Origin: Eubacterium sp. | Lineage (GTDB): Bacteria; Bacillota; Clostridia; Lachnospirales; Lachnospiraceae | Direction: 5' to 3' | Length of the DNA stretch: 59,727 bases | Assembly (NCBI GenBank): GCA_017420535.1 | Contig: JAFOIV010000061.1 | Span: forward strand, 1 to 59,727 | In this document: positions 1 through 59,727 of the stretch, piece after piece | Layout of the letters: every line of letters begins with the position of its first letter | How positions within the stretch are numbered: position 1 is the stretch's first letter | Notes under the pieces: model-generated | The model's database searches: none | Seen by the model: only the letters and a program-made list of their open reading frames with translations | What the model was told of the DNA's origin: nothing | Program-made: the position numbers and the translations under genes

Positions 1-92
1 ATTCTTGCCATTCAAACTTACTGTGTTTGGATTTGTTCTAAATCCGAAAAAACTTTGTTTAAAGAATTTTCGGGGTTGTCATGTTATTAAAT

Positions 93-103
93 TGTTAAAG
101 ATC
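93..103 (-). promoter_or_regulatory. boxA-like antitermination site of rRNA leader
   Basis: The minus strand reads GATCTTTAACA, followed by ATTTAATAACA. This closely resembles the rrn boxA, where NusB/NusE bind. It lies about 65 bases downstream of the strong promoter and about 90 bases before the window edge, as expected for a 16S leader. The remaining leader (1-92) shows no gene. Confidence 0.6.
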
Positions 104-163
104 GTTGATTTTACTGGGCTTTGAAGGCTTTTGTTGTTTGCCCTCATCGCTGACAGCTTGTTT

Positions 164-192
164 ATAATAACACCCTAAAACGGATCCGTCAA
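164..192 (-). promoter_or_regulatory. Strong promoter, probably of an rRNA operon reading out of the left edge
   Basis: On the minus strand TTGACG (192..187) is followed by a 17-base spacer and TATTAT (169..164). An A-tract-rich stretch (about 194-228) lies just upstream like an UP element. No coding sequence follows down to base 1. With the boxA-like site downstream, this is best read as a stable-RNA promoter; the 16S gene itself is not in the window. Confidence 0.7.
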
Positions 193-309
193 CCACTTTT
201 TTGAAATTTTTTTAAAGTTTTTTTTCGTTTCTAAAAAGAATGGCTTATTTGCGTCATTTTAGGGTGTAAAAAAGTTTCTAAGTTCCCGATATTTTAAGGG
301 ATCTGAACC

Positions 310-1560
310 TTATTTTTCCAATTCTTCTATAAAACTTTTTTTCAAAATATTGAGACCTTTTAAAAGAGTCTCATCATCAATGATAAGAGGTGGCATAACT
401 TTATCCACTTCATCTCTTCTTCCAGCTCTTTCCATTATGAGTCCATTGCTAAAGGCGCGAACTGATACACGCTTACTAAGATCACTATCATGGGTATCAA
501 TTCCCCAGATAAATCCAATACCCCTTACTTCAAACTTGTCATTAAGAGGTTTGATCTCATTATTAAGGAAATCCTCTATTATCTTCGACTTTCTTTTAGT
601 CTCTTCTTCCATATGGTCATTATTAAAGAGTTCTAAGGCAGCACGGGCAGCAACCATAGCAAGCTGGTTGCCTCTGAATGTTCCATTATGCTCACCTGGA
701 CTCCAGATATCTAATTCCGGTCTGAATAATGTAAGCGCAAATGGGAATCCATATCCACCTACTGATTTTGAAAGTACAAAAATATCAGGCTGAATACCAG
801 CTCTTTCAAATGAGAAAAATGATCCAGTTCTTCCGCAGCCAACCTGAACATCATCAATTATAAGCAGGATATCATTCTTGTTGCAGAATTCTCTTACTGC
901 TTTAAGGTATTCTACGCTGAATACCTGAATGCCACCCTCTGCCTGAACTGTTTCAAGGATAAGTGCTGCAGGCTTTTCAACGCCTGAATGATCATCATCT
1001 ACTAATGTCTGCATATATTTAACTGTATCAAGACCATCAAACATATATGGAGCCGGAATATGTGTAACACAAGTGAGAGGAACTCCTGCTCCCTGTCTTG
1101 CTCCTCTTTCTGCTGTAAGAGACAGAGTGCCCAGTGTCATACCATGGAAACATCCCATAAGGCACCAGATCTCAGATCTCTTCTTAACTTTTCTAGCCAG
1201 CTTTAATGCTGCTTCAACGCCATTTGTTCCAGTTGGGCCCGGGAACATGATCTTATAATCCATATTTCTTGGCTTAAGGATATTCTCCTGGAAATATTTG
1301 ATAAATGCCTCCTTAGCCTCTGTATGCATATCCATGGCATGCATAATGCCATCCTTCTCTATATAATCAATAATCTTCTCTTTGATATATGGATTGTTAT
1401 GTCCATAATTAAGGGCACCTGCTCCACAGAAAAAATCAATATATTCTTTTCCATTTACATCTTTAATGATTGCTCCCTTTGCACTAGCAAGTTCCTGATC
1501 AAAAATGCGGCAATATGATCTTACTTCAGATTCATACTGCATAAAAATCTCTTTACCCAT
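310..1560 (-). CDS. EctB-like diaminobutyrate--2-oxoglutarate aminotransferase (PLP class III)
   Basis: A 416-aa class III aminotransferase of the EctB type, which interconverts L-aspartate semialdehyde plus glutamate and L-2,4-diaminobutyrate plus 2-oxoglutarate. Visible family blocks are the FPGPTGTNGVEAALKLAR cofactor segment, the GCFHGMTLG segment, DDVQVGCGRTG, and the PLP lysine in LSKSVGGYG (about K265). GEHNGTFRGN near residue 288 is typical of EctB. The start has AAAGGAT nine bases upstream. It begins 26 bases after gatD and probably shares its transcript. No ectA or ectC, siderophore or peptide synthetase gene is in view, so ectoine synthesis is not supported; the product could feed another diaminobutyrate use. 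Family call is firm; role is unknown. Confidence 0.85.
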   Translation of the reverse strand: MGKEIFMQYESEVRSYCRIFDQELASAKGAIIKDVNGKEYIDFFCGAGALNYGHNNPYIKEKIIDYIEKDGIMHAMDMHTEAKEAFIKYFQENILKPRNMDYKIMFPGPTGTNGVEAALKLARKVKKRSEIWCLMGCFHGMTLGTLSLTAERGARQGAGVPLTCVTHIPAPYMFDGLDTVKYMQTLVDDDHSGVEKPAALILETVQAEGGIQVFSVEYLKAVREFCNKNDILLIIDDVQVGCGRTGSFFSFERAGIQPDIFVLSKSVGGYGFPFALTLFRPELDIWSPGEHNGTFRGNQLAMVAARAALELFNNDHMEEETKRKSKIIEDFLNNEIKPLNDKFEVRGIGFIWGIDTHDSDLSKRVSVRAFSNGLIMERAGRRDEVDKVMPPLIIDDETLLKGLNILKKSFIEELEK

Positions 1561-1585
1561 TTTATTCTATCCTTTCAATCAATTT

Positions 1586-2320
1586 TTACTGAAGAAAATT
1601 AGTCTTCTCACTTTCAAACTCTTTAAGTCTTATCTTATATGTTTCATCCATTTCTTTTTCAAATTTGAGGCGAGGTTCTTCCACACCCATATCTTTCATA
1701 TACTTTCTTAATAAATCTGGATTGAGTATAAACAATGGCCCTATAAGATATGTGGCCAAAAAGTTATTCTTTTTAAAGCCCTCATACTCAGAATTTGTAT
1801 TTATGCCACATCCACGGATTGAATGAAATGCATAATTCTTCTTATTATCGCCAAAACTAAAGCTGAATACAGCCTTATGTCCCATAACAGGAGAATCAAG
1901 TCCCTCCATATTACCCAGATAAAGAGTATTATAGCGTTTCATCATATCTCTCTTGGCAATAAGGCCGGTTATCCCAAGGCCTGATATAGCTTTGTTCTTT
2001 CCCTCGATCTTATCTCCAAAAATTTCTATGGCATTACCTGTAAAAAGCATAGGACATCCCTTATCAATAAGTTCCACAATCCTATCCTTATATGGCTTTA
2101 ATTTCTTTATTACTATTTCCTGTGTTCTTTCAGACATTGACCCCATATAAATAAAGTCAACATCCCCCTTTACAAATCTTGGTTCATCTGTAAGAGCAGT
2201 CTCTACCACTTCCACTTCATTTGTAAGGGCCACTGATTCCCTAAGATATCTAACATTAAATGTATCTCCGTACAGATTACAAACTTCAGGATATAAATAT
2301 TCAATGACAATCTTTTTCAT
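1586..2320 (-). CDS. gatD: GatD-like subunit of lipid II isoglutaminyl synthase, catalytic residues missing
   Basis: A 244-aa class I glutamine amidotransferase-like protein, partner of MurT. The MurT/GatD complex amidates the D-Glu of the lipid II stem peptide using glutamine. It keeps the family start (EYLYPEVCNLYGD) and the late block ATYLIGPLFILNPDLL. The nucleophile elbow, CGGYQ in known GatD, reads LFTGNAIEIFG here, with Thr at residue 94. The catalytic His of the TYLHGP block is Ile193. Glutaminase activity is therefore doubtful, and ammonia-dependent amidation or a structural role is possible. The start overlaps the murT stop by one base (TAATG) and has GGAGG upstream. Family assignment is sure; activity is not. 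Confidence 0.85.
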   Translation of the reverse strand: MKKIVIEYLYPEVCNLYGDTFNVRYLRESVALTNEVEVVETALTDEPRFVKGDVDFIYMGSMSERTQEIVIKKLKPYKDRIVELIDKGCPMLFTGNAIEIFGDKIEGKNKAISGLGITGLIAKRDMMKRYNTLYLGNMEGLDSPVMGHKAVFSFSFGDNKKNYAFHSIRGCGINTNSEYEGFKKNNFLATYLIGPLFILNPDLLRKYMKDMGVEEPRLKFEKEMDETYKIRLKEFESEKTNFLQ

Positions 2321-3708
2321 TAGTTATTGCCTCCATTCCTAAGACTCTTCTTTAAAAGGTCATTAAGTTTGTCAGTATTTGCCTGTTCGTACATATCATA
2401 TAAAATGTATATAGTTTCGCCCTTAGTCTTATTTAATGCCTCAGGAATCTTCTCAACTTCTTCAAATGCAGCTATCTTTTCTTCTGGTACCCCCGCTAAA
2501 AGGAGTCTGAACTTAACATCCATAGCTCTATGTCCTCCAACTGCAACCTTTTTTATTGAAGGATCATTTAAGAATTCAAAATCACAATCATAGAACCAGG
2601 CAATATTTTCTGAAGATTCAAGATTATCATGGAAGTCTTCAATAAGAAGGCAGACTTCCTTCTCACCAGGTTCATTTTTTACATAATCAAATACTATAGA
2701 GCAGGCAACAGGGTTCTGTCCTTTAGCCAGGTTATTAACGATATTAACCCCATTTACTGTTTCTTTCATATATCTGGACTTTGCAATCTCTAACTCGCCA
2801 AAAGCCTTCTTAATAGCAGCGTCGTCAATTCCGATCTCTCTTAAAAGAGTGATGCAGGCAACCTCATTATAAACATTAAAAATACTATCAGACGCCAGAT
2901 TATAAGCTGATACATTTTTGCCCTTAGTAGTAATCTCCATCTTTGATCCAGCCTTATCCACCTTAGTCACAAGATAATCTGCCTCCGGAGACTTGTAGCC
3001 GCAATTAGGACAATATGCCTTACCAATGTGATGATAACGCACGAATTCATATTTTAATTTTGTATAACAATTAGGGCAGATCCGGGCATCATTTACGATA
3101 TTAACAGATTCTTCCTTATCTGTTTTTTGACGGTCGATTCCAAAGAAGATCTTCTTATTCTTTCCCTCTGCCTTCATACGGTTACTGATAAGATCATCAG
3201 CATTGAGGATAAGAACAGTATCTTCAGAAAGAGAACTGTTAATGATATTAAAAATGAACTCAGAATGAGCATTTCGCTTTAATGAGTCACGGAAAAGGTT
3301 TGTTACTACAAGATAATTTGGCTTTATATATGGATAAATCCTAAGAGAACTTCTTTCATCCACTTCAAGAACGCAGATCTTATACTTTGGCTTATTAAAG
3401 AGAGTTACCCCGCTAAGGAATGTAGTAGATACTCCTCCAATGGTATTTGAACCAGCTCTGTTACTAAGCACCTTATGTCCTGTTTTTTCAAGAACATCAA
3501 TGATCATATTACAGGTAGTTGTCTTTCCATTTGTACCTGTAACAGCTATGATAGTTTCTGGTTTTGCAACCTTATTATAAAAATCCGGATCTATGCGTCT
3601 AGCAAGATTTCCTGGAAAATGACTCCCATTAAGATGAAGAGCTTTTCCAAATATTTTAATTCCCAAACGGGCACATTTCGCCACAAAGAGCGCTATATAA
3701 AATCTCAC
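2320..3708 (-). CDS. murT: MurT-like Mur ligase subunit of lipid II isoglutaminyl synthase
   Basis: A 462-aa Mur-ligase-type ATPase that activates the D-Glu alpha-carboxylate of lipid II for amidation. The P-loop GTNGKTTT is at residues 58-65. A Cys4 zinc ribbon (CPNC at 211-214 and CPNC at 233-236) is the MurT hallmark insertion. The C-terminal DUF1727 part contains IAWFYDCDFEF, a divergent form of the conserved segment facing the GatD active site. The start is GTG at 3708 with GGAGG ten bases upstream. It is followed directly by gatD with a one-base overlap, so the pair is translationally coupled. A TTGACG-17-TAAAAT promoter lies 40 bases upstream. Confidence 0.93.
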   Translation of the reverse strand: MRFYIALFVAKCARLGIKIFGKALHLNGSHFPGNLARRIDPDFYNKVAKPETIIAVTGTNGKTTTCNMIIDVLEKTGHKVLSNRAGSNTIGGVSTTFLSGVTLFNKPKYKICVLEVDERSSLRIYPYIKPNYLVVTNLFRDSLKRNAHSEFIFNIINSSLSEDTVLILNADDLISNRMKAEGKNKKIFFGIDRQKTDKEESVNIVNDARICPNCYTKLKYEFVRYHHIGKAYCPNCGYKSPEADYLVTKVDKAGSKMEITTKGKNVSAYNLASDSIFNVYNEVACITLLREIGIDDAAIKKAFGELEIAKSRYMKETVNGVNIVNNLAKGQNPVACSIVFDYVKNEPGEKEVCLLIEDFHDNLESSENIAWFYDCDFEFLNDPSIKKVAVGGHRAMDVKFRLLLAGVPEEKIAAFEEVEKIPEALNKTKGETIYILYDMYEQANTDKLNDLLKKSLRNGGNN

Positions 3709-3747
3709 TTAATATTTTCCTCCATTTATTAATCGATAACCGAAAAG

Positions 3748-3776
3748 ATTTTACTCTCTTAGTATCATTTCGTCAA
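3748..3776 (-). promoter_or_regulatory. Promoter of murT-gatD-ectB
   Basis: On the minus strand TTGACG (3776..3771), a 17-base spacer and TAAAAT (3753..3748), in the 91-base gap upstream of murT. Confidence 0.55.
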
Positions 3777-3777
3777 C

Positions 3778-3801
3778 AAAGCAATACTTTTGCACTGCTT
3801 T
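3778..3801 (-). terminator. Possible weak terminator after cvpA-like gene
   Basis: AAAGCA ... TGCTTT forms a six-base stem overlapping the stop codon of the CvpA-like gene. It is followed on the minus strand by only a short GTT, so it is weak. It sits immediately before the murT promoter. Confidence 0.35.
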
Positions 3802-4576
3802 ATTTAAAGATAACATCTGTTACATTTGTAAAAACATGTAACAGTACATTCTTATTATTGATAAAAGTCAGCACCTTGCTTCCTTCTACCGCCGTATCAA
3901 AATCATTTCCCATAATAACTGATGCCCCAGCCATTACTAACCAGGCAATAAGAACTCCCAGGATCACGCCGGCAGCAAGTCCACCCAGCTTATCCACAAA
4001 AGCCAGCAGTTTTATGGAGCCAAATATTGAATTCAGCACTGCTGTAAGGATGATAAGGAGAATCCTTATCACAACAAAGGTAATGATACATGCCAAAACA
4101 TTTGTCGCCATGTAGGATACGCTTTTTGAAATGTAACGATAAATATTATCTACTCCCATTTTTTCATATGTATCCTTATTATCATTTGCAATAAGGGCAT
4201 TTGACATAAATGACGGGATATTTATCTGCTTGATAATATTTATCTTTTCGCTTCTCTCTGTACCCTGGTTCATATATTCATTTTTATATGAATCAAGAGT
4301 TTCATCATCAATGTCCCTTTCTAATGTTTTTCTATATTCTTCTCTTATTCTTTTTTCTATATTCACTTCAAATTTTTTATAGACCTTTTCTTCAATAGAA
4401 TCGTCTATCTTTGTATTCTGAATAAGAAACTGGCTCGTATAGGGTGTTAATAGATAACAAAGAACAAGGGCTATAACCGTAGCAAGCGTTCCTATCACCG
4501 CACGGAAAAGCCCTTTCTTCAGACCTATAAGAGCAGAAATAATTATCACTAAAAGTACGATAATCGTAAGTGCCAT
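3800..4576 (-). CDS. CvpA family membrane protein
   Basis: A 258-aa protein beginning with a hydrophobic helix followed by GLKKGLFRAVIG, the CvpA/colicin V production family signature. A second helix at about residues 31-50 is followed by a long charged extracytoplasmic or loop region (about 55-135). Two more hydrophobic helices (about 150-180 and 195-220) contain GGLAAGVILGVLIAWLVM, the conserved CvpA C-terminal block. The family role is poorly defined (membrane, cell-surface functions). AAAGGAG precedes the ATG. It is the last gene of a three-gene leftward unit with the DUF5711-like and coiled-coil proteins. Confidence 0.75.
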   Translation of the reverse strand: MALTIIVLLVIIISALIGLKKGLFRAVIGTLATVIALVLCYLLTPYTSQFLIQNTKIDDSIEEKVYKKFEVNIEKRIREEYRKTLERDIDDETLDSYKNEYMNQGTERSEKINIIKQINIPSFMSNALIANDNKDTYEKMGVDNIYRYISKSVSYMATNVLACIITFVVIRILLIILTAVLNSIFGSIKLLAFVDKLGGLAAGVILGVLIAWLVMAGASVIMGNDFDTAVEGSKVLTFINNKNVLLHVFTNVTDVIFK

Positions 4577-4591
4577 ATAAATCTCCTTTAA

Positions 4592-5833
4592 TCAGCGTCC
4601 ATCATAAGCTGTAAGCTTAATGGTCTCTGTTTTATCTTCAAATGTTACTATATATTCATCACTCTTTGATGAAGGTATCATATTCATTACCTGAGAATCA
4701 AAAGAATATCTGAATTTAGTACGTCCCTTAGTAGTTACAATGAGGCACTGATTGCCTCCAGTAAAAATAATCTCATCCTTCGAAGCATATATCTGCTTAT
4801 AATTCAGATCAAATGGAAATTCAAATTTCTCTTTTCCATTCAGATCATATAATTTCATGGTATAATACGCAGCCGATGTAGATGTAGCTGTATTATTCTT
4901 CTCAACAGTTCCTATATATTTTTCCGAATAAAATATACTCTGTATCTCATTATCGTACTTTATTCTGGCTCTCTCCGTAGGTTTTTCTTTCATATCATAG
5001 ATGATTATTTCCTTATCAGAAAATGCTGCCACCACATCATTTGTAAGGAATTCAACCTTAGGTATCATTTCTGATTCAAAGGTAAATCCACCTACCATTC
5101 TGTCTGCATTTGCATTCTGGCCCACCTCGCCAAAATTATATGCAGTGAGTTTAATATTGGTATTGATACCATTCATATAAAAATAACTAGAAAAAAGCTT
5201 CTGTCCATCGTGAGAGATACTGATATCTATAGGATATCCACTCTTATTGATGGAAGTCTGCATTTCATAAATAGGCTGTCCTGCTGAACTGTACATATTG
5301 ATATAATTTGTCTCGCTGCTTTCAAGAACACATGTAAATGCTCCCTGCTTTGCAACATCAATATCCACAACAGTATATGGCATGGTAACTTCACTAACAA
5401 GTCCATCAAGATTAAATACATAAACGTTATTGCCACCCTTATCTGCAACAACTGCATAATTCCCTCTTTGGGAAGCAATAGGATTCTTCGTATTTATTCC
5501 GGCTGTCCATACGTTATTACCATTAGAATCAATATAGGATACACCATCCTGGGAGTATTTTAAGATATTATCTCCAAATTGTATAAACTTTGAATTAGTA
5601 TCAAACACCACGTCAGTGGTATGTATTACCTTATATCCGCGGAATCTTCTAAGTCTTTTATATACATAAAAGCACGCTCCAAATAGTACCACCGCTGTAA
5701 CTAATACAATAAGCAATCTGGTTTTTAATCTGCTGCTTCTTGTAAGTCTTCTACTATTTTCGGCTGCCAGTTCCTCAGAGCCGCCAATATTTATTACATT
5801 GTCATGTCCTGTATCATTCTTATTAAATGCCAT
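4592..5833 (-). CDS. DUF5711-like single-pass membrane protein with predicted beta-propeller ectodomain
   Basis: About 413 aa. A short cytoplasmic N-terminus rich in Arg is followed by one transmembrane helix (LLIVLVTAVVLFGACFYVY) and a large extracellular part made of repeating beta-strand modules (for example FQFGDNILKYS-like, NNVYVFNLDG and KLYDLNGKEKFEF), suggesting a propeller fold. I recall this architecture as DUF5711 in clostridia; that label is from memory. The start chosen is ATG at 5833 (MAFNKND) with AAGG upstream rather than an upstream TTG. It lies between the coiled-coil gene and the CvpA-like gene, so the three may form an envelope complex. Function unknown. Confidence 0.6.
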   Translation of the reverse strand: MAFNKNDTGHDNVINIGGSEELAAENSRRLTRSSRLKTRLLIVLVTAVVLFGACFYVYKRLRRFRGYKVIHTTDVVFDTNSKFIQFGDNILKYSQDGVSYIDSNGNNVWTAGINTKNPIASQRGNYAVVADKGGNNVYVFNLDGLVSEVTMPYTVVDIDVAKQGAFTCVLESSETNYINMYSSAGQPIYEMQTSINKSGYPIDISISHDGQKLFSSYFYMNGINTNIKLTAYNFGEVGQNANADRMVGGFTFESEMIPKVEFLTNDVVAAFSDKEIIIYDMKEKPTERARIKYDNEIQSIFYSEKYIGTVEKNNTATSTSAAYYTMKLYDLNGKEKFEFPFDLNYKQIYASKDEIIFTGGNQCLIVTTKGRTKFRYSFDSQVMNMIPSSKSDEYIVTFEDKTETIKLTAYDGR

Positions 5834-5850
5834 ACTTATTAAGCCTTCCC

Positions 5851-6978
5851 TCAATCTTTAGGAGCAGGATTCTTATAATAAGCTATTGCATCTGATACAG
5901 TCTCAGCAGCACCGTCCGCCATGATCTGTATAAGATCATTAAGCCTATCCTGTGTGCAGAACTCTTCTCCTATATATGAAGCATAATTATTTGAGATAAA
6001 CAGGCATTTTTCTTTATATGCCTTCTCTGTTTCTGAAAGCTCTTCTGTAAGTCTGTCCCTGTTATTAAGGATGTCATCTAACACCGGCTTTCTTCTGTTA
6101 TTTATCTCATTCATTATATCGTTTTTTACGGATTCGTCAAAATTTTTTAAAGCTTCTCTTTTCTCATCGCTGATATTCTCAGCTTCAATAGTAAGCTCCC
6201 TTATCCTGTCATCATAATCTGACAGCTCATAAAAGCTTTCATCTTTATCTTTTAAGATTTTCTTTCTTATAGCTTTGATCTTCTTATCGTTATAAGCTAT
6301 ATCATCTCTTATTTCTCTTCCTTCTTTAATCTCTTCAAGGTATTTAACCTTTGTCTTAATGTAGATAAAGAAGTATACAAGGATAAGAATGATCACTACT
6401 CCAGCCAGGATGATAACTGATAATATATCTCTCTTTTTTTCATTCATACCTGAAAAGGCGGTAATTCTAAACAACCAGGTAAGAACAGTAGGAAAACACA
6501 GGTAGATCAGGAAAAATGAACCTGCCATCTTAAGTCGGTCCAGCAATCCCTTGGGCATAAACATGTAATAATAAAACTTTGTCCTGCAAAATAAAGGAAC
6601 CTTGTTCTCTTTAAATAACTTTTTAATCTGCTTTTCTTTATTTCTATTTTCATGCCTTAAGTCTTTAGTCTCTTCTTTGATTCTTTCATTGACCTGGGCA
6701 CTCTTTCCCTTATCTCTCGCTGCTTCAGCCTTTTTTACTTTAGCCTGATTCTCATTTATATGTCTGTTATATTCACTACTTAATTCCAGACGTCTTTTCT
6801 TAATTGTAGAATCGGTCTCGTCCCTTATTGACTTTTCCTCATCAGCAGCTTGCTTTTTAGCCTTCTTAAGATCCTCTCTTATAGTCTGCAGTCTCAGATT
6901 AAGATCATCTCTTTCAACTACAGCCTCCCTTACTCTAACAAGAAAGTCCCCATCTTCCCTGAATACATTTTCCGCCAT
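5851..6978 (-). CDS. Coiled-coil membrane protein of unknown function
   Basis: A 375-aa protein I do not recognise. Residues about 15-125 are a highly charged Lys/Glu coiled coil. Two hydrophobic helices follow (around 150-175 and 190-215), then a second long coiled coil (about 215-340) and a short tail. No enzyme motif or signal peptide is visible, so both coiled-coil arms probably lie on the cytoplasmic side. The ATG has AGGAG eight bases upstream. It starts a leftward unit whose next members are the DUF5711-like and CvpA-like genes, with the leuA terminator just upstream. It may scaffold the other two; that is inference from gene order only. Confidence 0.55.
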   Translation of the reverse strand: MAENVFREDGDFLVRVREAVVERDDLNLRLQTIREDLKKAKKQAADEEKSIRDETDSTIKKRRLELSSEYNRHINENQAKVKKAEAARDKGKSAQVNERIKEETKDLRHENRNKEKQIKKLFKENKVPLFCRTKFYYYMFMPKGLLDRLKMAGSFFLIYLCFPTVLTWLFRITAFSGMNEKKRDILSVIILAGVVIILILVYFFIYIKTKVKYLEEIKEGREIRDDIAYNDKKIKAIRKKILKDKDESFYELSDYDDRIRELTIEAENISDEKREALKNFDESVKNDIMNEINNRRKPVLDDILNNRDRLTEELSETEKAYKEKCLFISNNYASYIGEEFCTQDRLNDLIQIMADGAAETVSDAIAYYKNPAPKD

Positions 6979-7030
6979 TACTAGTTCTCCTTAGCCGGTA
7001 ATTTTGGGCTGATCCCAAACAAAAAATAAT

Positions 7031-7052
7031 GGCCTGTGCCAAGGCACAGGCC
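7031..7052. terminator. Terminator of leuA
   Basis: A perfect ten-base stem, GGCCTGTGCC / GGCACAGGCC with a two-base loop, followed on the minus strand by ATTATTTTTT. It lies 22 bases after the leuA stop. Confidence 0.8.
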
Positions 7053-7074
7053 AAACACAATTTCTATTTTAACG

Positions 7075-8745
7075 CTAATTCATCGCTTTATCAACTGCAC
7101 TTATTAAAGCTTGTGCAGAAGCAATGATAATATCATCCTCAATTCCACATCCCCAGAAGCTCTTCTCATCTTCTTCTTTCTGAATTCCCACATAGGCGCA
7201 GGCCTTTGAATCAGAACCTCTGTTAAGGGCATGTTCCTCATAAGTAACAAGTGAGAACTGTATCTTAAAATGTCTCATGATGGCATTACTGATAGCATCC
7301 AGACGTCCATTTCCATGTCCATGGTAAACCTTTGCAATTCCATCTCTCTGAATTGAGATCTCGCAGGTGATTCCTCCCTTTTCCTGAATAAAGCTACAAG
7401 CCTTAAATTCAATAGGAGTCTTTTGATTAACATATTCTTTAACAAACATAGAATAAACTTCTTCTGGTTTAAGTTCCTTATGCTCTCTATCTGAAACTCC
7501 TTTGATATAGTATCCAACATCTTCCTTCATCTTCTTAGGAAGTTCCATACCATACTTAGTCTCTAAGATAAATCCAATTCCACCCTTACCAGACTGGCTG
7601 TTGATCCTTATTACATCTCCATCATAAGTACGTCCAATATCCTTTGGATTAAGAGGAAGATATGGCACTGTCCACATCTTATCCGGATCATCTTCTCTGC
7701 ATTTCATGCCCTTAGCGATGGCATCCTGATGAGATCCTGAAAATGCAGCAAATACCAGCTTTCCGCAATAAGGCTGTCTTGGTGGTACTTCCATCTCTGT
7801 GAATTTCTCATATACTTCCTGAATACGAGGCATATCTGAAAAATCAAGTTTTGGATCTACTCCATGAGTATACATATTCATGGCAATAGTGATGATATCA
7901 ACATTTCCCGTTCTCTCACCATTTCCAAAAAGTGTTCCCTCAATTCTATCAGCTCCTGCAAGAAGACCAAGTTCTGCATCTGCCACACCACAACCTCTGT
8001 CATTATGTGGGTGAAGAGAAAGAATAACATTATCTCTATAGATTAAGTTTTTATTCATATATTCTATCTGGCTGGCATAAACATGAGGCAGTGACATTTC
8101 AACTGTTGCAGGAAGGTTTATTATTGCCTTTCTATCTGCAGTTGGCTGCCATACCTGAAGTACTGCATTACAAACCTCAAGAGCATAATCAACTTCAGTA
8201 CCTGTGAAGCTTTCAGGTGAGTACTCGAATCTGTATGGAGCACCTGCTTCATCAGCCAGTCTCTTTAAAAGCTGAGCCCCTTCAATGGCAATCTGCTTAA
8301 CCTCTTCTTTAGACTTTTTAAATACCTGCTCACGCTGCGCAAGAGATGTTGAGTTATACACGTGAACGATAACATTTTTAGGATTTGCTCCCTGTACAGC
8401 CTCGAAAGTCTTCTTTATGATATGTTCTCTGGCCTGAGTAAGAACCTGTATTGTCACATCATCTGGTATTAAATTATCTTCAATAAGTCTGCGGCAGAAT
8501 TCATATTCTGTATCACTTGCAGCAGGGAAACCTATTTCAATCTCTTTAAAACCGATCTTAATAAGTTCCTTGTAGAATTCGATCTTTTGTTCAAGATTCA
8601 TTGGTGTTACTAGAGCCTGATTACCATCTCTTAAGTCAACTGAGCACCATGCTGGGGCATGATCTATATACTCTTTGTTAACCCATTCAGTACAATTAAC
8701 TGGTGGCATAAAATAGCCTCTTTTGTAATGATCGTAATTCTTCAT
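7075..8745 (-). CDS. leuA: 2-isopropylmalate synthase
   Basis: A 556-aa enzyme of the longer LeuA form, which condenses acetyl-CoA with 2-oxoisovalerate in the first committed step of leucine synthesis. The N-terminal TIM barrel shows SVDLRDGNQALVTPM (family signature with the metal-binding Asp), the metal-binding LHPHNDRGCGVADAELG near residue 247, and GNGERTGNVD. The C-terminal part (about 420-550) is the LeuA dimer/allosteric domain where leucine binds, with YHGHGNGRLDAISNA and a GSDSKACAYVGI end block. The gene stands alone between a T-box leader and a strong terminator, so leucine controls it both by tRNA charging and probably by allostery. Confidence 0.95.
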   Translation of the reverse strand: MKNYDHYKRGYFMPPVNCTEWVNKEYIDHAPAWCSVDLRDGNQALVTPMNLEQKIEFYKELIKIGFKEIEIGFPAASDTEYEFCRRLIEDNLIPDDVTIQVLTQAREHIIKKTFEAVQGANPKNVIVHVYNSTSLAQREQVFKKSKEEVKQIAIEGAQLLKRLADEAGAPYRFEYSPESFTGTEVDYALEVCNAVLQVWQPTADRKAIINLPATVEMSLPHVYASQIEYMNKNLIYRDNVILSLHPHNDRGCGVADAELGLLAGADRIEGTLFGNGERTGNVDIITIAMNMYTHGVDPKLDFSDMPRIQEVYEKFTEMEVPPRQPYCGKLVFAAFSGSHQDAIAKGMKCREDDPDKMWTVPYLPLNPKDIGRTYDGDVIRINSQSGKGGIGFILETKYGMELPKKMKEDVGYYIKGVSDREHKELKPEEVYSMFVKEYVNQKTPIEFKACSFIQEKGGITCEISIQRDGIAKVYHGHGNGRLDAISNAIMRHFKIQFSLVTYEEHALNRGSDSKACAYVGIQKEEDEKSFWGCGIEDDIIIASAQALISAVDKAMN

Positions 8746-8837
8746 TTGCTTTTTCCTCCATTTTTAGTGATTGTTAGTACATGTCTTTTTGCCTATGCTG
8801 CCTTAAGACTTATTTTACCATTTTTTTAATAAAAAAA

Positions 8838-8867
8838 GCCTCTGCAACAGCACGCTGTTGCAGAGGC
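8838..8867 (-). terminator. T-box attenuator terminator
   Basis: A perfect 13-base stem (GCCTCTGCAACAG / CTGTTGCAGAGGC) with a four-base loop, followed on the minus strand by seven T. It lies directly after the T-box motif. Confidence 0.9.
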
Positions 8868-9110
8868 GAATAATACGCGGTACCACTCTGCTTCATATCT
8901 TCCTTATTGAAGATACCTCATTATCAGATACGAATGCATTCTGCATTTTATATCCTCCCACACATAACGGTTGGGCTCCGTCCTAAGGCTACTATTAATT
9001 CACCCGGCTGCTCCGAGGCGAGTTCGAAGATATTTCCTCCACTGTCTCGCAGCAACCGACAGCTCTCTCTTTGGAATCCCTATCTCTACTATTCCTCTTC
9101 TTTGCATTTC
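8838..9110 (-). promoter_or_regulatory. T-box leader (tRNA-Leu sensing) of leuA
   Basis: The minus strand carries the invariant T-box motif GTGGTACCGCG (8886..8876), an upstream Stem I with AGAGAGC and GCTGCGAGACAG elements, and a specifier loop reading GAA-CTC-GCC. The CTC at 9022..9020 is a leucine codon, as expected for leuA. Downstream is an intrinsic terminator (8867..8838). Uncharged tRNA-Leu should pair with the T-box bulge and stabilise the antiterminator, turning leuA on during leucine shortage. Confidence 0.9.
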
Positions 9111-9130
9111 ATTTATAAACTTTATATTGG

Positions 9131-9158
9131 GACTTTAGCACACAGATGCGCTAAAGTC
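9131..9158. promoter_or_regulatory. Operator-like palindrome over the leuA promoter
   Basis: GACTTTAGC (9131-9139), ten bases, then GCTAAAGTC (9150-9158): a perfect nine-base dyad that covers both the -35 and the -10 of the leuA promoter. It has the size of a dimeric repressor site. The protein is not identifiable from this window. Confidence 0.5.
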
Positions 9159-9160
9159 AA
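9132..9160 (-). promoter_or_regulatory. Promoter of the leuA leader
   Basis: TTGACT (9160..9155), a 17-base spacer ending in TGTGC, and TAAAGT (9137..9132). It is placed just upstream of T-box Stem I. Confidence 0.65.
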
Positions 9161-9280
9161 CCCAAAAAAGCCAATTTTCATCCATCTTTTTTCTTCTACC
9201 TTGTTTTATTCTCCCTAAATAAGTGATACAATTACCTAGATTTTAAAGGAAAATGCTGATTCAATGAAAGGAAAAGGATT

Positions 9281-9958
9281 ATGCCAGAGATTACCAATGA
9301 TTGGGCTATAAAATTAAAGCCTGAATATAGCAAGCCTTATTATAGAAAATTATTTGATTTTATTGGAAAAGAGTATTCCAGCCATACTGTTTTTCCACCT
9401 GGGGATGATATCTTTAATGCCTTTCATCTTACACCTCTTAACAATGTAAAAGTAGTTATAATCGGGCAGGATCCTTATCACGAACCAAATCAGGCTCACG
9501 GCCTGTCATTTTCAGTAAAACCAGGAGTTGATATTCCTCCTTCACTTTTAAATATTTATAAAGAATTACATGAAGACATGGGTTGCTACATTCCGGATAA
9601 TGGATACCTTGTAAAATGGGCCAACCAAGGAGTTCTTTTACTTAATGCGGTATTGACCGTAAGAGCTCACGAAGCTGCCAGCCATCAGAACAAAGGCTGG
9701 GAAGAATTCACCGACTCTGTAATCAGGATTTTAAATGAAGAGGATCGTCCAATAGTCTTCTTACTCTGGGGAAGTTTTGCAAGAAGCAAGAAGAAAATGC
9801 TAAACAATCCTAATCATTTGATTCTTGAAGCACCTCATCCAAGTCCTCTCTCAGCTTACAGAGGATTCTTCGGTTGCAAACATTTTTCAAAAACCAATGA
9901 ATTTCTTGAAAGCAAAGGACTAACTGGTATCGATTGGCAGATTGAAAATCTGAAATAA
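9281..9958 (+). CDS. ung: Uracil-DNA glycosylase
   Basis: A 225-aa family 1 UDG, removing uracil from DNA to start base excision repair. It shows the catalytic water-activating loop GQDPYH (D64), the uracil-recognition strand [16 protein letters not shown], and the DNA-intercalation loop [14 protein letters not shown] near the C-terminus. Length matches the family (about 220 aa). GAAAGGAAAAGG precedes the ATG. It is followed 30 bases later by a histidine phosphatase gene on the same strand and probably the same transcript. Confidence 0.96.
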
Positions 9959-9988
9959 AAGCCAGATAAGATATTTTAAGGAGCAGCT

Positions 9989-10639
9989 ATGGAAATATAT
10001 ATAATGCGACACGGCACCACAGATTGGAATGTGCAAAAGAAGATCCAGGGCAATACTGACATTCCCCTTAACAAAGAAGGCATTCTTCTTGCTGATAAAA
10101 GTGGTGAAAATCTTAAAAATACTGACTTTGATGTTATCTATACAAGTCCACTTAAAAGAGCCTATAGAACAGCCCAGGGAATAAGAGGGGACCGTACTGA
10201 GATCCCTATCATAAAAGACAATAGACTTATTGAGATGAATTTTGGAATCTACGAAGGAAAGACCTCCGAGGAAAGAGAGATAATCTCCAATAATTCATTT
10301 TCAAATTTCTTTAAAGCCCCTGAGAAGTTTGTTCCCGGAGAAGGGGGAGAATCATTTGACGATCTCCTTAAAAGAACAAAGGACTTTTTGCAGAACATGA
10401 TCGAGCCTCTGGCCCTTTTATCTCCAGAAGAAAACCCATTTCGTCCGGGTCATCCTGTGGAACGAGTTTTCATCTCCGGCCACGGCGCCATGAATAAGGC
10501 TCTTATGATGTACATAAAAAAATGCACCGACCTTTCAAAATTCTGGGACGGCGCATTACAGGTTAATTGCAATATAATAATTGTAGAATATAAAAACGGT
10601 AACTATTCTGTAAAAAATGAATCAGCCTTCTTCGGTTAA
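9989..10639 (+). CDS. Histidine phosphatase (phosphoglycerate mutase-like) family protein
   Basis: A 216-aa branch 1 histidine phosphatase. The phospho-accepting histidine is in MRHGTTDWN at the N-terminus. The second Arg/catalytic region reads SPLKRAYRTAQ, the acid is in EMNFGIYEGKT, and the second His is in ISGHGAMNKAL. The substrate cannot be told; relatives act on phosphoglycerate, alpha-ribazole phosphate or other small phosphoesters. AAGGAG precedes the ATG. The 3' end overlaps the convergent flippase-like gene by 18 bases. Confidence 0.87.
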   Translation: MEIYIMRHGTTDWNVQKKIQGNTDIPLNKEGILLADKSGENLKNTDFDVIYTSPLKRAYRTAQGIRGDRTEIPIIKDNRLIEMNFGIYEGKTSEEREIISNNSFSNFFKAPEKFVPGEGGESFDDLLKRTKDFLQNMIEPLALLSPEENPFRPGHPVERVFISGHGAMNKALMMYIKKCTDLSKFWDGALQVNCNIIIVEYKNGNYSVKNESAFFG

Positions 10640-11629
10640 TTTCTTCTTTCTTTTATGCATTCCAACAAAGAACGCTCCCACAAAGAAAGGAAAGATCAGA
10701 CTGTAAAATCTATAAAGGATGGCAGCTGCCGCTGCAGATTCCTTAGTGATTATAAGACTAAAAACTGTAATGAATACAAATTCAAATGTTCCAAGTCCCG
10801 CAGGTGCAACCATTACACAGCTGATCATATTGATCACAGCTAAAAGAAGCAATACTCTGACAGGATTCAGTTTGTAATGAGGGATCAAAATGATCCAAGG
10901 CATCACATACCAACAGCATAGCTTTACCATATTAAGACCAAGGAGGATGAAAGCTTCTTTCTTTCGAGAAAGGATATTTCGTCCTTCTTTATTAAATGCT
11001 GTAACATTTGTTTCTATCAATTCCAGCTTATCATGGAATCTGCTTCCTTCTTTTAAGATTTTTCTCGCAATCTTTAATATAAGATCCGCTAACCATTTAG
11101 AGGCCGCAAGGAACATAAGAAAAGCAACGATAACAGTGATAACAAGCACTCCTAAAGCCATATAGGTTTCATAGCTGGCAATACCCTTTTCCTTTGTAAA
11201 AAGCAGTATGATAAATGATACTGTTCCCATTATACCTATAGCTATCTTCTGAAAAGTATATTGAGTAAGTGTCATTCCTGTTCCCTTTGAAACCGGCACT
11301 CCGCATGAATTAAGATAATAAATCTCAGCAAATCCTGAGGCTGATCCAAGAGTCGCCGCCTTATAAAAGGCACAATAAAGACCGCACTTTATGCCATCCC
11401 AGAGACTTATCCTCTCTTTATCAAAATATGTCATTCGACAAATGATAGCCCCTTCAAAAAAGAAATAGCAAAGAGAAGCTGCTGCCACCATAACATTTAC
11501 CCATACCGGTAAATTTATGATTATATTTGCAGCTTTATCACAAGTTTCTTTCTGCCAAATATATGCTAAATACACAAGGGCAAAGATTATTGCCCACTTA
11601 ATAATTCCATTTCTGATTTCTTTTTTCAT
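10622..11629 (-). CDS. Lysylphosphatidylglycerol synthase TM-region / UPF0104 membrane protein
   Basis: A 335-aa polytopic protein with about eight hydrophobic helices. It matches the flippase-like UPF0104 family (membrane half of MprF and related proteins). Family traits include YCAFYKAATLGSASGFAEIYYL near residue 90-110, with the Gly-rich turn, and VAPAGLGTFEFVFI near residue 277. There is no aminoacyl-transferase domain, so it is the stand-alone membrane module, probably moving or binding a lipid-linked substrate. It runs alone and overlaps its convergent neighbour by 18 bases at the 3' end. Confidence 0.75.
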   Translation of the reverse strand: MKKEIRNGIIKWAIIFALVYLAYIWQKETCDKAANIIINLPVWVNVMVAAASLCYFFFEGAIICRMTYFDKERISLWDGIKCGLYCAFYKAATLGSASGFAEIYYLNSCGVPVSKGTGMTLTQYTFQKIAIGIMGTVSFIILLFTKEKGIASYETYMALGVLVITVIVAFLMFLAASKWLADLILKIARKILKEGSRFHDKLELIETNVTAFNKEGRNILSRKKEAFILLGLNMVKLCCWYVMPWIILIPHYKLNPVRVLLLLAVINMISCVMVAPAGLGTFEFVFITVFSLIITKESAAAAAILYRFYSLIFPFFVGAFFVGMHKRKKKLTEEG

Positions 11630-11693
11630 CTAAACACCCAACCAATTGTCTTTATTTCACTCTGAAAACAATACAATATATGATAAAAAAAGT

Positions 11694-11718
11694 AAAGCCG
11701 GAAATAAATCCCGGCTTT
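11694..11718. terminator. Terminator of glgB
   Basis: AAAGCCGG / CCGGCTTT (eight-base stem, nine-base loop), followed on the minus strand by ACTTTTTTTA. It lies about 30 bases after the glgB stop. Confidence 0.75.
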
Positions 11719-11746
11719 GATACTTCTTTATTTCTTCTTTATTTTT

Positions 11747-14068
11747 TTATTTCTTCTTTGTTGAAGTCTTTTTTGCTGCTGGCTTTGCCTTCTTTGTTGC
11801 AGTCTTCTTTGCTACAGTCTTTTTTTTCGCTGGCTTTGTTTCGTCTTCAAAGTCATATTTTAAAACTGTAACTGAAAGTGGAGGCACATCCATAACAATA
11901 GAATACTGTTCTCTATCACATGGTTCTTTTACAGCCTCAAACTTCTTCTTATTATTTCTTCCAAAACCGCCGAATCTTTCTTCATCTGATGAAAGGATCT
12001 CTTCATATTTTGTAAGACATGGAACACCGATCTTATAATCCTTTCTTTCAACAGGAACGAAATTACATATAAACATCAGCTGATCCTTTACAGAAGAACC
12101 TCTTCTTACAAATGCATAGATTCCAGTCTGTGCATCATCAACCTTGGTCCATTCAAAGCCAATAGGTTCATTATCATTATAGTAAAGTGAATCATATTTT
12201 GTATAAACATGGTTAAGTTCCTTAACCCATTCCTGCATTCCCTTATGAAGAGGATTATCCAGAAGGAACCAGTCAAGACTTCTTGCTTCACTCCATTCGC
12301 GACTCTGAGCAAATTCCTGTCCCATAAAGAGAAGTTTCTTTCCAGGATGACCTAACATAAATCCATAGGCAGTTCTCAGATTTGCAAATTTATCAAACTC
12401 CTCTCCAGGCATCTTATTTAACATAGAACATTTAAGATGTACTACCTCATCATGAGAGATAACAAGGATGTAATTCTCTGAATAAGTATAGCTGATAGAG
12501 AAAGTAAGCTTGTTATGATTAAAGCTTCTAAAATATGGATCTGACTTCATATATTCAAGGAAGTCGTTCATCCATCCCATATTCCATTTAAATAAGAATC
12601 CAAGTCCATCCATGGATGAAGGTGCTGTAACCCCTGGCCATGCAGTTGATTCCTCAGCAATAAGATATGCTCCTGGATTTCTTTCTTCTATAACACTATT
12701 TATATTTCTTAAAAGATCTATAGCCTCAAGATTTTCTTTTCCACCATGTTTGTTTGGAACCCAGGCTCCATCCTTCTTTCCATAATCCAGATAAAGCATA
12801 GATGCTACAGCATCAACTCTAAGTCCATCAATATGGAATTTCTCTACCCAGAAAAGTGCATTTGCTGCAAGGAAGTTAGCAACCTCATTGCGGCCATAGT
12901 CAAATATATATGTTCCCCAGTCTGGATGTTCACCCTTTCTTGGATCCGCATTTTCATAAAGAGGCATTCCATCAAATCTTCCAAGTCCATGTGCATCCTT
13001 AGGAAAATGTGCCGGAACCCAGTCAAGGATAACGCCGATCTTTCTTCTATGCATTTCATCGATGAAATACATAAAATCATCCGGTGTTCCATATCTTGAA
13101 GTAGGCGCATAATAATTGGTTACCTGATATCCCCATGAACCATCAAATGGATATTCTGCAATACCCATAAGTTCCACATGGGTATAACCCATTTCCTGAA
13201 GATAATCCCCTAATTTATCTGCTAATTCTCTATAATTATAGAATCCAAAATCTGAATCCTCATCTTTCTTCTGCCATGATCCTAAATGACACTCATAGAT
13301 AGACATTGGCTCCTTAAGTCTAGTAACCCTGTCCTTCTTTGCTCTGTTATTCATCCAGCTTTTATCATTCCATTTATATTGATTAATATCATAAACGATA
13401 TTGGCATTATCCGGTCTGACCTGATTATAATTACCGTATGGATCATCCTTATAAAGAACCTCTCCATATCTAGTAAGGATCTGGAATTTATATACTGTTC
13501 CTGGAAGAACATCTGGAATAAAAAGTTCATAAATACCAGATGCAGAATGGATCTGCATAGGATTCAGCATTCCATCCCACATATTAAAATCACCTACAAC
13601 TGATACACGACGCGCATCCGGTGCCCATACTGCAAAATATGTTCCCTTTACGCCATCTATCTCACATGGGTGAGCACCCATTTTCTCATAAATGTCATAG
13701 TGTTTTCCTTCTGCAAAAAGGTAAGCATCAAAATCAGTGATCTTACCGTCATATGCATAAGCATCTGCAGATTCCACCACGCTTCCATCATAATATTCTG
13801 TTTTAAGTCTATATTTATTTCCTTGGATTTTTGTTGTTGGAAAATAAATTCCATAGAAGCCTTCTTCACTTATCTTCTCTAATGGATAATAAGTTTTCCC
13901 AGTGGCTGTTCTAATAGAAACCTTGTCTGAATGCGGTCTGTAACAGGTTACCACCTGTCCATCACCATAATCATGGATACCAAGAAGCTGCCTTGGGGCA
14001 TTGATCTTCCCCGCCATAAGCTCATCATAAAGAACCCAATTCACCCAGTTATTAAGTCTCTCGTTCAT
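11747..14068 (-). CDS. glgB: 1,4-alpha-glucan branching enzyme with Lys/Ala-rich tail
   Basis: About 773 aa. It makes alpha-1,6 branches in glycogen. An N-terminal CBM48/beta region is followed by a GH13 barrel with the nucleophile Asp in DGLRVDAVASMLYLDYG, the acid Glu in LIAEESTAWPGVT and the third Asp in ISHDEVVHLK. The C-terminal beta domain ends at about residue 745 and is followed by some 28 residues of KKT/AKK repeats resembling a histone-H1 tail, not usual for GlgB. The start is placed at ATG 14068 (MNERLNN) because AGGAGG lies 10 bases before it, although an in-frame ATG exists at 14089. No other glycogen gene is adjacent. Confidence 0.95.
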   Translation of the reverse strand: MNERLNNWVNWVLYDELMAGKINAPRQLLGIHDYGDGQVVTCYRPHSDKVSIRTATGKTYYPLEKISEEGFYGIYFPTTKIQGNKYRLKTEYYDGSVVESADAYAYDGKITDFDAYLFAEGKHYDIYEKMGAHPCEIDGVKGTYFAVWAPDARRVSVVGDFNMWDGMLNPMQIHSASGIYELFIPDVLPGTVYKFQILTRYGEVLYKDDPYGNYNQVRPDNANIVYDINQYKWNDKSWMNNRAKKDRVTRLKEPMSIYECHLGSWQKKDEDSDFGFYNYRELADKLGDYLQEMGYTHVELMGIAEYPFDGSWGYQVTNYYAPTSRYGTPDDFMYFIDEMHRRKIGVILDWVPAHFPKDAHGLGRFDGMPLYENADPRKGEHPDWGTYIFDYGRNEVANFLAANALFWVEKFHIDGLRVDAVASMLYLDYGKKDGAWVPNKHGGKENLEAIDLLRNINSVIEERNPGAYLIAEESTAWPGVTAPSSMDGLGFLFKWNMGWMNDFLEYMKSDPYFRSFNHNKLTFSISYTYSENYILVISHDEVVHLKCSMLNKMPGEEFDKFANLRTAYGFMLGHPGKKLLFMGQEFAQSREWSEARSLDWFLLDNPLHKGMQEWVKELNHVYTKYDSLYYNDNEPIGFEWTKVDDAQTGIYAFVRRGSSVKDQLMFICNFVPVERKDYKIGVPCLTKYEEILSSDEERFGGFGRNNKKKFEAVKEPCDREQYSIVMDVPPLSVTVLKYDFEDETKPAKKKTVAKKTATKKAKPAAKKTSTKKK

Positions 14069-14283
14069 GTAAAATAATCCTCCTGCCATTCACATACACT
14101 TTTATGCATAACCCTAGTAGACGCATTAACGTCACACTCTTTATTCTACCACGAAGCCTCGCTTCGTGCATCAAATAATTTAATCTATTTTTCTTGCCTC
14201 TGCCTACTGGTTAAGCTATACTTTACACAGGAAAAATGCATGACAAATTGCATTTTATGATCAAAAGGAAGGGACTGATAAAA

Positions 14284-15318
14284 ATGCCTAAAAAAGCTGA
14301 ATCAACCAAAGGAATGGCCGAGTTATCCCGGGAAATAAAAGAGAAGTCCTTTCAGAACTTATATCTTCTCACAGGTTCAGAACACTATCTCATAAATCAG
14401 TTTAGAGATCTTCTTGTTCAGGCTCTTGTGCCGGAAGATGATACAATGAATTATTCTCATTATGACACCTCATCCTGTGATGGAAAAACTATCGCAAATG
14501 ATATCGTCACTCTTCCATTTTTTGCTGAACATAGAGTCATTTTAGTTGAAGACAGTGGCTTTTTCTTAAAGTCAAATGATGACCTTTTAGAAGGCATTGA
14601 AAAAATGGCAGATGAAAACATCTTAATCTTCTGCGAACATGATATGGAAAAGCAGGGACAGCTTACTAAAGCTGTTGATAAAAGAGGAAAACTCTATAAG
14701 ATATTTGATGCAAAAAATGCTGTATATACTTTTGACACCATGGATGAAAGAACAATCCTTACATGGTTAAAAAAGAAGATCACCGACGAAGGACTAAGTG
14801 TCGATGACCGGGCAATATATAGATTATATGAAGTTGCCGGTCCCGATATGACCAATCTTTCAAATGAGGTAGAAAAGCTCATCTGCTATTCTCTGGGAAA
14901 AAATAAGATAACCGTAAATACAGTCGATGAGATATCCATTTCCAAAACTGAGGATAAAGTATTTGAAATGGTAGATGCCATATCAAAACATGATAAAAAG
15001 ACAGCTATCCTGCTTTATAATGACCTGATGATACTTAGAGAAGCTCCAATGAAGATCCTTACTCTCATCACAAGACATTATAATATCCTAAGTCAGCTTT
15101 CACTTATGGATAACGAGAAATATGATTATACAAGAATGTCTAAAGTAGCTGGGATAAATCCTTATTTCATCAAGAAATATATGACCATAGTAAAACAGTA
15201 TAAATATAAAGAGCTCCTTAAAGCAGTCACCCTCTGTCAGGACACAGATTACACCATAAAAACAGGTGCATTAAGCGATAAGGACGCCTTAGAAAAACTG
15301 ATCATTTCTCTGGTTTAA
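14284..15318 (+). CDS. holA: DNA polymerase III delta subunit (clamp loader)
   Basis: About 344 aa. HolA opens the sliding clamp inside the clamp-loader complex. The N-terminal AAA+-like fold shows NLYLLTGSEHYLINQF, a P-loop-derived segment without Walker lysine as normal for delta. Further on it has FAEHRVILVEDSGFF and the DMTNLSNEVEKLICY helix typical of the family, then an all-helical C-terminal domain. The start chosen is ATG 14284 with AAGGAAGGG ten bases upstream. As in many Firmicutes it is next to rpsT, here convergent, with a shared terminator between them. Confidence 0.92.
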   Translation: MPKKAESTKGMAELSREIKEKSFQNLYLLTGSEHYLINQFRDLLVQALVPEDDTMNYSHYDTSSCDGKTIANDIVTLPFFAEHRVILVEDSGFFLKSNDDLLEGIEKMADENILIFCEHDMEKQGQLTKAVDKRGKLYKIFDAKNAVYTFDTMDERTILTWLKKKITDEGLSVDDRAIYRLYEVAGPDMTNLSNEVEKLICYSLGKNKITVNTVDEISISKTEDKVFEMVDAISKHDKKTAILLYNDLMILREAPMKILTLITRHYNILSQLSLMDNEKYDYTRMSKVAGINPYFIKKYMTIVKQYKYKELLKAVTLCQDTDYTIKTGALSDKDALEKLIISLV

Positions 15319-15325
15319 ATGCAAT

Positions 15326-15353
15326 AAAAAAGACGCCTCACGGCGTCTTTTTT
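15326..15353. terminator. Bidirectional terminator between holA and rpsT
   Basis: AAAAAAGACGCC, four bases, GGCGTCTTTTTT: the stem is flanked by A and T runs and serves both convergent genes. Confidence 0.9.
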
Positions 15354-15361
15354 ATATAAAA

Positions 15362-15625
15362 CTAAGCGATCTTATTAACAGCTTTGTTAAGTCTTGAAAT
15401 CTTTCTAGCAGCTGTGTTCTTGTGAAGGATACCCTTCTTAGCAGCCTTATCAATCTTTGATGTAGCAGCGAGAAGTGCTGTTGCAGCAGCTTCCTTGTTA
15501 CCCTCAGCGATAGCAGCATCTACCTTCTTAACAAGAGTCTTAAGCTCTGTCTTAACTGCCTTATTTCTCATTTCCTTCTTCTTGCTTACAAGAATTCTCT
15601 TCTTAGCTGATTTAATGTTAGCCAA
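15362..15625 (-). CDS. rpsT: 30S ribosomal protein S20
   Basis: An 87-aa very basic protein with the S20 N-terminus ANIKSAKKRILVSKKKEMRNKA and the conserved C-terminal GILHKNTAARKISRL. It binds 16S rRNA early in small-subunit assembly. Length matches the family. AGGTAAAG lies upstream of the ATG. A strong TTGACT-17-TATTAT promoter is about 135 bases upstream, leaving a long untranslated leader. Confidence 0.97.
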   Translation of the reverse strand: MANIKSAKKRILVSKKKEMRNKAVKTELKTLVKKVDAAIAEGNKEAAATALLAATSKIDKAAKKGILHKNTAARKISRLNKAVNKIA

Positions 15626-15761
15626 TGTTCTTTACCTCCATAAAAGATTAAAAAATAATAATTTATTATGAATGATTCCATTTAGCCAAGACACGGTCAG
15701 CTTTCTAAAAAAGCCGGGCATGTGAAACCACTATCTGCGTAAAAATTTACACGCAAAACAT

Positions 15762-15790
15762 ATAATACAACAGCCAATAATGATAGTCAA
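15762..15790 (-). promoter_or_regulatory. Strong promoter of rpsT
   Basis: TTGACT (15790..15785), 17 bases, TATTAT (15767..15762) on the minus strand. The -35 box overlaps the stop codon of the upstream ABC ATPase gene. The transcript would begin near 15755, giving an approximately 130-base leader with a small GCGTGTAAA/TTTACGC hairpin. Confidence 0.75.
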
Positions 15791-16449
15791 GTGAATATTT
15801 CTCCATCTTTCATTACTATTCTTTTTGTCCCTTCCTTCGCAATACCAGGATCATGTGTGACTAGAATTATTGTTTTTCCTTCTTCATTAAGTTTCTTTAA
15901 AATCCCCAAAATTTTCTTACCATTTTCTTCATCCAATGAACCAGTTGGTTCATCAGCAAGTATAACTGTAGTATCCGCTATTATAGAACGAGCTATAGCT
16001 GTTCTTTGTCTTTCCCCACCAGAAATCTGATATGGATACTTATTTTTCTTTGAGATAATATCTAGTTCTTCCAATATCTGATCTACGTTCTTTGAATCAT
16101 TTAAAGCTTTTTTATGTCTATATCTTAATGGAAGAACAACATTTTCATATACTGTTCTATCATTTATCAATGCAAAATGTTGCACCACGAAACCTATACT
16201 TTTATTTCTAAATGCAGCCATTTTTTTATCGGAGAATCCACTTACATCTTCGCCTTCAAATAAGTATTTCCCAGAATCTGGCTTTATGATTCCTCCAAGA
16301 ACATTAAGCAGAGTAGTCTTCCCACAACCACTTTTCCCGGAAATGGTAACAAATTCAGCTTTTTTAATTGTTATATTAATATTTTTTAAAGCATCTATTT
16401 TTGCTTCTTTTTTTCCATAGCTTACCGAAACATTATTTAATTCTATCAT
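15787..16449 (-). CDS. ABC transporter ATP-binding protein, MacB/LolD type
   Basis: A 220-aa ATPase with Walker A GKSGCGKTTLL (about 39-49), a Q-loop in GFVVQHFALI, the signature SGGERQRTAIARS and Walker B VILADEPTGSLDEENG, followed by the H-loop VTHD. The ADEPTGSLD form marks the MacB/LolD/FtsE group that works with FtsX-type permeases. Its start directly abuts the stop of the 425-aa permease gene. Together with the two permeases and the secreted four-cysteine peptide upstream it forms an export or immunity cassette of the kind seen with bacteriocins. Confidence 0.9.
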   Translation of the reverse strand: MIELNNVSVSYGKKEAKIDALKNINITIKKAEFVTISGKSGCGKTTLLNVLGGIIKPDSGKYLFEGEDVSGFSDKKMAAFRNKSIGFVVQHFALINDRTVYENVVLPLRYRHKKALNDSKNVDQILEELDIISKKNKYPYQISGGERQRTAIARSIIADTTVILADEPTGSLDEENGKKILGILKKLNEEGKTIILVTHDPGIAKEGTKRIVMKDGEIFT

Positions 16450-17727
16450 TTATTCCTTCCCCCCAATATAGGTATCCAGTTTCATTTCTTTAATATATAC
16501 TGCGCATGCCACACTCGTTATGATCAATATACTTATCATCGCATATTGAACCACCAAAACAGATTTAAGTGTATATCCAAAGATCAAAAGTCCCATTGAA
16601 GCAAGTACATCTCCAATAGCCATTATTAACCCTAATGCTATAAAGCTCTCTTTATTAATACTTTTACGCGATGCACCACAAATCATTTCAACTCCAAAAG
16701 TCTGAAAGTTTTCCCTAAGCATGCTACATAATGCTATAATATTCGCTGCAGCAGCAAATATTAGAATTATTATTACAATAATTCTAAACTGTTTTGAAAC
16801 CTCACTAGTCATAGCAGAATACTTTTCTAATATATTTTCATGCCCTAAGGCCCCATTATATACAAAATAAATATTCCAGTTTTCCAATCCATGGTCTTTA
16901 ATAATTTTTTTGAATGCTTCACCAGTCTCTTCATATCCTAAAGAAGAATTTATATATCCATTTACTTGATTTAACAATACTATTCTGGCAAATCTATCAC
17001 ATCGATCTGAATATAAAGCCGGCACAATAATATATCTTTCACATGATTTCATCTTATTATCAGATGAATCATAAAAAAAAGCACCGTCAGCCACAAAACC
17101 AATAACATAAAAATCAAATTTTTCTCCCATATAATAGGCCTTAAATGAATCATTTATCTTCAAAACGCCCTTATATGTTGATCCAAGTAATACAGGAATT
17201 CGATTTTCATCATTTAAACAATAATCATCACTTGAAAAAATGACCCCTTCAGAGATTTTTATATTATTCTCGTCAAAAAAACTTGAAGATACCTGAATTG
17301 ACTTGGTTGCATACATCGTCTCCCCCAGATAATCATTTACTGCTTCATCCGAATAACCGTCCTCGTAACCATACAAAAACTGCTCTGGCATCTTCTGACT
17401 TGTCACTTCTAATACCTGACTTGACAAAGAATAAAATGAAAAATCTTTTTCCTTACCCAAATCTTCCAAAAAGAGATGTAATTTATCAAAATTCACTCTG
17501 CCATTCTCGTCATAATAATTGTAATATGACGCATCAGATAAATATTCTCCTGTACGATATAATGTCATATTCCCATATGTTTCCATATATTTCTTTTTTG
17601 CATCATCACTTGTATTCTTAGCCACAAAAGCTACTCCAAGAATATATAAACATAAACAAACAAGTAATATCATTACAACAGTTTGAAACCTATGTTTTTT
17701 TAAAATATTTAATCCATTATTTATCAC
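16450..17727 (-). CDS. FtsX-type ABC transporter permease (downstream half)
   Basis: A 425-aa membrane protein. One N-terminal helix (FQTVVMILLVCLCLYILGVAF) is followed by a roughly 290-residue extracytoplasmic domain and three C-terminal helices (IIVIIILIFAAAANIIALCS and two after), the FtsX/MacB layout. The GTG start overlaps the stop of the preceding permease gene (GTGA) with GAAGAGGTG upstream. With the 333-aa protein it equals the two halves of the single large bacteriocin-associated membrane protein (DUF1430 type) found in lactococcin-972-like cassettes; that equivalence is inference. The sequence is divergent, so the substrate is unknown. Confidence 0.75.
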   Translation of the reverse strand: MINNGLNILKKHRFQTVVMILLVCLCLYILGVAFVAKNTSDDAKKKYMETYGNMTLYRTGEYLSDASYYNYYDENGRVNFDKLHLFLEDLGKEKDFSFYSLSSQVLEVTSQKMPEQFLYGYEDGYSDEAVNDYLGETMYATKSIQVSSSFFDENNIKISEGVIFSSDDYCLNDENRIPVLLGSTYKGVLKINDSFKAYYMGEKFDFYVIGFVADGAFFYDSSDNKMKSCERYIIVPALYSDRCDRFARIVLLNQVNGYINSSLGYEETGEAFKKIIKDHGLENWNIYFVYNGALGHENILEKYSAMTSEVSKQFRIIVIIILIFAAAANIIALCSMLRENFQTFGVEMICGASRKSINKESFIALGLIMAIGDVLASMGLLIFGYTLKSVLVVQYAMISILIITSVACAVYIKEMKLDTYIGGKE

Positions 17728-18725
17728 TGCTTAATCACCTCTTCAATCGGAGCACGAAGTATATAATAGATAGACCATAAAAGAAATCCAGCTATAAATA
17801 AGTCGCTTATCAAATACCCCTTAACAAGCTGAATACCATATGCAGGATATATAACATAGCAGTAAATTAATCCAACTATAACTGACATAAGGAAAATCAA
17901 AAAATACTTAAGAAAAATAGTTAATCCAATATCTATTTTTGTTGCTCCAACAATTCTATTAATTACTAAATCTCTTTTTTGTTGTTCAATCCAACGTATA
18001 GAAATAAGGATCAGACATAAAAAACATGCGGTCAAAAGAAGAATAAACCATCTAGCCGTCACAATTTTAGGCATGACCATTTCTGAAAACTCAGCAGCTT
18101 TAGCAAGTTCATTTATTATCAACCCATTATCCACATAATATTTTTTTATTTCTGCACTTATAATATCTGGATCAATTTTTTCTAAATAGTCAAAAATAAA
18201 AACTCTTGCGTCTTTTAGATCAACCGTACTCATATTAATAAAGACATACGAATCATATATAGTTTCTTTTTCATATCCTAATACTCCAATAACCTGGTAA
18301 TCCTTACCATTAATATTTATAAATTGTTTATTATCCTTGTTATAGGTTTCATTTACCCTGTCTTTACCTATAACACAAACATAATTATCCTTTTTAAAAT
18401 CTGTAGCTTTAAAAAATCTTCCCTTTTTCATAGGAAGATTAATATAACTCTTATTAAAATAAATGTATCGTATTGTTCCATATTCCTGCTCAATATCAGT
18501 ATAGATAGCTATACTTGATTTTAATGATTTCACTGCACCAATAATATCATCAGCATTTTCATGTTTTTCTATTCTTAATATTTCAACTGCATCCCCAAGA
18601 TTACCTGATCCCATTTTATTCAATGCTTCCATCAGCGTAAGATGATTTAGCATTAATATAGATACAATCGGAATAATACAGAAAACTACTAAAAGCAGAA
18701 TTGTTGTATATCTTATTTTATGCAT
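17724..18725 (-). CDS. FtsX-type ABC transporter permease (upstream half)
   Basis: A 333-aa membrane protein with the same plan as its neighbour: an N-terminal helix (TTILLLVVFCIIPIVSILML), an extracytoplasmic domain of about 185 residues including GKDYQVIGVLGYEKE (typical MacB-PCD element), then three C-terminal helices starting ARWFILLLTACFLCLILI. The downstream end overlaps the next permease gene by four bases. Only a weak ribosome site is seen before the ATG at 18725. A terminator-like hairpin separates it from the secreted peptide gene upstream, so transport genes are probably expressed by read-through. Confidence 0.65.
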   Translation of the reverse strand: MHKIRYTTILLLVVFCIIPIVSILMLNHLTLMEALNKMGSGNLGDAVEILRIEKHENADDIIGAVKSLKSSIAIYTDIEQEYGTIRYIYFNKSYINLPMKKGRFFKATDFKKDNYVCVIGKDRVNETYNKDNKQFININGKDYQVIGVLGYEKETIYDSYVFINMSTVDLKDARVFIFDYLEKIDPDIISAEIKKYYVDNGLIINELAKAAEFSEMVMPKIVTARWFILLLTACFLCLILISIRWIEQQKRDLVINRIVGATKIDIGLTIFLKYFLIFLMSVIVGLIYCYVIYPAYGIQLVKGYLISDLFIAGFLLWSIYYILRAPIEEVIKQ

Positions 18726-18761
18726 ATTTTTTCTTTATTCCCGTATTATAAAATTATAGTT

Positions 18762-18791
18762 AAAAAAAGGAATCTATATTTCAAGATTCCT
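18762..18791 (-). terminator. Terminator/attenuator between peptide gene and exporter genes
   Basis: AGGAATC (stem), ten bases, GATTCCT followed by TTTTTT on the minus strand. It lies between the secreted peptide gene and the first permease gene and may set a high ratio of peptide to exporter. Confidence 0.65.
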
Positions 18792-18803
18792 GTAAAAAAT
18801 CAG

Positions 18804-19166
18804 TTAAGGTGTTCCGTAATAGGCATACGCTGTAGGAAAGTAAAACCTAAAACCATGACATGGGACTGTTTCAGTTTTCGCCGTACGTTTTATATTTCCA
18901 TTATCATAACATCTTCCAGTATCAGCCATACACTCGTCACCCTTTCCAACCATGGCCCTTATGTAATGCATTCCATAATAACCATCTGTTCCTGCCCAAC
19001 ATTCTTTATGACTTTTTTCATAACCATCAGGAAATATTGAAGCTCCACTATAAAAACTATCCTCCAAACTTTTTGCCTTTACATTTAATGATATGGTAAA
19101 AATAGCAATCACCCCAATAATCCCCGTTAAGGCAATTCGTTTTTTAATTATTTTATTTTGTTTCAC
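18804..19166 (-). CDS. Small secreted four-cysteine protein, bacteriocin-like
   Basis: A 120-aa pre-protein. A basic start (MKQNKIIKKR) and a hydrophobic core (IALTGIIGVIAIFTISL) end at NVKA, a Sec signal peptidase I site, leaving about 88 residues. The mature part is rich in Tyr, Gly and His, has four cysteines (two possible disulfides), a GMHYIRAMVGKGDECMADTGR stretch interrupted at Cys, and an aromatic end AYAYYGTP. The GTG start has AGAGGT ten bases upstream. It precedes a MacB-type exporter with two FtsX halves, the layout of lactococcin-972-like bacteriocins; primary similarity is weak, so this is a candidate only. Confidence 0.6.
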   Translation of the reverse strand: MKQNKIIKKRIALTGIIGVIAIFTISLNVKAKSLEDSFYSGASIFPDGYEKSHKECWAGTDGYYGMHYIRAMVGKGDECMADTGRCYDNGNIKRTAKTETVPCHGFRFYFPTAYAYYGTP

Positions 19167-19200
19167 TAATAAGTTTACCTCTTTTCTATTATTTTATTTA

Positions 19201-19435
19201 CACTCAAATAAAAAAGCAGTATACTTTAGCTAGTACTTTTTTTGAGTGCTAGGTGTTTGGGACTTTGGTTATTCGCGAATTTAAGCCAAAGTCCTTTTTA
19301 TATATACACAGTTATTTCAACTGTGATATATTAATAAATTATTTTATTTATATTTTTCTTTAATATATTTATATTGAATCAATTGCGATTATCATATCAC
19401 AAATAAATGCACATTTCAATAAAAAATGTGCATTT
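19201..19435. other. Dyad-rich intergenic region upstream of the secreted peptide gene
   Basis: The 19167-19573 gap has no gene. It holds four inverted repeats: CACTCAAA ... TTTGAGTG (19201-19248, with inner AAAAAAG/CTTTTTT), GGACTTTGG ... CCAAAGTCC with a palindromic ATTCGCGAAT between (19260-19294, followed by TTTTT on the plus strand), CACAGTT-5-AACTGTG (19307-19325) and a perfect 12-base AAATGCACATTT-7-AAATGTGCATTT (19405-19435). A TATACT -10-like box lies inside the first. These may be operators, terminators or structured RNA. Confidence 0.5.
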
Positions 19436-19573
19436 TCGACTATAAATCATATAATGCTATTATCATCGTCAATTTCTGACAAACTTAATACATATAAGCT
19501 TTTACACTTAAAAAATGAGTTCCCTCCATACTTTTTTTGCTAAGTCTTATTATTAAAATAGTTCTTCGAGTTG

Positions 19574-20536
19574 TTAATATCCCAGAGCCTCACATAATAC
19601 CCTGACCATATTCCGGATTTCCCTTGTATTCACAGGATGTTTTGCACTTTCAAAAGTCCAGATTACAGAATCATATTGGTAAAACCCGTTTGCCTCATAT
19701 TCCCTTATTTTTAGCAAAGCTTCATCCCTATATTCCATGTCATCCATCATCCCAAAATGTTCCCAGAACACTTCTTTTCTTTCTTTGATATTCAACAGCG
19801 TAAAGTCAGGATGAACTGTTCTTTTCTTCAACCGCAGAGGTTTCTCATATAAAAAAGGAATACCATTTTCCTCTAGGATATCAGCTATTATCACTTCAGA
19901 TTTTGAACGAACCCTAAGTCCTTGTCTTGTATAATACTCAGGATAATCTTCTTTGAATGGCAATCCTATATATTTCTGTTCTATCCATTTTTTAATATAA
20001 TCTCCATCCGATATATAATGTGATTGAATCAGCTCTCTTTTACCTAACGACATCTCTTTAAGTGCAGTCTCATAAGGATTGCTTATTTCTGATGCTATAT
20101 ATTTCTCTAATGTATTCTTTGCATCCTTCAACAATGCTAAAAGTCTTTCATCATACTCTATCTGAGCTAGCATAAAAGCTTTTGATAGTTCTTTTTTTGA
20201 TATGTATTCACCATTGGTGTCAGATTTTTCTCTCCGTATGAAATACTGGTACACATTTCCATGCTTTACCGCACGAAGTTTAACCTTTTGCGGTGCTATA
20301 TTTTTTAGCTTTTCCAATTCACATAAGACTTGTTTAATACTGTTCTCTAACACATTAATCTCTTTTACCATTTCATGATTGTTCATCAAATATTCCATCC
20401 CCTTTTCCAAAATATAAACTCCTGTTTTCCTTGTAATATAGCCTTTCATTTCATCACTATCAAAACCAGGATCAAAGTAGCTGCGGCTATAATTTTCATA
20501 TTTTCTTATCGTTTTATAGCCAACCGCAGCTCTCAA
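19574..20536 (-). CDS. Orphan protein with PD-(D/E)XK-nuclease-like C-terminus; start uncertain
   Basis: About 320 aa as read from a TTG at 20536, or 291 aa from ATG 20449; neither has a convincing ribosome site. Residues about 30-165 are charged and helical (possible coiled coil). The C-terminal third has RSKSEVIIADILEENGIPFLY, then VHPDFTLL, then KEVFWEHFG, resembling the E, D and (D/E)-x-K positions of a PD-(D/E)XK nuclease, with His where Lys is usual. I do not recognise a named family. The first 20 or so residues are encoded inside the first copy of a 73-bp tandem repeat, so the 5' end may have been rearranged or the gene may be decaying. Confidence 0.5.
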   Translation of the reverse strand: MRAAVGYKTIRKYENYSRSYFDPGFDSDEMKGYITRKTGVYILEKGMEYLMNNHEMVKEINVLENSIKQVLCELEKLKNIAPQKVKLRAVKHGNVYQYFIRREKSDTNGEYISKKELSKAFMLAQIEYDERLLALLKDAKNTLEKYIASEISNPYETALKEMSLGKRELIQSHYISDGDYIKKWIEQKYIGLPFKEDYPEYYTRQGLRVRSKSEVIIADILEENGIPFLYEKPLRLKKRTVHPDFTLLNIKERKEVFWEHFGMMDDMEYRDEALLKIREYEANGFYQYDSVIWTFESAKHPVNTREIRNMVRVLCEALGY

Positions 20537-20849
20537 AATCAGTATCTCGGCTGCCGCGGCTATAATTTCCTTATTTTCTTATCCTTTTATAGCCAATCGC
20601 AGCTCTCAAAATCAGTATCTCGGCTGCTGCGGCTATAATTTCCTTATTTTCCTGTCTTTTTATAGCCAATCACCTCCCTAAAGCTCCACATCCAAACGTC
20701 AACGGCTATAATTTCCTTATTTTCTTATCTTTTTATAGCCAATCACCTCCCTAAAGCTCCACATCCAAACGTCAACGGCTATAATTTCCACATTTTCCTG
20801 TCTTTTTATAGCCATTCACCTCACTCAAGCTTCACATTAATTCACGGTT
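20485..20849. repeat. Five tandem 73-bp repeats, each with a 37-base inverted-repeat unit
   Basis: Copies start at 20485, 20558, 20631, 20704 and 20777, an exact 73-base period. Each begins GGCTATAA and 21 bases later has TTATAGCC (a 37-base hairpin unit), followed by a 36-base tail. Tails 1-2 are alike (containing CTCAAAATCAGTATCTCGG); tails 3-4 are alike and 5 is a variant (ACCTCCCTAAAGCTCC type). The array fills the comEC-to-orphan gap and extends into the orphan gene's 5' end. Confidence 0.9.
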
Positions 20850-20880
20850 ATTCCCAGCTCTCCCCCCTTTCTGGCAAGAT

Positions 20881-23856
20881 TTACTCTTCTATAATTATCG
20901 CCCCATCTTTATCCGTTCTATAAACCTTACAGCCTGCCTCCTCCAACCTCTCTAGAGTTTCCTTATGAGGGTGGCCATAAAGGTTATTCTCTCCTGCAGA
21001 TATTATCGCTATGTCGCAATCCACACTTTTAAGAAAAGCTTCCGAGGAAGAATATTTTGAACCATGATGAGGTACTTTTAAAATTCTGAGAACATCTTCT
21101 TTTTCCTTTTTATCTTCCACATCTGATTCTTCTTTTCCCTTTCTATCTTTCACATCAGAATCTTCTTTTCCCTTTCTATCTTCCACATCAGAATCTTCTT
21201 TTTTTCCAATAGACTGTTTTACAAGTTTTTCTTCAACATAGGAGCTGATGTCACCTGTAAAAATAGCTTCCATTTTTTTATATCTAAGCTCTGCCACCAA
21301 AGAATAGTCATTACCGCTGTTTTCAACCAGTCCATTAAAAAGCTGCCTTTGATCATGTTTTTCATATTTATCCTTTTTCACCATATCTCTACCATATTCA
21401 CCTGTTTTCATTGTTTTTTCATCTTCAATAGATTTCTTATCTTTAAAAGGATACAGGATATTTATACTCAGCTCTCCCTTACTGATCACATCCCCTGCAT
21501 TAAGATATATAATCTTAGTACTATGATCTTCTTTAGATTCTTTTGTATCCAGCCACGTGAGAACTGCCTTCATATTTTTATCTTCTGCAGTTCCTTTAGC
21601 AAAAGCGATATTCTTAATTTTTATTTTTTCTATATCTGAAAGATTGATAAGTTCGATTATCCCATTTATATGATCCTCATCTGTATGGGACACAAAGATC
21701 ACATCTATCTTATCAATCCCATAATATTTCAATGCCGGGATAAGTGTCCTGTAACCTACATCCTTAACCGAAGAAGATCCTGCATCAAATATATAATTGC
21801 CGCTGCTTCTTGTATGGACGATACAGCAGTCTCCCTGACCAACATCAAGAAATAAAACACATTCCCGACATTGATTTATAATTTTTACTGTTCCTACGGA
21901 AATGATCATCATAAGGATATAAATGGATAAAGTTATCACATATTCTCTTCTTTTGTCATTTCCTATTTTTTCTGATCTATGCTTATGTCTGCGATGTCGA
22001 AATACCTGCTGATGAAACACCTGATTCCAAAGTGAATGATGATGAAACACCTGTTTTCGAAGTGAATGATGATGAAACACCTGATTCCGAAGTGAATGAT
22101 GATGAAACACCTGTTTTCGAAGTGAATGATGATGAAATGTATGATACTTAAGTGCATGATAAATAAACACTGTTATGATATAAAAGATAACACATATGAT
22201 AACAACTCCTGCTGTCCCGATATGACCTGTGGTTATATAAGAACCTGGAAGCTTTATTATAAATCTTCCAACTGCTTCGTAGATATTAAGCACCCACTTG
22301 GCAGGAAGAACTATTATAGAACAAATAAATCTCAGCCATCCTGCATTTGCTCCTACTCCTGACACACTTGCTGCATTTGCTCCTACTCCTGACACACTTG
22401 CTGCATTTGCTCCTGCTCCTAATACACTTATTACATCAGCTCCTCCCCCTAACACACTTATCAACCTGATGATCAACAGATATATCCCAACTCCAGTAAA
22501 ACCCGAAACAAGTGCAATGCTTAAAAGTGGCACAAGAAGCATATTTATCAAAAGCGAAAAAACAGGAATACCATAATAATTGTTTAACATAACAGGAAGC
22601 ATGACAGCATTTAAAATAATACCCATCAAGCCTGCCTTTATCAGATATTTTATATATTTTCTAAGTCTAAGAGGAACCATAAGAAATCTTTCATTCTTAA
22701 AGATCAGTTTGTAAAAAACCTGACTGACAAGAACCCCTGCTACCGCAAGATAACTCATAATAAATCCCGGGGAATATATAGCATATGGATTAATGATGAT
22801 ATTTATAAAAAGAGCAAGAAATAAACTAGTAACCGAATCAGCCGCAGAAGAAAAAAACCTTCCACCCATTATAACTGTCATCATGATCACAGCGCGACTT
22901 GTCGCTTCTGCAAATCCCGTTATCGAACCATATAAAACAATAAAAATGATAGTCAATCCCGCTGCAGCTCTCCTCCTCCTGCATAAAAGCATGAAAAAAA
23001 AGAAAAAGGCTTCCGCAACAAGACTCACATGAAGTCCAGAAATTGCAAGCATATGGGCCATACCATTCATCTGATAAATGATATATTCTTCTCTATCAAT
23101 ATCTTCTTTATCTCCCAGCAACATAGAAGATAAAAGCCCCGCCTTCTTTTTAGGTAAAATTAAGTACAGCGCTTCCTTCATATCCATTTTTATCCCATAC
23201 AGAATTTTTCTTAAACTGTTTCTTCTTTTAATTTCAATAACTTTTCCCTTGATCAAAAAATCAATACCTTTTGACTTATAATAGGAATTTTTGTCAAAAC
23301 CTCCTGGATTAGATGCTTTCTTTATCTCCTCCAACTGCCCCTTTAAAGTTATTTGGTCCCCAGGCAGTATCTTATAATCTTTAGAGCCATCTTTTCCCTC
23401 GCCATTTATATAACTACCCTCGCCCTTTATATAACAATCCTCGCCCTTTGAACATCCCTCGCTGCTAATATACGCATCGCCATCTTTTAAATAAAAGATC
23501 ACCTTTCCTTCTTTTGTTTTTATCACATAACTCTTATATCCATCCCCTTCCTTTAAACTTATTATTTCGCCAGAACATATAACCTCCGTATCCCCCATTC
23601 TTTTAAAGCTGCTTACTTCTCTATACCTAAGGCAGGAATACAATACTCCGTGACCCGCCCCTAAAAGCAAGCCAAAAAAAAGCAGGAAATATATGACTCG
23701 GATTTCTCCGGTCATATATTTTCTGCCTCTTCTGATTATCAAACCTGCCGTTAACGTGACAGGTATTATCCATAGTATATTACTTATTAGTAACCTAACT
23801 ATTATCTCCCCTAAAACAAAGAGGAAGAGAAATAGTGCCAATGGTCTTTTTATCAT
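20881..23856 (-). CDS. comEC: ComEC/Rec2 DNA-uptake channel with in-frame minisatellites
   Basis: About 991 aa. ComEC carries transforming single-stranded DNA across the membrane. Order: N-terminal helices and DUF4131 region, polytopic competence domain (MAHMLAISGLHVSLVAEAFF near residue 270), then a metallo-beta-lactamase-like domain with QGDCCIVHTR, SHTDEDHINGI, VPHHGSKYSSSE and GHPHKETLERL. The length exceeds the usual 750-800 aa because of four low-complexity repeat blocks (about residues 126-153, 465-506, 566-616 and 882-915), one His-rich. The start is ATG 23856 with GCGGAGG close upstream; an upstream TTG was rejected. All repeats keep the frame, so the gene looks intact. Confidence 0.92.
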   Translation of the reverse strand: MIKRPLALFLFLFVLGEIIVRLLISNILWIIPVTLTAGLIIRRGRKYMTGEIRVIYFLLFFGLLLGAGHGVLYSCLRYREVSSFKRMGDTEVICSGEIISLKEGDGYKSYVIKTKEGKVIFYLKDGDAYISSEGCSKGEDCYIKGEGSYINGEGKDGSKDYKILPGDQITLKGQLEEIKKASNPGGFDKNSYYKSKGIDFLIKGKVIEIKRRNSLRKILYGIKMDMKEALYLILPKKKAGLLSSMLLGDKEDIDREEYIIYQMNGMAHMLAISGLHVSLVAEAFFFFFMLLCRRRRAAAGLTIIFIVLYGSITGFAEATSRAVIMMTVIMGGRFFSSAADSVTSLFLALFINIIINPYAIYSPGFIMSYLAVAGVLVSQVFYKLIFKNERFLMVPLRLRKYIKYLIKAGLMGIILNAVMLPVMLNNYYGIPVFSLLINMLLVPLLSIALVSGFTGVGIYLLIIRLISVLGGGADVISVLGAGANAASVSGVGANAASVSGVGANAGWLRFICSIIVLPAKWVLNIYEAVGRFIIKLPGSYITTGHIGTAGVVIICVIFYIITVFIYHALKYHTFHHHSLRKQVFHHHSLRNQVFHHHSLRKQVFHHHSLWNQVFHQQVFRHRRHKHRSEKIGNDKRREYVITLSIYILMMIISVGTVKIINQCRECVLFLDVGQGDCCIVHTRSSGNYIFDAGSSSVKDVGYRTLIPALKYYGIDKIDVIFVSHTDEDHINGIIELINLSDIEKIKIKNIAFAKGTAEDKNMKAVLTWLDTKESKEDHSTKIIYLNAGDVISKGELSINILYPFKDKKSIEDEKTMKTGEYGRDMVKKDKYEKHDQRQLFNGLVENSGNDYSLVAELRYKKMEAIFTGDISSYVEEKLVKQSIGKKEDSDVEDRKGKEDSDVKDRKGKEESDVEDKKEKEDVLRILKVPHHGSKYSSSEAFLKSVDCDIAIISAGENNLYGHPHKETLERLEEAGCKVYRTDKDGAIIIEE
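21111..21209. repeat. 33-bp in-frame minisatellite in comEC (3 copies)
   Basis: Copies start at 21111, 21144 and 21177. On the minus strand they encode 11-residue charged units of the form RKGKEDSDVED inside the metallo-beta-lactamase-like domain. Confidence 0.85.
22011..22160. repeat. 30-bp in-frame minisatellite in comEC (4 copies plus partial), His-rich
   Basis: Copies start at 22011, 22041, 22071, 22101, with a decayed fifth at 22131. They encode ten-residue units HHHSLRKQVF / HHHSLRNQVF between the last competence-domain helices and the beta-lactamase-like domain. Alternate copies (1 and 3; 2 and 4) are most alike, suggesting duplication of a 60-base pair. Confidence 0.9.
22341..22463. 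repeat. 30-bp in-frame minisatellite in comEC (about 4 copies)
   Basis: Copies start at 22341, 22371, 22401 and a degenerate one at 22431. On the minus strand they encode NAASVSGVGA-like units in a loop between membrane helices. Confidence 0.88.
23399..23479. repeat. 21/18-bp in-frame repeat in comEC (about 4 copies)
   Basis: Units starting TCGCC at 23399, 23420, 23441, 23459 and 23477. They encode KGEGSYI/NGEGKDG-like Gly/Glu units in the N-terminal soluble domain. Confidence 0.7.
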
Positions 23857-23873
23857 AATCCTCCGCAATTTTA

Positions 23874-23932
23874 TCACATCAATTCCCGTAATTAGGATCA
23901 ATGCCTTTAATCACATCAATTACCGTAATAAT
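23874..23932. repeat. 37-bp imperfect duplication at the 3' end of the kinase gene
   Basis: TCACATCAATTnCCGTAAT occurs at 23874 and 23911 (37 bases apart). The right copy holds the kinase stop codon; the left copy lies in the 60-base spacer before comEC. Confidence 0.7.
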
Positions 23933-25883
23933 AAAATGATGCGTCAGTATAAGTTGCCGTCTCAATATCCCCGCCATTCATAGTATTAACGGTAATAACA
24001 ATATCTCCGATATTCCTTATCTGAGAAAGACTGTTTACAACTGCTGCTTTATTAAGAAGCAGCTCTTCCTTTGATAAAGATTCGTCTGCAGTAAAGCTTA
24101 ATGATACTGTATTCTTACTAGTCATGATATATCCACTATAAGACAGCGTCTGCGGAAACTCTATCTGGGACATAACTTCCTCTATTGATACAGAAACATT
24201 ATCCGGCTGTTTTAAAGGATACTTATCTTCCTTAGAAAGAAGCCTTTCTCCATCGGAATAATAAATTCTGATCTTGTTACCATCAGAAGATCTGATTTCT
24301 TCCTCAAGCCCTACTGAAACAGTATCTTTAACATTACCTCCCATGGAACAACCCATAAGAGAAAATGCCATAACCAGCATCATCAGTGCAGTGGTGATGC
24401 TCTTTTTGCTTTTTGTTTTTCCTTTGCCCTGATCATCAACGGCATCATGTTTGATTGGAATTCTCACAGTAAATGTAGTTCCCTTTCCTGATTCACTATA
24501 AAGTCTTATAGTTCCGCCATGAGCATTAACTACATTTCTTGATATTGATAGTCCAAGACCTGTTCCACCTGTGTCACGGCTTCTAGCTTTATCAACTCTG
24601 TAGAACTTGTCAAACACCTTATCCTTTGCATCATCAGGGATGCCGACACCTGAATCTGCAACCTTAACATAAAAATATTTATGGTCAGCATTAAGGGAAA
24701 TCTTGATCCAACCATTATCTACATTATATTTAACAGCATTTTCTACAAGATTTGATATAGCTATTGAAAATTTAACGCTATCTACGTCTGCCACAACATC
24801 TTTATAGCTTTCATAGGTAAGACGAATTCCTCTATTTTCAGCAAGAGGAGTTACCCTCTTTAATATAACATCAATAAGCTCATTGATATTGGCTGATTTA
24901 AAATTCATGATGGTATTCTGCTTATCAGTCTTTACTAAGATAAGGAGATCATTTATTGTGGTGGTCTCTCTATCAATCTCAGCAACAATATCCGTCATAA
25001 ATTCTCTATAGTCATCAACTGAAGTATTCTCATTTCCTAAAATGGATTCCGCCAGCACCTTCATTGACGCGATCGGAGTCTTTAATTCGTGAGATACATT
25101 TGAAACAAATTCCTGGCGGGATGAATCTGCTGATGCCAGTTTGCTAAGCACCGCATTATAATTTCGCACCAGATATCTGGTTTCCCTAAAACCTTTCTCC
25201 ACGATCTGGGTATCAAGATTTCCATCTGATGCCTGTCTTATCTGTTTTGCAATGCTTTCAATATCTTTGACTGATACCTTGGATATCCAAATTGCAGCGA
25301 AAATTGAAAATAAAATAAGGACACTCCCAACTGCAATAAGCTTTTCCGCAATATCCTTATAAACCTTTTCAATTCTTTTAATTGAAGATGTTATTATAAC
25401 TACTCCAGTAATATCATCCTTCTGATCCTTTACAGGATACATAACCTGCGCGATACTTCCGGCGATGTGATTTTGGCTGTCTTTCTTACCAGTCATTACA
25501 TCCATTACATCTCCACTGATAATGTAAGTTCCGTAATTCTTGTCCCCCTTCTCCGTCTTATTGGAAAATGTATCTCTTAAGATTCTATAATCTCTTGATA
25601 CTATCATGACTCGGCCTTCATAAAGAGACGCCACAGTCTTTGTCTCATACTGGATCCTGTCACTTCCGGCAATATTGCCTATTCCTATCTCTCCAATCTC
25701 TTCAGACAACTTCCTTGCATTTTCCATTGTAGTGTCAATAAGATTTCTGGATTCGCTTCTTCCTATCAGATGGATCATAAGAGCACTTATAAATGTAATA
25801 ACTGCAAGTATAAGTATTATGATAGACGCCCGGATAAAGCCGCGCATACTGACATAAAATTGTTTATCTTTGTTCTTTTTCAT
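23916..25883 (-). CDS. Sensor histidine kinase fused to a GerMN lipoprotein-like domain
   Basis: A 655-aa protein. Helix 1 (about 15-40), extracytoplasmic sensor (41-180), helix 2 (about 182-204), HAMP, HisKA with SHELKTPIASM (H265), then the ATPase with NLVENAVKYN, DSGVGIPDD and GTGLGLSIS, ending near residue 478. A basic linker KGKTKSKK leads to a third hydrophobic segment (495-512) ending LMGC, a lipobox-like motif (C512), and residues 513-655 form a GerMN-type domain that would be outside. The usual arrangement is two separate genes. The ATG overlaps ppk by 20 bases. No response regulator is adjacent. The kinase part is WalK/PhoR-like. Confidence 0.88.
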   Translation of the reverse strand: MKKNKDKQFYVSMRGFIRASIIILILAVITFISALMIHLIGRSESRNLIDTTMENARKLSEEIGEIGIGNIAGSDRIQYETKTVASLYEGRVMIVSRDYRILRDTFSNKTEKGDKNYGTYIISGDVMDVMTGKKDSQNHIAGSIAQVMYPVKDQKDDITGVVIITSSIKRIEKVYKDIAEKLIAVGSVLILFSIFAAIWISKVSVKDIESIAKQIRQASDGNLDTQIVEKGFRETRYLVRNYNAVLSKLASADSSRQEFVSNVSHELKTPIASMKVLAESILGNENTSVDDYREFMTDIVAEIDRETTTINDLLILVKTDKQNTIMNFKSANINELIDVILKRVTPLAENRGIRLTYESYKDVVADVDSVKFSIAISNLVENAVKYNVDNGWIKISLNADHKYFYVKVADSGVGIPDDAKDKVFDKFYRVDKARSRDTGGTGLGLSISRNVVNAHGGTIRLYSESGKGTTFTVRIPIKHDAVDDQGKGKTKSKKSITTALMMLVMAFSLMGCSMGGNVKDTVSVGLEEEIRSSDGNKIRIYYSDGERLLSKEDKYPLKQPDNVSVSIEEVMSQIEFPQTLSYSGYIMTSKNTVSLSFTADESLSKEELLLNKAAVVNSLSQIRNIGDIVITVNTMNGGDIETATYTDASFYYYGN

Positions 25884-27942
25884 CTATATCTTTAACTTCG
25901 CTTCCTACTGCCTGATAAGCCTTGTCATAAAAAATCTCCTGGCAATTGATCAGCGGTGCTTCGTGAGATACATATGGATAACTTCCATCCGGCTTTTGAA
26001 CCCTGGCCTTAAAATTATCCTGAAGCATAGTATTAAAAATGTCTCTGATCCTTATTTTTATATCCTCATCCTTAACAGGCATAGCAACCTCAACTCTTCT
26101 AACCGTATTTCTGGTCATGAAGTCAGCAGAAGAAATATACATTTCCTCTCTTTCTCCTTTTCCAAAAATATAAATACGAGAGTGTTCCAAAAATCTTCCT
26201 ACGATACTGATTATCCTGATATTATCAGTCTTTCCCGGAATGCCAGAACGAAGGCAATTAATGCCACGGATGACCATATCGACCTTCACCCCGGCCTTTG
26301 AGGCTTCGATCAACCTGTCTATGATTTTCTTATCAGTAAGTGAATTTATCTTTATACCAAGATAAGCTTCTCCACCGTTTTTTGCAACCTCTATTTCTCT
26401 ATTTATTTTATCAATTATCTTATTTTGAAGATTCTTAGGAGCAACCATCAGCTGATCCACAGACTCCATAACTTCCCCAAGACTAAGCTTTTTAAATATA
26501 AGCGCCGCCTCTTTACCAATACGCTCATCTGCAGTCATGATACAGATATCGGTATAGAGTCTGGCAGTCTTTTCATTATAGTTACCTGTGCCGATCTGAG
26601 TTATATACTTGATGCCCTCATCAGTTTTTTTAGTAATAAGGCAAAGCTTAGAATGAACCTTAAGTCCATCCAGCCCATATATCACATGACATCCTGCCTG
26701 TTCCAGCTGTCTTGACCATTCAATATTATTCTCTTCATCAAATCTTGCCTTAAGTTCAACTAAAACATCCACCTGCTTGCCATTTTCAGCAGCTTCCACA
26801 AGATATTCAACCACCTTACTATGCTTAGCTAATCTGTAAAGGGTCATCTTTATGGAAATGACTTCTGGATCATTTGCAGCCTCATGAAGCATATTGAGAA
26901 ATGGCCTGATACTTTCGTAAGGATAAAATAACATCTTATCCTTTTCCATTATCTGAGGAATAAGCGGCTTTGTCTCATCAAAGGAAGGTGATTTCTGTGG
27001 TACACGTTTTGTAAAATACAGTTCTTCCTTCTTTCGAAGAATATCCTGAATATCAAATACAAAAGAAAGGTCCAGCGGTGAATTCAACTTAAATAACATA
27101 TCCTTATCAATATTGAGATATTTCTTCATACGATTAAGGACTTTCTTATCAAGATCCCTGGTATATTCCATCCTTACCGGAGTAAGCTTCTTTCTCATCT
27201 TGATAACTTCTGCCATATGATCTCTATAATTTAATTCTTCATCATATACTTTATCCGCATCAATATCAGCATTTCTAGTAACTCTTATAAGAGACTTACT
27301 GGTAATATTATATCCCTGAAAGACACTTGGCAGAAAATGTAGTATCAATTCTTCAGCCAGCATATAATAGCCCTTATTTCCAGGAATCTGAATAAGCCTT
27401 CTGAACATGCCGTTATTACATGGAACAATTCCAAGTCTTTGCTTATTGGCCTTTGTTTCAAGCACTGCAACAGCACATATTTCATTATTCTTTATAAATG
27501 GAAATGGCTGTTTCTTACTCACCGTAATAGGTGAAAGAAGCGGCAGTATCTCTGCTTCAAAATACTGCTTTAAAAACTCTCCTTCCTTTTGATTCAGCCT
27601 TGCAAAATCTATAAGATGAATCCCCTGATCCTGAAGCTTATTCATTAGATTTGCATAAGATGCATCCTTACGTATATTAAGGCCTTTTACCTTTTCCCTG
27701 ATAGCCTCTAATTGTTCACTGGCCTTCATATTGGTCTTGTTATCTTTTTCATCATCAAGGAGCATCTCATCATGAAGAGAACCAACTCTTACCATAAAGA
27801 ATTCATCAAGATTGGTCTGATATATAGATACGAAACTAAGTCTTTCACATAAAGGAGTTCTCTCATCCTCTGACTCTTCTAAAACTCTCTCATTAAATCT
27901 GAGCCATGAGAGTTCCCTGTTTTCATATAACTGTTCACCCAT
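25864..27942 (-). CDS. ppk1: Polyphosphate kinase 1
   Basis: About 692 aa. It reversibly adds the gamma-phosphate of ATP to polyphosphate. The N-terminal domain starts NRELSWLRFNERVLEE. The two catalytic PLD-like domains carry the autophosphorylated His in VHSKLCLI and the second His in EHSRIYIFG; ARFDEENNIEW and GTGNYNEKTARLYTD are family blocks. The start is ATG 27942 with GGAGG upstream, nine codons inside the longest frame. Its 3' end overlaps the histidine kinase-GerMN gene by 20 bases, so they are co-translated; a link between phosphate storage and that sensor is likely. Confidence 0.96.
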   Translation of the reverse strand: MGEQLYENRELSWLRFNERVLEESEDERTPLCERLSFVSIYQTNLDEFFMVRVGSLHDEMLLDDEKDNKTNMKASEQLEAIREKVKGLNIRKDASYANLMNKLQDQGIHLIDFARLNQKEGEFLKQYFEAEILPLLSPITVSKKQPFPFIKNNEICAVAVLETKANKQRLGIVPCNNGMFRRLIQIPGNKGYYMLAEELILHFLPSVFQGYNITSKSLIRVTRNADIDADKVYDEELNYRDHMAEVIKMRKKLTPVRMEYTRDLDKKVLNRMKKYLNIDKDMLFKLNSPLDLSFVFDIQDILRKKEELYFTKRVPQKSPSFDETKPLIPQIMEKDKMLFYPYESIRPFLNMLHEAANDPEVISIKMTLYRLAKHSKVVEYLVEAAENGKQVDVLVELKARFDEENNIEWSRQLEQAGCHVIYGLDGLKVHSKLCLITKKTDEGIKYITQIGTGNYNEKTARLYTDICIMTADERIGKEAALIFKKLSLGEVMESVDQLMVAPKNLQNKIIDKINREIEVAKNGGEAYLGIKINSLTDKKIIDRLIEASKAGVKVDMVIRGINCLRSGIPGKTDNIRIISIVGRFLEHSRIYIFGKGEREEMYISSADFMTRNTVRRVEVAMPVKDEDIKIRIRDIFNTMLQDNFKARVQKPDGSYPYVSHEAPLINCQEIFYDKAYQAVGSEVKDIDEKEQR

Positions 27943-28082
27943 AAAAACCTCCAAATATAAAAACCCCATTAAACTCCATCAATACCCTTATATTATAGTA
28001 AAAAGGCAGCTTTCATTCAATGAAGTATTACACTATTTTTTAAAAACCAGAAAAAATTAAGACATTTTTAATATAATTTATT

Positions 28083-28111
28083 TTGACATAAAACCCGGTA
28101 TAAATTATCAT
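28083..28111 (+). promoter_or_regulatory. Promoter of the PAP2-GT2 pair
   Basis: TTGACA (28083-28088), 17 bases, TATCAT (28106-28111). It is divergent from ppk1 and 38 bases before the PAP2 start codon. Confidence 0.75.
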
Positions 28112-28148
28112 AGTAAATGCATATTTTTAAGAAACCAAAAGAGGAATT

Positions 28149-28805
28149 ATGAAAACATTTTTTAAGAAATATTCATTTGCATTATGGGCACTTTATATCC
28201 CGGTATACTTCATTTCATTCATCTATCTTGAAAAAAGAAATGACGTAAACTTTAATTATATCCACTGTGCATTAGATGATAAAATACCATTTATGGAAGC
28301 TTTTATAGTTCCTTATCTTTTATGGTTTGTTTATATTTTTGTATCAGTGGCATACTTTGTATTATTTGAGCGAAAAGAATTCAACCGTCTTGCATGGTAT
28401 CTTGCATGCGGAATGACAATGTTTCTTATAATTTCTTATATCTACCCAAATGCCTTAGATTTAAGACCCGCAGTATATCCAAGGGATAACATATTTACTG
28501 ATATGGTAAAGAAATTGCAATCTACAGATACTCCAACAAATGTATTACCAAGCATTCACGTATATAATACTCTTTGCGTTACCACAGCTCTTTTATTTAA
28601 TGAAAGATTTTCAAAGAGCGCCTTAAGACGCGGGCTTATAATAGTTCTTTCAGTACTAATAATCTTATCAACAATGCTTTTAAAACAGCATTCAGTTATA
28701 GACGTTTTTTCAGCTTTTTTAATGGCAGCTGTATTCTTTGTACTTATTTATGTTCTTCCACAATATAAAGAAAAGGACAAAAACACAAAGAATATCACAG
28801 CTTAA
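28149..28805 (+). CDS. PAP2-family membrane phosphatase/phosphotransferase
   Basis: A 218-aa protein with about six hydrophobic helices. The PAP2 acid-phosphatase core appears as NVLPSIHVYNTL (motif 2 with His) and LLKQHSVIDVFSAFL (motif 3 with His and Asp). It belongs to the inositol-phosphotransferase-like (Aur1/Ipt1) shape of the superfamily and probably acts on a lipid-linked phosphate at the outer membrane face. GAGGAATT precedes the ATG. It is followed 25 bases later by a family 2 glycosyltransferase, suggesting a shared glycolipid or isoprenoid-phosphate step. Confidence 0.82.
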   Translation: MKTFFKKYSFALWALYIPVYFISFIYLEKRNDVNFNYIHCALDDKIPFMEAFIVPYLLWFVYIFVSVAYFVLFERKEFNRLAWYLACGMTMFLIISYIYPNALDLRPAVYPRDNIFTDMVKKLQSTDTPTNVLPSIHVYNTLCVTTALLFNERFSKSALRRGLIIVLSVLIILSTMLLKQHSVIDVFSAFLMAAVFFVLIYVLPQYKEKDKNTKNITA

Positions 28806-28830
28806 GGAAATGGAATAGAGGTTTTTATTC

Positions 28831-29859
28831 ATGAAAAAAAAAGAGAAGATACTTACTATCGCAATCCCATGTTATAATTCTGAAGACTATATGGATAGAG
28901 CCATTACGTCATGCCTTATAAATGAAGATTGTCTCGAGATAATAATAGTTGATGATGGTTCAACAGATGGAACAGCTGCAAAAGCTGATAAATATGCTGC
29001 CGACCATCCAAATGTTATTAAAGTCATCCACAAAGAAAATGGCGGCCACGGAGATGCTGTAATGACCGGTCTTAAAAATGCTACCGGAAGGTATTTTAAA
29101 GTTTTAGACAGTGACGACTGGCTTGGTAAAAAAGCCTTAAAAGTTATCCTTACTTTTCTTGATGAAAATGAAAAACTGGATACAGAATTTGATATGCTTA
29201 TCTCCGATTATGTATATGAAAAACTTGGCAAGAAGAAAAAGCGCCGCATCACATACCGCGGTATCATGCCAAGTCGTACTTCCTTTACCTGGGATGAAAT
29301 TGGCAAATTCAAGCCCTGGAAGAATATCCTTATGCACTCTGTAATTTATCGTACTGATCTTCTTCGTCATACAGGCCTCACTCTTCCAAAGCACACCTTC
29401 TATGTGGATAACATTTATGTATATCATCCTCTTCCATATATGAAGAAACTTTACTATATTGATGTGGATCTTTATCATTATTTCATAGGAAGAGATGATC
29501 AGTCAGTAAATGAAACGAATATGATAAACAGGATCGATCAGCAGCTTTTAGTAACTAAGCTCCTTATTAAGGATCATCCACTTCGTACTATAGAAAACAG
29601 AAAATTACGACGTTATTTAAGCCAGTATCTTGCAGTAATGATGGCCGTATCAACTTCCTTCCTTCTTAAGGACGGATCTCCTGAAGCCCTGGCCAAAAGA
29701 GATGAATTATGGCAGTTTTTAAAAGATCAAAAACAAGGCCAGTATAAATATGTTAACCGACATATTCTGGGACTTGCAATGCAGATGAGATCAAAACTCG
29801 GAACCTTCATAATAAAGATCGGATATAAAATATCTCAAAAATTAATTGGTTTTAATTAA
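28831..29859 (+). CDS. Family 2 glycosyltransferase
   Basis: A 342-aa GT-A enzyme. It shows LTIAIPCYNSEDYMDRAI at the start, IIVDDGSTDGT (nucleotide-binding Asp), GGHGDAVMTGLKNATGRYFKVLDSDDW (DxD-type metal site) near residues 70-98, then a variable acceptor domain. No membrane helix is obvious, so it is probably cytoplasmic or peripheral. It follows the PAP2 gene in one operon and ends at a bidirectional terminator. Sugar and acceptor cannot be told from sequence. Confidence 0.9.
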   Translation: MKKKEKILTIAIPCYNSEDYMDRAITSCLINEDCLEIIIVDDGSTDGTAAKADKYAADHPNVIKVIHKENGGHGDAVMTGLKNATGRYFKVLDSDDWLGKKALKVILTFLDENEKLDTEFDMLISDYVYEKLGKKKKRRITYRGIMPSRTSFTWDEIGKFKPWKNILMHSVIYRTDLLRHTGLTLPKHTFYVDNIYVYHPLPYMKKLYYIDVDLYHYFIGRDDQSVNETNMINRIDQQLLVTKLLIKDHPLRTIENRKLRRYLSQYLAVMMAVSTSFLLKDGSPEALAKRDELWQFLKDQKQGQYKYVNRHILGLAMQMRSKLGTFIIKIGYKISQKLIGFN

Positions 29860-29880
29860 ACTTATAACTAAAACAAAAAA

Positions 29881-29920
29881 AGAATGTCAACAGGTTAAAC
29901 GCATAACCTACTGACATTCT
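29881..29920. terminator. Bidirectional terminator
   Basis: AGAATGTCA ... TGACATTCT with an inner AGGTT/AACCT, flanked by an A run on the left and TTTTTTG on the right. It serves the convergent GT2 and YhgE-like genes. Confidence 0.85.
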
Positions 29921-29936
29921 TTTTTGTTTAAAGTGA

Positions 29937-32213
29937 TTATTTCTCACTTACCCCATCTGTCTTAATAATGAATTTAACATTTCCAGTCTTACCATCCAAA
30001 AGACCAGTGAAACTCTGATATTCTTCTGATAAATCTCTTAATGTATTAAGTTTACCAAGAACCTCATCCATATCAGCCTCACCGTTATTTATTGCCTCAA
30101 CGATCTTAGATGTTGCATCTTCTAATTTATTTGCACCATCATTTAACTTGGCATTGTTATCTGTAAGTTCTTTAGAACCTGAGTAAAGAGTTGATGCTCC
30201 ATCATTAAGTTCTACTGAGCCGTCGTAAAGTGAAGCAGCGCCCACCTTTACTTTATTTGAGCCATCAGCAGCCTGTGACATTGCTCCCTTAAGTGTATCA
30301 AGCTTTCCCCCGAAAGCTGTTACCTTTTCGTCAACGCCGCTAAGAGTTACATTTGCTCCAGCCTGTGCATAAGCTTCGCACATTGACTTAATTGTACTTC
30401 CTGTACCAGCAAGTACTGTTGTAAGATTTGTCTTAACATTACCCATTACATTCTTAAATTCACCAGAAAGATTTGCATATTCGTTTGCATAACCTGTGCC
30501 GTATCCCGTTGCGAATCCAGTTCCATAACCTGTTCCATATCCGGCTTTATAAAGTGAGATCTCAAGTTCTGCCATCTGAGTTTCAACTTCACTCTTAACT
30601 GCTGCTGTAACCTGATCCTTTGTTTCTGGAGCTGCCTGTAATAACTGTTCTACAGTAATGTCCTTTGCTTCTGCGATCTTCTGTAACTGTAAAGTTACAT
30701 TTGCTTCTATAAGCTGTGTCTCAAGAGATGCTATAGTTGCCTTCTGCTCATCTGTTGCCATAGCGTTAACTGATGCGAGAACTGTATCAGAATCAAGAGA
30801 TGAAATTGCTGCATAAGCTGTTTCTTTTAATGTATGTTCTTTTCCATCTGATCCAAGGTATGAACCTCCATTACCAAGAGCGGCTCCCTTAGCTGCCCCT
30901 GTCTCACCTATTACTTTTGCTGCTCCATAATTTGGATCTGCTGCTGCAGCCTCAGTAACCTTCTTTAATTCAGGTGCTGAATCATTGATACTTCCATAGA
31001 CAGCATTTGTAACACTCTTTGTCATAGATTCTGTAAGATCTGCTTCTGACATTGCACCGAGTTTTTCAGCTTCCTTCATGATAGCTTCCTTACTCTTTTT
31101 CTTTTCTTCCTCAGACATATTTCCAGCCATTCCCTTAACACTTGGAATGCTGATATTCTGAACCTGATCATTGATCTGATTTATTCCGTCTGAAAGGGCA
31201 CCTGCACCGTCCTTTAACTGGCCTGCACCATTCTTTACTGCTGTAGTTCCATCATATATTTGAGCTACGCCATCATTTACCTTTGATGCGCCATCAGTAT
31301 AGTCCTTGATTCCTTTTACAAGATCTCCCATACCTTTGTTATATTCACCTGAAAGTGAATTGATCTTATCTTCAAGATCAGCAGCATCAAAATCTTTATC
31401 TGTAAGTGCTGTTGTTGTTGCAACAGTTACAGCCATTGCCATATTAAATGATGTTGTATCTGCTGTGACTTCTAAATAATCAGGAATGTTGAATCCCTCA
31501 GAATCAATTCCAAGGCTGTCCTTTAAACCTGGCATTCCCATACCAACGATGATATAACGTCCGCCATCTGAAACAAGCTTACCATTTGTTACATTTACAT
31601 TAGTGAACTTGTCAGCATCCAGCATAAATCCTGTTGCCATAAGGAATGGAACATAGCAATCCTTTTCCTTTGCTTTATTGATATAATCAAATCTGATCTT
31701 TACTGTACCTTTCTTTCCAGCAAGTTCTTCTGGCTTTATCTCTTTGTCATTGAGATAATATGTAACCTTAACTGCTACAGGGATTTCCTTATCAGTTGTT
31801 CCCTGATAATAAATATCATTTCCATTGGCATGCCATCTAACATTTTTGCCATTCTGTTCAAATGTTTCATCACCCTTTACATTATTTATATTCTTTAATT
31901 CTGAAACATCTGCAATAAATTCTGATTTATCACTGTTCTTTAACCAGTCACTGACAATAGTCTTATTTACATTACCATTTGCATCAGCAAGTACATATAC
32001 TGTCTCATCCTTATCAGCATTCTGTGGCGCATTTAAGCTAAGTGAATCTGATATTACATCTGTAAGACTTGATGCATCAGTATCTGAAGCTAAAGTCTCA
32101 ACCTGAGGAACTTCTCTATTTGCATTATTTGCTGTTGAACAACCAACTGTTGTAATAACTAATGAACAACAAAGACCAGCTGCAATTAATCTCTTACTGC
32201 TTACTTTTCTCAT
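29937..32213 (-). CDS. YhgE/Pip-like repeat lipoprotein partnered with an MMPL transporter
   Basis: A 758-aa exported protein. The signal peptide ends in TTVGC, a lipobox, so it is a lipoprotein. Residues about 45-285 form a soluble domain. Two blocks of heptad repeats of the form LxDGAxxLxDG (about 300-350 and 640-715), as in YhgE/Pip family proteins, flank an Ala-rich helical middle that contains several GYGTGYGTG turns near 580. No C-terminal helix is seen. AAAGGAT precedes the ATG. It follows the MMPL transporter gene by 24 bases, and such pairs are usual in clostridia; a periplasmic adaptor-like role is inferred. Confidence 0.72.
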   Translation of the reverse strand: MRKVSSKRLIAAGLCCSLVITTVGCSTANNANREVPQVETLASDTDASSLTDVISDSLSLNAPQNADKDETVYVLADANGNVNKTIVSDWLKNSDKSEFIADVSELKNINNVKGDETFEQNGKNVRWHANGNDIYYQGTTDKEIPVAVKVTYYLNDKEIKPEELAGKKGTVKIRFDYINKAKEKDCYVPFLMATGFMLDADKFTNVNVTNGKLVSDGGRYIIVGMGMPGLKDSLGIDSEGFNIPDYLEVTADTTSFNMAMAVTVATTTALTDKDFDAADLEDKINSLSGEYNKGMGDLVKGIKDYTDGASKVNDGVAQIYDGTTAVKNGAGQLKDGAGALSDGINQINDQVQNISIPSVKGMAGNMSEEEKKKSKEAIMKEAEKLGAMSEADLTESMTKSVTNAVYGSINDSAPELKKVTEAAAADPNYGAAKVIGETGAAKGAALGNGGSYLGSDGKEHTLKETAYAAISSLDSDTVLASVNAMATDEQKATIASLETQLIEANVTLQLQKIAEAKDITVEQLLQAAPETKDQVTAAVKSEVETQMAELEISLYKAGYGTGYGTGFATGYGTGYANEYANLSGEFKNVMGNVKTNLTTVLAGTGSTIKSMCEAYAQAGANVTLSGVDEKVTAFGGKLDTLKGAMSQAADGSNKVKVGAASLYDGSVELNDGASTLYSGSKELTDNNAKLNDGANKLEDATSKIVEAINNGEADMDEVLGKLNTLRDLSEEYQSFTGLLDGKTGNVKFIIKTDGVSEK

Positions 32214-32237
32214 ATTATCAATCCTTTCTAATACAAT

Positions 32238-34346
32238 TTATACTGAAGCCATCACATCAGTATCAGATTTTTTATCATTCTTAAGGCCTCTTAAACCTTT
32301 TGTTGTATGAATTATAAGACCATCAAGTACTCTTAATGCTGCAGGAAGGAGAGTGATTACTACTATCATACTAATGAGGGCACCACGGGCCATTAATTTA
32401 CAAAGAGCACTTATCATATCTATCTCTGAATAAACACCAACACCAAATGTTGCTCCGAAGAAAGTAAGGGCACTAACTATAATAGATGTCATTGAATTTG
32501 TAAGTGCACTTGATATTGCTTCTTTCTTCTCTAATCCGCTTAATCTGGCATCCTTATATTTGTTAGTCATAAGGATCGCATAGTCAACTGTTGATCCAAG
32601 CTGTATAGTACCGATTACTATTGAAGCAACGAACGGAAGAACAGTTCCTGCATAATATGGGATACCCATATTGATAAATATTGCGAACTCAATAACACAT
32701 ATAAGAATGATAGGAAGTGTTGCTGAGCCAAATACAAAGAAAATGATAAGGAATACAAGTCCGATTGAAACTGTATTTACCTTGCTGAAGTCAGTATTTG
32801 TTATATTAATAAGATCCTTGGTACAAGGTGCTTCACCAACCAGCATTGCCTTTGAATCATATGACTTAATGATCTTATTGATAGATGAGCACTGTGCATT
32901 AACTTCATCAGATGCAACTGCATATTCTGACATAACCAGCATCATTCTATATTCGCCATTATCAAAGACTTCCATAATGCTGTCAGGGATCATTTCTCTT
33001 GGGAATGTTGGTCCCATAAGAGATTCAAGTCCAAGTACTGCTTTGACTCCATTGACTTCTTTTATCTCAGCTATCAGATTATTGATATCTTTCTCACTCA
33101 TATTGGAATCAAAAAGCACCATATGAGTTGAATTCATATTGAATTCTTCTTTTAATTTTTCATTTGCAGCGATACTCTTTAAATCCTTTGGAAGAGAAGT
33201 ATCAAGGTTATAATAAACTTTTGTATTCTTATATCCATGTAATGCAGGAATGATAAAAATTGCAAATAAAAGTATAGAAACCCATGAATACTTAACTATT
33301 ACCTTTGGAAGTTTTTTAAAATCAGGAATAAGTGATCTATGGCTGGTCTTTGATATTGCCTTATCAAAAGTAAGGATCAATGAAGGAAGTATTGTTACAC
33401 ATGTGATAACACCAAGTATTACACCCTTTGCCATAACAACACCAAGATCAAGTCCTAATGTAAAGCTCATAAACATAAGTGCTACGAAACCGGCAACAGT
33501 TGTTATTGAACTTCCTATTACTGATGAAAGAGTACTATTGATGGCATCTGCCATTGCCCTTTCATTATCATCTCTATATTTTACTTTTTCCTGACAATAG
33601 CTGTGCCATAAGAAGATTGAATAATCCATTGTAACAGCCAGCTGAAGTACTGCCGCTAAAGCTTTTGTTATATATGAGATCTCTCCTGATATAAAATTTG
33701 TACCCAGGTTATATACAACCGCCATTCCTATACTTAAAAGGAAGAATACCGGTATAAGGAAAGAATCCATTGTAAGTGAAAGAACTATAAATGTTATAAG
33801 TACTGCTATTCCTACATAAACAGGAACTTCTTTATCGCAAAGATTCTTGGTATCTACAACCACTGCTGACATTCCACTAAGAAAGACCTGTTCCCCTGAT
33901 ATCTTTCTTATTTCTTCAACCGCATTCATTGTCTCATCTGATGACATTGTGGAATCATAGATCACCATCATTAACTTACAGTCACCATTTTCAATTTTAG
34001 ACTCGATCTTTGAAGGAAGAAGCTCTTCAGGTATTGATATATCAGCTAAAGCTCCGTACCAAACCACCTTCTTTACATGATCAACATTTTCTAACTTAGC
34101 CTGTAACTTTTCTACATCCTTATCAGGCATCCCTTCAACAACTACAACCGAGAACGCTCCAGTTCCAAAATCCTTAACAAGGATATCCTGGCCTTTCATT
34201 GTCTCAATATCTTTAGGAAGATATGTAAGGACATCGTAATTAGTTCTCGTTTTGAGATATCCGATCGCACAAGGTACTAAAAGTATAATGCCAACTATTA
34301 AAATGAGCATTCTGAAACGTACGACAGTTTTCCCAAAATTCTTCAT
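32238..34346 (-). CDS. MMPL/RND-superfamily transporter
   Basis: About 702 aa, 12 predicted helices in two repeats: helix 1, an extracytoplasmic loop (about 35-170), five helices, then the same plan again from about residue 350. The second half shows GTIQLGSTVDYAILMTNKYK and the first half AVLQLAVTMDYSIFLWHSY, the proton-relay Asp-Tyr motif of MMPL proteins. It probably exports a lipid or amphipathic compound. The start is ATG 34346 with TTGGAGG upstream. Its partner lipoprotein follows in the same operon. Confidence 0.9.
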   Translation of the reverse strand: MKNFGKTVVRFRMLILIVGIILLVPCAIGYLKTRTNYDVLTYLPKDIETMKGQDILVKDFGTGAFSVVVVEGMPDKDVEKLQAKLENVDHVKKVVWYGALADISIPEELLPSKIESKIENGDCKLMMVIYDSTMSSDETMNAVEEIRKISGEQVFLSGMSAVVVDTKNLCDKEVPVYVGIAVLITFIVLSLTMDSFLIPVFFLLSIGMAVVYNLGTNFISGEISYITKALAAVLQLAVTMDYSIFLWHSYCQEKVKYRDDNERAMADAINSTLSSVIGSSITTVAGFVALMFMSFTLGLDLGVVMAKGVILGVITCVTILPSLILTFDKAISKTSHRSLIPDFKKLPKVIVKYSWVSILLFAIFIIPALHGYKNTKVYYNLDTSLPKDLKSIAANEKLKEEFNMNSTHMVLFDSNMSEKDINNLIAEIKEVNGVKAVLGLESLMGPTFPREMIPDSIMEVFDNGEYRMMLVMSEYAVASDEVNAQCSSINKIIKSYDSKAMLVGEAPCTKDLINITNTDFSKVNTVSIGLVFLIIFFVFGSATLPIILICVIEFAIFINMGIPYYAGTVLPFVASIVIGTIQLGSTVDYAILMTNKYKDARLSGLEKKEAISSALTNSMTSIIVSALTFFGATFGVGVYSEIDMISALCKLMARGALISMIVVITLLPAALRVLDGLIIHTTKGLRGLKNDKKSDTDVMASV

Positions 34347-34482
34347 GCTATTACCTCCAATCTTTATTTTCATTAGGTATAATAAATCTTTATTATTTTT
34401 TTGTAATTAGACAAAATTGGAGTTTTGTAAAGAAAAGGAACACAGAGTTTTTTTTGTAACCTAGAATTTAGTGTTTCTAACA

Positions 34483-34513
34483 TAAAAAAATCCCGTTTCA
34501 TATGAAACGGGAT
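34483..34513 (-). terminator. Terminator of the M23 peptidase gene
   Basis: ATCCCGTTTC-ATAT-GAAACGGGAT, a perfect ten-base stem, followed on the minus strand by TTTTTTT. Confidence 0.85.
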
Positions 34514-34528
34514 CCAAAATTTTTTTAT

Positions 34529-35767
34529 TTAAATGTAATTTCTTGGGTTAACTGGCTCTTCATTTACCCATACTTCAAAATGAAGATGAGCACCTGAGGC
34601 AACCCCTGTCTCACCAACATATCCTATAGTCTGTCCTGCAGACACATTGTCACCAGTAGAAGCTGCGAAACCAGACATATGCTGATATAACGTACAAAGA
34701 CCATTACCATGACTTATGATAATGTAATTTCCTCTGATGTAACTATATCCTGTAGAGGCTACATAACCATCACCTGCTGCCACGATAGAAACACCGTAAT
34801 CAGCCCCGATATCTATTCCTCTATGCCAAGTTGAAGCTCCTGAGATTCCTGTATCTCTAGGGCCATATGGTGATGAGATATAATAGCTTGATGGACAAGG
34901 CCAGCAGCAGATTGTACCATCACCACTGATAACTGGTACATAAGTATCTCCATCATCAGAAGATGAACTTGCAGCGGCTGCAGCGGCTGCTTCCTGTCTC
35001 TTCTTTTCTACTTCCGCCTCTAATGCTGCAATCTCACTTGCCTTTGTTTCAATATCTTCATCAAGTTCTGTAATAAGTGAGTTAGTTTCTGAAATCTGAA
35101 GGTTATATTCTCCAAGTTTTTCTTTCTTTTCATCCTGGAAAACCTGAAGTGCACCCTGCTGAGCTTCATTTTCAGCTTTTACATCATTGATCTCTTTTAA
35201 TTTCTGCTTCATCTTTTCTTCGCCATCAGCAATATCCTTTTTAATTGCTATAAGCTTATTGAGCTGCTCCTGATCAAAAGTTGAAACCTGCTCAACATAT
35301 TCTGACTGATTAAGAATACTGTCAAAATCTTCAATAGAGATAAGAGCTGATATATAATCAATATCACCATTTTCATATGCATATTGCATACGTTTTTTCA
35401 TTGATGCATACTGATTTTTTTCCATAATATGAGCATTCTGAAGTTTCATCTCAGTAATGGTAAGCTGAGCCTGTAATTTATTTCTCTGCTCTTTTAATTC
35501 AGCAATCTTTGCATTATATTCGCCGATCTCAACATCTAACTGCTCTATAGCAGCATTTGTATCTGCTGCTTCCTGGTTAAGAGTAGCTAATTTATCCTCA
35601 GCCTCTTTCTTCTTTGCTTCTGCCTCTTCTTTTTCTTTCTTTGCATCATCCAGGTCATCTGCCTTAACGATAGAAAGACTATTTATATTATTAATTCCAA
35701 CTGGAAAGACAAATGTTGCGGCAAGCATGCATGTCATAGCCGCTTTTATTATTCTCTTTTTTGTCAT
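34529..35767 (-). CDS. EnvC-like murein hydrolase/activator, coiled coil plus LytM (M23)
   Basis: About 412 aa. A signal peptide is followed by a long coiled coil (about 40-255), an Ala/Ser-rich linker, and a C-terminal LytM domain with HRGIDIGADYG, GLCTLYQHMSG and GAHLHFEVW, containing the Zn ligands H-x3-D and HxH. It therefore looks catalytically complete, either cutting cell-wall peptides or activating another hydrolase. Two Cys (CCWPC) precede the domain. The start is ATG 35767 with TTGGAGG upstream. It lies just downstream of a two-component pair on the same strand. Confidence 0.9.
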   Translation of the reverse strand: MTKKRIIKAAMTCMLAATFVFPVGINNINSLSIVKADDLDDAKKEKEEAEAKKKEAEDKLATLNQEAADTNAAIEQLDVEIGEYNAKIAELKEQRNKLQAQLTITEMKLQNAHIMEKNQYASMKKRMQYAYENGDIDYISALISIEDFDSILNQSEYVEQVSTFDQEQLNKLIAIKKDIADGEEKMKQKLKEINDVKAENEAQQGALQVFQDEKKEKLGEYNLQISETNSLITELDEDIETKASEIAALEAEVEKKRQEAAAAAAASSSSDDGDTYVPVISGDGTICCWPCPSSYYISSPYGPRDTGISGASTWHRGIDIGADYGVSIVAAGDGYVASTGYSYIRGNYIIISHGNGLCTLYQHMSGFAASTGDNVSAGQTIGYVGETGVASGAHLHFEVWVNEEPVNPRNYI

Positions 35768-35842
35768 TTTATCCTCCAAAAGTAAACGTAACATTTTTGT
35801 AACAAATATAAATTATATACCATCTATTGAATTATGTAAACA

Positions 35843-37150
35843 CTAAACCGAAAAAAATACTGAAAATCTATTCTCATCTATCCCATCAGATTCCGCCCAG
35901 ATCCTTGCTTTATGTTCTTTTACGATACTCTCTGCAATGGTAAGTCCAAGCCCATATCCATTTGTTACTTCTCTGGTTTTATCTGCTCTGTAAAATCTTT
36001 CAAACAGATGAGATATCTCTTCTTCATTTAATGGCTCGCCGTGATCTGAAACCGAAAGAAGTATTCCTTCTTTTCTTCCTTTATATTTTCCCTTCTTAAG
36101 ACTTATCACCACTTCACTATTCTCATAACTGTATTTCTTTGCATTATCTAAGAGAATATCCATAAGTCGTCTTAATTTTATCCTGTCTCCCTTAATGATA
36201 AGGTTTTCATCAATTTCTGCAGTAAGACTTTTCTTATCTTCAAAATATGTTGTTTCCCAGGAAAGAACAGCATTTTCTGCCATTTCACTAAGATCAACTT
36301 CCTCAAAGACTAGCTTTTGATCCATATCTCCTCTTGCCACTTCGATCAATTCACCAATCAGTTCCTTCATTCTTTCTGATTCAAAATGGATATTATCAAG
36401 TCTTTTCAGATTTCTCCTATTCTTTTCCTCATCCTTTTTTAAAGAACGCCTTACCATATCAGTTCCTGACATGATAACCGTAAGAGGAGTCTTAAGTTCG
36501 TGGGAGGCATCTGCAATGAATCTCCTCTGATCATTCCATGCTCTTTCCACCGGATAAGTAACCCATTTTGCAAGAAATATTGCCACAATAAACATTATAA
36601 CAAATACTCCCAGACTGATCTTAAGCCCATTGATAAGTATATGATCCAACGCTTTTATATCATTTGAAATATCAGCAAAGGAGATTATTGTCCCCCCGGT
36701 ATCCAGTTCCTTTTCCATACATATAAAGTCATAATCTGATAGGTGCTGATATTCATCTTTATCTGAAAGATAATTCGCCACAAGCTTTGTTATGTCACTA
36801 TTTGAAACATAGAAGATTTCATTTTTTTCCTTGGTTATAACTCCTGAGGAATCTACAGAAACAACTATTGTTGCAACTCTTCGGCCCATTCCCTTATTCC
36901 CTTCAAAAGGGTTTCCCTTGCCATTTCTTTCTTTTCTTCCTTCTTCATCAAAATTCATATTGAAAGGTCTTTCAAAGTCTTCAATAGCTTTTGAAAGAGC
37001 TGTCCAGTTTTCTGTCTTCATAGCATTTCTTTGGATCAGATACTGAAAAGCCAAAATGGCCCCAAGGAATAAAACCACGATGATCATCATGATTAAAATG
37101 AATTTTATTTTTAATTTATTTATAACGGGATTCTTCGATTTTTTCATCAT
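35843..37150 (-). CDS. Sensor histidine kinase
   Basis: A 435-aa kinase: helix 1 (about 13-35), extracytoplasmic sensor (to about 170), helix 2, then HisKA with DASHELKTPLTVIMSG and an ATPase domain containing DILLDNAKKYSYE, SVSDHGEPL and TNGYGLGLTIAES. The G1 box reads DHGEP rather than DNGxG, a slight deviation. The ATG overlaps the response regulator stop (ATGA), with AGAGGAG upstream. It pairs with the OmpR-type regulator; the M23 gene downstream may be a target. Confidence 0.9.
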   Translation of the reverse strand: MMKKSKNPVINKLKIKFILIMMIIVVLFLGAILAFQYLIQRNAMKTENWTALSKAIEDFERPFNMNFDEEGRKERNGKGNPFEGNKGMGRRVATIVVSVDSSGVITKEKNEIFYVSNSDITKLVANYLSDKDEYQHLSDYDFICMEKELDTGGTIISFADISNDIKALDHILINGLKISLGVFVIMFIVAIFLAKWVTYPVERAWNDQRRFIADASHELKTPLTVIMSGTDMVRRSLKKDEEKNRRNLKRLDNIHFESERMKELIGELIEVARGDMDQKLVFEEVDLSEMAENAVLSWETTYFEDKKSLTAEIDENLIIKGDRIKLRRLMDILLDNAKKYSYENSEVVISLKKGKYKGRKEGILLSVSDHGEPLNEEEISHLFERFYRADKTREVTNGYGLGLTIAESIVKEHKARIWAESDGIDENRFSVFFSV

Positions 37151-37821
37151 TTCTCCTCTAGATGATAACCCATTTTCCTTACAACCGAAATTGATACTCT
37201 TGTCTTAAGGCTGTCTAACTTTCTTCTTAAAAATGATATATAAGCCTCAACATTATTATCTCCAGCATCTGAATCATAACCCCAGATCTTATTTATTATG
37301 GTTTCTTTAGAGATAATATTCGTGCCATTTATCATTAAATAACGCATAAGCTCAAATTCTTTGGCATTTAGTTTAATGCTCTTTCCTTTACAGGATAATT
37401 CTGCCGTAGAAGGAGAAAGAGTTATATCTCCAAAGGCAAGCTCATCAGGTATCATATCCGACGCTTTTCTTCTCATAATGGCATGCAATGCCGCTATAAG
37501 CTCTTCATTTTCAAAGGGTTTTGTAAGATAATAATCCGCGCCGCTTTCAAGTCCTGTAACTCTGTCGCTAAGTTCAGTCCTGGCCGTCAGCATAAGCACC
37601 GGGGTTGTGATTCCCTCGTTTCTTATCTTTCTTAGGATTTCAAATCCATCCATATGAGGAAGCATAACATCTAATACAATGGCATCATAAATCCCGGAAG
37701 AAGCATCATAATATCCATCTTCCCCATCATTATCCACATCCACTGTTTCACCTGATTCCTCAATAATATCTGCTATTGTATCTGCAAGTCTTATCTCATC
37801 TTCTACAACAAGTATTCTCAT
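37147..37821 (-). CDS. OmpR/PhoB-family response regulator
   Basis: About 224 aa. Receiver domain with the acidic pocket in VVEDE, the phospho-acceptor Asp in DAIVLDVMLPHMDG and the Lys in YLTKPF; winged-helix DNA-binding domain with ELMRYLMINGTNIISKE and VEAYISFLRRKLD. The start is ATG 37821 (MRILVVEDE) with AGGGGTGA upstream. It overlaps the kinase start by four bases and is divergent from a TetR-family gene. Confidence 0.93.
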   Translation of the reverse strand: MRILVVEDEIRLADTIADIIEESGETVDVDNDGEDGYYDASSGIYDAIVLDVMLPHMDGFEILRKIRNEGITTPVLMLTARTELSDRVTGLESGADYYLTKPFENEELIAALHAIMRRKASDMIPDELAFGDITLSPSTAELSCKGKSIKLNAKEFELMRYLMINGTNIISKETIINKIWGYDSDAGDNNVEAYISFLRRKLDSLKTRVSISVVRKMGYHLEEK

Positions 37822-37856
37822 TTGATCACCCCTAACTAAAAAAAACATCTTCTATC

Positions 37857-37885
37857 TTGAATTTTATCATAATGGTTTCTAAAAT
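37857..37885 (+). promoter_or_regulatory. Promoter of the TetR-family gene
   Basis: TTGAAT (37857-37862), 17 bases, TAAAAT (37880-37885), within the divergent gap between regulator genes. Confidence 0.55.
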
Positions 37886-37917
37886 AATATGTAAAAACTA
37901 ATGGGAGGTTAATTCTA

Positions 37918-38487
37918 ATGCCTGAATCTACTCTTACTAAAAAGGCTATCACAAAAAGCTTAAAAAAACTTACAAAAGAAAAACCTTTTGATAAAATTGT
38001 TATTTCCGAGATTGCTGACGGATGTGGCATCAACAGACAGACTTTCTATTATCATTTTAAAGATAAATATGCATTGTTAAAATGGATCTATTCCACTGAA
38101 TATATAGAACCTAACATGAAGGATGTTACCTTTGAAAACTGGGACTCCCGTATATTAAAGATATTGGACCAGTTAAAAGCAGATAAAGAATTCAGTATTA
38201 ATACCATAAAGCATGCCAATAATATTCTTATAACCTTCTTTATCGAAGTTGCAGAAGACTTATTTGAAGATGCCATAAACCTGCTTGATGAAAGAAATGT
38301 TGTAGATCATCAAACCAGGAAATTTTTTGCCAGATTCTTCGCCTACGGATTATGCGGAATGATCACTGAATGGGTTCTAGGCGGTATGGTAGAAGAACCA
38401 AAAACCATCTCCAACAATCTGAAGCTTTTACTAGATAGCAGTGAAAAGGCCGCTTACCAAAAGATGCATAATGAACTGAATTCTTAA
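37918..38487 (+). CDS. TetR/AcrR-family transcriptional regulator
   Basis: A 189-aa regulator. The N-terminal helix-turn-helix reads FDKIVISEIADGCGINRQTFYYHFKDKYAL, a clear TetR motif; the C-terminal ligand domain ends with a YGLCGMITEWVLGGM helix as in the DhaS/TetR_C_8 group. GGGAGG precedes the ATG. It stands alone with its own terminator, so it may act on itself or on the divergent two-component operon. The ligand is unknown. Confidence 0.9.
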   Translation: MPESTLTKKAITKSLKKLTKEKPFDKIVISEIADGCGINRQTFYYHFKDKYALLKWIYSTEYIEPNMKDVTFENWDSRILKILDQLKADKEFSINTIKHANNILITFFIEVAEDLFEDAINLLDERNVVDHQTRKFFARFFAYGLCGMITEWVLGGMVEEPKTISNNLKLLLDSSEKAAYQKMHNELNS

Positions 38488-38491
38488 ATAA

Positions 38492-38517
38492 AATCCCCTC
38501 AAATGCTTGAGGGGATT
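38492..38517. terminator. Bidirectional terminator
   Basis: AATCCCCTCAA-ATGC-TTGAGGGGATT, followed by ATTTTTTA. It lies between the convergent tetR-like and diguanylate cyclase genes. Confidence 0.85.
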
Positions 38518-38522
38518 ATTTT

Positions 38523-40169
38523 TTATCTTCCGGCTTTTAAGTCTTTTTTATTCTGATACATAGCTTCATCTGCTCTCTTAAATACATCCAGGAATTCCTT
38601 ATCCTTCTTTGGATCATATTCTGAATATCCAACTGCAACACAGACACTAAGCCATGGCTCTGAATCATTTAGATCTTTTGCCTTCTGATAAGGCTTTAAT
38701 TTCTCTAACAATTCAGTTTTGTTGTTATAATCCCTTCCTTTAAGAACTGCTACAAATTCATCGCCACCAATTCTAAAAACCGGGCTATGTTCAAATGTAT
38801 CACAGATAACACTACTCATAAGCCTGATGGCAATATCACCTTTGGAATGTCCATAATTATCATTTATGGCTTTAAGACCATTCATATCCAACATTACAAT
38901 TCCAAATTCTGCATCTCCATCCTTTATAGCTTCCTCTAGCATTCTTACTTCTTCTTCATATGCTGTATGATTCTTAACACCAGTTAATTCATCATGATAA
39001 GCCATCTTCTTAATGGTGGATACAGATTCATTGATCTTAATAAGGGAAGCATTCATAGCATCTGCTAATTCTCCTACCTCATCATCAAAGGATTTCTCAA
39101 TGGTAAAATCATAATCCCCTTCCTGAATCCGCTTTGCCGCATCGGTAAGTTTCATCAGAGGTTTTATGATATGTTCAGATGATGAAACAACTACAATAAA
39201 TGCAATTATATATGCTATACATATAACTGCTATAGCTTCCGTTATGGATTTTTGCCGTTCGGAGAAAATTTCCTGCGTCGGGGCTGTAAGAACCAGCATC
39301 ATGCCATTTCTTAAGGTTTCAAAGGCTAATGCCTTTTTCTTTCCTTCATATGTATATGAAATAAGCTCGTCTCCTGAAGAGGATTCACTTAACAGCTCCT
39401 GATTACTTGTAAATTCAATATCTCCACCAGCACCACTTATTCCTGATGGAATCTCAGGATGATAATACACCTTTCCTATCTCTCCTGAAGAAATATAAGC
39501 ATATCCCGATTTATAAATAGTCATATCTTTAACGATATCTTTGATACTATCAAAATTAATATCAACTCCAACTACTCCAACTAATTTTCCATAAAAATAA
39601 ACCGGCATACAATATGAGATCATATATACACTTATATTCTCATTTAAATACGGACTAAGCCATACAGCCTCTCCAACTTCCACAGGCTTATAATACCAGT
39701 TGGTTCTTCCTTCACTGGATTCACCGTATTTTGAAACATCAACGATCTTAACCGAATCATATCTTCCGCTCTTAACATTTTTAATATACCAGAATCCGTC
39801 ATTAGGAACCTTATCCACATTAAAATGCAGATAAAATGTATCTATTCCATCAATGTCCGACGTTGCATTAAGAAAAGTCTGTGACAGATATTTCTTTAAA
39901 TTTTTTCTAAAATGAAAATTATCCAGGTCATTTGGACCAGTGATGTAATTTTGCATGGCACTTGCAACATATTTAACTACATCCTCAGCTCTTATCAATA
40001 ACAGGTTAACTTTCTCACCATTCTTATAGCACATCTCATTCATAGACATGGATGCTTCATTAGTTTCAAATTTATTGATATTTTTTATATTAATTAAACC
40101 AAGGAATAATGAAATGATAAGTACCATTCCCGTCACCATTCCAATAAGCCTATATCTTATTGAATGCAA
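38523..40169 (-). CDS. Membrane diguanylate cyclase: Cache, HAMP, GGDEF
   Basis: About 548 aa. Helix 1, an extracytoplasmic Cache sensor with SYCMPVYFYGKLVGVVGVDINF, helix 2 (about 305-327), HAMP (IIKPLMKLTDAAKRIQEGDYDF) and a GGDEF domain with an intact RIGGDEFVAVL site and LDMNGLKAINDNYGHSKGD. It should make cyclic di-GMP in response to a small ligand outside the cell. The start chosen is TTG 40169 with GGGAGG eight bases upstream; a longer TTG-initiated reading at 40205 lacks a ribosome site. Confidence 0.9.
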   Translation of the reverse strand: MHSIRYRLIGMVTGMVLIISLFLGLINIKNINKFETNEASMSMNEMCYKNGEKVNLLLIRAEDVVKYVASAMQNYITGPNDLDNFHFRKNLKKYLSQTFLNATSDIDGIDTFYLHFNVDKVPNDGFWYIKNVKSGRYDSVKIVDVSKYGESSEGRTNWYYKPVEVGEAVWLSPYLNENISVYMISYCMPVYFYGKLVGVVGVDINFDSIKDIVKDMTIYKSGYAYISSGEIGKVYYHPEIPSGISGAGGDIEFTSNQELLSESSSGDELISYTYEGKKKALAFETLRNGMMLVLTAPTQEIFSERQKSITEAIAVICIAYIIAFIVVVSSSEHIIKPLMKLTDAAKRIQEGDYDFTIEKSFDDEVGELADAMNASLIKINESVSTIKKMAYHDELTGVKNHTAYEEEVRMLEEAIKDGDAEFGIVMLDMNGLKAINDNYGHSKGDIAIRLMSSVICDTFEHSPVFRIGGDEFVAVLKGRDYNNKTELLEKLKPYQKAKDLNDSEPWLSVCVAVGYSEYDPKKDKEFLDVFKRADEAMYQNKKDLKAGR

Positions 40170-40294
40170 ATTATTATCCTCCCAAAACCCCAAAATAAAT
40201 AACAAAAAACCGCAATAATATATAAATATTATACATCACTACGGTCATTTTTTTAAATATATGAACTTAAAAAAAATCTAAATATTTTGTGTAA

Positions 40295-40966
40295 TCAATT
40301 TGCAACTTCAAGGACTGCATCACTGAGTCTGCAATATGTATACTTATCATCAGGAGAATCCTTATAGGTTTCAAACCTGCCGGTTATTATTATCTCTGTA
40401 TCCTGAGGTGGATAATCATCAGGATATACTTTACTTCCATCATCCCACACAAATTCCATTCCCTGCTGACAACAAGCCATAGCATCTTTTATAAGGCAAT
40501 AATGATAATTCTGTCCTGTCTTTTCATCATATAATGTAATTAGAGTTCCCTTGATCTTTATAATCTCATTTGTGTGAGTTATAGGATCCATCATAAGATT
40601 ATAGATAGTAGCATAAACCATATCCTTACTCATATTGGTAGTATCACAGTCTATCTGATCAGCAGTATAGGTAAGTACCCCATCTGTAGCGTCAGTTGTC
40701 TTTGTACCGTTTTCAGTAACATCTGCCGGCTTTGCAGTACTCATCTCTGTTGTAAGTTCAGTACTTTCTTCCGTGGTTATTTCGGTAGTGCTCTCTTTAT
40801 TTTCTTCTGTTGAAGACTCTTGTTTTGTTCTTTCATCAAGAACATCCTGAACACTTTTAGTACCAGAACCGCCACCTCTTCTAGAAGAAGGATTGCCACA
40901 ACCGCTTAAAAATACTAAAGAAAAAATCATAAAATATGAAATCAGCTTTTTATTTTTTCTCTTCAT
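40295..40966 (-). CDS. Lipoprotein of the zinc-uptake operon, OB-like C-terminal domain
   Basis: A 223-aa lipoprotein: the signal peptide ends FLSGC. Residues about 30-90 form a Thr/Glu/Ser-rich linker. The C-terminal domain (about 100-220) has NEIIKIKGTLITLYDEKTG, then DAMACCQQGMEFVWDDG and ITGRFETYKD, an OB-type pattern with a CC pair as in zinc-linked DUF1980-like proteins (from memory). It starts 14 bases after znuB with AGGAGG upstream and is therefore the last gene of the operon. It probably binds or senses metal outside the cell; exact role unknown. Confidence 0.65.
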   Translation of the reverse strand: MKRKNKKLISYFMIFSLVFLSGCGNPSSRRGGGSGTKSVQDVLDERTKQESSTEENKESTTEITTEESTELTTEMSTAKPADVTENGTKTTDATDGVLTYTADQIDCDTTNMSKDMVYATIYNLMMDPITHTNEIIKIKGTLITLYDEKTGQNYHYCLIKDAMACCQQGMEFVWDDGSKVYPDDYPPQDTEIIITGRFETYKDSPDDKYTYCRLSDAVLEVAN

Positions 40967-40980
40967 CAGACTAACGCCTC

Positions 40981-41835
40981 CTAGGCTTTTACCAATCTTT
41001 TAATGATACAATGAATGATAAAGATTATAAGATCTACCATTACAATTGTTGAGCCAACAGGAAATGTTGGAGAAACTATCGCAATAAACATACCCAAAAA
41101 AGCCCCAACAACTGAGATAACTGCAGAATATATAACAACTGCCTTAAAACTCTTCATTACTCTCATTGCAGTAAGTGATGGAATTACAAGAAGCGCTGTA
41201 ATAAGAAGCGATCCTACCAGATCCATGGCTAGAACGATTATAACTGCTGTGATTATGGCATATATAAGATTATAAAGCTTTACATTTACACCCATAGCTG
41301 CCATAAAATTCTCATCAAATGTTACTGCAAATATCCTGTTGTACATTAGGAAATATACCACAGATACCAGTAAACATACAACCAGGCAGAACCATACCTT
41401 TCCACTTGAAAGTGTAAGTATGGATATTGAACCGAAAAGTGTGGTACAAACATCCCCCGAAACATTTGCAGATGCTCCAAATACATTCATTACAAGATAG
41501 CCAAATGCCAATGCTCCTGATGAAAGGATCGCAATAACTGCATCTCCTTTTACCTTTGCATTATTGCTGGCACAAAGCATAAGCACCGCTGCCACAATGG
41601 TTATAGGCATTACCAGATAATAAATATTAGTCAGTTTAATAACCGTGGCAATGGCCATAGAACCAAAAGCTACATGAGAAAGTCCATCTCCTATAAATGA
41701 ATACCTTTTAAGTACCAGTGTTACTCCAAGAAGAGCTGAACAAAAGGCAATCAGGATTCCAACTATAATGGCATATCTTACAAATGGAAATGTAAGATAA
41801 TATGAGAATTTTTGAAATATTTCACTAATGCTCAT
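40981..41835 (-). CDS. znuB: Zinc/manganese ABC transporter permease
   Basis: A 284-aa ABC-3 family permease with about eight helices. The family block SFIGDGLSHVAFGSMA is near residue 45-60 and DLVGSLLITALLVIPS near residue 205-220. AAGGAGG lies before the ATG, and its start overlaps the ATPase gene by 11 bases. Operon position between the ATPase and the lipoprotein supports zinc uptake; manganese cannot be excluded by sequence. Confidence 0.9.
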   Translation of the reverse strand: MSISEIFQKFSYYLTFPFVRYAIIVGILIAFCSALLGVTLVLKRYSFIGDGLSHVAFGSMAIATVIKLTNIYYLVMPITIVAAVLMLCASNNAKVKGDAVIAILSSGALAFGYLVMNVFGASANVSGDVCTTLFGSISILTLSSGKVWFCLVVCLLVSVVYFLMYNRIFAVTFDENFMAAMGVNVKLYNLIYAIITAVIIVLAMDLVGSLLITALLVIPSLTAMRVMKSFKAVVIYSAVISVVGAFLGMFIAIVSPTFPVGSTIVMVDLIIFIIHCIIKRLVKA

Positions 41836-42541
41836 TTGTTACTGCCTCCTTCTTCTTATGATACATGAGCCAAAATTCACTTTCTTTATATTCATCAGCT
41901 GTTCCGAAAAAATTTCCTTCGTTGCTCATATGAAGTACATGAGTTGCGTACTTAACTGCATGAATATCATGAGAGATCATAATAATAGTAACTCCATTTT
42001 TATTAAGATCATTTATAAGATTATACATGTCTTTCTGAGCTATAGGATCAAGTCCTGTAACCGGTTCATCCAACACAAGTAATCTGCCAGCGGCAGTAAG
42101 TGCCCTTGCAAGTAACACCTTTTGCTGCTGTCCTCCTGAAAGATCCGCAAAGCATTTGTTTTTCAGATCATATATGCCAAGCTTTTTTAATCTCTCTAAA
42201 GCTTCATTTTTTTCTTCTTTTTTAATAAACCATTTATTCTTTGATTTTGCCAGAATCCCAGAAAAAACAACTTCCTGTACAGTAGCAGGAAAATCCTTCT
42301 GGGCATCAGTTCTTTGTGGAAGATAGCCTATATCACTTCTTTCAAATCCCTCTGAAAGAATGATCTCTCCAGAAACCGGAGGAATCAGACTAAGCAAAGT
42401 CTTAATAAGAGTACTTTTTCCTACTCCATTTTCCCCAACTACATATAAGTAATCTCCTTTATTCACTGAAAAATCAAGTTTTGACACGATGCCTCTTCCA
42501 TTGTAGCCCGGCACTAAATCTTTACAGATCATATAAGACAT
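41825..42541 (-). CDS. znuC: Zinc/manganese ABC transporter ATP-binding protein
   Basis: A 238-aa ATPase with Walker A GENGVGKSTLIKTL, a Q-loop in IGYLPQRTDAQKDFP (typical of the metal-uptake group), signature LSGGQQQKVLLARAL, Walker B LLVLDEPVTGLD and H-loop ISHD. TGGAGG precedes the ATG. It lies between the solute-binding and permease genes. Confidence 0.93.
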   Translation of the reverse strand: MSYMICKDLVPGYNGRGIVSKLDFSVNKGDYLYVVGENGVGKSTLIKTLLSLIPPVSGEIILSEGFERSDIGYLPQRTDAQKDFPATVQEVVFSGILAKSKNKWFIKKEEKNEALERLKKLGIYDLKNKCFADLSGGQQQKVLLARALTAAGRLLVLDEPVTGLDPIAQKDMYNLINDLNKNGVTIIMISHDIHAVKYATHVLHMSNEGNFFGTADEYKESEFWLMYHKKKEAVTNEH

Positions 42542-42559
42542 AAACTATCCTCCAAAAAA

Positions 42560-43591
42560 TTAGTTAAGTGCTTCTTCTAAAACAGAAAGATTAGAAGTCA
42601 TTATTCCAAGATAGCTCTTCTCACCATTTAATTCATCCTTTGTAACAGACTGAAGAGAATCCATCTTAAGAATCTTCATATCTTTATTCTTTGTATTTGC
42701 AATAACAGATTTTGCAATCTTTTCATCAGAAGACTCAATAACAAGTACACTCTTAAGATCTAATTCATCGATTTTCTTTGAAAGGAATGCAATTGTTTCA
42801 AATGATGCTTCTGATTCAGCACTGCATCCTACAAATGCTGCATAATAATCAATACCATAATCATCTACAAGATATCTGAATGGGAAACGATCGCCAAATA
42901 CAACTGTCTTCTTTGGAGCCTTCTTTACTACCTCTTCATATTTAGCATCCAGCTGATCTATTTCTTTAATATAAGCAGCTGCATTTTTTTCAAGGGCTTC
43001 TTTATTCTTTGAATCTATTTTTTCAAGTTCTGAAGCAATAACATTTACAAGTACTGAAGAATTTTTTAAAGAAAGCCAAACATGTTCATCATACTCAACT
43101 TCCTCTTCTTCACCTTCTTCTTCCTCTTCTTCCTCAGCCTGCATTCCTTCCTTAACTTCTTCTTCCTTGACAGCTTCACCAATAGCAGCTAAGAGATTTA
43201 CAGTCTTTAAGTTTGGATTAGTCTTTTGCTTAAGTACATCCTCTACCCAGCCATCAGATTCTCCACCGACATAAATGAAAAGATCAGCAGCACCAGCTTT
43301 AACTATATCTTCAGTTGTCGGCTGGTAACTGTGAAGATCTACACCATTATCTAAAAGAAGTGTTAATTCATAATCATCCTTCCTGTCTCCGATTATATTT
43401 CTTACCCAGTCATACTGTGGATAAGTAGTACAAACAACCTTTATCTTTTTATCAGAATCAGTAACCGATGCATTTGCACCAGAATTATTGTTATTACCAC
43501 TAGTCTTGTTACTTGAACAACCAGCAAAACCAAAGACCATCATACCTGCTAATAATAAAGCAAACGCTTTCTTAATTATATTCTTTTTCAT
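42560..43591 (-). CDS. znuA: Zinc ABC transporter solute-binding lipoprotein
   Basis: About 343 aa, cluster A-I binding protein. The signal peptide ends GFAGC (lipobox). Metal-site blocks are VDLHSYQPTTEDI, YDEHVWLSLKN and FGDRFPFRYLVDDYG (where classic ZnuA has His), with FVGCSAESEASFE following. The mobile loop before the second His is a run of glutamates (about residues 160-175) instead of the usual His-rich loop. The start is ATG 43591 with TTGGAGG upstream. It follows the small Cys/His membrane protein in a Zur-like controlled operon. Confidence 0.92.
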   Translation of the reverse strand: MKKNIIKKAFALLLAGMMVFGFAGCSSNKTSGNNNNSGANASVTDSDKKIKVVCTTYPQYDWVRNIIGDRKDDYELTLLLDNGVDLHSYQPTTEDIVKAGAADLFIYVGGESDGWVEDVLKQKTNPNLKTVNLLAAIGEAVKEEEVKEGMQAEEEEEEEGEEEEVEYDEHVWLSLKNSSVLVNVIASELEKIDSKNKEALEKNAAAYIKEIDQLDAKYEEVVKKAPKKTVVFGDRFPFRYLVDDYGIDYYAAFVGCSAESEASFETIAFLSKKIDELDLKSVLVIESSDEKIAKSVIANTKNKDMKILKMDSLQSVTKDELNGEKSYLGIMTSNLSVLEEALN

Positions 43592-43644
43592 ATATCCTCC
43601 AAAATCAATAACAATCAAATATCATAAACCATTACAGCATTTTT

Positions 43645-43947
43645 TTAATTCAACAGCTCCACCTTCCTACTGATAAGAGTTGTTGCAACGAAGTATTTTT
43701 CTTCTAATATAATTGCTGCAACAAAAAGGAAAACAAAAAATATTCTAAGCCTCGTGTTATTTTCTTTAAATCCAATAGTTTTTATCAGATTTTCTGCCTG
43801 AGATAATTCTATACATATATGGCAATGAGGATTATTACAATGATGGTTGCCGTATTCTATAAGGAAGATCTTTGAAAATGTTATTATATATAGAAATAAT
43901 ACTGAAAAAATGATTACTAGTATCTTCTTCAAATGATTCCTTTTCAC
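43645..43947 (-). CDS. Small membrane protein with HHCx4HCHIC metal-ligand loop
   Basis: A 100-aa protein with two helices: residues about 9-30 and about 68-86. Between them GNHHCNNPHCHICIELSQ gives three Cys and four His within ten residues, a likely zinc or copper ligand cluster, probably outside the membrane. The GTG start has AAAGGAG seven bases upstream. It is the first gene after the Fur-family box and precedes znuA by 53 bases, so a role in zinc handling is strongly suggested. No family name known to me. Confidence 0.75.
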   Translation of the reverse strand: MKRNHLKKILVIIFSVLFLYIITFSKIFLIEYGNHHCNNPHCHICIELSQAENLIKTIGFKENNTRLRIFFVFLFVAAIILEEKYFVATTLISRKVELLN

Positions 43948-43964
43948 ACTGCCACTCCTTTACA

Positions 43965-43987
43965 AATTTGAAAACCATTCTCAAATT
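43965..43987. promoter_or_regulatory. Fur-family (Zur-like) operator
   Basis: AATTTGAGAA-TGG-TTTTCAAATT, a ten-base dyad with one mismatch. Its core TGAGAAT-G-GTTTTCA follows the 7-1-7 pattern of Fur-family boxes. It begins one base after the -10 of the zinc operon promoter, so binding would block initiation. Confidence 0.65.
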
Positions 43988-44016
43988 GGTATATCATAAA
44001 CTTTTATTTATTTCAA
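43988..44016 (-). promoter_or_regulatory. Promoter of the zinc-uptake operon
   Basis: TTGAAA (44016..44011), 17 bases, TATACC (43993..43988) on the minus strand, immediately upstream of the Zur-like box. Confidence 0.55.
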
Positions 44017-44095
44017 GAGTGAAAAACTTTCTTTTCCCCTCTGACCATGTCATGTTATAATCCGGAGTGTTGGCTTATTCAGGAGGAACAAAAAG

Positions 44096-45214
44096 ATGAA
44101 CAGACTTAAAAAATTATTCAGTAAAGAACCTATTCTTATTATTTCTGGAATACTGGCATTTATCTCATGCTTTTTTATACATCCGGACAGGAAATATATA
44201 GATTATATCAATTTCAGAACCCTTGTTCTCTTATTCTGCCTTATGGCAGTTACCTGCGGTCTAAAGAAAGCCGGTGCCTTTGATTATGTAAGTCATAAAC
44301 TTATCAGCAGCGCAAGTCATGCCAGACGAGCCGTAACCCTTCTTACGATTTTTTCATTTTTACTTTCAATGTTTGTTACAAATGATGTGGCCCTGGTAAC
44401 TATGGTGCCTCTCACCCTTATTGTACTTAACTCAGTATCTGAGAATACGATCATATTATCTTTAGTTGAAGAGACCATTGCAGCCAACCTTGGCAGCATG
44501 CTCACTCCTTTCGGAAATCCTCAGAACTTATTTTTATCTTCCACTTATAATATTAGCTTTATGGAATTTATAAAGCTGACAGCTTTTTACACCATTCTTT
44601 CATTTATCCTTATCATGTTACAGATGTTTCTAATTAAAAATGAATCTTTAAATTCAACAGATAAGGACCAGGGTGTTTCAGAAAAGATCAATATAGACGT
44701 AAGGTCTATCATCCTTTATTCAGTACTATTTATTGTTGCCATACTTTCAATACTTAGAATATTAAATTACTGGATCCTTCTTGGGATAATAATGATATTC
44801 TTTATCATCTATGATTTTAGATTATTAAAAGAAGTAAACTACAGTCTTCTATTTACATTTTTATTCTTCTTTATTCTGATCGGCAATCTGGGAAGAATTG
44901 ATGCTATCTATGACTTCCTTAAAAAAATGATAGAAGGCCGCGAAGTTATCACTTCAATTCTTTGTTCTCAGATAATGAGTAATGTTCCTTGTGCAATCCT
45001 TCTTTCAGGTTTTACAGATAAAGGAACTTCCCTTATCATCGGTACAAATCTTGGAGGCCTGGGAACCCTTATCGCTTCCATGGCCAGTGTAATAACCTTC
45101 CAGTTATATATAAAAAAAGAGGGAGCTAAGCCCCTTAAATATATAGCTGTATTTACAATTATGAACCTTATAGATCTTGCTATACTTTTAGCATTGCATT
45201 TCATCATAAGATAA
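44096..45214 (+). CDS. SLC13/ArsB-like anion transporter
   Basis: A 372-aa polytopic protein with about ten helices. Family traits are FVTNDVALVTMVPLTL (Asn-Asp-containing motif) near residue 100 and SNVPCAILLSGFT with GTNLGGLGTLIASMASV near residue 300-330, as in SLC13/NhaD/ArsB (YbiR-like) carriers. It is shorter than average. AGGAGG precedes the ATG. It is followed 22 bases later by the AGCS symporter, so the two are likely one operon. Substrate (dicarboxylate, arsenite or other) is not identifiable. Confidence 0.8.
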   Translation: MNRLKKLFSKEPILIISGILAFISCFFIHPDRKYIDYINFRTLVLLFCLMAVTCGLKKAGAFDYVSHKLISSASHARRAVTLLTIFSFLLSMFVTNDVALVTMVPLTLIVLNSVSENTIILSLVEETIAANLGSMLTPFGNPQNLFLSSTYNISFMEFIKLTAFYTILSFILIMLQMFLIKNESLNSTDKDQGVSEKINIDVRSIILYSVLFIVAILSILRILNYWILLGIIMIFFIIYDFRLLKEVNYSLLFTFLFFFILIGNLGRIDAIYDFLKKMIEGREVITSILCSQIMSNVPCAILLSGFTDKGTSLIIGTNLGGLGTLIASMASVITFQLYIKKEGAKPLKYIAVFTIMNLIDLAILLALHFIIR

Positions 45215-45236
45215 AACCATAGGAGGGAAAGGTAAC

Positions 45237-46670
45237 ATGAATCATTTTAATTCAATTCTTGGAAAGATTGACGACTTTGTATGGGGCATCCCATTAATCT
45301 GCGCCATCCTTGCAGTTGGTCTTCTTCTTACCATAAGGCTTAAAGGACTCCAGTTCCGTAAATTGGGGCTTGGATTTAAATATGCTTTTGCCAAGGACAA
45401 GTCTGAAAATAAACAAGGGGACGTGTCAGCCTTCCAGGCTCTATGTACTGCACTGTCTGCCACCATCGGAACCGGCAACATCGTCGGTGTTGCTACAGCC
45501 ATTGCAGCCGGTGGACCCGGAGCGCTTTTCTGGATGTGGATTGCAGCTCTTGTAGGAACTGCCACCAAATTTGCTGAATGTATGCTTGCTGTTAAATACC
45601 GTTCTACTGCAGAAGATGGTCATATCATAGGCGGTCCATTTTACTATATAGAAAAAGGTATGGGGAAAAATTTTAAGTTCCTGGCATATCTCTTCGCCAT
45701 ATTCGGAGTATTGGTCGGTCTTCTTGGAATTGGAACCTTCACTCAGATCAACGGTATAACCAGTGCCATTAAGAATTTCTTTGATCCTGACACTAAAAAT
45801 GTAGCCTTTAATATATTTAATACTGATTATTCCTGGAGTACTGTTATCGCAGGCCTTATACTTACAGCAATTGTTGCCCTTGTTCTGATCGGCGGTATTA
45901 AACGTATTTCAGCTGTTGCAGAGAAAGTTGTACCATTTATGGCAATTATCTATATAGTCATCAGCCTTATGGTGCTTTTAACCCATATACCTGCAATTCC
46001 GGCTGCATTTGCAAATATAATTGAAAGTGCCTTTGGTTTAAGAGCTGTATCAGGAGGAGCTCTTGGTGCCACTCTTCTGGCTATGCAGAAAGGTATTGCA
46101 AGAGGTATCTTCTCAAATGAAGCAGGACTTGGTTCAGCTCCTATTGCCGCAGCTGCTGCAAAAACTGACGAACCTGTTCACCAGGGACTCATTTCAATGC
46201 TTGGAACCTTTATTGATACCATAATAATCTGCACCATGACAGGTCTTACCATTGTCATTATGCAGTCTAAAGCCCCAGAAGCATTTGCAGGACTTGAAGG
46301 TGTACAGATAACATCTAAAGCCTTTTGTTTAGGGCTTCCATTCCCTGAAGAGATTAGTGCATTTTTTCTTATGATATGCCTTGTATTCTTTGCTTTTACA
46401 ACAATTCTCGGTTGGGATTATTATTCAGAAAAATGTCTCGAATATATCCTGCCAAAGAAAAAGAATGTGATCAAAATATATAGAGGCATATACATTCTTT
46501 GCATCTTCATCGGCCCTTATATGACAGTATCTGCAGTATGGACTATCGCAGATATAGTTAACGGTCTCATGGCTGTACCAAACCTTATAGCACTTGTTGC
46601 TCTAAGCGGCGTTGTAACTGCAGAAGTAAATTCCTACTTCACAAGACTTAAAAAAGCAAAAGAAAACTAG
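45237..46670 (+). CDS. Sodium:alanine/glycine symporter (AGCS family)
   Basis: A 477-aa protein with about 11 helices. AGCS signatures include ALSATIGTGNIVGVATAIAA near residue 70, GGPGALFWMWIAALVGTATKFAE and the FSNEAGLGSAPIAAAAAKT block near residue 295. It imports alanine or glycine with Na+. AGGAGGGAAAGG precedes the ATG. It ends at a strong palindromic terminator. Confidence 0.95.
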   Translation: MNHFNSILGKIDDFVWGIPLICAILAVGLLLTIRLKGLQFRKLGLGFKYAFAKDKSENKQGDVSAFQALCTALSATIGTGNIVGVATAIAAGGPGALFWMWIAALVGTATKFAECMLAVKYRSTAEDGHIIGGPFYYIEKGMGKNFKFLAYLFAIFGVLVGLLGIGTFTQINGITSAIKNFFDPDTKNVAFNIFNTDYSWSTVIAGLILTAIVALVLIGGIKRISAVAEKVVPFMAIIYIVISLMVLLTHIPAIPAAFANIIESAFGLRAVSGGALGATLLAMQKGIARGIFSNEAGLGSAPIAAAAAKTDEPVHQGLISMLGTFIDTIIICTMTGLTIVIMQSKAPEAFAGLEGVQITSKAFCLGLPFPEEISAFFLMICLVFFAFTTILGWDYYSEKCLEYILPKKKNVIKIYRGIYILCIFIGPYMTVSAVWTIADIVNGLMAVPNLIALVALSGVVTAEVNSYFTRLKKAKEN

Positions 46671-46683
46671 TTAAATCATAACA

Positions 46684-46714
46684 ATGGACCTAGGTGCCAG
46701 GCACCTAGGTCCAT
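46684..46714. terminator. Terminator of the AGCS gene
   Basis: A nearly perfect palindrome, GGACCTAGGTGCC-A-GGCACCTAGGTCC, followed on the plus strand by ATCTTTTTAT. Confidence 0.85.
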
Positions 46715-46751
46715 CTTTTTATAAATCTATACCCTCATCAAAAAAAGGTAA

Positions 46752-49073
46752 TCAACTCATAAGTACAACTACTAAAACCAGATTATTTCCCGTCACAGGA
46801 TCCTTATCCAACCAGTGCATATAGGATGTGACACTAAATCCTTTTTCATCAGTAACTAGATTCTCCCACTGTTTTGAAGCTATACAGTCCATGGTTCCTT
46901 TTACAAAATCATTGGATAGTCGGGAACAAAAATCCATTTTCATGTAATTATCTGTTTTATGCCATTCAACCTCTTTTATGAATCCTATGTTCATAAGGAA
47001 TTCAATGTATTCATCATTCGCTCTGATACATTTATAAGATCCATCACCATTAAAGAATTCTAAAATGCCACAAGGCAGATTCTTCTGAACTTTGATGTGT
47101 CCTTCTCCTGTATCAAGAGAAAAAGGATCATTTAAATTGTATTTTCCAAGGTCATCATAGAATCTGTCTTTTATAGGATTCTCAAATCCTATTCCCATTC
47201 CATTTTTATATCTTTCTATAATGGTATCTAACGAAACCGGTTTGGAGAAATAATATCCCTGAAGTCTTTCACAGCCAAGTCTTCTCATAAGATCGAACTG
47301 TTCCTGTCTCTCAATACCTTCTGCAAGAGTACCAATTCCACATTTTCTTGCCATATCTATCATATCTTCCATGATAAACTCAGTCCTGTTACCAAAATTT
47401 CTCATAAACTGCATATCCAGTTTGATAAGATCAAAATTAGTATCCTGAAGAAGGTTCAGTGATGAATATCCACTTCCGAAATCGTCCATCCATACTCTGA
47501 ATCCCAGAGCATGAAGGCCGTCTATCTGTTTATTTATGAAATCAGGATCAGCAGCATAGACACTTTCTGTTATTTCAATAATAATAAGATCCGGGGAATA
47601 GCCGGAAGTACCAACGATTGCCTCAATATCTTTAGCCAGGTTTCTATTTTCAAAATCAAATCTTGAGAAATTAATGGAGATTGGCACCAGTCTAAATCCC
47701 GCTTCTTCTCTTCTTTTGAAATCTTTTAATACCTGTCTTAATATCTCAAGATCTAATTTCCAGGTACTTCTATTCTTTTCAATATATGGAATAAATTTAT
47801 CCGGATATAACATTCCCTTTTCCGGATCATCCCATCTAGCCAATGCTTCTTCACTACAAATTCTTCCAGTTAAAGATCTTACTACCGGCTGATAATAAAC
47901 CTTTATCCAGCCTGATTCGATAGCCTTATCCAGATTATTAAGAACATAATGTCTGTTTTTTTCTTCCTCTTCAAAATTAACATCATATTCTACCAAATAT
48001 CGTTCTGAATCATCGATGATGCTGTCTCCTGCTAATTTTGCATGATCATAGCATTTATTTACATTATCGCCTTTCTTATATTCATAAAACCCAATCTTTA
48101 CCCTTCCCTTTGTATAGGTCTCATAACTTGCTTCATTATAACCTGTAGATTCTACCAGTCCATACAACCACTTCTCTACATTATCAACCAACTGCTTTAT
48201 CCTGTCTAATTCATCTCTATAGATAAGCATGGCAAATTTATCCGCAGTAAATCTTGCTATATTTCTATCAGGGTAAAGTTCCTTAAGATTATCTGCCATG
48301 AAGCATATAAGTTCATCTCCCTTTTTAAGACCATAATCATTATTCAGATGCTTCAATCCTTTAAAGTTGATATAAACCACTACAGGATATCTCTCAGATT
48401 GAACAACAGTTTCAAGTATAGCCTTTGTCTGGGTAAGAAAGGCATTTCTAGAAAAAAGCCCTGTAAGCTCATCTTTCTCCAGCAATTTCAAAGTCTTATT
48501 GAATGTTCTTACAGATTCTATCCTGGATGCCATTATAATTATTAAAACCGTTAGTGACAGAGTATAAAATTCCATTAAATGAAGCATATCCATCCTGAAG
48601 TTTCTTTCTTCCTTAACAATATGGCTAAGCAAAGCAAAACTTATGGCAAATACAGTCTGAAATGAAATAAGTCTCCATGGAATGTCATAAATAAAGATCG
48701 GAAACAAAGAAAGAAACAAAAGAAAAGTCAGTGCCTGATGCTCCGGGTCTAATACTGTCCCCATAAGGATTGTCATCAAAAGCGGCATAATCTCTACCAG
48801 ATATAGAATAAATGTAATGTATTTATTTTCTCTCTTTAAAAACACTATTCTCAGGATACATAAAATTGCGAAATAAAAAAACATCGAAACACTAAGCAAT
48901 GTCAGATCTTTCGACTTATTTATTATCAACAGCTGCGATAGATAAATAACAACTGATAGCGGCATACCAATAATGGTTAGAAGTTTTAGCGCATTAAAAT
49001 TTCTTCTGTTGAACTCATCTTTAAATTCCGAATAATCTTTCGGAAATAAAAAATCAAGCCCCCCTCTTAGCAT
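46752..49073 (-). CDS. Membrane GGDEF/EAL protein, probable c-di-GMP phosphodiesterase
   Basis: A 773-aa protein. About six N-terminal helices (to about 190), a GGDEF-like domain whose active-site segment reads RFTADKFAML and so lacks GGDEF, then an EAL domain with EEALARWDD, IIIEITES, DDFGSGYSSL and LIKLDMQF (all metal and catalytic positions present). A C-terminal PAS-like extension follows (about 640-773). It should degrade c-di-GMP, the degenerate GGDEF perhaps binding GTP. No ribosome site is obvious before the start at 49073. It complements the diguanylate cyclase at 38.5 kb. Confidence 0.9.
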   Translation of the reverse strand: MLRGGLDFLFPKDYSEFKDEFNRRNFNALKLLTIIGMPLSVVIYLSQLLIINKSKDLTLLSVSMFFYFAILCILRIVFLKRENKYITFILYLVEIMPLLMTILMGTVLDPEHQALTFLLFLSLFPIFIYDIPWRLISFQTVFAISFALLSHIVKEERNFRMDMLHLMEFYTLSLTVLIIIMASRIESVRTFNKTLKLLEKDELTGLFSRNAFLTQTKAILETVVQSERYPVVVYINFKGLKHLNNDYGLKKGDELICFMADNLKELYPDRNIARFTADKFAMLIYRDELDRIKQLVDNVEKWLYGLVESTGYNEASYETYTKGRVKIGFYEYKKGDNVNKCYDHAKLAGDSIIDDSERYLVEYDVNFEEEEKNRHYVLNNLDKAIESGWIKVYYQPVVRSLTGRICSEEALARWDDPEKGMLYPDKFIPYIEKNRSTWKLDLEILRQVLKDFKRREEAGFRLVPISINFSRFDFENRNLAKDIEAIVGTSGYSPDLIIIEITESVYAADPDFINKQIDGLHALGFRVWMDDFGSGYSSLNLLQDTNFDLIKLDMQFMRNFGNRTEFIMEDMIDMARKCGIGTLAEGIERQEQFDLMRRLGCERLQGYYFSKPVSLDTIIERYKNGMGIGFENPIKDRFYDDLGKYNLNDPFSLDTGEGHIKVQKNLPCGILEFFNGDGSYKCIRANDEYIEFLMNIGFIKEVEWHKTDNYMKMDFCSRLSNDFVKGTMDCIASKQWENLVTDEKGFSVTSYMHWLDKDPVTGNNLVLVVVLMS

Positions 49074-49235
49074 AACATCACCCTCTTAAAACATAAAAAT
49101 ATAGTAAAATTCATACTTTATACATTCTTCCCTATGTTATATATGATACTATAAAAACAAGAATATGGCAACGATTCCACGTTTAATAGGACATTTGTCA
49201 CACAAATTTCAGATTTACAGGAGATGAAAATATGA

Positions 49236-49268
49236 AGCTAAAAAAGATCAGACTCTCCTTACCCTAAC
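49236..49268 (+). pseudogene. Possible remnant of a gene start
   Basis: ACAGGAG seven bases before an ATG opens an 11-codon frame MKLKKIRLSLP ending at TAA; one base shift would extend it with hydrophobic residues (LTLTLTIGLY), like a decayed signal peptide. A perfect ATTTGT-CAC-ACAAAT dyad lies upstream at 49193-49207. It may equally be chance. Confidence 0.25.
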
Positions 49269-49283
49269 ATTAACTATTGGACT

Positions 49284-51158
49284 TTATTCTGAATAAGAAA
49301 GACCATATCCTATATCAAGCCAGAATTTTCCGCTTCCTATCTCATCTACGCTACCGTACCATGGGCTAGGAAGTTTTCCTTTGAAATCAGCATTTCCGCA
49401 AAGGACATTAGCTACTCCCTGACCTTCCGATCCTGGAAGATAACACATTACCACTGCATCCCAGGAATCAATATAGTCTTTTATAAGCACCTGTCTTCCT
49501 GCAACGATCAAAGTTACGACAGGCTTATTATATTCTTTAACCTTTTTTATCATCCCTTCATTAGCTCTCATACCAAGGGCACCTGTGATACTTAAATCCT
49601 CTGTATCTCCATTCCACTCAGCATAGGATTCTTCTCCTAACACAAGAACTATCACATCAGCTTCTTCGGCACGGGATGGTTCGGTTATCAATTCAATATC
49701 TTTATTTGGAAATACCTGCTTCATACCATTCTGTATAGTGGTAACTCCATCAATCCCTACATTAGGACTCTTGTTCCAGTCAATTGTCCATCCGCCACAC
49801 TGAACCTGGGCATTATTTGCTGCAGGCCCTGTAATATATACCTTGCTGCCTTTTTTTAATGGCAGAATGTTATTGTCATTTTTAAGAAGAACAAGACTTT
49901 CCTCTACTGCTCTTTCTGCAACTTTTCTATATTCCGATGAGCCAGTAGATTCCATGGTAGTCTTCATATTTTTACAAAATGGATCATCCATTATGCCTTC
50001 ATCAATCTTAACCTGAAGGATCCTTCTCACTGCATCATCAATTCTTTCTTCACTGATACTTCCTTCATCAATTGCTTCTAAGATATAAATCTTAGCCTGA
50101 TCAAAGCTCTCCACCTCCATAAGCATGTCAATGCCTGAATTAACGGCATTTATAAGCTGCTCTTTATAGGTGCCCCCAGAAGTATTCTGAACTGAATTCC
50201 AGTCGCTTACGATGAAGCCTTTAAAACCCATCTCATTCTTAAGATAATCAATATACTTCTTATTTTCATGCATCTTAACGCCATTAAGTGACGAATGACT
50301 TATCATTATAGTCTGAACCCCCTTATCAATAAGATTCTGATAAACCGAAAGAAGTTCATTTATCTCTTCATCTGTAAGTTCTGCGTCTCCTCTGTCTATA
50401 AGTCTATTGGCATCAGAGTTTTCTCCTGTACCAAATTTAACATTTCCATCTGCAAGGAAATGTTTCCCACAGGCAACCAGCCCTCCGTCCTGAAGACCTC
50501 TTACATATTCGCCACTTAAACTTTTTATTATATTAAGATCTGCCCCATAGCTTTCATAGGTTCTGCCCCATCTTGGGTCCACAGACTGAGCCACGCAAGG
50601 GGAAAAATCCCAAAGCATATGACATAACTTAGCTTCGTCTGCTGTAATAAGTCCGATCTGATACATAAGTTCCGGATCATTTGCAGCTCCCATTCCTATA
50701 TTATGAGGAAATATTACTGTGTTAGTCGCATAATTTACCCCATGTACATCATCCTGCCCGAAGAGATATGGAATCCCTGAGTCTGATGCAAGGGCAGCTT
50801 CCTGATAGCTGTCAACTATATCCTGCCAGTCTGAGTAAGATACAGTTTCTAATTTTGAAAGGAGACTTCCATAACACTGATCCTGCATCATTTCAGGCGT
50901 GACCATATAAACAGCCGGCTGTAGCATCTGAGAAACCTTTTGCTCAGTAGTAAGACTTGCTAATATCTCATCTGCTGATTTACCTGCATATTTCGAAACG
51001 CCAGCACTGTCCCCATCTCCCTCTGATGAGACGCTGTTACTTGTTTTCACCTTTTCAGTATTCCCCGTTTCTCCAAGGTCTGGTGAAGTTTTTTTGCATC
51101 CTGTCAAAAGCATCGCTGCAACAGACAATGCCACTAACTTCTTAAAATTTTTCTTCAT
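49284..51158 (-). CDS. Glycoside hydrolase family 3 lipoprotein (beta-glucosidase-like)
   Basis: About 624 aa. The signal peptide ends MLLTGC, so it is surface-anchored. The GH3 N-terminal barrel shows PYLFGQDDVHGVNYATNTVIFPHNIGMGA, KHFLADG and the nucleophile Asp in GFIVSDWNSV. The C-terminal alpha/beta domain has RAVEESLVLLKNDNNILPL and ends with the short DIGYGLSY block, without a fibronectin III domain. It probably splits beta-glucosides or other beta-linked oligosaccharides outside the cell. The start is ATG 51158 with AAAGGGGG upstream. Confidence 0.92.
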   Translation of the reverse strand: MKKNFKKLVALSVAAMLLTGCKKTSPDLGETGNTEKVKTSNSVSSEGDGDSAGVSKYAGKSADEILASLTTEQKVSQMLQPAVYMVTPEMMQDQCYGSLLSKLETVSYSDWQDIVDSYQEAALASDSGIPYLFGQDDVHGVNYATNTVIFPHNIGMGAANDPELMYQIGLITADEAKLCHMLWDFSPCVAQSVDPRWGRTYESYGADLNIIKSLSGEYVRGLQDGGLVACGKHFLADGNVKFGTGENSDANRLIDRGDAELTDEEINELLSVYQNLIDKGVQTIMISHSSLNGVKMHENKKYIDYLKNEMGFKGFIVSDWNSVQNTSGGTYKEQLINAVNSGIDMLMEVESFDQAKIYILEAIDEGSISEERIDDAVRRILQVKIDEGIMDDPFCKNMKTTMESTGSSEYRKVAERAVEESLVLLKNDNNILPLKKGSKVYITGPAANNAQVQCGGWTIDWNKSPNVGIDGVTTIQNGMKQVFPNKDIELITEPSRAEEADVIVLVLGEESYAEWNGDTEDLSITGALGMRANEGMIKKVKEYNKPVVTLIVAGRQVLIKDYIDSWDAVVMCYLPGSEGQGVANVLCGNADFKGKLPSPWYGSVDEIGSGKFWLDIGYGLSYSE

Positions 51159-51240
51159 AGGTGATCCCCCTTTAATAATTTGTATTTTATGCATGTGTGT
51201 TTATGTGTGTTTATGTGTGTTCTTTATAAAGGCAGAAAAA

Positions 51241-52872
51241 TCATATTTCTTTCCAGCTTACTTCTTTAGTTACTACATTTTTATTTTCATAATCAAATTC
51301 AATATGTCTTTCCTTCCCATCAATAAAGAAATAATCATCTGCAGTCATTTTACGATTAGGATGCATATGAAGCATTTCATCAAATCTTATAATGTCTTTT
51401 ATCTCTCTTTCTTTTAGATCATCTTCCGTCTTATTATCATCTGTATCAGAACTGTTTTTAATTTCTTTAAACTTATCTAATGCAAATTCTGTAAGGATCT
51501 CGTATTTTTTTCTGGCATTTATCCCTATATGGGAAAGATTTCTCTCATCAAGAAAAGCTGCCAAAGCTTCATACATATCAAATGGAGATTCAAACCATCT
51601 CTCCATATATTTTAATGAATTTCTAAACAGCTGTGAATTATAAAATAATTCAACTGCATCCGCTATCTTATGGAGCTTAAGATTTTCCTCATAAGAAAGC
51701 CATTTTGTAGAAAAAACTTCATAAGGCTGATGATCCATATATACCAGCTTATAATCATCTTTCTTCTGATGCATATATGTGCCTTTTAATACCTTTAAAA
51801 AGCCCAACTGAAGCTGATCTGCATACAGTGGATAAATGTCATTAAACGAGCGTTTAAAACTTTCATAATTCTCCAGAGGAAGACCTGCAATAAGATCTGT
51901 ATGAATATTGATATTATAATTTTTTCTCAACCTTCTTACATTATCCAGAATCTTATCATTATCAGCAACTCTCCTTATCTCCCTCATTGTATCAACATTT
52001 GTGGTCTGTATCCCTATCTCCAACTGAACAAGTCCTGTTCTTAATGAAGACAAAAGCTCTATCTCTTCATCTGATAACAGATCCGCCCCTATCTCAAAAT
52101 GAAAATTGGTGATTCCATTATCATTTTCCTTAAGAAATGACCAGATTAGAAGGGATCTTTCCTTAGAGAAATTAAAGGTTCTATCTATGAATTTAACCTG
52201 TTTTACTTTTTTATCCAGGAAATATTTTAATTCCTGTAGAACAACGTCCATATTTCTGACACGCACATGTCTATCTAAAGAAGAAAGGCAGTAGCTGCAT
52301 CGAAATGGACATCCCCTTGAAGATTCATAATAGATTATCCTGTTATCAAATTCTTCTAGCTTATCATATAAAAATGGGATCTGATCCATCTCACTTTGAG
52401 ACATTTCCGAAGGTATGATATTTCCTATATGGTCTCTTGTTAAGATTCCTTCCCATTCTTCTTCTTGTATCTCTTTTCCGTTAAAAAATGAGTCCGCCAC
52501 CAAAGTAAAAGTCTTTTCTCCTTCCCCAAGAAGTACCATATCCGTAAGGTCAAGGAAGCATAAAGGATCGTTGGTGGCTTCCGGTCCTCCACAAAAGAGT
52601 TTTATGGCAGGATCTATAAGTCTTATATCCTTCATCACCCTTTTCATCATATCACTATTCCAGATATAGGTTGAAAAGCCTATCATATCCGGATGTCTTT
52701 CTATTATCCCGGCTATAATATCTTCATATCTGTCATTAATAGTAAATTCAGCGATCTCAATAGAATCTTCTTTTTTTAATTCCAGCTTTTTTAAAGCATA
52801 CGCCTTAAGGGAATATATCGCCGGATTTGAATGTATATATTTCGCATTTAGCGCTACGAGTAAAATCTTCAT
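51241..52872 (-). CDS. B12-binding radical SAM protein (DUF4080-type)
   Basis: About 543 aa. An N-terminal cobalamin-binding-like fold (KILLVALNAKYIHSNPAIY to about residue 130) is followed by a radical SAM barrel with the 4Fe-4S motif CPFRCSYCLSS (C-x3-C-x2-C), and a C-terminal DUF4080-type domain. It lacks the classic DxHxxG in the B12 domain, so cobalamin binding is uncertain. It may perform a methylation or rearrangement; the substrate is unknown. The start is ATG 52872 with GGAG six bases upstream. Confidence 0.87.
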   Translation of the reverse strand: MKILLVALNAKYIHSNPAIYSLKAYALKKLELKKEDSIEIAEFTINDRYEDIIAGIIERHPDMIGFSTYIWNSDMMKRVMKDIRLIDPAIKLFCGGPEATNDPLCFLDLTDMVLLGEGEKTFTLVADSFFNGKEIQEEEWEGILTRDHIGNIIPSEMSQSEMDQIPFLYDKLEEFDNRIIYYESSRGCPFRCSYCLSSLDRHVRVRNMDVVLQELKYFLDKKVKQVKFIDRTFNFSKERSLLIWSFLKENDNGITNFHFEIGADLLSDEEIELLSSLRTGLVQLEIGIQTTNVDTMREIRRVADNDKILDNVRRLRKNYNINIHTDLIAGLPLENYESFKRSFNDIYPLYADQLQLGFLKVLKGTYMHQKKDDYKLVYMDHQPYEVFSTKWLSYEENLKLHKIADAVELFYNSQLFRNSLKYMERWFESPFDMYEALAAFLDERNLSHIGINARKKYEILTEFALDKFKEIKNSSDTDDNKTEDDLKEREIKDIIRFDEMLHMHPNRKMTADDYFFIDGKERHIEFDYENKNVVTKEVSWKEI

Positions 52873-52890
52873 AATCATCTCCAAAAAATA

Positions 52891-52969
52891 AAACTGACAG
52901 TATAGCCATTACTATTGTAACACAGTTTAAGGAGCGGTGAATCCTTAAACTTCAGCTAACTGTCAGTTT
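52891..52969. repeat. Nested inverted repeat between radical SAM and dltA-like genes
   Basis: Outer arms AAACTGACAGT (52891-52901) and ACTGTCAGTTT (52959-52969) are perfectly complementary over 11 bases. Inner arms AGTTTAAGGA (52924-52933) and TCCTTAAACT (52942-52951) form a perfect ten-base stem with an eight-base loop. It could be a structured leader of the radical SAM gene or the terminator of the dlt-like operon. Confidence 0.7.
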
Positions 52970-53001
52970 ATTTGGGGAAGGGAAATCCCCGGGAGATTAT
53001 T

Positions 53002-54531
53002 TTATTTTGAAACTACTGGAAGGGTTTCCAATAATTTGCGGTCAATCTTGCCATTCTTGTTAAGAATAAATTCTGTAACATGAATGAATTTGTTAGGAAC
53101 CATGTATAATGGAAGTCTCTTCTTTACTTCAACATGAAGCTCTCTTCCTTCTCTTTCTCCGGTGTAATAAAGATAAATCCTGCTTTTTTCTTCATCATAC
53201 CTGGCGCAGCATCTTTCTACGCCCTCATATGTTCCTATAGTTCTTTCGATTTCCTCAAGCTCGATCCTATGACCCATATGCTTGATCTGGAAATCTTTTC
53301 TTCCTGCAAAGTACATTTCTCCATCATCTGCGATAAAAGCCACATCACCTGTAAGGTAAGTTCTGACAGAACCACCTTCCACAGTTCTTTCCTGGAAATG
53401 TTTCTTTGTTTCTTCTTCGTTATGATAATAACCAATTGCAAGGGACTCACCACTTACGGCGATCTCTCCGCTTACATTTTTTTCTGTAATTTCCTGTCCT
53501 TTTTCATCTAAAAGAACAACTTTTCTGCCTTCAAAAACTTTACCAAGCGGGAGCTTTTCACCAGCTTCCACCTTGTGATCTATAATATAGTAGGTGCAGT
53601 TACAGGTAATTTCTGATGGGCCATAAAGGTTGACATACATAACAGTAGGGAGGGCCTTCTGCCAGATCATCAACTGTTTAGTTGGCATTACTTCTCCGCT
53701 GAAAAGAACTCTCTTTAAATCAGTAGGGAGACGATAATCGAGTCCTTTCATACCGGAAATGATACATAATGCTGAAACAGCCCAGGTTAAGGTTGTTGCA
53801 TGGTTATCGCATATATAATCCACGAGTCTAGGGGGTTGAGTAAAGTAATCCCGTGGAATGAGGAGAAGGGAGGCTCCAGTCATTAACGCTGTGAATATAT
53901 CCTTAATGGATACATCAAAGTCAAATGGAGCTTGATTTGCGATAACATCTGAGGGAGTAAAAGCAAAAGCTTTTATGAAATGACTAATAAAATCTATAAC
54001 TGCCCCCTGACTTACAAGTACACACTTTGGTGTACCTGTCGAACCAGAGGTAAATATGCCATAAATAGGGTTTTCTTTAGTCACACAGTAAGACTCTAAA
54101 CAATTCTCTTCAGAACTGTATGATTCAGCAACTATCTCTTCCATTGAAACAGCCATACCTTCGTATCCTGTTTCCCTGAACTTTTCCTCAAGGTCCTCTG
54201 TATATATGATAAGACGAGGTTCGAGTACTTCTATTATCTTATTGATTCTTGAAACAGTCTGTTCAGGATTGATATATACATAGAAACCTCCAGCATACAT
54301 AGTTCCAAGAACTGCTCCATAAAGATTAATATTTTTTTCTGTAAAGATTGCTACTGGAAAACCTGTTTCTTCTTTATCCAGACATGCTTTCTTTCTAATA
54401 TTCTTACCCATCCTTACAGCTAATTCTTTAAGCTCCTGATAGTTCAGTTTTCTCTCGGGATCGATAGCTGCTATATTATTTGGATAATCATTTACTGTTT
54501 TTTCAAATATCTGAATTAAATTCTCTTTCAT
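53002..54531 (-). CDS. DltA-like amino acid adenylation/carrier-loading enzyme
   Basis: A 509-aa ANL-superfamily enzyme, close in length to DltA (about 505). It activates an amino acid with ATP and loads it on the neighbouring carrier protein. Core motifs: GIFTSGSTGTPK (A3), NLYGPSEITCN (A5), YLTGDVAF (A7), GRKDFQIKHMGHRIELEEIE (A8) and NKNGKIDRK (A10). The Asp that grips the substrate amine is present (PFDFDVS, D206). The Cys found in Bacillus DltA in the FCGE segment is Ser278 here (LFSGEVMP), so specificity may differ from D-alanine. It is the last gene of the MBOAT-SGNH-decarboxylase-carrier operon. Confidence 0.85.
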   Translation of the reverse strand: MKENLIQIFEKTVNDYPNNIAAIDPERKLNYQELKELAVRMGKNIRKKACLDKEETGFPVAIFTEKNINLYGAVLGTMYAGGFYVYINPEQTVSRINKIIEVLEPRLIIYTEDLEEKFRETGYEGMAVSMEEIVAESYSSEENCLESYCVTKENPIYGIFTSGSTGTPKCVLVSQGAVIDFISHFIKAFAFTPSDVIANQAPFDFDVSIKDIFTALMTGASLLLIPRDYFTQPPRLVDYICDNHATTLTWAVSALCIISGMKGLDYRLPTDLKRVLFSGEVMPTKQLMIWQKALPTVMYVNLYGPSEITCNCTYYIIDHKVEAGEKLPLGKVFEGRKVVLLDEKGQEITEKNVSGEIAVSGESLAIGYYHNEEETKKHFQERTVEGGSVRTYLTGDVAFIADDGEMYFAGRKDFQIKHMGHRIELEEIERTIGTYEGVERCCARYDEEKSRIYLYYTGEREGRELHVEVKKRLPLYMVPNKFIHVTEFILNKNGKIDRKLLETLPVVSK

Positions 54532-54578
54532 ATTGCCACTTCTTTCTTATAGCATGACTATAAGATTTTTATCTAAAA

Positions 54579-54812
54579 TTATTCAGCAAGACGCTCTACC
54601 ATTGCAGCAAGTGCATCAACTGAGTTGAAATTTTCTGGGATCATTTCTTCTGCACCTATCTGAATATCAAAGTTATCTTCTAATTCAGCAACAAGTGAGA
54701 TGATACCAAATGAATCAAGGAGATGATCATCAACTAATCTATCCTCGTTTTCATAATCAATACTGTCGTCAATCTCGCTTAAAATATCAATAATCTGTTC
54801 TCTTGTTTCCAT
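54579..54812 (-). CDS. DltC-like carrier protein
   Basis: A 77-aa acyl/peptidyl carrier protein, the size of DltC. The phosphopantetheine serine is S34 in LLDSFGIISLV. It is acidic, with a C-terminal DALAAMVERLAE helix. AAAAGGAG precedes the ATG. It lies between the decarboxylase-like and adenylation genes; it would carry the activated residue as a thioester to the membrane MBOAT enzyme. Confidence 0.88.
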   Translation of the reverse strand: METREQIIDILSEIDDSIDYENEDRLVDDHLLDSFGIISLVAELEDNFDIQIGAEEMIPENFNSVDALAAMVERLAE

Positions 54813-54817
54813 TGTAA

Positions 54818-56005
54818 TTAACTCCTTTTTACTGTATTAAATGGATATGTCAAAATGTCTTTTCTCATTACTGTTAAGCCCTCCTTAACTGAATAACCGT
54901 ATACATCCGGCAATTCATGAGAAAGGAATAATGCCATACCTTCTGCAAAAGAATAAGCTCCTGCATTCTTAAATATCAGAGCGTCTCCAACCCTGACATC
55001 TCCCAGCTTAATATTTGCAGTCAAAACATCATTCATTGTACAAAGTGAACCACATACTGTCCACACTTTTTCTGGATCAAGATCTTCATGATCTCTTATA
55101 ACTTCCATAAAAGGATGATACATTCCTTTTATCTGACCATCATAAGCTAACTGATGGATTCCACCATCTGTCATAAGATAATCTGTATCTATATTTTTCT
55201 TAACATCAAGAACTCTTGTACAGTAACAACCTGAAACAGCTGCTATAGCTCTTCCAAGCTCTATAGTAACACTGCCACTAAAGTCCATGTCGTTGATGGT
55301 ACTGCTGATAGTATCAAGGAAATCTTCCATTGGAAGAACGTCCTTGCCTTCAAAATATGAATAAGGGATTCCAGGACCATATTCTAATTCTTCTATATCA
55401 AGTCCTGTTAGTTCCTTTATCTCTTTGATAAGTTCATCCAGCATAAGAAGCTCTTTCTTATCCTTATCCGGATGCTTCTTCTGAGTACCAGAGAAATAAT
55501 GGATTCCCTTTACATTAAGGCCTTCCACATTCTTTGATTCTCTTATCATCTCTAAGATATCTTCTTTATTTACACCAAACTGACTCTTATTAGTAAGTCT
55601 AATTATGATATTTATCTTTCTATCCTTAGCAGCATCTTTTAACTGAAGGAACTGATTCCAAGACTCAACAGTAAAAATGCATCTAGCATCAGTCTCATTT
55701 ATGATAGTCGCTAAGTCTTCTTTTTTCTTTAATACTCCTGAGATAAGGAGCTTCTCATGAGGGATCTTAAGATCTCTGCAGATCTCATATTCTCCATATG
55801 AGCAGACTTCAATCCTGTCTAAAACCCTTGCGGCAACTCCTGTAAGAAAAGGATTTGCTTTCATGGCATAGCATACTTTAGCACTGCCTTTAAGTCCTTC
55901 TTCAATCCTTCTAATTCTTGCCTCAAATATATCAAAATCAAATAAATAAAATGGATTATTCTCTTTTCTAGCAATCTCAATTGCCTTATCAATATTCATT
56001 TCCAT
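54818..56005 (-). CDS. PLP-dependent decarboxylase-like enzyme (fold type III) inside a dlt-like operon
   Basis: A 395-aa alanine-racemase-fold enzyme of the DAP/ornithine/carboxynorspermidine decarboxylase group. The PLP Lys is K49 in VCYAMKANP; further sites are GIHYFSGT, ELGRAIAA (the EPGR block with Leu for Pro), VCGSLCTMNDVL (Cys-x2-4-Asp of the active site) and FKNAGAYSFA (substrate-site Tyr). It is not the usual DAP decarboxylase by context: it sits between the SGNH and carrier genes with gaps of 2 and 5 bases, so it should make or modify the residue that the cassette transfers. Substrate unknown; a racemase role is less likely. Confidence 0.78.
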   Translation of the reverse strand: MEMNIDKAIEIARKENNPFYLFDFDIFEARIRRIEEGLKGSAKVCYAMKANPFLTGVAARVLDRIEVCSYGEYEICRDLKIPHEKLLISGVLKKKEDLATIINETDARCIFTVESWNQFLQLKDAAKDRKINIIIRLTNKSQFGVNKEDILEMIRESKNVEGLNVKGIHYFSGTQKKHPDKDKKELLMLDELIKEIKELTGLDIEELEYGPGIPYSYFEGKDVLPMEDFLDTISSTINDMDFSGSVTIELGRAIAAVSGCYCTRVLDVKKNIDTDYLMTDGGIHQLAYDGQIKGMYHPFMEVIRDHEDLDPEKVWTVCGSLCTMNDVLTANIKLGDVRVGDALIFKNAGAYSFAEGMALFLSHELPDVYGYSVKEGLTVMRKDILTYPFNTVKRS

Positions 56006-56007
56006 GA

Positions 56008-56976
56008 CTAGATTCCATTTTTCCTCTCTGCGGCCTTATACTTCTCGAAAACTTTATGCCATTCTCTAAAGTTTTCATCATTTCTTCTATCTTTTAAAAT
56101 GCCATAAGAATCAATCTTCCTGGCGATAAAAACTGTTGTCTTTTTAGTTCCATAAGAATTAAGATGATCCCCTTTATCTCTGGTATCCTTGCTCCAGTTG
56201 ATATTAAGGCTTTCTTTTTCCTTATTAAGATCTATATAATCAATGCCATACTTATCAGCAAATTCATTAATTGCATTGATTTTTTCCATGTTGTAGCACT
56301 TTGGAGATGGAGCTGAATAAAGAATCAGCTTTACACCATTTTCGTCACAAAGTTTCTTTATCTTTTTAAATGTTTCTTCATTTTCTTTAGGGATAGTTCT
56401 CTTCTTATCTGTGCTGAAAAGATATTCACCACCCTTATAAGCTTTAACCTTTGTACTAAAAACGTATCCCTTATATGAGTCCCCAAGTCTTGAAACAAAT
56501 GGAGTCTTCCATACATTGTGATACTTAAATACAGGGCAAGCCTTATAAACCACTTCTGCGATCCTGGAATCTTTTCCAGATTCTTTAGTTTTTCTATAGA
56601 GCTCATTTGTCTCTAACAAAGCCATCTTTGGATGCTGTTTTTCAAGTGATATCTCTAACACTTCCAATGTCTCATTGATATTCTGTCCAGGAGCTCCGGC
56701 ATCAAAAACTGCATAACCATATTCCTCCCAGATCTGCATTGGAGATACTGTTGTATAACTAAGACTGTCACCAAGAACAATCACATCAATAGTATCATTT
56801 TTTTCATTTGCTACTTTTGCATATACTTCATTTCTTCCAAGATTCAACTCATGTTTAGTCATAAACTCAGGAGATAATATATAGCTTGGAATATAAAGTA
56901 ATATAAGAAGGATCCCTGTAAAAAGGAAACATCTTGCTATGAAGTTTTTCTTAATACTATTTTTTAATTTCTTCAT
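56008..56976 (-). CDS. SGNH/DltD-like envelope acyltransferase or esterase
   Basis: A 322-aa protein anchored by one N-terminal helix (about 13-34). The catalytic Ser is S71 in VLGDSLSYT and the late Asp/His pair is in DKGDHLNSYGT near residue 275. It has the position of DltD and of AlgJ/AlgX in O-acyl transfer pathways and would act outside the membrane, passing the acyl group to the polymer. GAGGTAATA precedes the ATG. It lies 15 bases after the MBOAT gene. Confidence 0.8.
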   Translation of the reverse strand: MKKLKNSIKKNFIARCFLFTGILLILLYIPSYILSPEFMTKHELNLGRNEVYAKVANEKNDTIDVIVLGDSLSYTTVSPMQIWEEYGYAVFDAGAPGQNINETLEVLEISLEKQHPKMALLETNELYRKTKESGKDSRIAEVVYKACPVFKYHNVWKTPFVSRLGDSYKGYVFSTKVKAYKGGEYLFSTDKKRTIPKENEETFKKIKKLCDENGVKLILYSAPSPKCYNMEKINAINEFADKYGIDYIDLNKEKESLNINWSKDTRDKGDHLNSYGTKKTTVFIARKIDSYGILKDRRNDENFREWHKVFEKYKAAERKNGI

Positions 56977-56991
56977 TATTACCTCAATTTA

Positions 56992-58548
56992 CTAAAATCC
57001 TGCATAAATAAGATCTACTGGCTGATATCCTGCTCCATAGGCACCAAACCATACGATTGCAAGGATAAGTGCATAATATATAGCCCATCTTCTTTTTAAA
57101 GGAAGCTCAGGGACATCATCCAACAACATAGGTTTCTTCTCTAACATAAGATCAACAATTGCTACTACGATTATTCCCAGCATACAAATTGCATAATCTC
57201 CTGAATCAAGTCCTAAATTCATGTTATGAAGTTCTATATTTTTAAAGAAATCTGCTTCAAAGAGATTTCTCATCATTTCCTTAAACTGTGCAAAGCTCTC
57301 AGCTCTAAATAACACCTCACCTACACCAATGATGATCCAGGTTCTTGCTATTCTAAACCATCTGACAGGCTTACTCTTTTCATCAAGATGAAGTACATTT
57401 GCTATACCTGAACCAGCAGGCTTCCACATTTCTCCCACCAGGAGAACTATAAAGTAAAATACGCCATAAAGTATGTATGTTTCTTTAGGCCCATGCCAAA
57501 GTCCATTTAACATCCACACAGGGAAAAGAGCTATGGCTGATGTAACTATCATTGTCCAGTATTTAGAACAATGCTTTTTACCAAACTTATTCCATTTCTT
57601 CATCATCTGACTTGTAGATACCGGATAGAAGATATAGTTCTTAAACCATACACCAAGTGAGATGTGCCATCTTCTCCAGAATTCAGCTGCATTCTCCGAG
57701 AGAAATGGCTGACGGAAGTTCTCTGGAAGCCTGATATCAAATAACTCAGCGCTTCCAATAACAATATCGATTGTTCCCGAGAATTCCAAATAAAGCTGAA
57801 TTGTTACTACAAATGCTGTTATAATAATCATTGCGCCGGCATAATGCTTATTTGGTGAGAATAATGTATTAACCATGGTATTAAGTCGATCTGCAATAAG
57901 CATTCTCTTAAAAAGTCCCCATCCTATACGGACAGCACCCCTCGCAAAGGTTTTCTCCGTAATAGGATTTCCTTCAAAGAGCTGACTCTTCATATCATCC
58001 CATCTCATTATTGGGCCTTCCATAAGTGTTGGGAAAAACGTCATAAATAAAAAGACATGGAGGAAATTTTTCTCAACTTTTATCCTCTTCCAGTAAACAT
58101 CCAGAAGGTAGCCCACAGCCTGCAGTGTATAGAAAGAAATACCAATAGGTATTGCCAGCTTTCTAATTGAAAATGTTGTTTTGAACAACTTGTTGATCTC
58201 TTCAACAGTAAACTGAGTATATTTAAGGAAAACTAAAATTCCAACTGTTATAAACACACTTAAGAATACAACCCTAAATGCCTTCTTCTGCAATTTTTCT
58301 TTTTCTATCTTTTCAGTTTTTGGAAGCTCTTTCATTTCAGCATTAAAATGATCAATAATAAGTCCTCCAAAGTAAGTTACTATTGTGGTGATCAAACACC
58401 AAAGGATCAAATATTTACTTATCAGTGTAAAAAATACTCCACTTGCAATAAGAAGAGTTATATATCTATATTTCTTTGGGGTAAGCATATAGAAAAGCAT
58501 TACCACCGGAAGAAAATATATAAAATATGTATTAGTATTATATGCCAT
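56992..58548 (-). CDS. MBOAT O-acyltransferase (DltB/AlgI-like) with C-terminal YxxF
   Basis: A 518-aa polytopic protein with about eleven helices. MBOAT signatures are FWRRWHISLGVWFKNYIFYP (H295) and NGLWHGPKETY (catalytic H352). It would move the acyl group from carrier protein through the membrane. The protein ends VDLIYAGF, a Y-x-x-F C-terminus resembling that of the small protein DltX; no separate dltX gene is present in the operon. AAGGAG precedes the ATG. It is the first gene of the dlt-like operon, following a terminator hairpin. Confidence 0.88.
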   Translation of the reverse strand: MAYNTNTYFIYFLPVVMLFYMLTPKKYRYITLLIASGVFFTLISKYLILWCLITTIVTYFGGLIIDHFNAEMKELPKTEKIEKEKLQKKAFRVVFLSVFITVGILVFLKYTQFTVEEINKLFKTTFSIRKLAIPIGISFYTLQAVGYLLDVYWKRIKVEKNFLHVFLFMTFFPTLMEGPIMRWDDMKSQLFEGNPITEKTFARGAVRIGWGLFKRMLIADRLNTMVNTLFSPNKHYAGAMIIITAFVVTIQLYLEFSGTIDIVIGSAELFDIRLPENFRQPFLSENAAEFWRRWHISLGVWFKNYIFYPVSTSQMMKKWNKFGKKHCSKYWTMIVTSAIALFPVWMLNGLWHGPKETYILYGVFYFIVLLVGEMWKPAGSGIANVLHLDEKSKPVRWFRIARTWIIIGVGEVLFRAESFAQFKEMMRNLFEADFFKNIELHNMNLGLDSGDYAICMLGIIVVAIVDLMLEKKPMLLDDVPELPLKRRWAIYYALILAIVWFGAYGAGYQPVDLIYAGF

Positions 58549-58573
58549 TTACTTTTTTCTCCTTAAAACACAT

Positions 58574-58619
58574 AAAAAAGAGTATAGCATAAAGCTCTCT
58601 TCATTTCACGCTCTATACT
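58574..58619 (-). terminator. Terminator after the YesL-like gene
   Basis: AGTATAG ... CTATACT (seven-base stem with a bulged C-G extension), followed on the minus strand by CTTTTTT. It separates the sugar-transport side from the dlt-like operon. Confidence 0.6.
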
Positions 58620-58676
58620 ATACCCTATACTTATTAATATAAAACTTACAAATTATTAAAATTTGCTTAAGATAAA

Positions 58677-59459
58677 TTATTGAATTTCTGAATTTGTTTC
58701 TTCTTCACTTTCTGCTTCTTCCCTCAGTCTTTTCTCTCTTTCTTCATCTTCCTCATCATCAAGAAGCGGAAGTCCTGCAGCAAGCTTTGCCTTTCTCACC
58801 ATAGGATCGATAACCCCTGCATATATAAATGAACAAAGATAAGCAGGAAGTGATATTCCAATAGTTACAAACAATGGAAAGACTTTTAAAAATGCCACCA
58901 ACATAAAGAATGGTACTAACATAGTAAAAAGCATCATAAGAAGTGTTCTAGGCAATTTACCTGTAGCTAAAAGAAGGGCGTTGTGAAGATTTGCTTTGGC
59001 CGAATTAACAAATCTTGCTCCGTAAGGAAATACCCAGACAAATATGGCAAACCATAAGAATATTCCTAAATACTCCAAAAGGAATAAGAATTTCATCATA
59101 TCTGTACCACTATTAAATAAGAATACTTTCGTCTTTGCCAGATTACTTTCTCCTGCCCCAACAGACATCCTATATAGGATCCAATAATCAAAGGCAAGAA
59201 AAATCCCAAATAATAGCAACACGATCCAGGTCGGTGTCATAGTCTTAAGGTTATTCTTAAATTCTTTAAAATAAAGCTTATACAGTCCAGACTTACCTTT
59301 CTTTAACTTCATTATTGTAAAATGAAGCGCCGTAAGTGCTGCACCAGCTGTAAAAACAGGAATACAACAAAGAATAGTTAAAAGATTAAGGACCACCAGA
59401 ACCATCAGATCCTGAAGTGCATTCATAATTGGTCCATCTACATCAAAAATTCCGCCCAT
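58677..59459 (-). CDS. YesL/DUF624 membrane protein
   Basis: A 260-aa protein of the DUF624 family with about five helices: GPIMNALQDLMVLVVLNLLTILCCIPVFTAGAALTAL at the N-terminus is its signature region. The C-terminus is strongly acidic (EEREKRLREEAESEEE). Members commonly sit beside carbohydrate ABC transporters, as here (a permease gene ends 127 bases upstream). GGGGGATT precedes the ATG. Role unknown. Confidence 0.82.
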   Translation of the reverse strand: MGGIFDVDGPIMNALQDLMVLVVLNLLTILCCIPVFTAGAALTALHFTIMKLKKGKSGLYKLYFKEFKNNLKTMTPTWIVLLLFGIFLAFDYWILYRMSVGAGESNLAKTKVFLFNSGTDMMKFLFLLEYLGIFLWFAIFVWVFPYGARFVNSAKANLHNALLLATGKLPRTLLMMLFTMLVPFFMLVAFLKVFPLFVTIGISLPAYLCSFIYAGVIDPMVRKAKLAAGLPLLDDEEDEEREKRLREEAESEEETNSEIQ

Positions 59460-59485
59460 ATAATCCCCCGGTCATATTTAATAAT

Positions 59486-59518
59486 AAAAGAGACCACGCA
59501 ATATGCCCGGTCTCTTTT
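59486..59518. terminator. Terminator/attenuator between sugar permease and YesL-like gene
   Basis: AAAAGAGACC ... GGTCTCTTTT, a ten-base stem with flanking A and T runs, in the 126-base gap. Confidence 0.7.
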
Positions 59519-59585
59519 GACTAATAATTGCTAAAACAATTATAGCAATATAAAAATTTCGCTTCAAGGAAATTCAAGGAAATTA

Positions 59586-59727
59586 TTATCCTTTTACCGC
59601 TCCTTCAATCATACCATCCATGATCTGCTTCTGAGCTATGATAAACAAGATTATCATAGGTACGATAGCAAGAAGTGCTGCTGCAAGGATCATGTTCCAC
59701 TCTTTTACGTATGATCCAACGAATGCC
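59586..59727 (-). CDS. Carbohydrate ABC transporter permease, C-terminal part (MalG/LplC type)
   Basis: The last 46 codons are in the window; the gene continues past the right edge. The visible protein reads FVGSYVKEWN, then MILAAALLAIVPMIILFII and ends QKQIMDGMIEGAVKG. The ending xQKxxxxGxxxGAVKG is the hallmark of MalG/YtcP/LplC-type inner-membrane permeases. It fits with the adjacent YesL-like gene. Confidence 0.88.
   Translation of the reverse strand, partial: AFVGSYVKEWNMILAAALLAIVPMIILFIIAQKQIMDGMIEGAVKG

Follow-up and report, generated by a model that had tools for sequence, protein, structure and literature searches.

A Dlt-like five-gene cassette with its own PLP decarboxylase in Lachnospiraceae, probably modifying the cell surface with an amine-bearing group other than D-alanine

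Many Lachnospiraceae carry a five-gene Dlt-like cassette which, as judged from sequence comparisons, probably decorates the cell surface with an amine-bearing group other than D-alanine. The example described here lies in a stretch of 59,727 nucleotides of a Eubacterium sp. genome (the window). We regard its five genes as a Dlt-type surface O-aminoacylation system in which the acyl group is edited on the carrier, with a probability of roughly 0.6 for this reading, in which we infer the amino acid, the order of the steps, the acceptor and the role. The initial annotation had proposed that the transferred residue is not plain D-Ala, but a group made by the decarboxylase and attached to a surface polymer, and this general idea fits the replaced pocket of the adenylation enzyme, the decarboxylase profile scoring best with BtrK, the presence of a separate lysA-like gene and the wide conservation of the cassette.

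Gene content and distribution of the cassette

The cassette occupies positions 53002-58548 of the minus strand, where the five open reading frames open as initially annotated and are separated by gaps of 15, 2, 5 and 47 bases (Table 1). The gene identities proposed at that stage are borne out by profile matches for the MBOAT, PLP decarboxylase, PP-binding and AMP-binding proteins, while the SGNH-like protein is matched weakly.

Table 1. Features of the cassette, in positions of the window.
Feature	Position	Strand	Basis
MBOAT O-acyltransferase, DltB-like, 518 aa	56992..58548	-	TIGR04091, PF03062, profile vs DltB structures
MBOAT C-terminal hexapeptide LIYAGF, resembling the DltX tail FLYFGF	56995..57012	-	MBOAT ends compared across loci
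SGNH-like protein in the place of DltD, 322 aa, one N-terminal hydrophobic stretch	56008..56976	-	weak PF13472 match
PLP decarboxylase, alanine-racemase fold, BtrK-like, 395 aa	54818..56005	-	PF02784/PF00278, best PDB matches BtrK
Carrier protein, DltC/AmcB-like, 77 aa	54579..54812	-	PF00550
DltA-related adenylation enzyme, 509 aa	53002..54531	-	PF00501, TIGR01733
Specificity pocket of the adenylation enzyme, residues 206-311	53599..53916	-	aligned with six DltA proteins of the family and 85 further cassette enzymes

The MBOAT scores 140.9 bits against the DltB model TIGR04091 (cut-off 375), its profile matches two DltB structures, 8jem and 6bug, with E values of about 1e-35, and H295 and H352 are invariant among 31 sequences. 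A C-terminal hexapeptide resembling the DltX tail (described in PMC11035591) is present in 81 of the 83 MBOAT frames scoring above 300 bits, the exceptions being L048, whose frame reaches the contig end, and L128. These 83, among them those of L003 to L008, were taken from 84 MBOATs in 100 loci, and the single piece below 300 bits that was left out of the count (L058) also ends in LIYAGF. Three further MBOAT relatives of 31-36% identity are encoded elsewhere in the genome.

The SGNH-like protein of the window, whose hydrophobic stretch starts at residue 10, matches PF13472 below the cut-off (E=0.008) and none of the NCBIfam models, that for DltD among them, at E<=0.001; PF13472 is found at E<=0.01 in 11 of 31 relatives (best 1.8e-6). 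The GDS and DxxxH motifs are conserved among the 31 aligned sequences, with G69 and H271 invariant and S71 (of GDS) and D267 present in at least 90%. The locus therefore shows the arrangement of MBOAT/SGNH envelope acylation, in that the histidines of the MBOAT are conserved and an SGNH-type protein is encoded close by, the SGNH fold being read from weak profile matches. The carrier reaches 46.6 bits against AmcB and 40.9 bits against DltC, both under the cut-off, and S34 in LDSF is the candidate phosphopantetheine serine. Scans for promoters and terminators gave results no better than chance level. The genome also encodes one PF00884 protein, read as LtaS-like, which does not mark its product as the acceptor.

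A search at E<=1e-30, leaving weaker relatives uncounted, yielded relatives of the decarboxylase in 88 of 397 Lachnospiraceae genomes. The 88 neighbourhoods outside the window contain the adenylation enzyme in 85 cases, the carrier in 83, the MBOAT in 71, the SGNH-like protein in 70 and all of them in 66, several of the misses lying at contig ends. The genome search suggested in the initial annotation thus recovers the five-gene set across the family, in several gene orders, and the grouping is therefore not due to chance. Note that the gene profiles were built from 46 loci, mostly drawn from these loci, so that the matches are not independent of them. The scanned set of 100 loci includes two loci from Saprospiraceae (L009 and L010) in which the decarboxylase stands alone, and leaves out L011 (3.4 kb) and L012, with only a decarboxylase match each; two loci from other families (L105 and L106) contain the decarboxylase, but not the complete cassette. 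Some of the flanking genes are common to the window and two close relatives (L003 and L004), and an assembly chimera or artefact is therefore unlikely. Among the matches listed, no description of the cassette was found in the open-access literature.

Canonical DltA was detected in 17 of the 397 genomes, a number obtained at a much stricter threshold (E<=1e-130) than the 88 for the decarboxylase (E<=1e-30). Mutual exclusion of the cassette and canonical dlt is not supported, as both occur in four genomes (G082, G090, G152 and G388) and about 3.8 are expected from 17 and 88 of 397.

Specificity of the adenylation enzyme and the decarboxylase

The adenylation enzyme scores 306 bits against TIGR01733 (cut-off 317.4) and 289 and 278 bits against the DltA models (cut-offs 476 and 559.85), and no protein of the whole genome exceeds a curated DltA cut-off. 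In a small tree, the cassette enzymes form a clade beside DltA. Their pockets, all derived from alignment only, are of a different type: the window code D-V-K-T-L-S-L-C-N (-K495) differs from the usual DltA code at seven of ten positions, and the pattern D-[V/I]-K-x-x-S-x-C-N-K is present in 77 of 86 cassette enzymes, none of which has the DltA code. The six DltA proteins of the family differ from the cassette code, five of them reading D-L-M-V-L-C-T-V-x-K. The 86 enzymes comprise that of the window and 85 of 88 labelled frames from 90 loci (the 88 plus L103 and L104); three short frames, that of L125 and two pieces from L134, were dropped for length. The residues reported to bind D-Ala in DltA, namely Leu, Met, Cys268 and Thr297 (PMC8972799), align to V207, K210, I258 and L302 of the window enzyme.

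Position 239 of the code is basic throughout almost the whole set (Lys in 79 and Arg in 6 of 86), which suggests a fit to a second carboxylate on the loaded substrate. D206 (code position 235), at what we take to be the site normally binding the amino group adjacent to the activated carboxylate, is kept in most members, and six members without Asp at this position still have the decarboxylase. The pocket presumably resembles the glutamate codes of NRPS enzymes; for four such codes, searching the literature gave no result.

Of the solved structures, BtrK (2j66/7ru7; 205 bits) gives the highest score with the decarboxylase profile, followed by 6knh (176 bits), a probable DAPDC according to the structure table which we take to be SbnH, and the next DAPDC (175 bits). 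K49, E249 and R252 are present in 89 of 89 decarboxylases and C322 in all 87 with residues there, K49 and C322 being the likely catalytic residues. LC[TS], as in BtrK, is present in 87 of 87 sequences, and LCE, the form found in MjDAPDC and in the genome's own lysA product, in none. The RPxxY motif, which holds the far end of DAP, is present in both of these DAP decarboxylases and in 0 of 89 cassette enzymes. In a tree of decarboxylases, the family forms a long branch of uncertain position which is not placed with BtrK, but is drawn beside VinO-like enzymes (support 87/94, with a long-branch warning).

A role of the decarboxylase in lysine or polyamine synthesis is unlikely, because the genome contains a separate lysA-like gene (at C66), the RPxxY motif is missing and the decarboxylase gene stays with the cassette. 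Note that the lysA-like protein itself scores 278.8 bits against the lysA model TIGR01048, also under the cut-off of 297.9. The pairing of a D-Ala-specific ligase with a decarboxylase of lysine or polyamine synthesis, which the initial annotation had named as evidence against its own proposal, is not what the sequences suggest.

Proposed pathway and competing explanations

In the pathway we favour, the adenylation enzyme would activate a dicarboxylic amino acid, with L-glutamate at its gamma-carboxylate as first choice and aspartate at its beta-carboxylate as the next, and load it onto the carrier protein. Like BtrK and VinO, the PLP decarboxylase would act on the amino acid while it is bound to the carrier and strip it of its free alpha-carboxylate, so that the carrier would bear a 4-aminobutyryl (or beta-alanyl) thioester. 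The MBOAT would move the acyl group across the membrane, probably via Y515, the tyrosine of the hexapeptide at its C-terminus, which would stand in for DltX. The SGNH-like protein would then hand the acyl group on to a surface polymer at one of its hydroxyls, and the resulting omega-amino acyl ester, with its positive charge, would take the place of D-alanine. There is precedent for loading before decarboxylation: BtrK is described as forming GABA-S-carrier from glutamyl-S-carrier (PMC7857480), and thioester formation is described as a requirement for decarboxylation in the VinN/VinO/VinL system (PMC11284099). No report of activity was found for any member of the cassette.

An unlikely variant would have diaminopimelate loaded at one end and decarboxylated at the other on the carrier, so that lysyl esters are placed on the surface. 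The retention of D206 would also fit loading at an alpha-carboxylate and therefore diaminopimelate giving lysine, K210 could bind the far carboxylate, and the decarboxylase is related to DAP decarboxylase as well (154.6 bits against TIGR01048). However, the absence of RPxxY from all 89 enzymes and the loss of Asp at position 235 in six members that keep the decarboxylase argue against it, and lysine could be loaded directly, which would make the pathway a detour without clear gain. A reversed order, in which the decarboxylase converts a free amino acid before any loading and the adenylation enzyme accepts the resulting omega-amino acid or amine, appears equally improbable. This order is known from incednine synthesis, where the amino acid employed is described as the product of IdnL3, which decarboxylates beta-glutamate in its free form (PMC11284099), but the best-scoring characterised enzyme, BtrK, works on a carrier-bound substrate, and the conservation of a basic residue at position 239 points to a substrate that still has its second carboxylate when it is loaded. 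Because of this residue, free diamines, which the initial annotation had named among the substrates to be assayed, are less likely than decarboxylation on the carrier.

We also consider it rather improbable that the trio of adenylation enzyme, decarboxylase and carrier makes a small secreted or lipid-linked product which is then acylated by the MBOAT/SGNH pair, instead of a polymer ester. BtrK- and VinO-type trios do make parts of antibiotics, L150 of the same family has a VinN-like adenylation enzyme with no MBOAT nearby, and a nearby MBOAT is missing from 17 of the 88 loci, 13 of which extend 5 kb or more to either side of the decarboxylase. Against this stand the frequent presence of the MBOAT and SGNH genes near the trio, the DltX-like tail of nearly all MBOATs, and the clustering of 46 loci, in which no family other than the five genes, a regulator (15), a kinase (13) and an ABC transporter (7) occurs in more than four. 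Finally, an ordinary D-alanylation cassette with an unrelated neighbouring decarboxylase is very improbable and is rejected on the replaced D-Ala pocket. In spite of the overall likeness to dltABCD, the matches to the DltA, DltB and DltC models and the position of the adenylation enzymes next to DltA, the model scores stay well under the curated cut-offs and the decarboxylase is kept with the cassette family-wide in different gene orders, as hardly expected of an unrelated neighbour.

Relation to known systems and possible significance

The closest overall counterpart is dltXABCD, which shares with the cassette an operon of adenylation enzyme, carrier, MBOAT and SGNH-type partner as well as the DltX-like C-terminal motif. 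The cassette differs from it by the non-DltA pocket, the extra PLP decarboxylase, the location of the DltX-like motif on the MBOAT itself and an SGNH-like protein which, in the window, is not recognised by the DltD model at E<=0.001. Adenylation-decarboxylase-carrier trios closely related to that of the cassette are already known elsewhere. The BtrI/BtrK system contains the solved structure closest by score to the cassette decarboxylase, but serves the synthesis of the antibiotic butirosin; its loading enzyme, BtrJ, is of the ATP-grasp type and not a relative of DltA, and we know of no MBOAT or SGNH protein in this system. In the VinN/VinO/VinL (vicenistatin) and FlvN (fluvirucin B2) systems, an acidic amino acid is described as being adenylated, loaded on a stand-alone carrier and decarboxylated there by a PLP enzyme (PMC11284099), but these make polyketide starter units, and two loci that resemble these systems (L157 and L158) carry the code D-Y-Y-P-T-T-Q-R-I-K. 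The same three gene kinds also form the XrtA/exosortase A-associated trio (TIGR03098 ligase, TIGR03099 decarboxylase and carrier), whose genes adjoin one another in Sinorhizobium (L156), surrounded by glycosyltransferase genes. In contrast to the cassette, no MBOAT/SGNH pair is annotated in 19 kb of this locus, whose gene table describes itself as incomplete, and the window proteins score 161 bits against TIGR03098 (cut-off 592) and 148 bits against TIGR03099 (cut-off 478). The VinN-like and XrtA pockets are unlike that of the cassette, as they have their basic residue at 330 of the code, where the cassette enzymes have it at 239.

Absence of dltABCD has been recorded for gut Lachnospiraceae: of eight gut commensals listed in a table of PMC10877564, not one has the complete operon. 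If the cassette performs the function of dlt with a different amino acyl group, surveys of dlt genes miss a control of envelope charge in a major gut family, which would bear on the sensitivity of commensals to cationic peptides and on their immune recognition; the decarboxylation of amino acids on a carrier, familiar from the synthesis of antibiotics, would then serve surface chemistry. Quite tentatively, the cassette may represent a widespread counterpart of D-alanylation in Lachnospiraceae, commoner in the family than canonical dlt, in which a surface polymer bears carrier-made 4-aminobutyryl (or beta-alanyl) esters and which is tied in some lineages to a transglutaminase-like surface domain, for which the new primary amine could serve as attachment point.

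A further likeness to dltXABCD is the presence of two-component genes nearby in some of the cassette genomes. Such a gene lies within the next two downstream genes in 15 of 84 loci and upstream in three, compared to six regulator matches and no kinase match in 500 genes lying farther away; the dlt operon of S. aureus is described as being controlled by GraRS (PMC12505958).

Organization and distribution of the cassette

The initial annotation had described a tight operon of five genes, coding for an MBOAT, an SGNH-like protein, a PLP decarboxylase, a carrier protein and an adenylation enzyme, and this was borne out, since all genes lie on the minus strand and are separated by gaps of 15, 2, 5, and 47 bases. 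The host genome consists of 134 contigs (2.67 Mb, 98% complete). The decarboxylases from two Lachnospiraceae metagenome assemblies, UBA3772 (locus L003) and RUG13451 (L004; RUG presumably standing for rumen genomes), are 93 and 91% identical to that of the window, respectively. Both loci have kept the upstream DUF624 gene and the downstream GH3-like and GGDEF-type genes, and L003 also a radical-SAM-type gene (the latter three named from sequence reading, without a family search).

Decarboxylase relatives were detected in 88 of 397 Lachnospiraceae genomes (E ≤ 1e-30), the window's genome included, and the neighbourhoods of 88 places outside the window were examined, representing 87 genomes, one of them with two places. 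On the same strand and near the decarboxylase, adenylation enzymes are encoded at 85, carrier proteins at 83, MBOATs at 71, and SGNH-like proteins at 70 of these loci. The five genes form a conserved cassette, complete at 66 of the 88 loci, some of the missing genes falling at contig ends. The gene order is variable. At least 5 kb of sequence is available on either side at 13 of the 17 loci lacking an MBOAT. Among 100 loci, the commonest order is adenylation-decarboxylase-carrier-MBOAT-SGNH (46 loci); MBOAT-SGNH-adenylation-decarboxylase-carrier occurs in 11, the window's order in two (L003 and L004), and further orders in others. When 398 genomes sampled from the phylum were scanned with a decarboxylase profile, six scored at E ≤ 1e-60, including the window's own and one more from Lachnospiraceae; the four others show the whole cassette in two cases (L103, L104) and not the whole one in two (L105, L106). 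The cassette seems to be rare outside the Lachnospiraceae, and it is patchy because another genome of the window's genus (G160) yielded no decarboxylase match at 1e-30.

Coordinates of the cassette and of related or neighbouring genes
Feature	Locus	Position	Strand	Context
Five cassette genes	window	53002-58548	minus	MBOAT, SGNH-like, PLP decarboxylase, carrier protein, adenylation enzyme
Decarboxylase and VinN-like adenylation enzyme	L150	5428-8644		Lachnospiraceae; without MBOAT
Decarboxylase	L106	7926-9488		7.3 Mb genome of the phylum
Gene near cassette	L065	11768-13597		similar genes at L068 and L113
Decarboxylase-transglutaminase-like fusion	L076	5741-8557		same genus as L077
Decarboxylase-transglutaminase-like fusion	L077	6716-10057		same genus as L076
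Separate transglutaminase-like gene	L118	8805-9842		inside cassette; Pfam score just under cut-off
Separate transglutaminase-like gene	L006	12123-13157		directly beside cassette
Separate transglutaminase-like gene	L076	12994-14487		directly beside cassette

Signatures of the adenylation enzyme and the decarboxylase

DltA models match the window's adenylation enzyme at 278-289 bits, far under their cut-offs, and the residues lining the D-Ala pocket of DltA, as named in PMC8972799, are replaced in the alignment. This speaks against its identity as a DltA, and the cassette is therefore classed as a variant of MBOAT/SGNH envelope acylation and not as a Dlt member. A small tree, built without NRPS domains, places the cassette enzymes in a clade of their own adjacent to DltA (support 98/97 for the clade, 100/99 for joining with DltA); the top solved chain is an NRPS, linear gramicidin synthase, with two matching domains. 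By alignment, the specificity code of the window enzyme reads D-V-K-T-L-S-L-C-N-K, and 77 of 86 cassette enzymes share the form D-[V/I]-K-x-x-S-x-C-N-K, the others showing I-A-R-G-C-S-Q-A-S-K (six), D-A-K-C-A-V-L-G-[I/V]-K (two), and D-Y-Y-P-C-T-M-C-K-K (one, L150). Position 239 is occupied by K in 79, R in six, and Y in one of them. Six Lachnospiraceae DltA proteins carry D-L-M-V-L-C-T-V-x-K (five) or D-L-F-V-I-C-T-G-A-K (one). A basic residue at position 239 also occurs in A domains loading glutamate or iso-linked acidic amino acids; no text on four such codes was found in the open-access literature searched. The six IARGCSQASK enzymes (L078, L133, L139, L143, L144, L146) lack the usual Asp at position 235 and form a subclass that perhaps takes another substrate.

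Searching solved structures with the single decarboxylase sequence returned BtrK as best match (E = 3.6e-25) and DAP decarboxylase next, while the family profile yielded BtrK (205 bits), 6knh (176 bits), listed as probable DAP decarboxylase and which we take to be SbnH, and a further DAP decarboxylase (175 bits). Among 89 aligned decarboxylases (88 loci plus window), K49, E249, and R252 are present in all, and C322 and LC[TS] in all 87 having that region. LCE was found in none of them, and RPxxY, which holds the distal end of DAP, in 0 of 89; both motifs are carried by a lysA-like gene on another contig of the window's genome. In a tree, the cassette decarboxylases, including the divergent L150 enzyme, share one long branch. 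Its placement next to VinO-like enzymes rather than BtrK is tentative (support 87/94, subject to a long-branch warning). The L106 decarboxylase is close to TIGR03099 and lysA, and its neighbours are a carrier protein gene and other genes of biosynthetic appearance.

Proposed pathway and its precedents

In the most likely mechanism, to which we assign a probability of about 0.6, the adenylation enzyme would load an acidic amino acid on the carrier, decarboxylation would occur while it is carrier-bound, and the omega-amino acyl group would be O-transferred to a surface polymer. Conversion of glutamate to GABA specifically is a more tentative proposal, with somewhat less than an even chance. A description of the cassette was not found in the open-access literature, among the matches listed. 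As for known systems, BtrK converts glutamyl-S-BtrI to GABA-S-BtrI (PMC7857480), VinN loads VinL with 3-methylaspartate, not the decarboxylated product, before VinO decarboxylates it on VinL, and FlvN recognises aspartate (PMC11284099). We found Vin-like loci on plasmids of Kitasatospora and Streptomyces, with genes annotated as methylaspartate mutase, and an exosortase A-type trio on a Sinorhizobium plasmid. The adenylation enzymes of both types carry the basic residue at position 330, whereas those of the cassette have it at 239; judged from this difference, the cassette seems to have arrived at the same load-then-decarboxylate logic from a DltA-like enzyme. The L150 locus, in which a small ORF missed by the carrier profile is read as carrier, is perhaps a natural product cluster.

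Profile searches link the window's MBOAT to DltB. In DltX-type tails, the tyrosine is reported to carry the acyl group. Hexapeptides of the kind LIYAGF or FIYAQF terminate 81 of 83 MBOATs. They resemble the DltX tail FLYFGF, which is necessary for D-alanylation (PMC11035591), a likeness suggesting that the function of DltX may be built into the MBOAT. H295 and H352 are kept and look like the active residues His289 and His336 of DltB (PMC11035591). The window's genome contains three further MBOAT relatives and no DltA above the curated cut-off. DltA was detected in 17 of 397 Lachnospiraceae genomes at E ≤ 1e-130 (8 of them above the curated cut-off), which compares only roughly with the 88 for the decarboxylase because of the unequal thresholds; four genomes contain both. 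Complete dltABCD is present in none of eight gut commensals, mostly Lachnospiraceae, tabulated in PMC10877564.

Regulatory and surface-related neighbours

Response regulators or histidine kinases were matched among the next two downstream same-strand genes at 15 of 84 loci, and upstream at three; by comparison, 500 genes lying further away gave 6 regulator matches and 0 kinase matches. The association is only suggestive, because the loci share a common descent and a single protein served as each query. The dlt operon of S. aureus is under control of the two-component system GraRS (PMC12505958). Regarding potential acceptors, the genome encodes one PF00884 (sulfatase-family) protein, read as LtaS-like, and similar genes lie near the cassette in three loci (L065, L068, L113), of which the L065 copy, the one scanned, matches phosphoglycerol transferase models under their cut-offs.

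In two genomes of one genus (L076, L077), the decarboxylase is fused via a linker, one membrane-spanning stretch and surface-type (Ig-like/Rib) stretches to a transglutaminase-like domain with apparent Cys, His, and Asp. A surface primary amine could be the partner of the transglutaminase-like proteins. A query built from the fusions, which would miss more distant transglutaminases, gave five matches in 100 loci (E ≤ 1e-5), namely the two fusions and the three separate genes.
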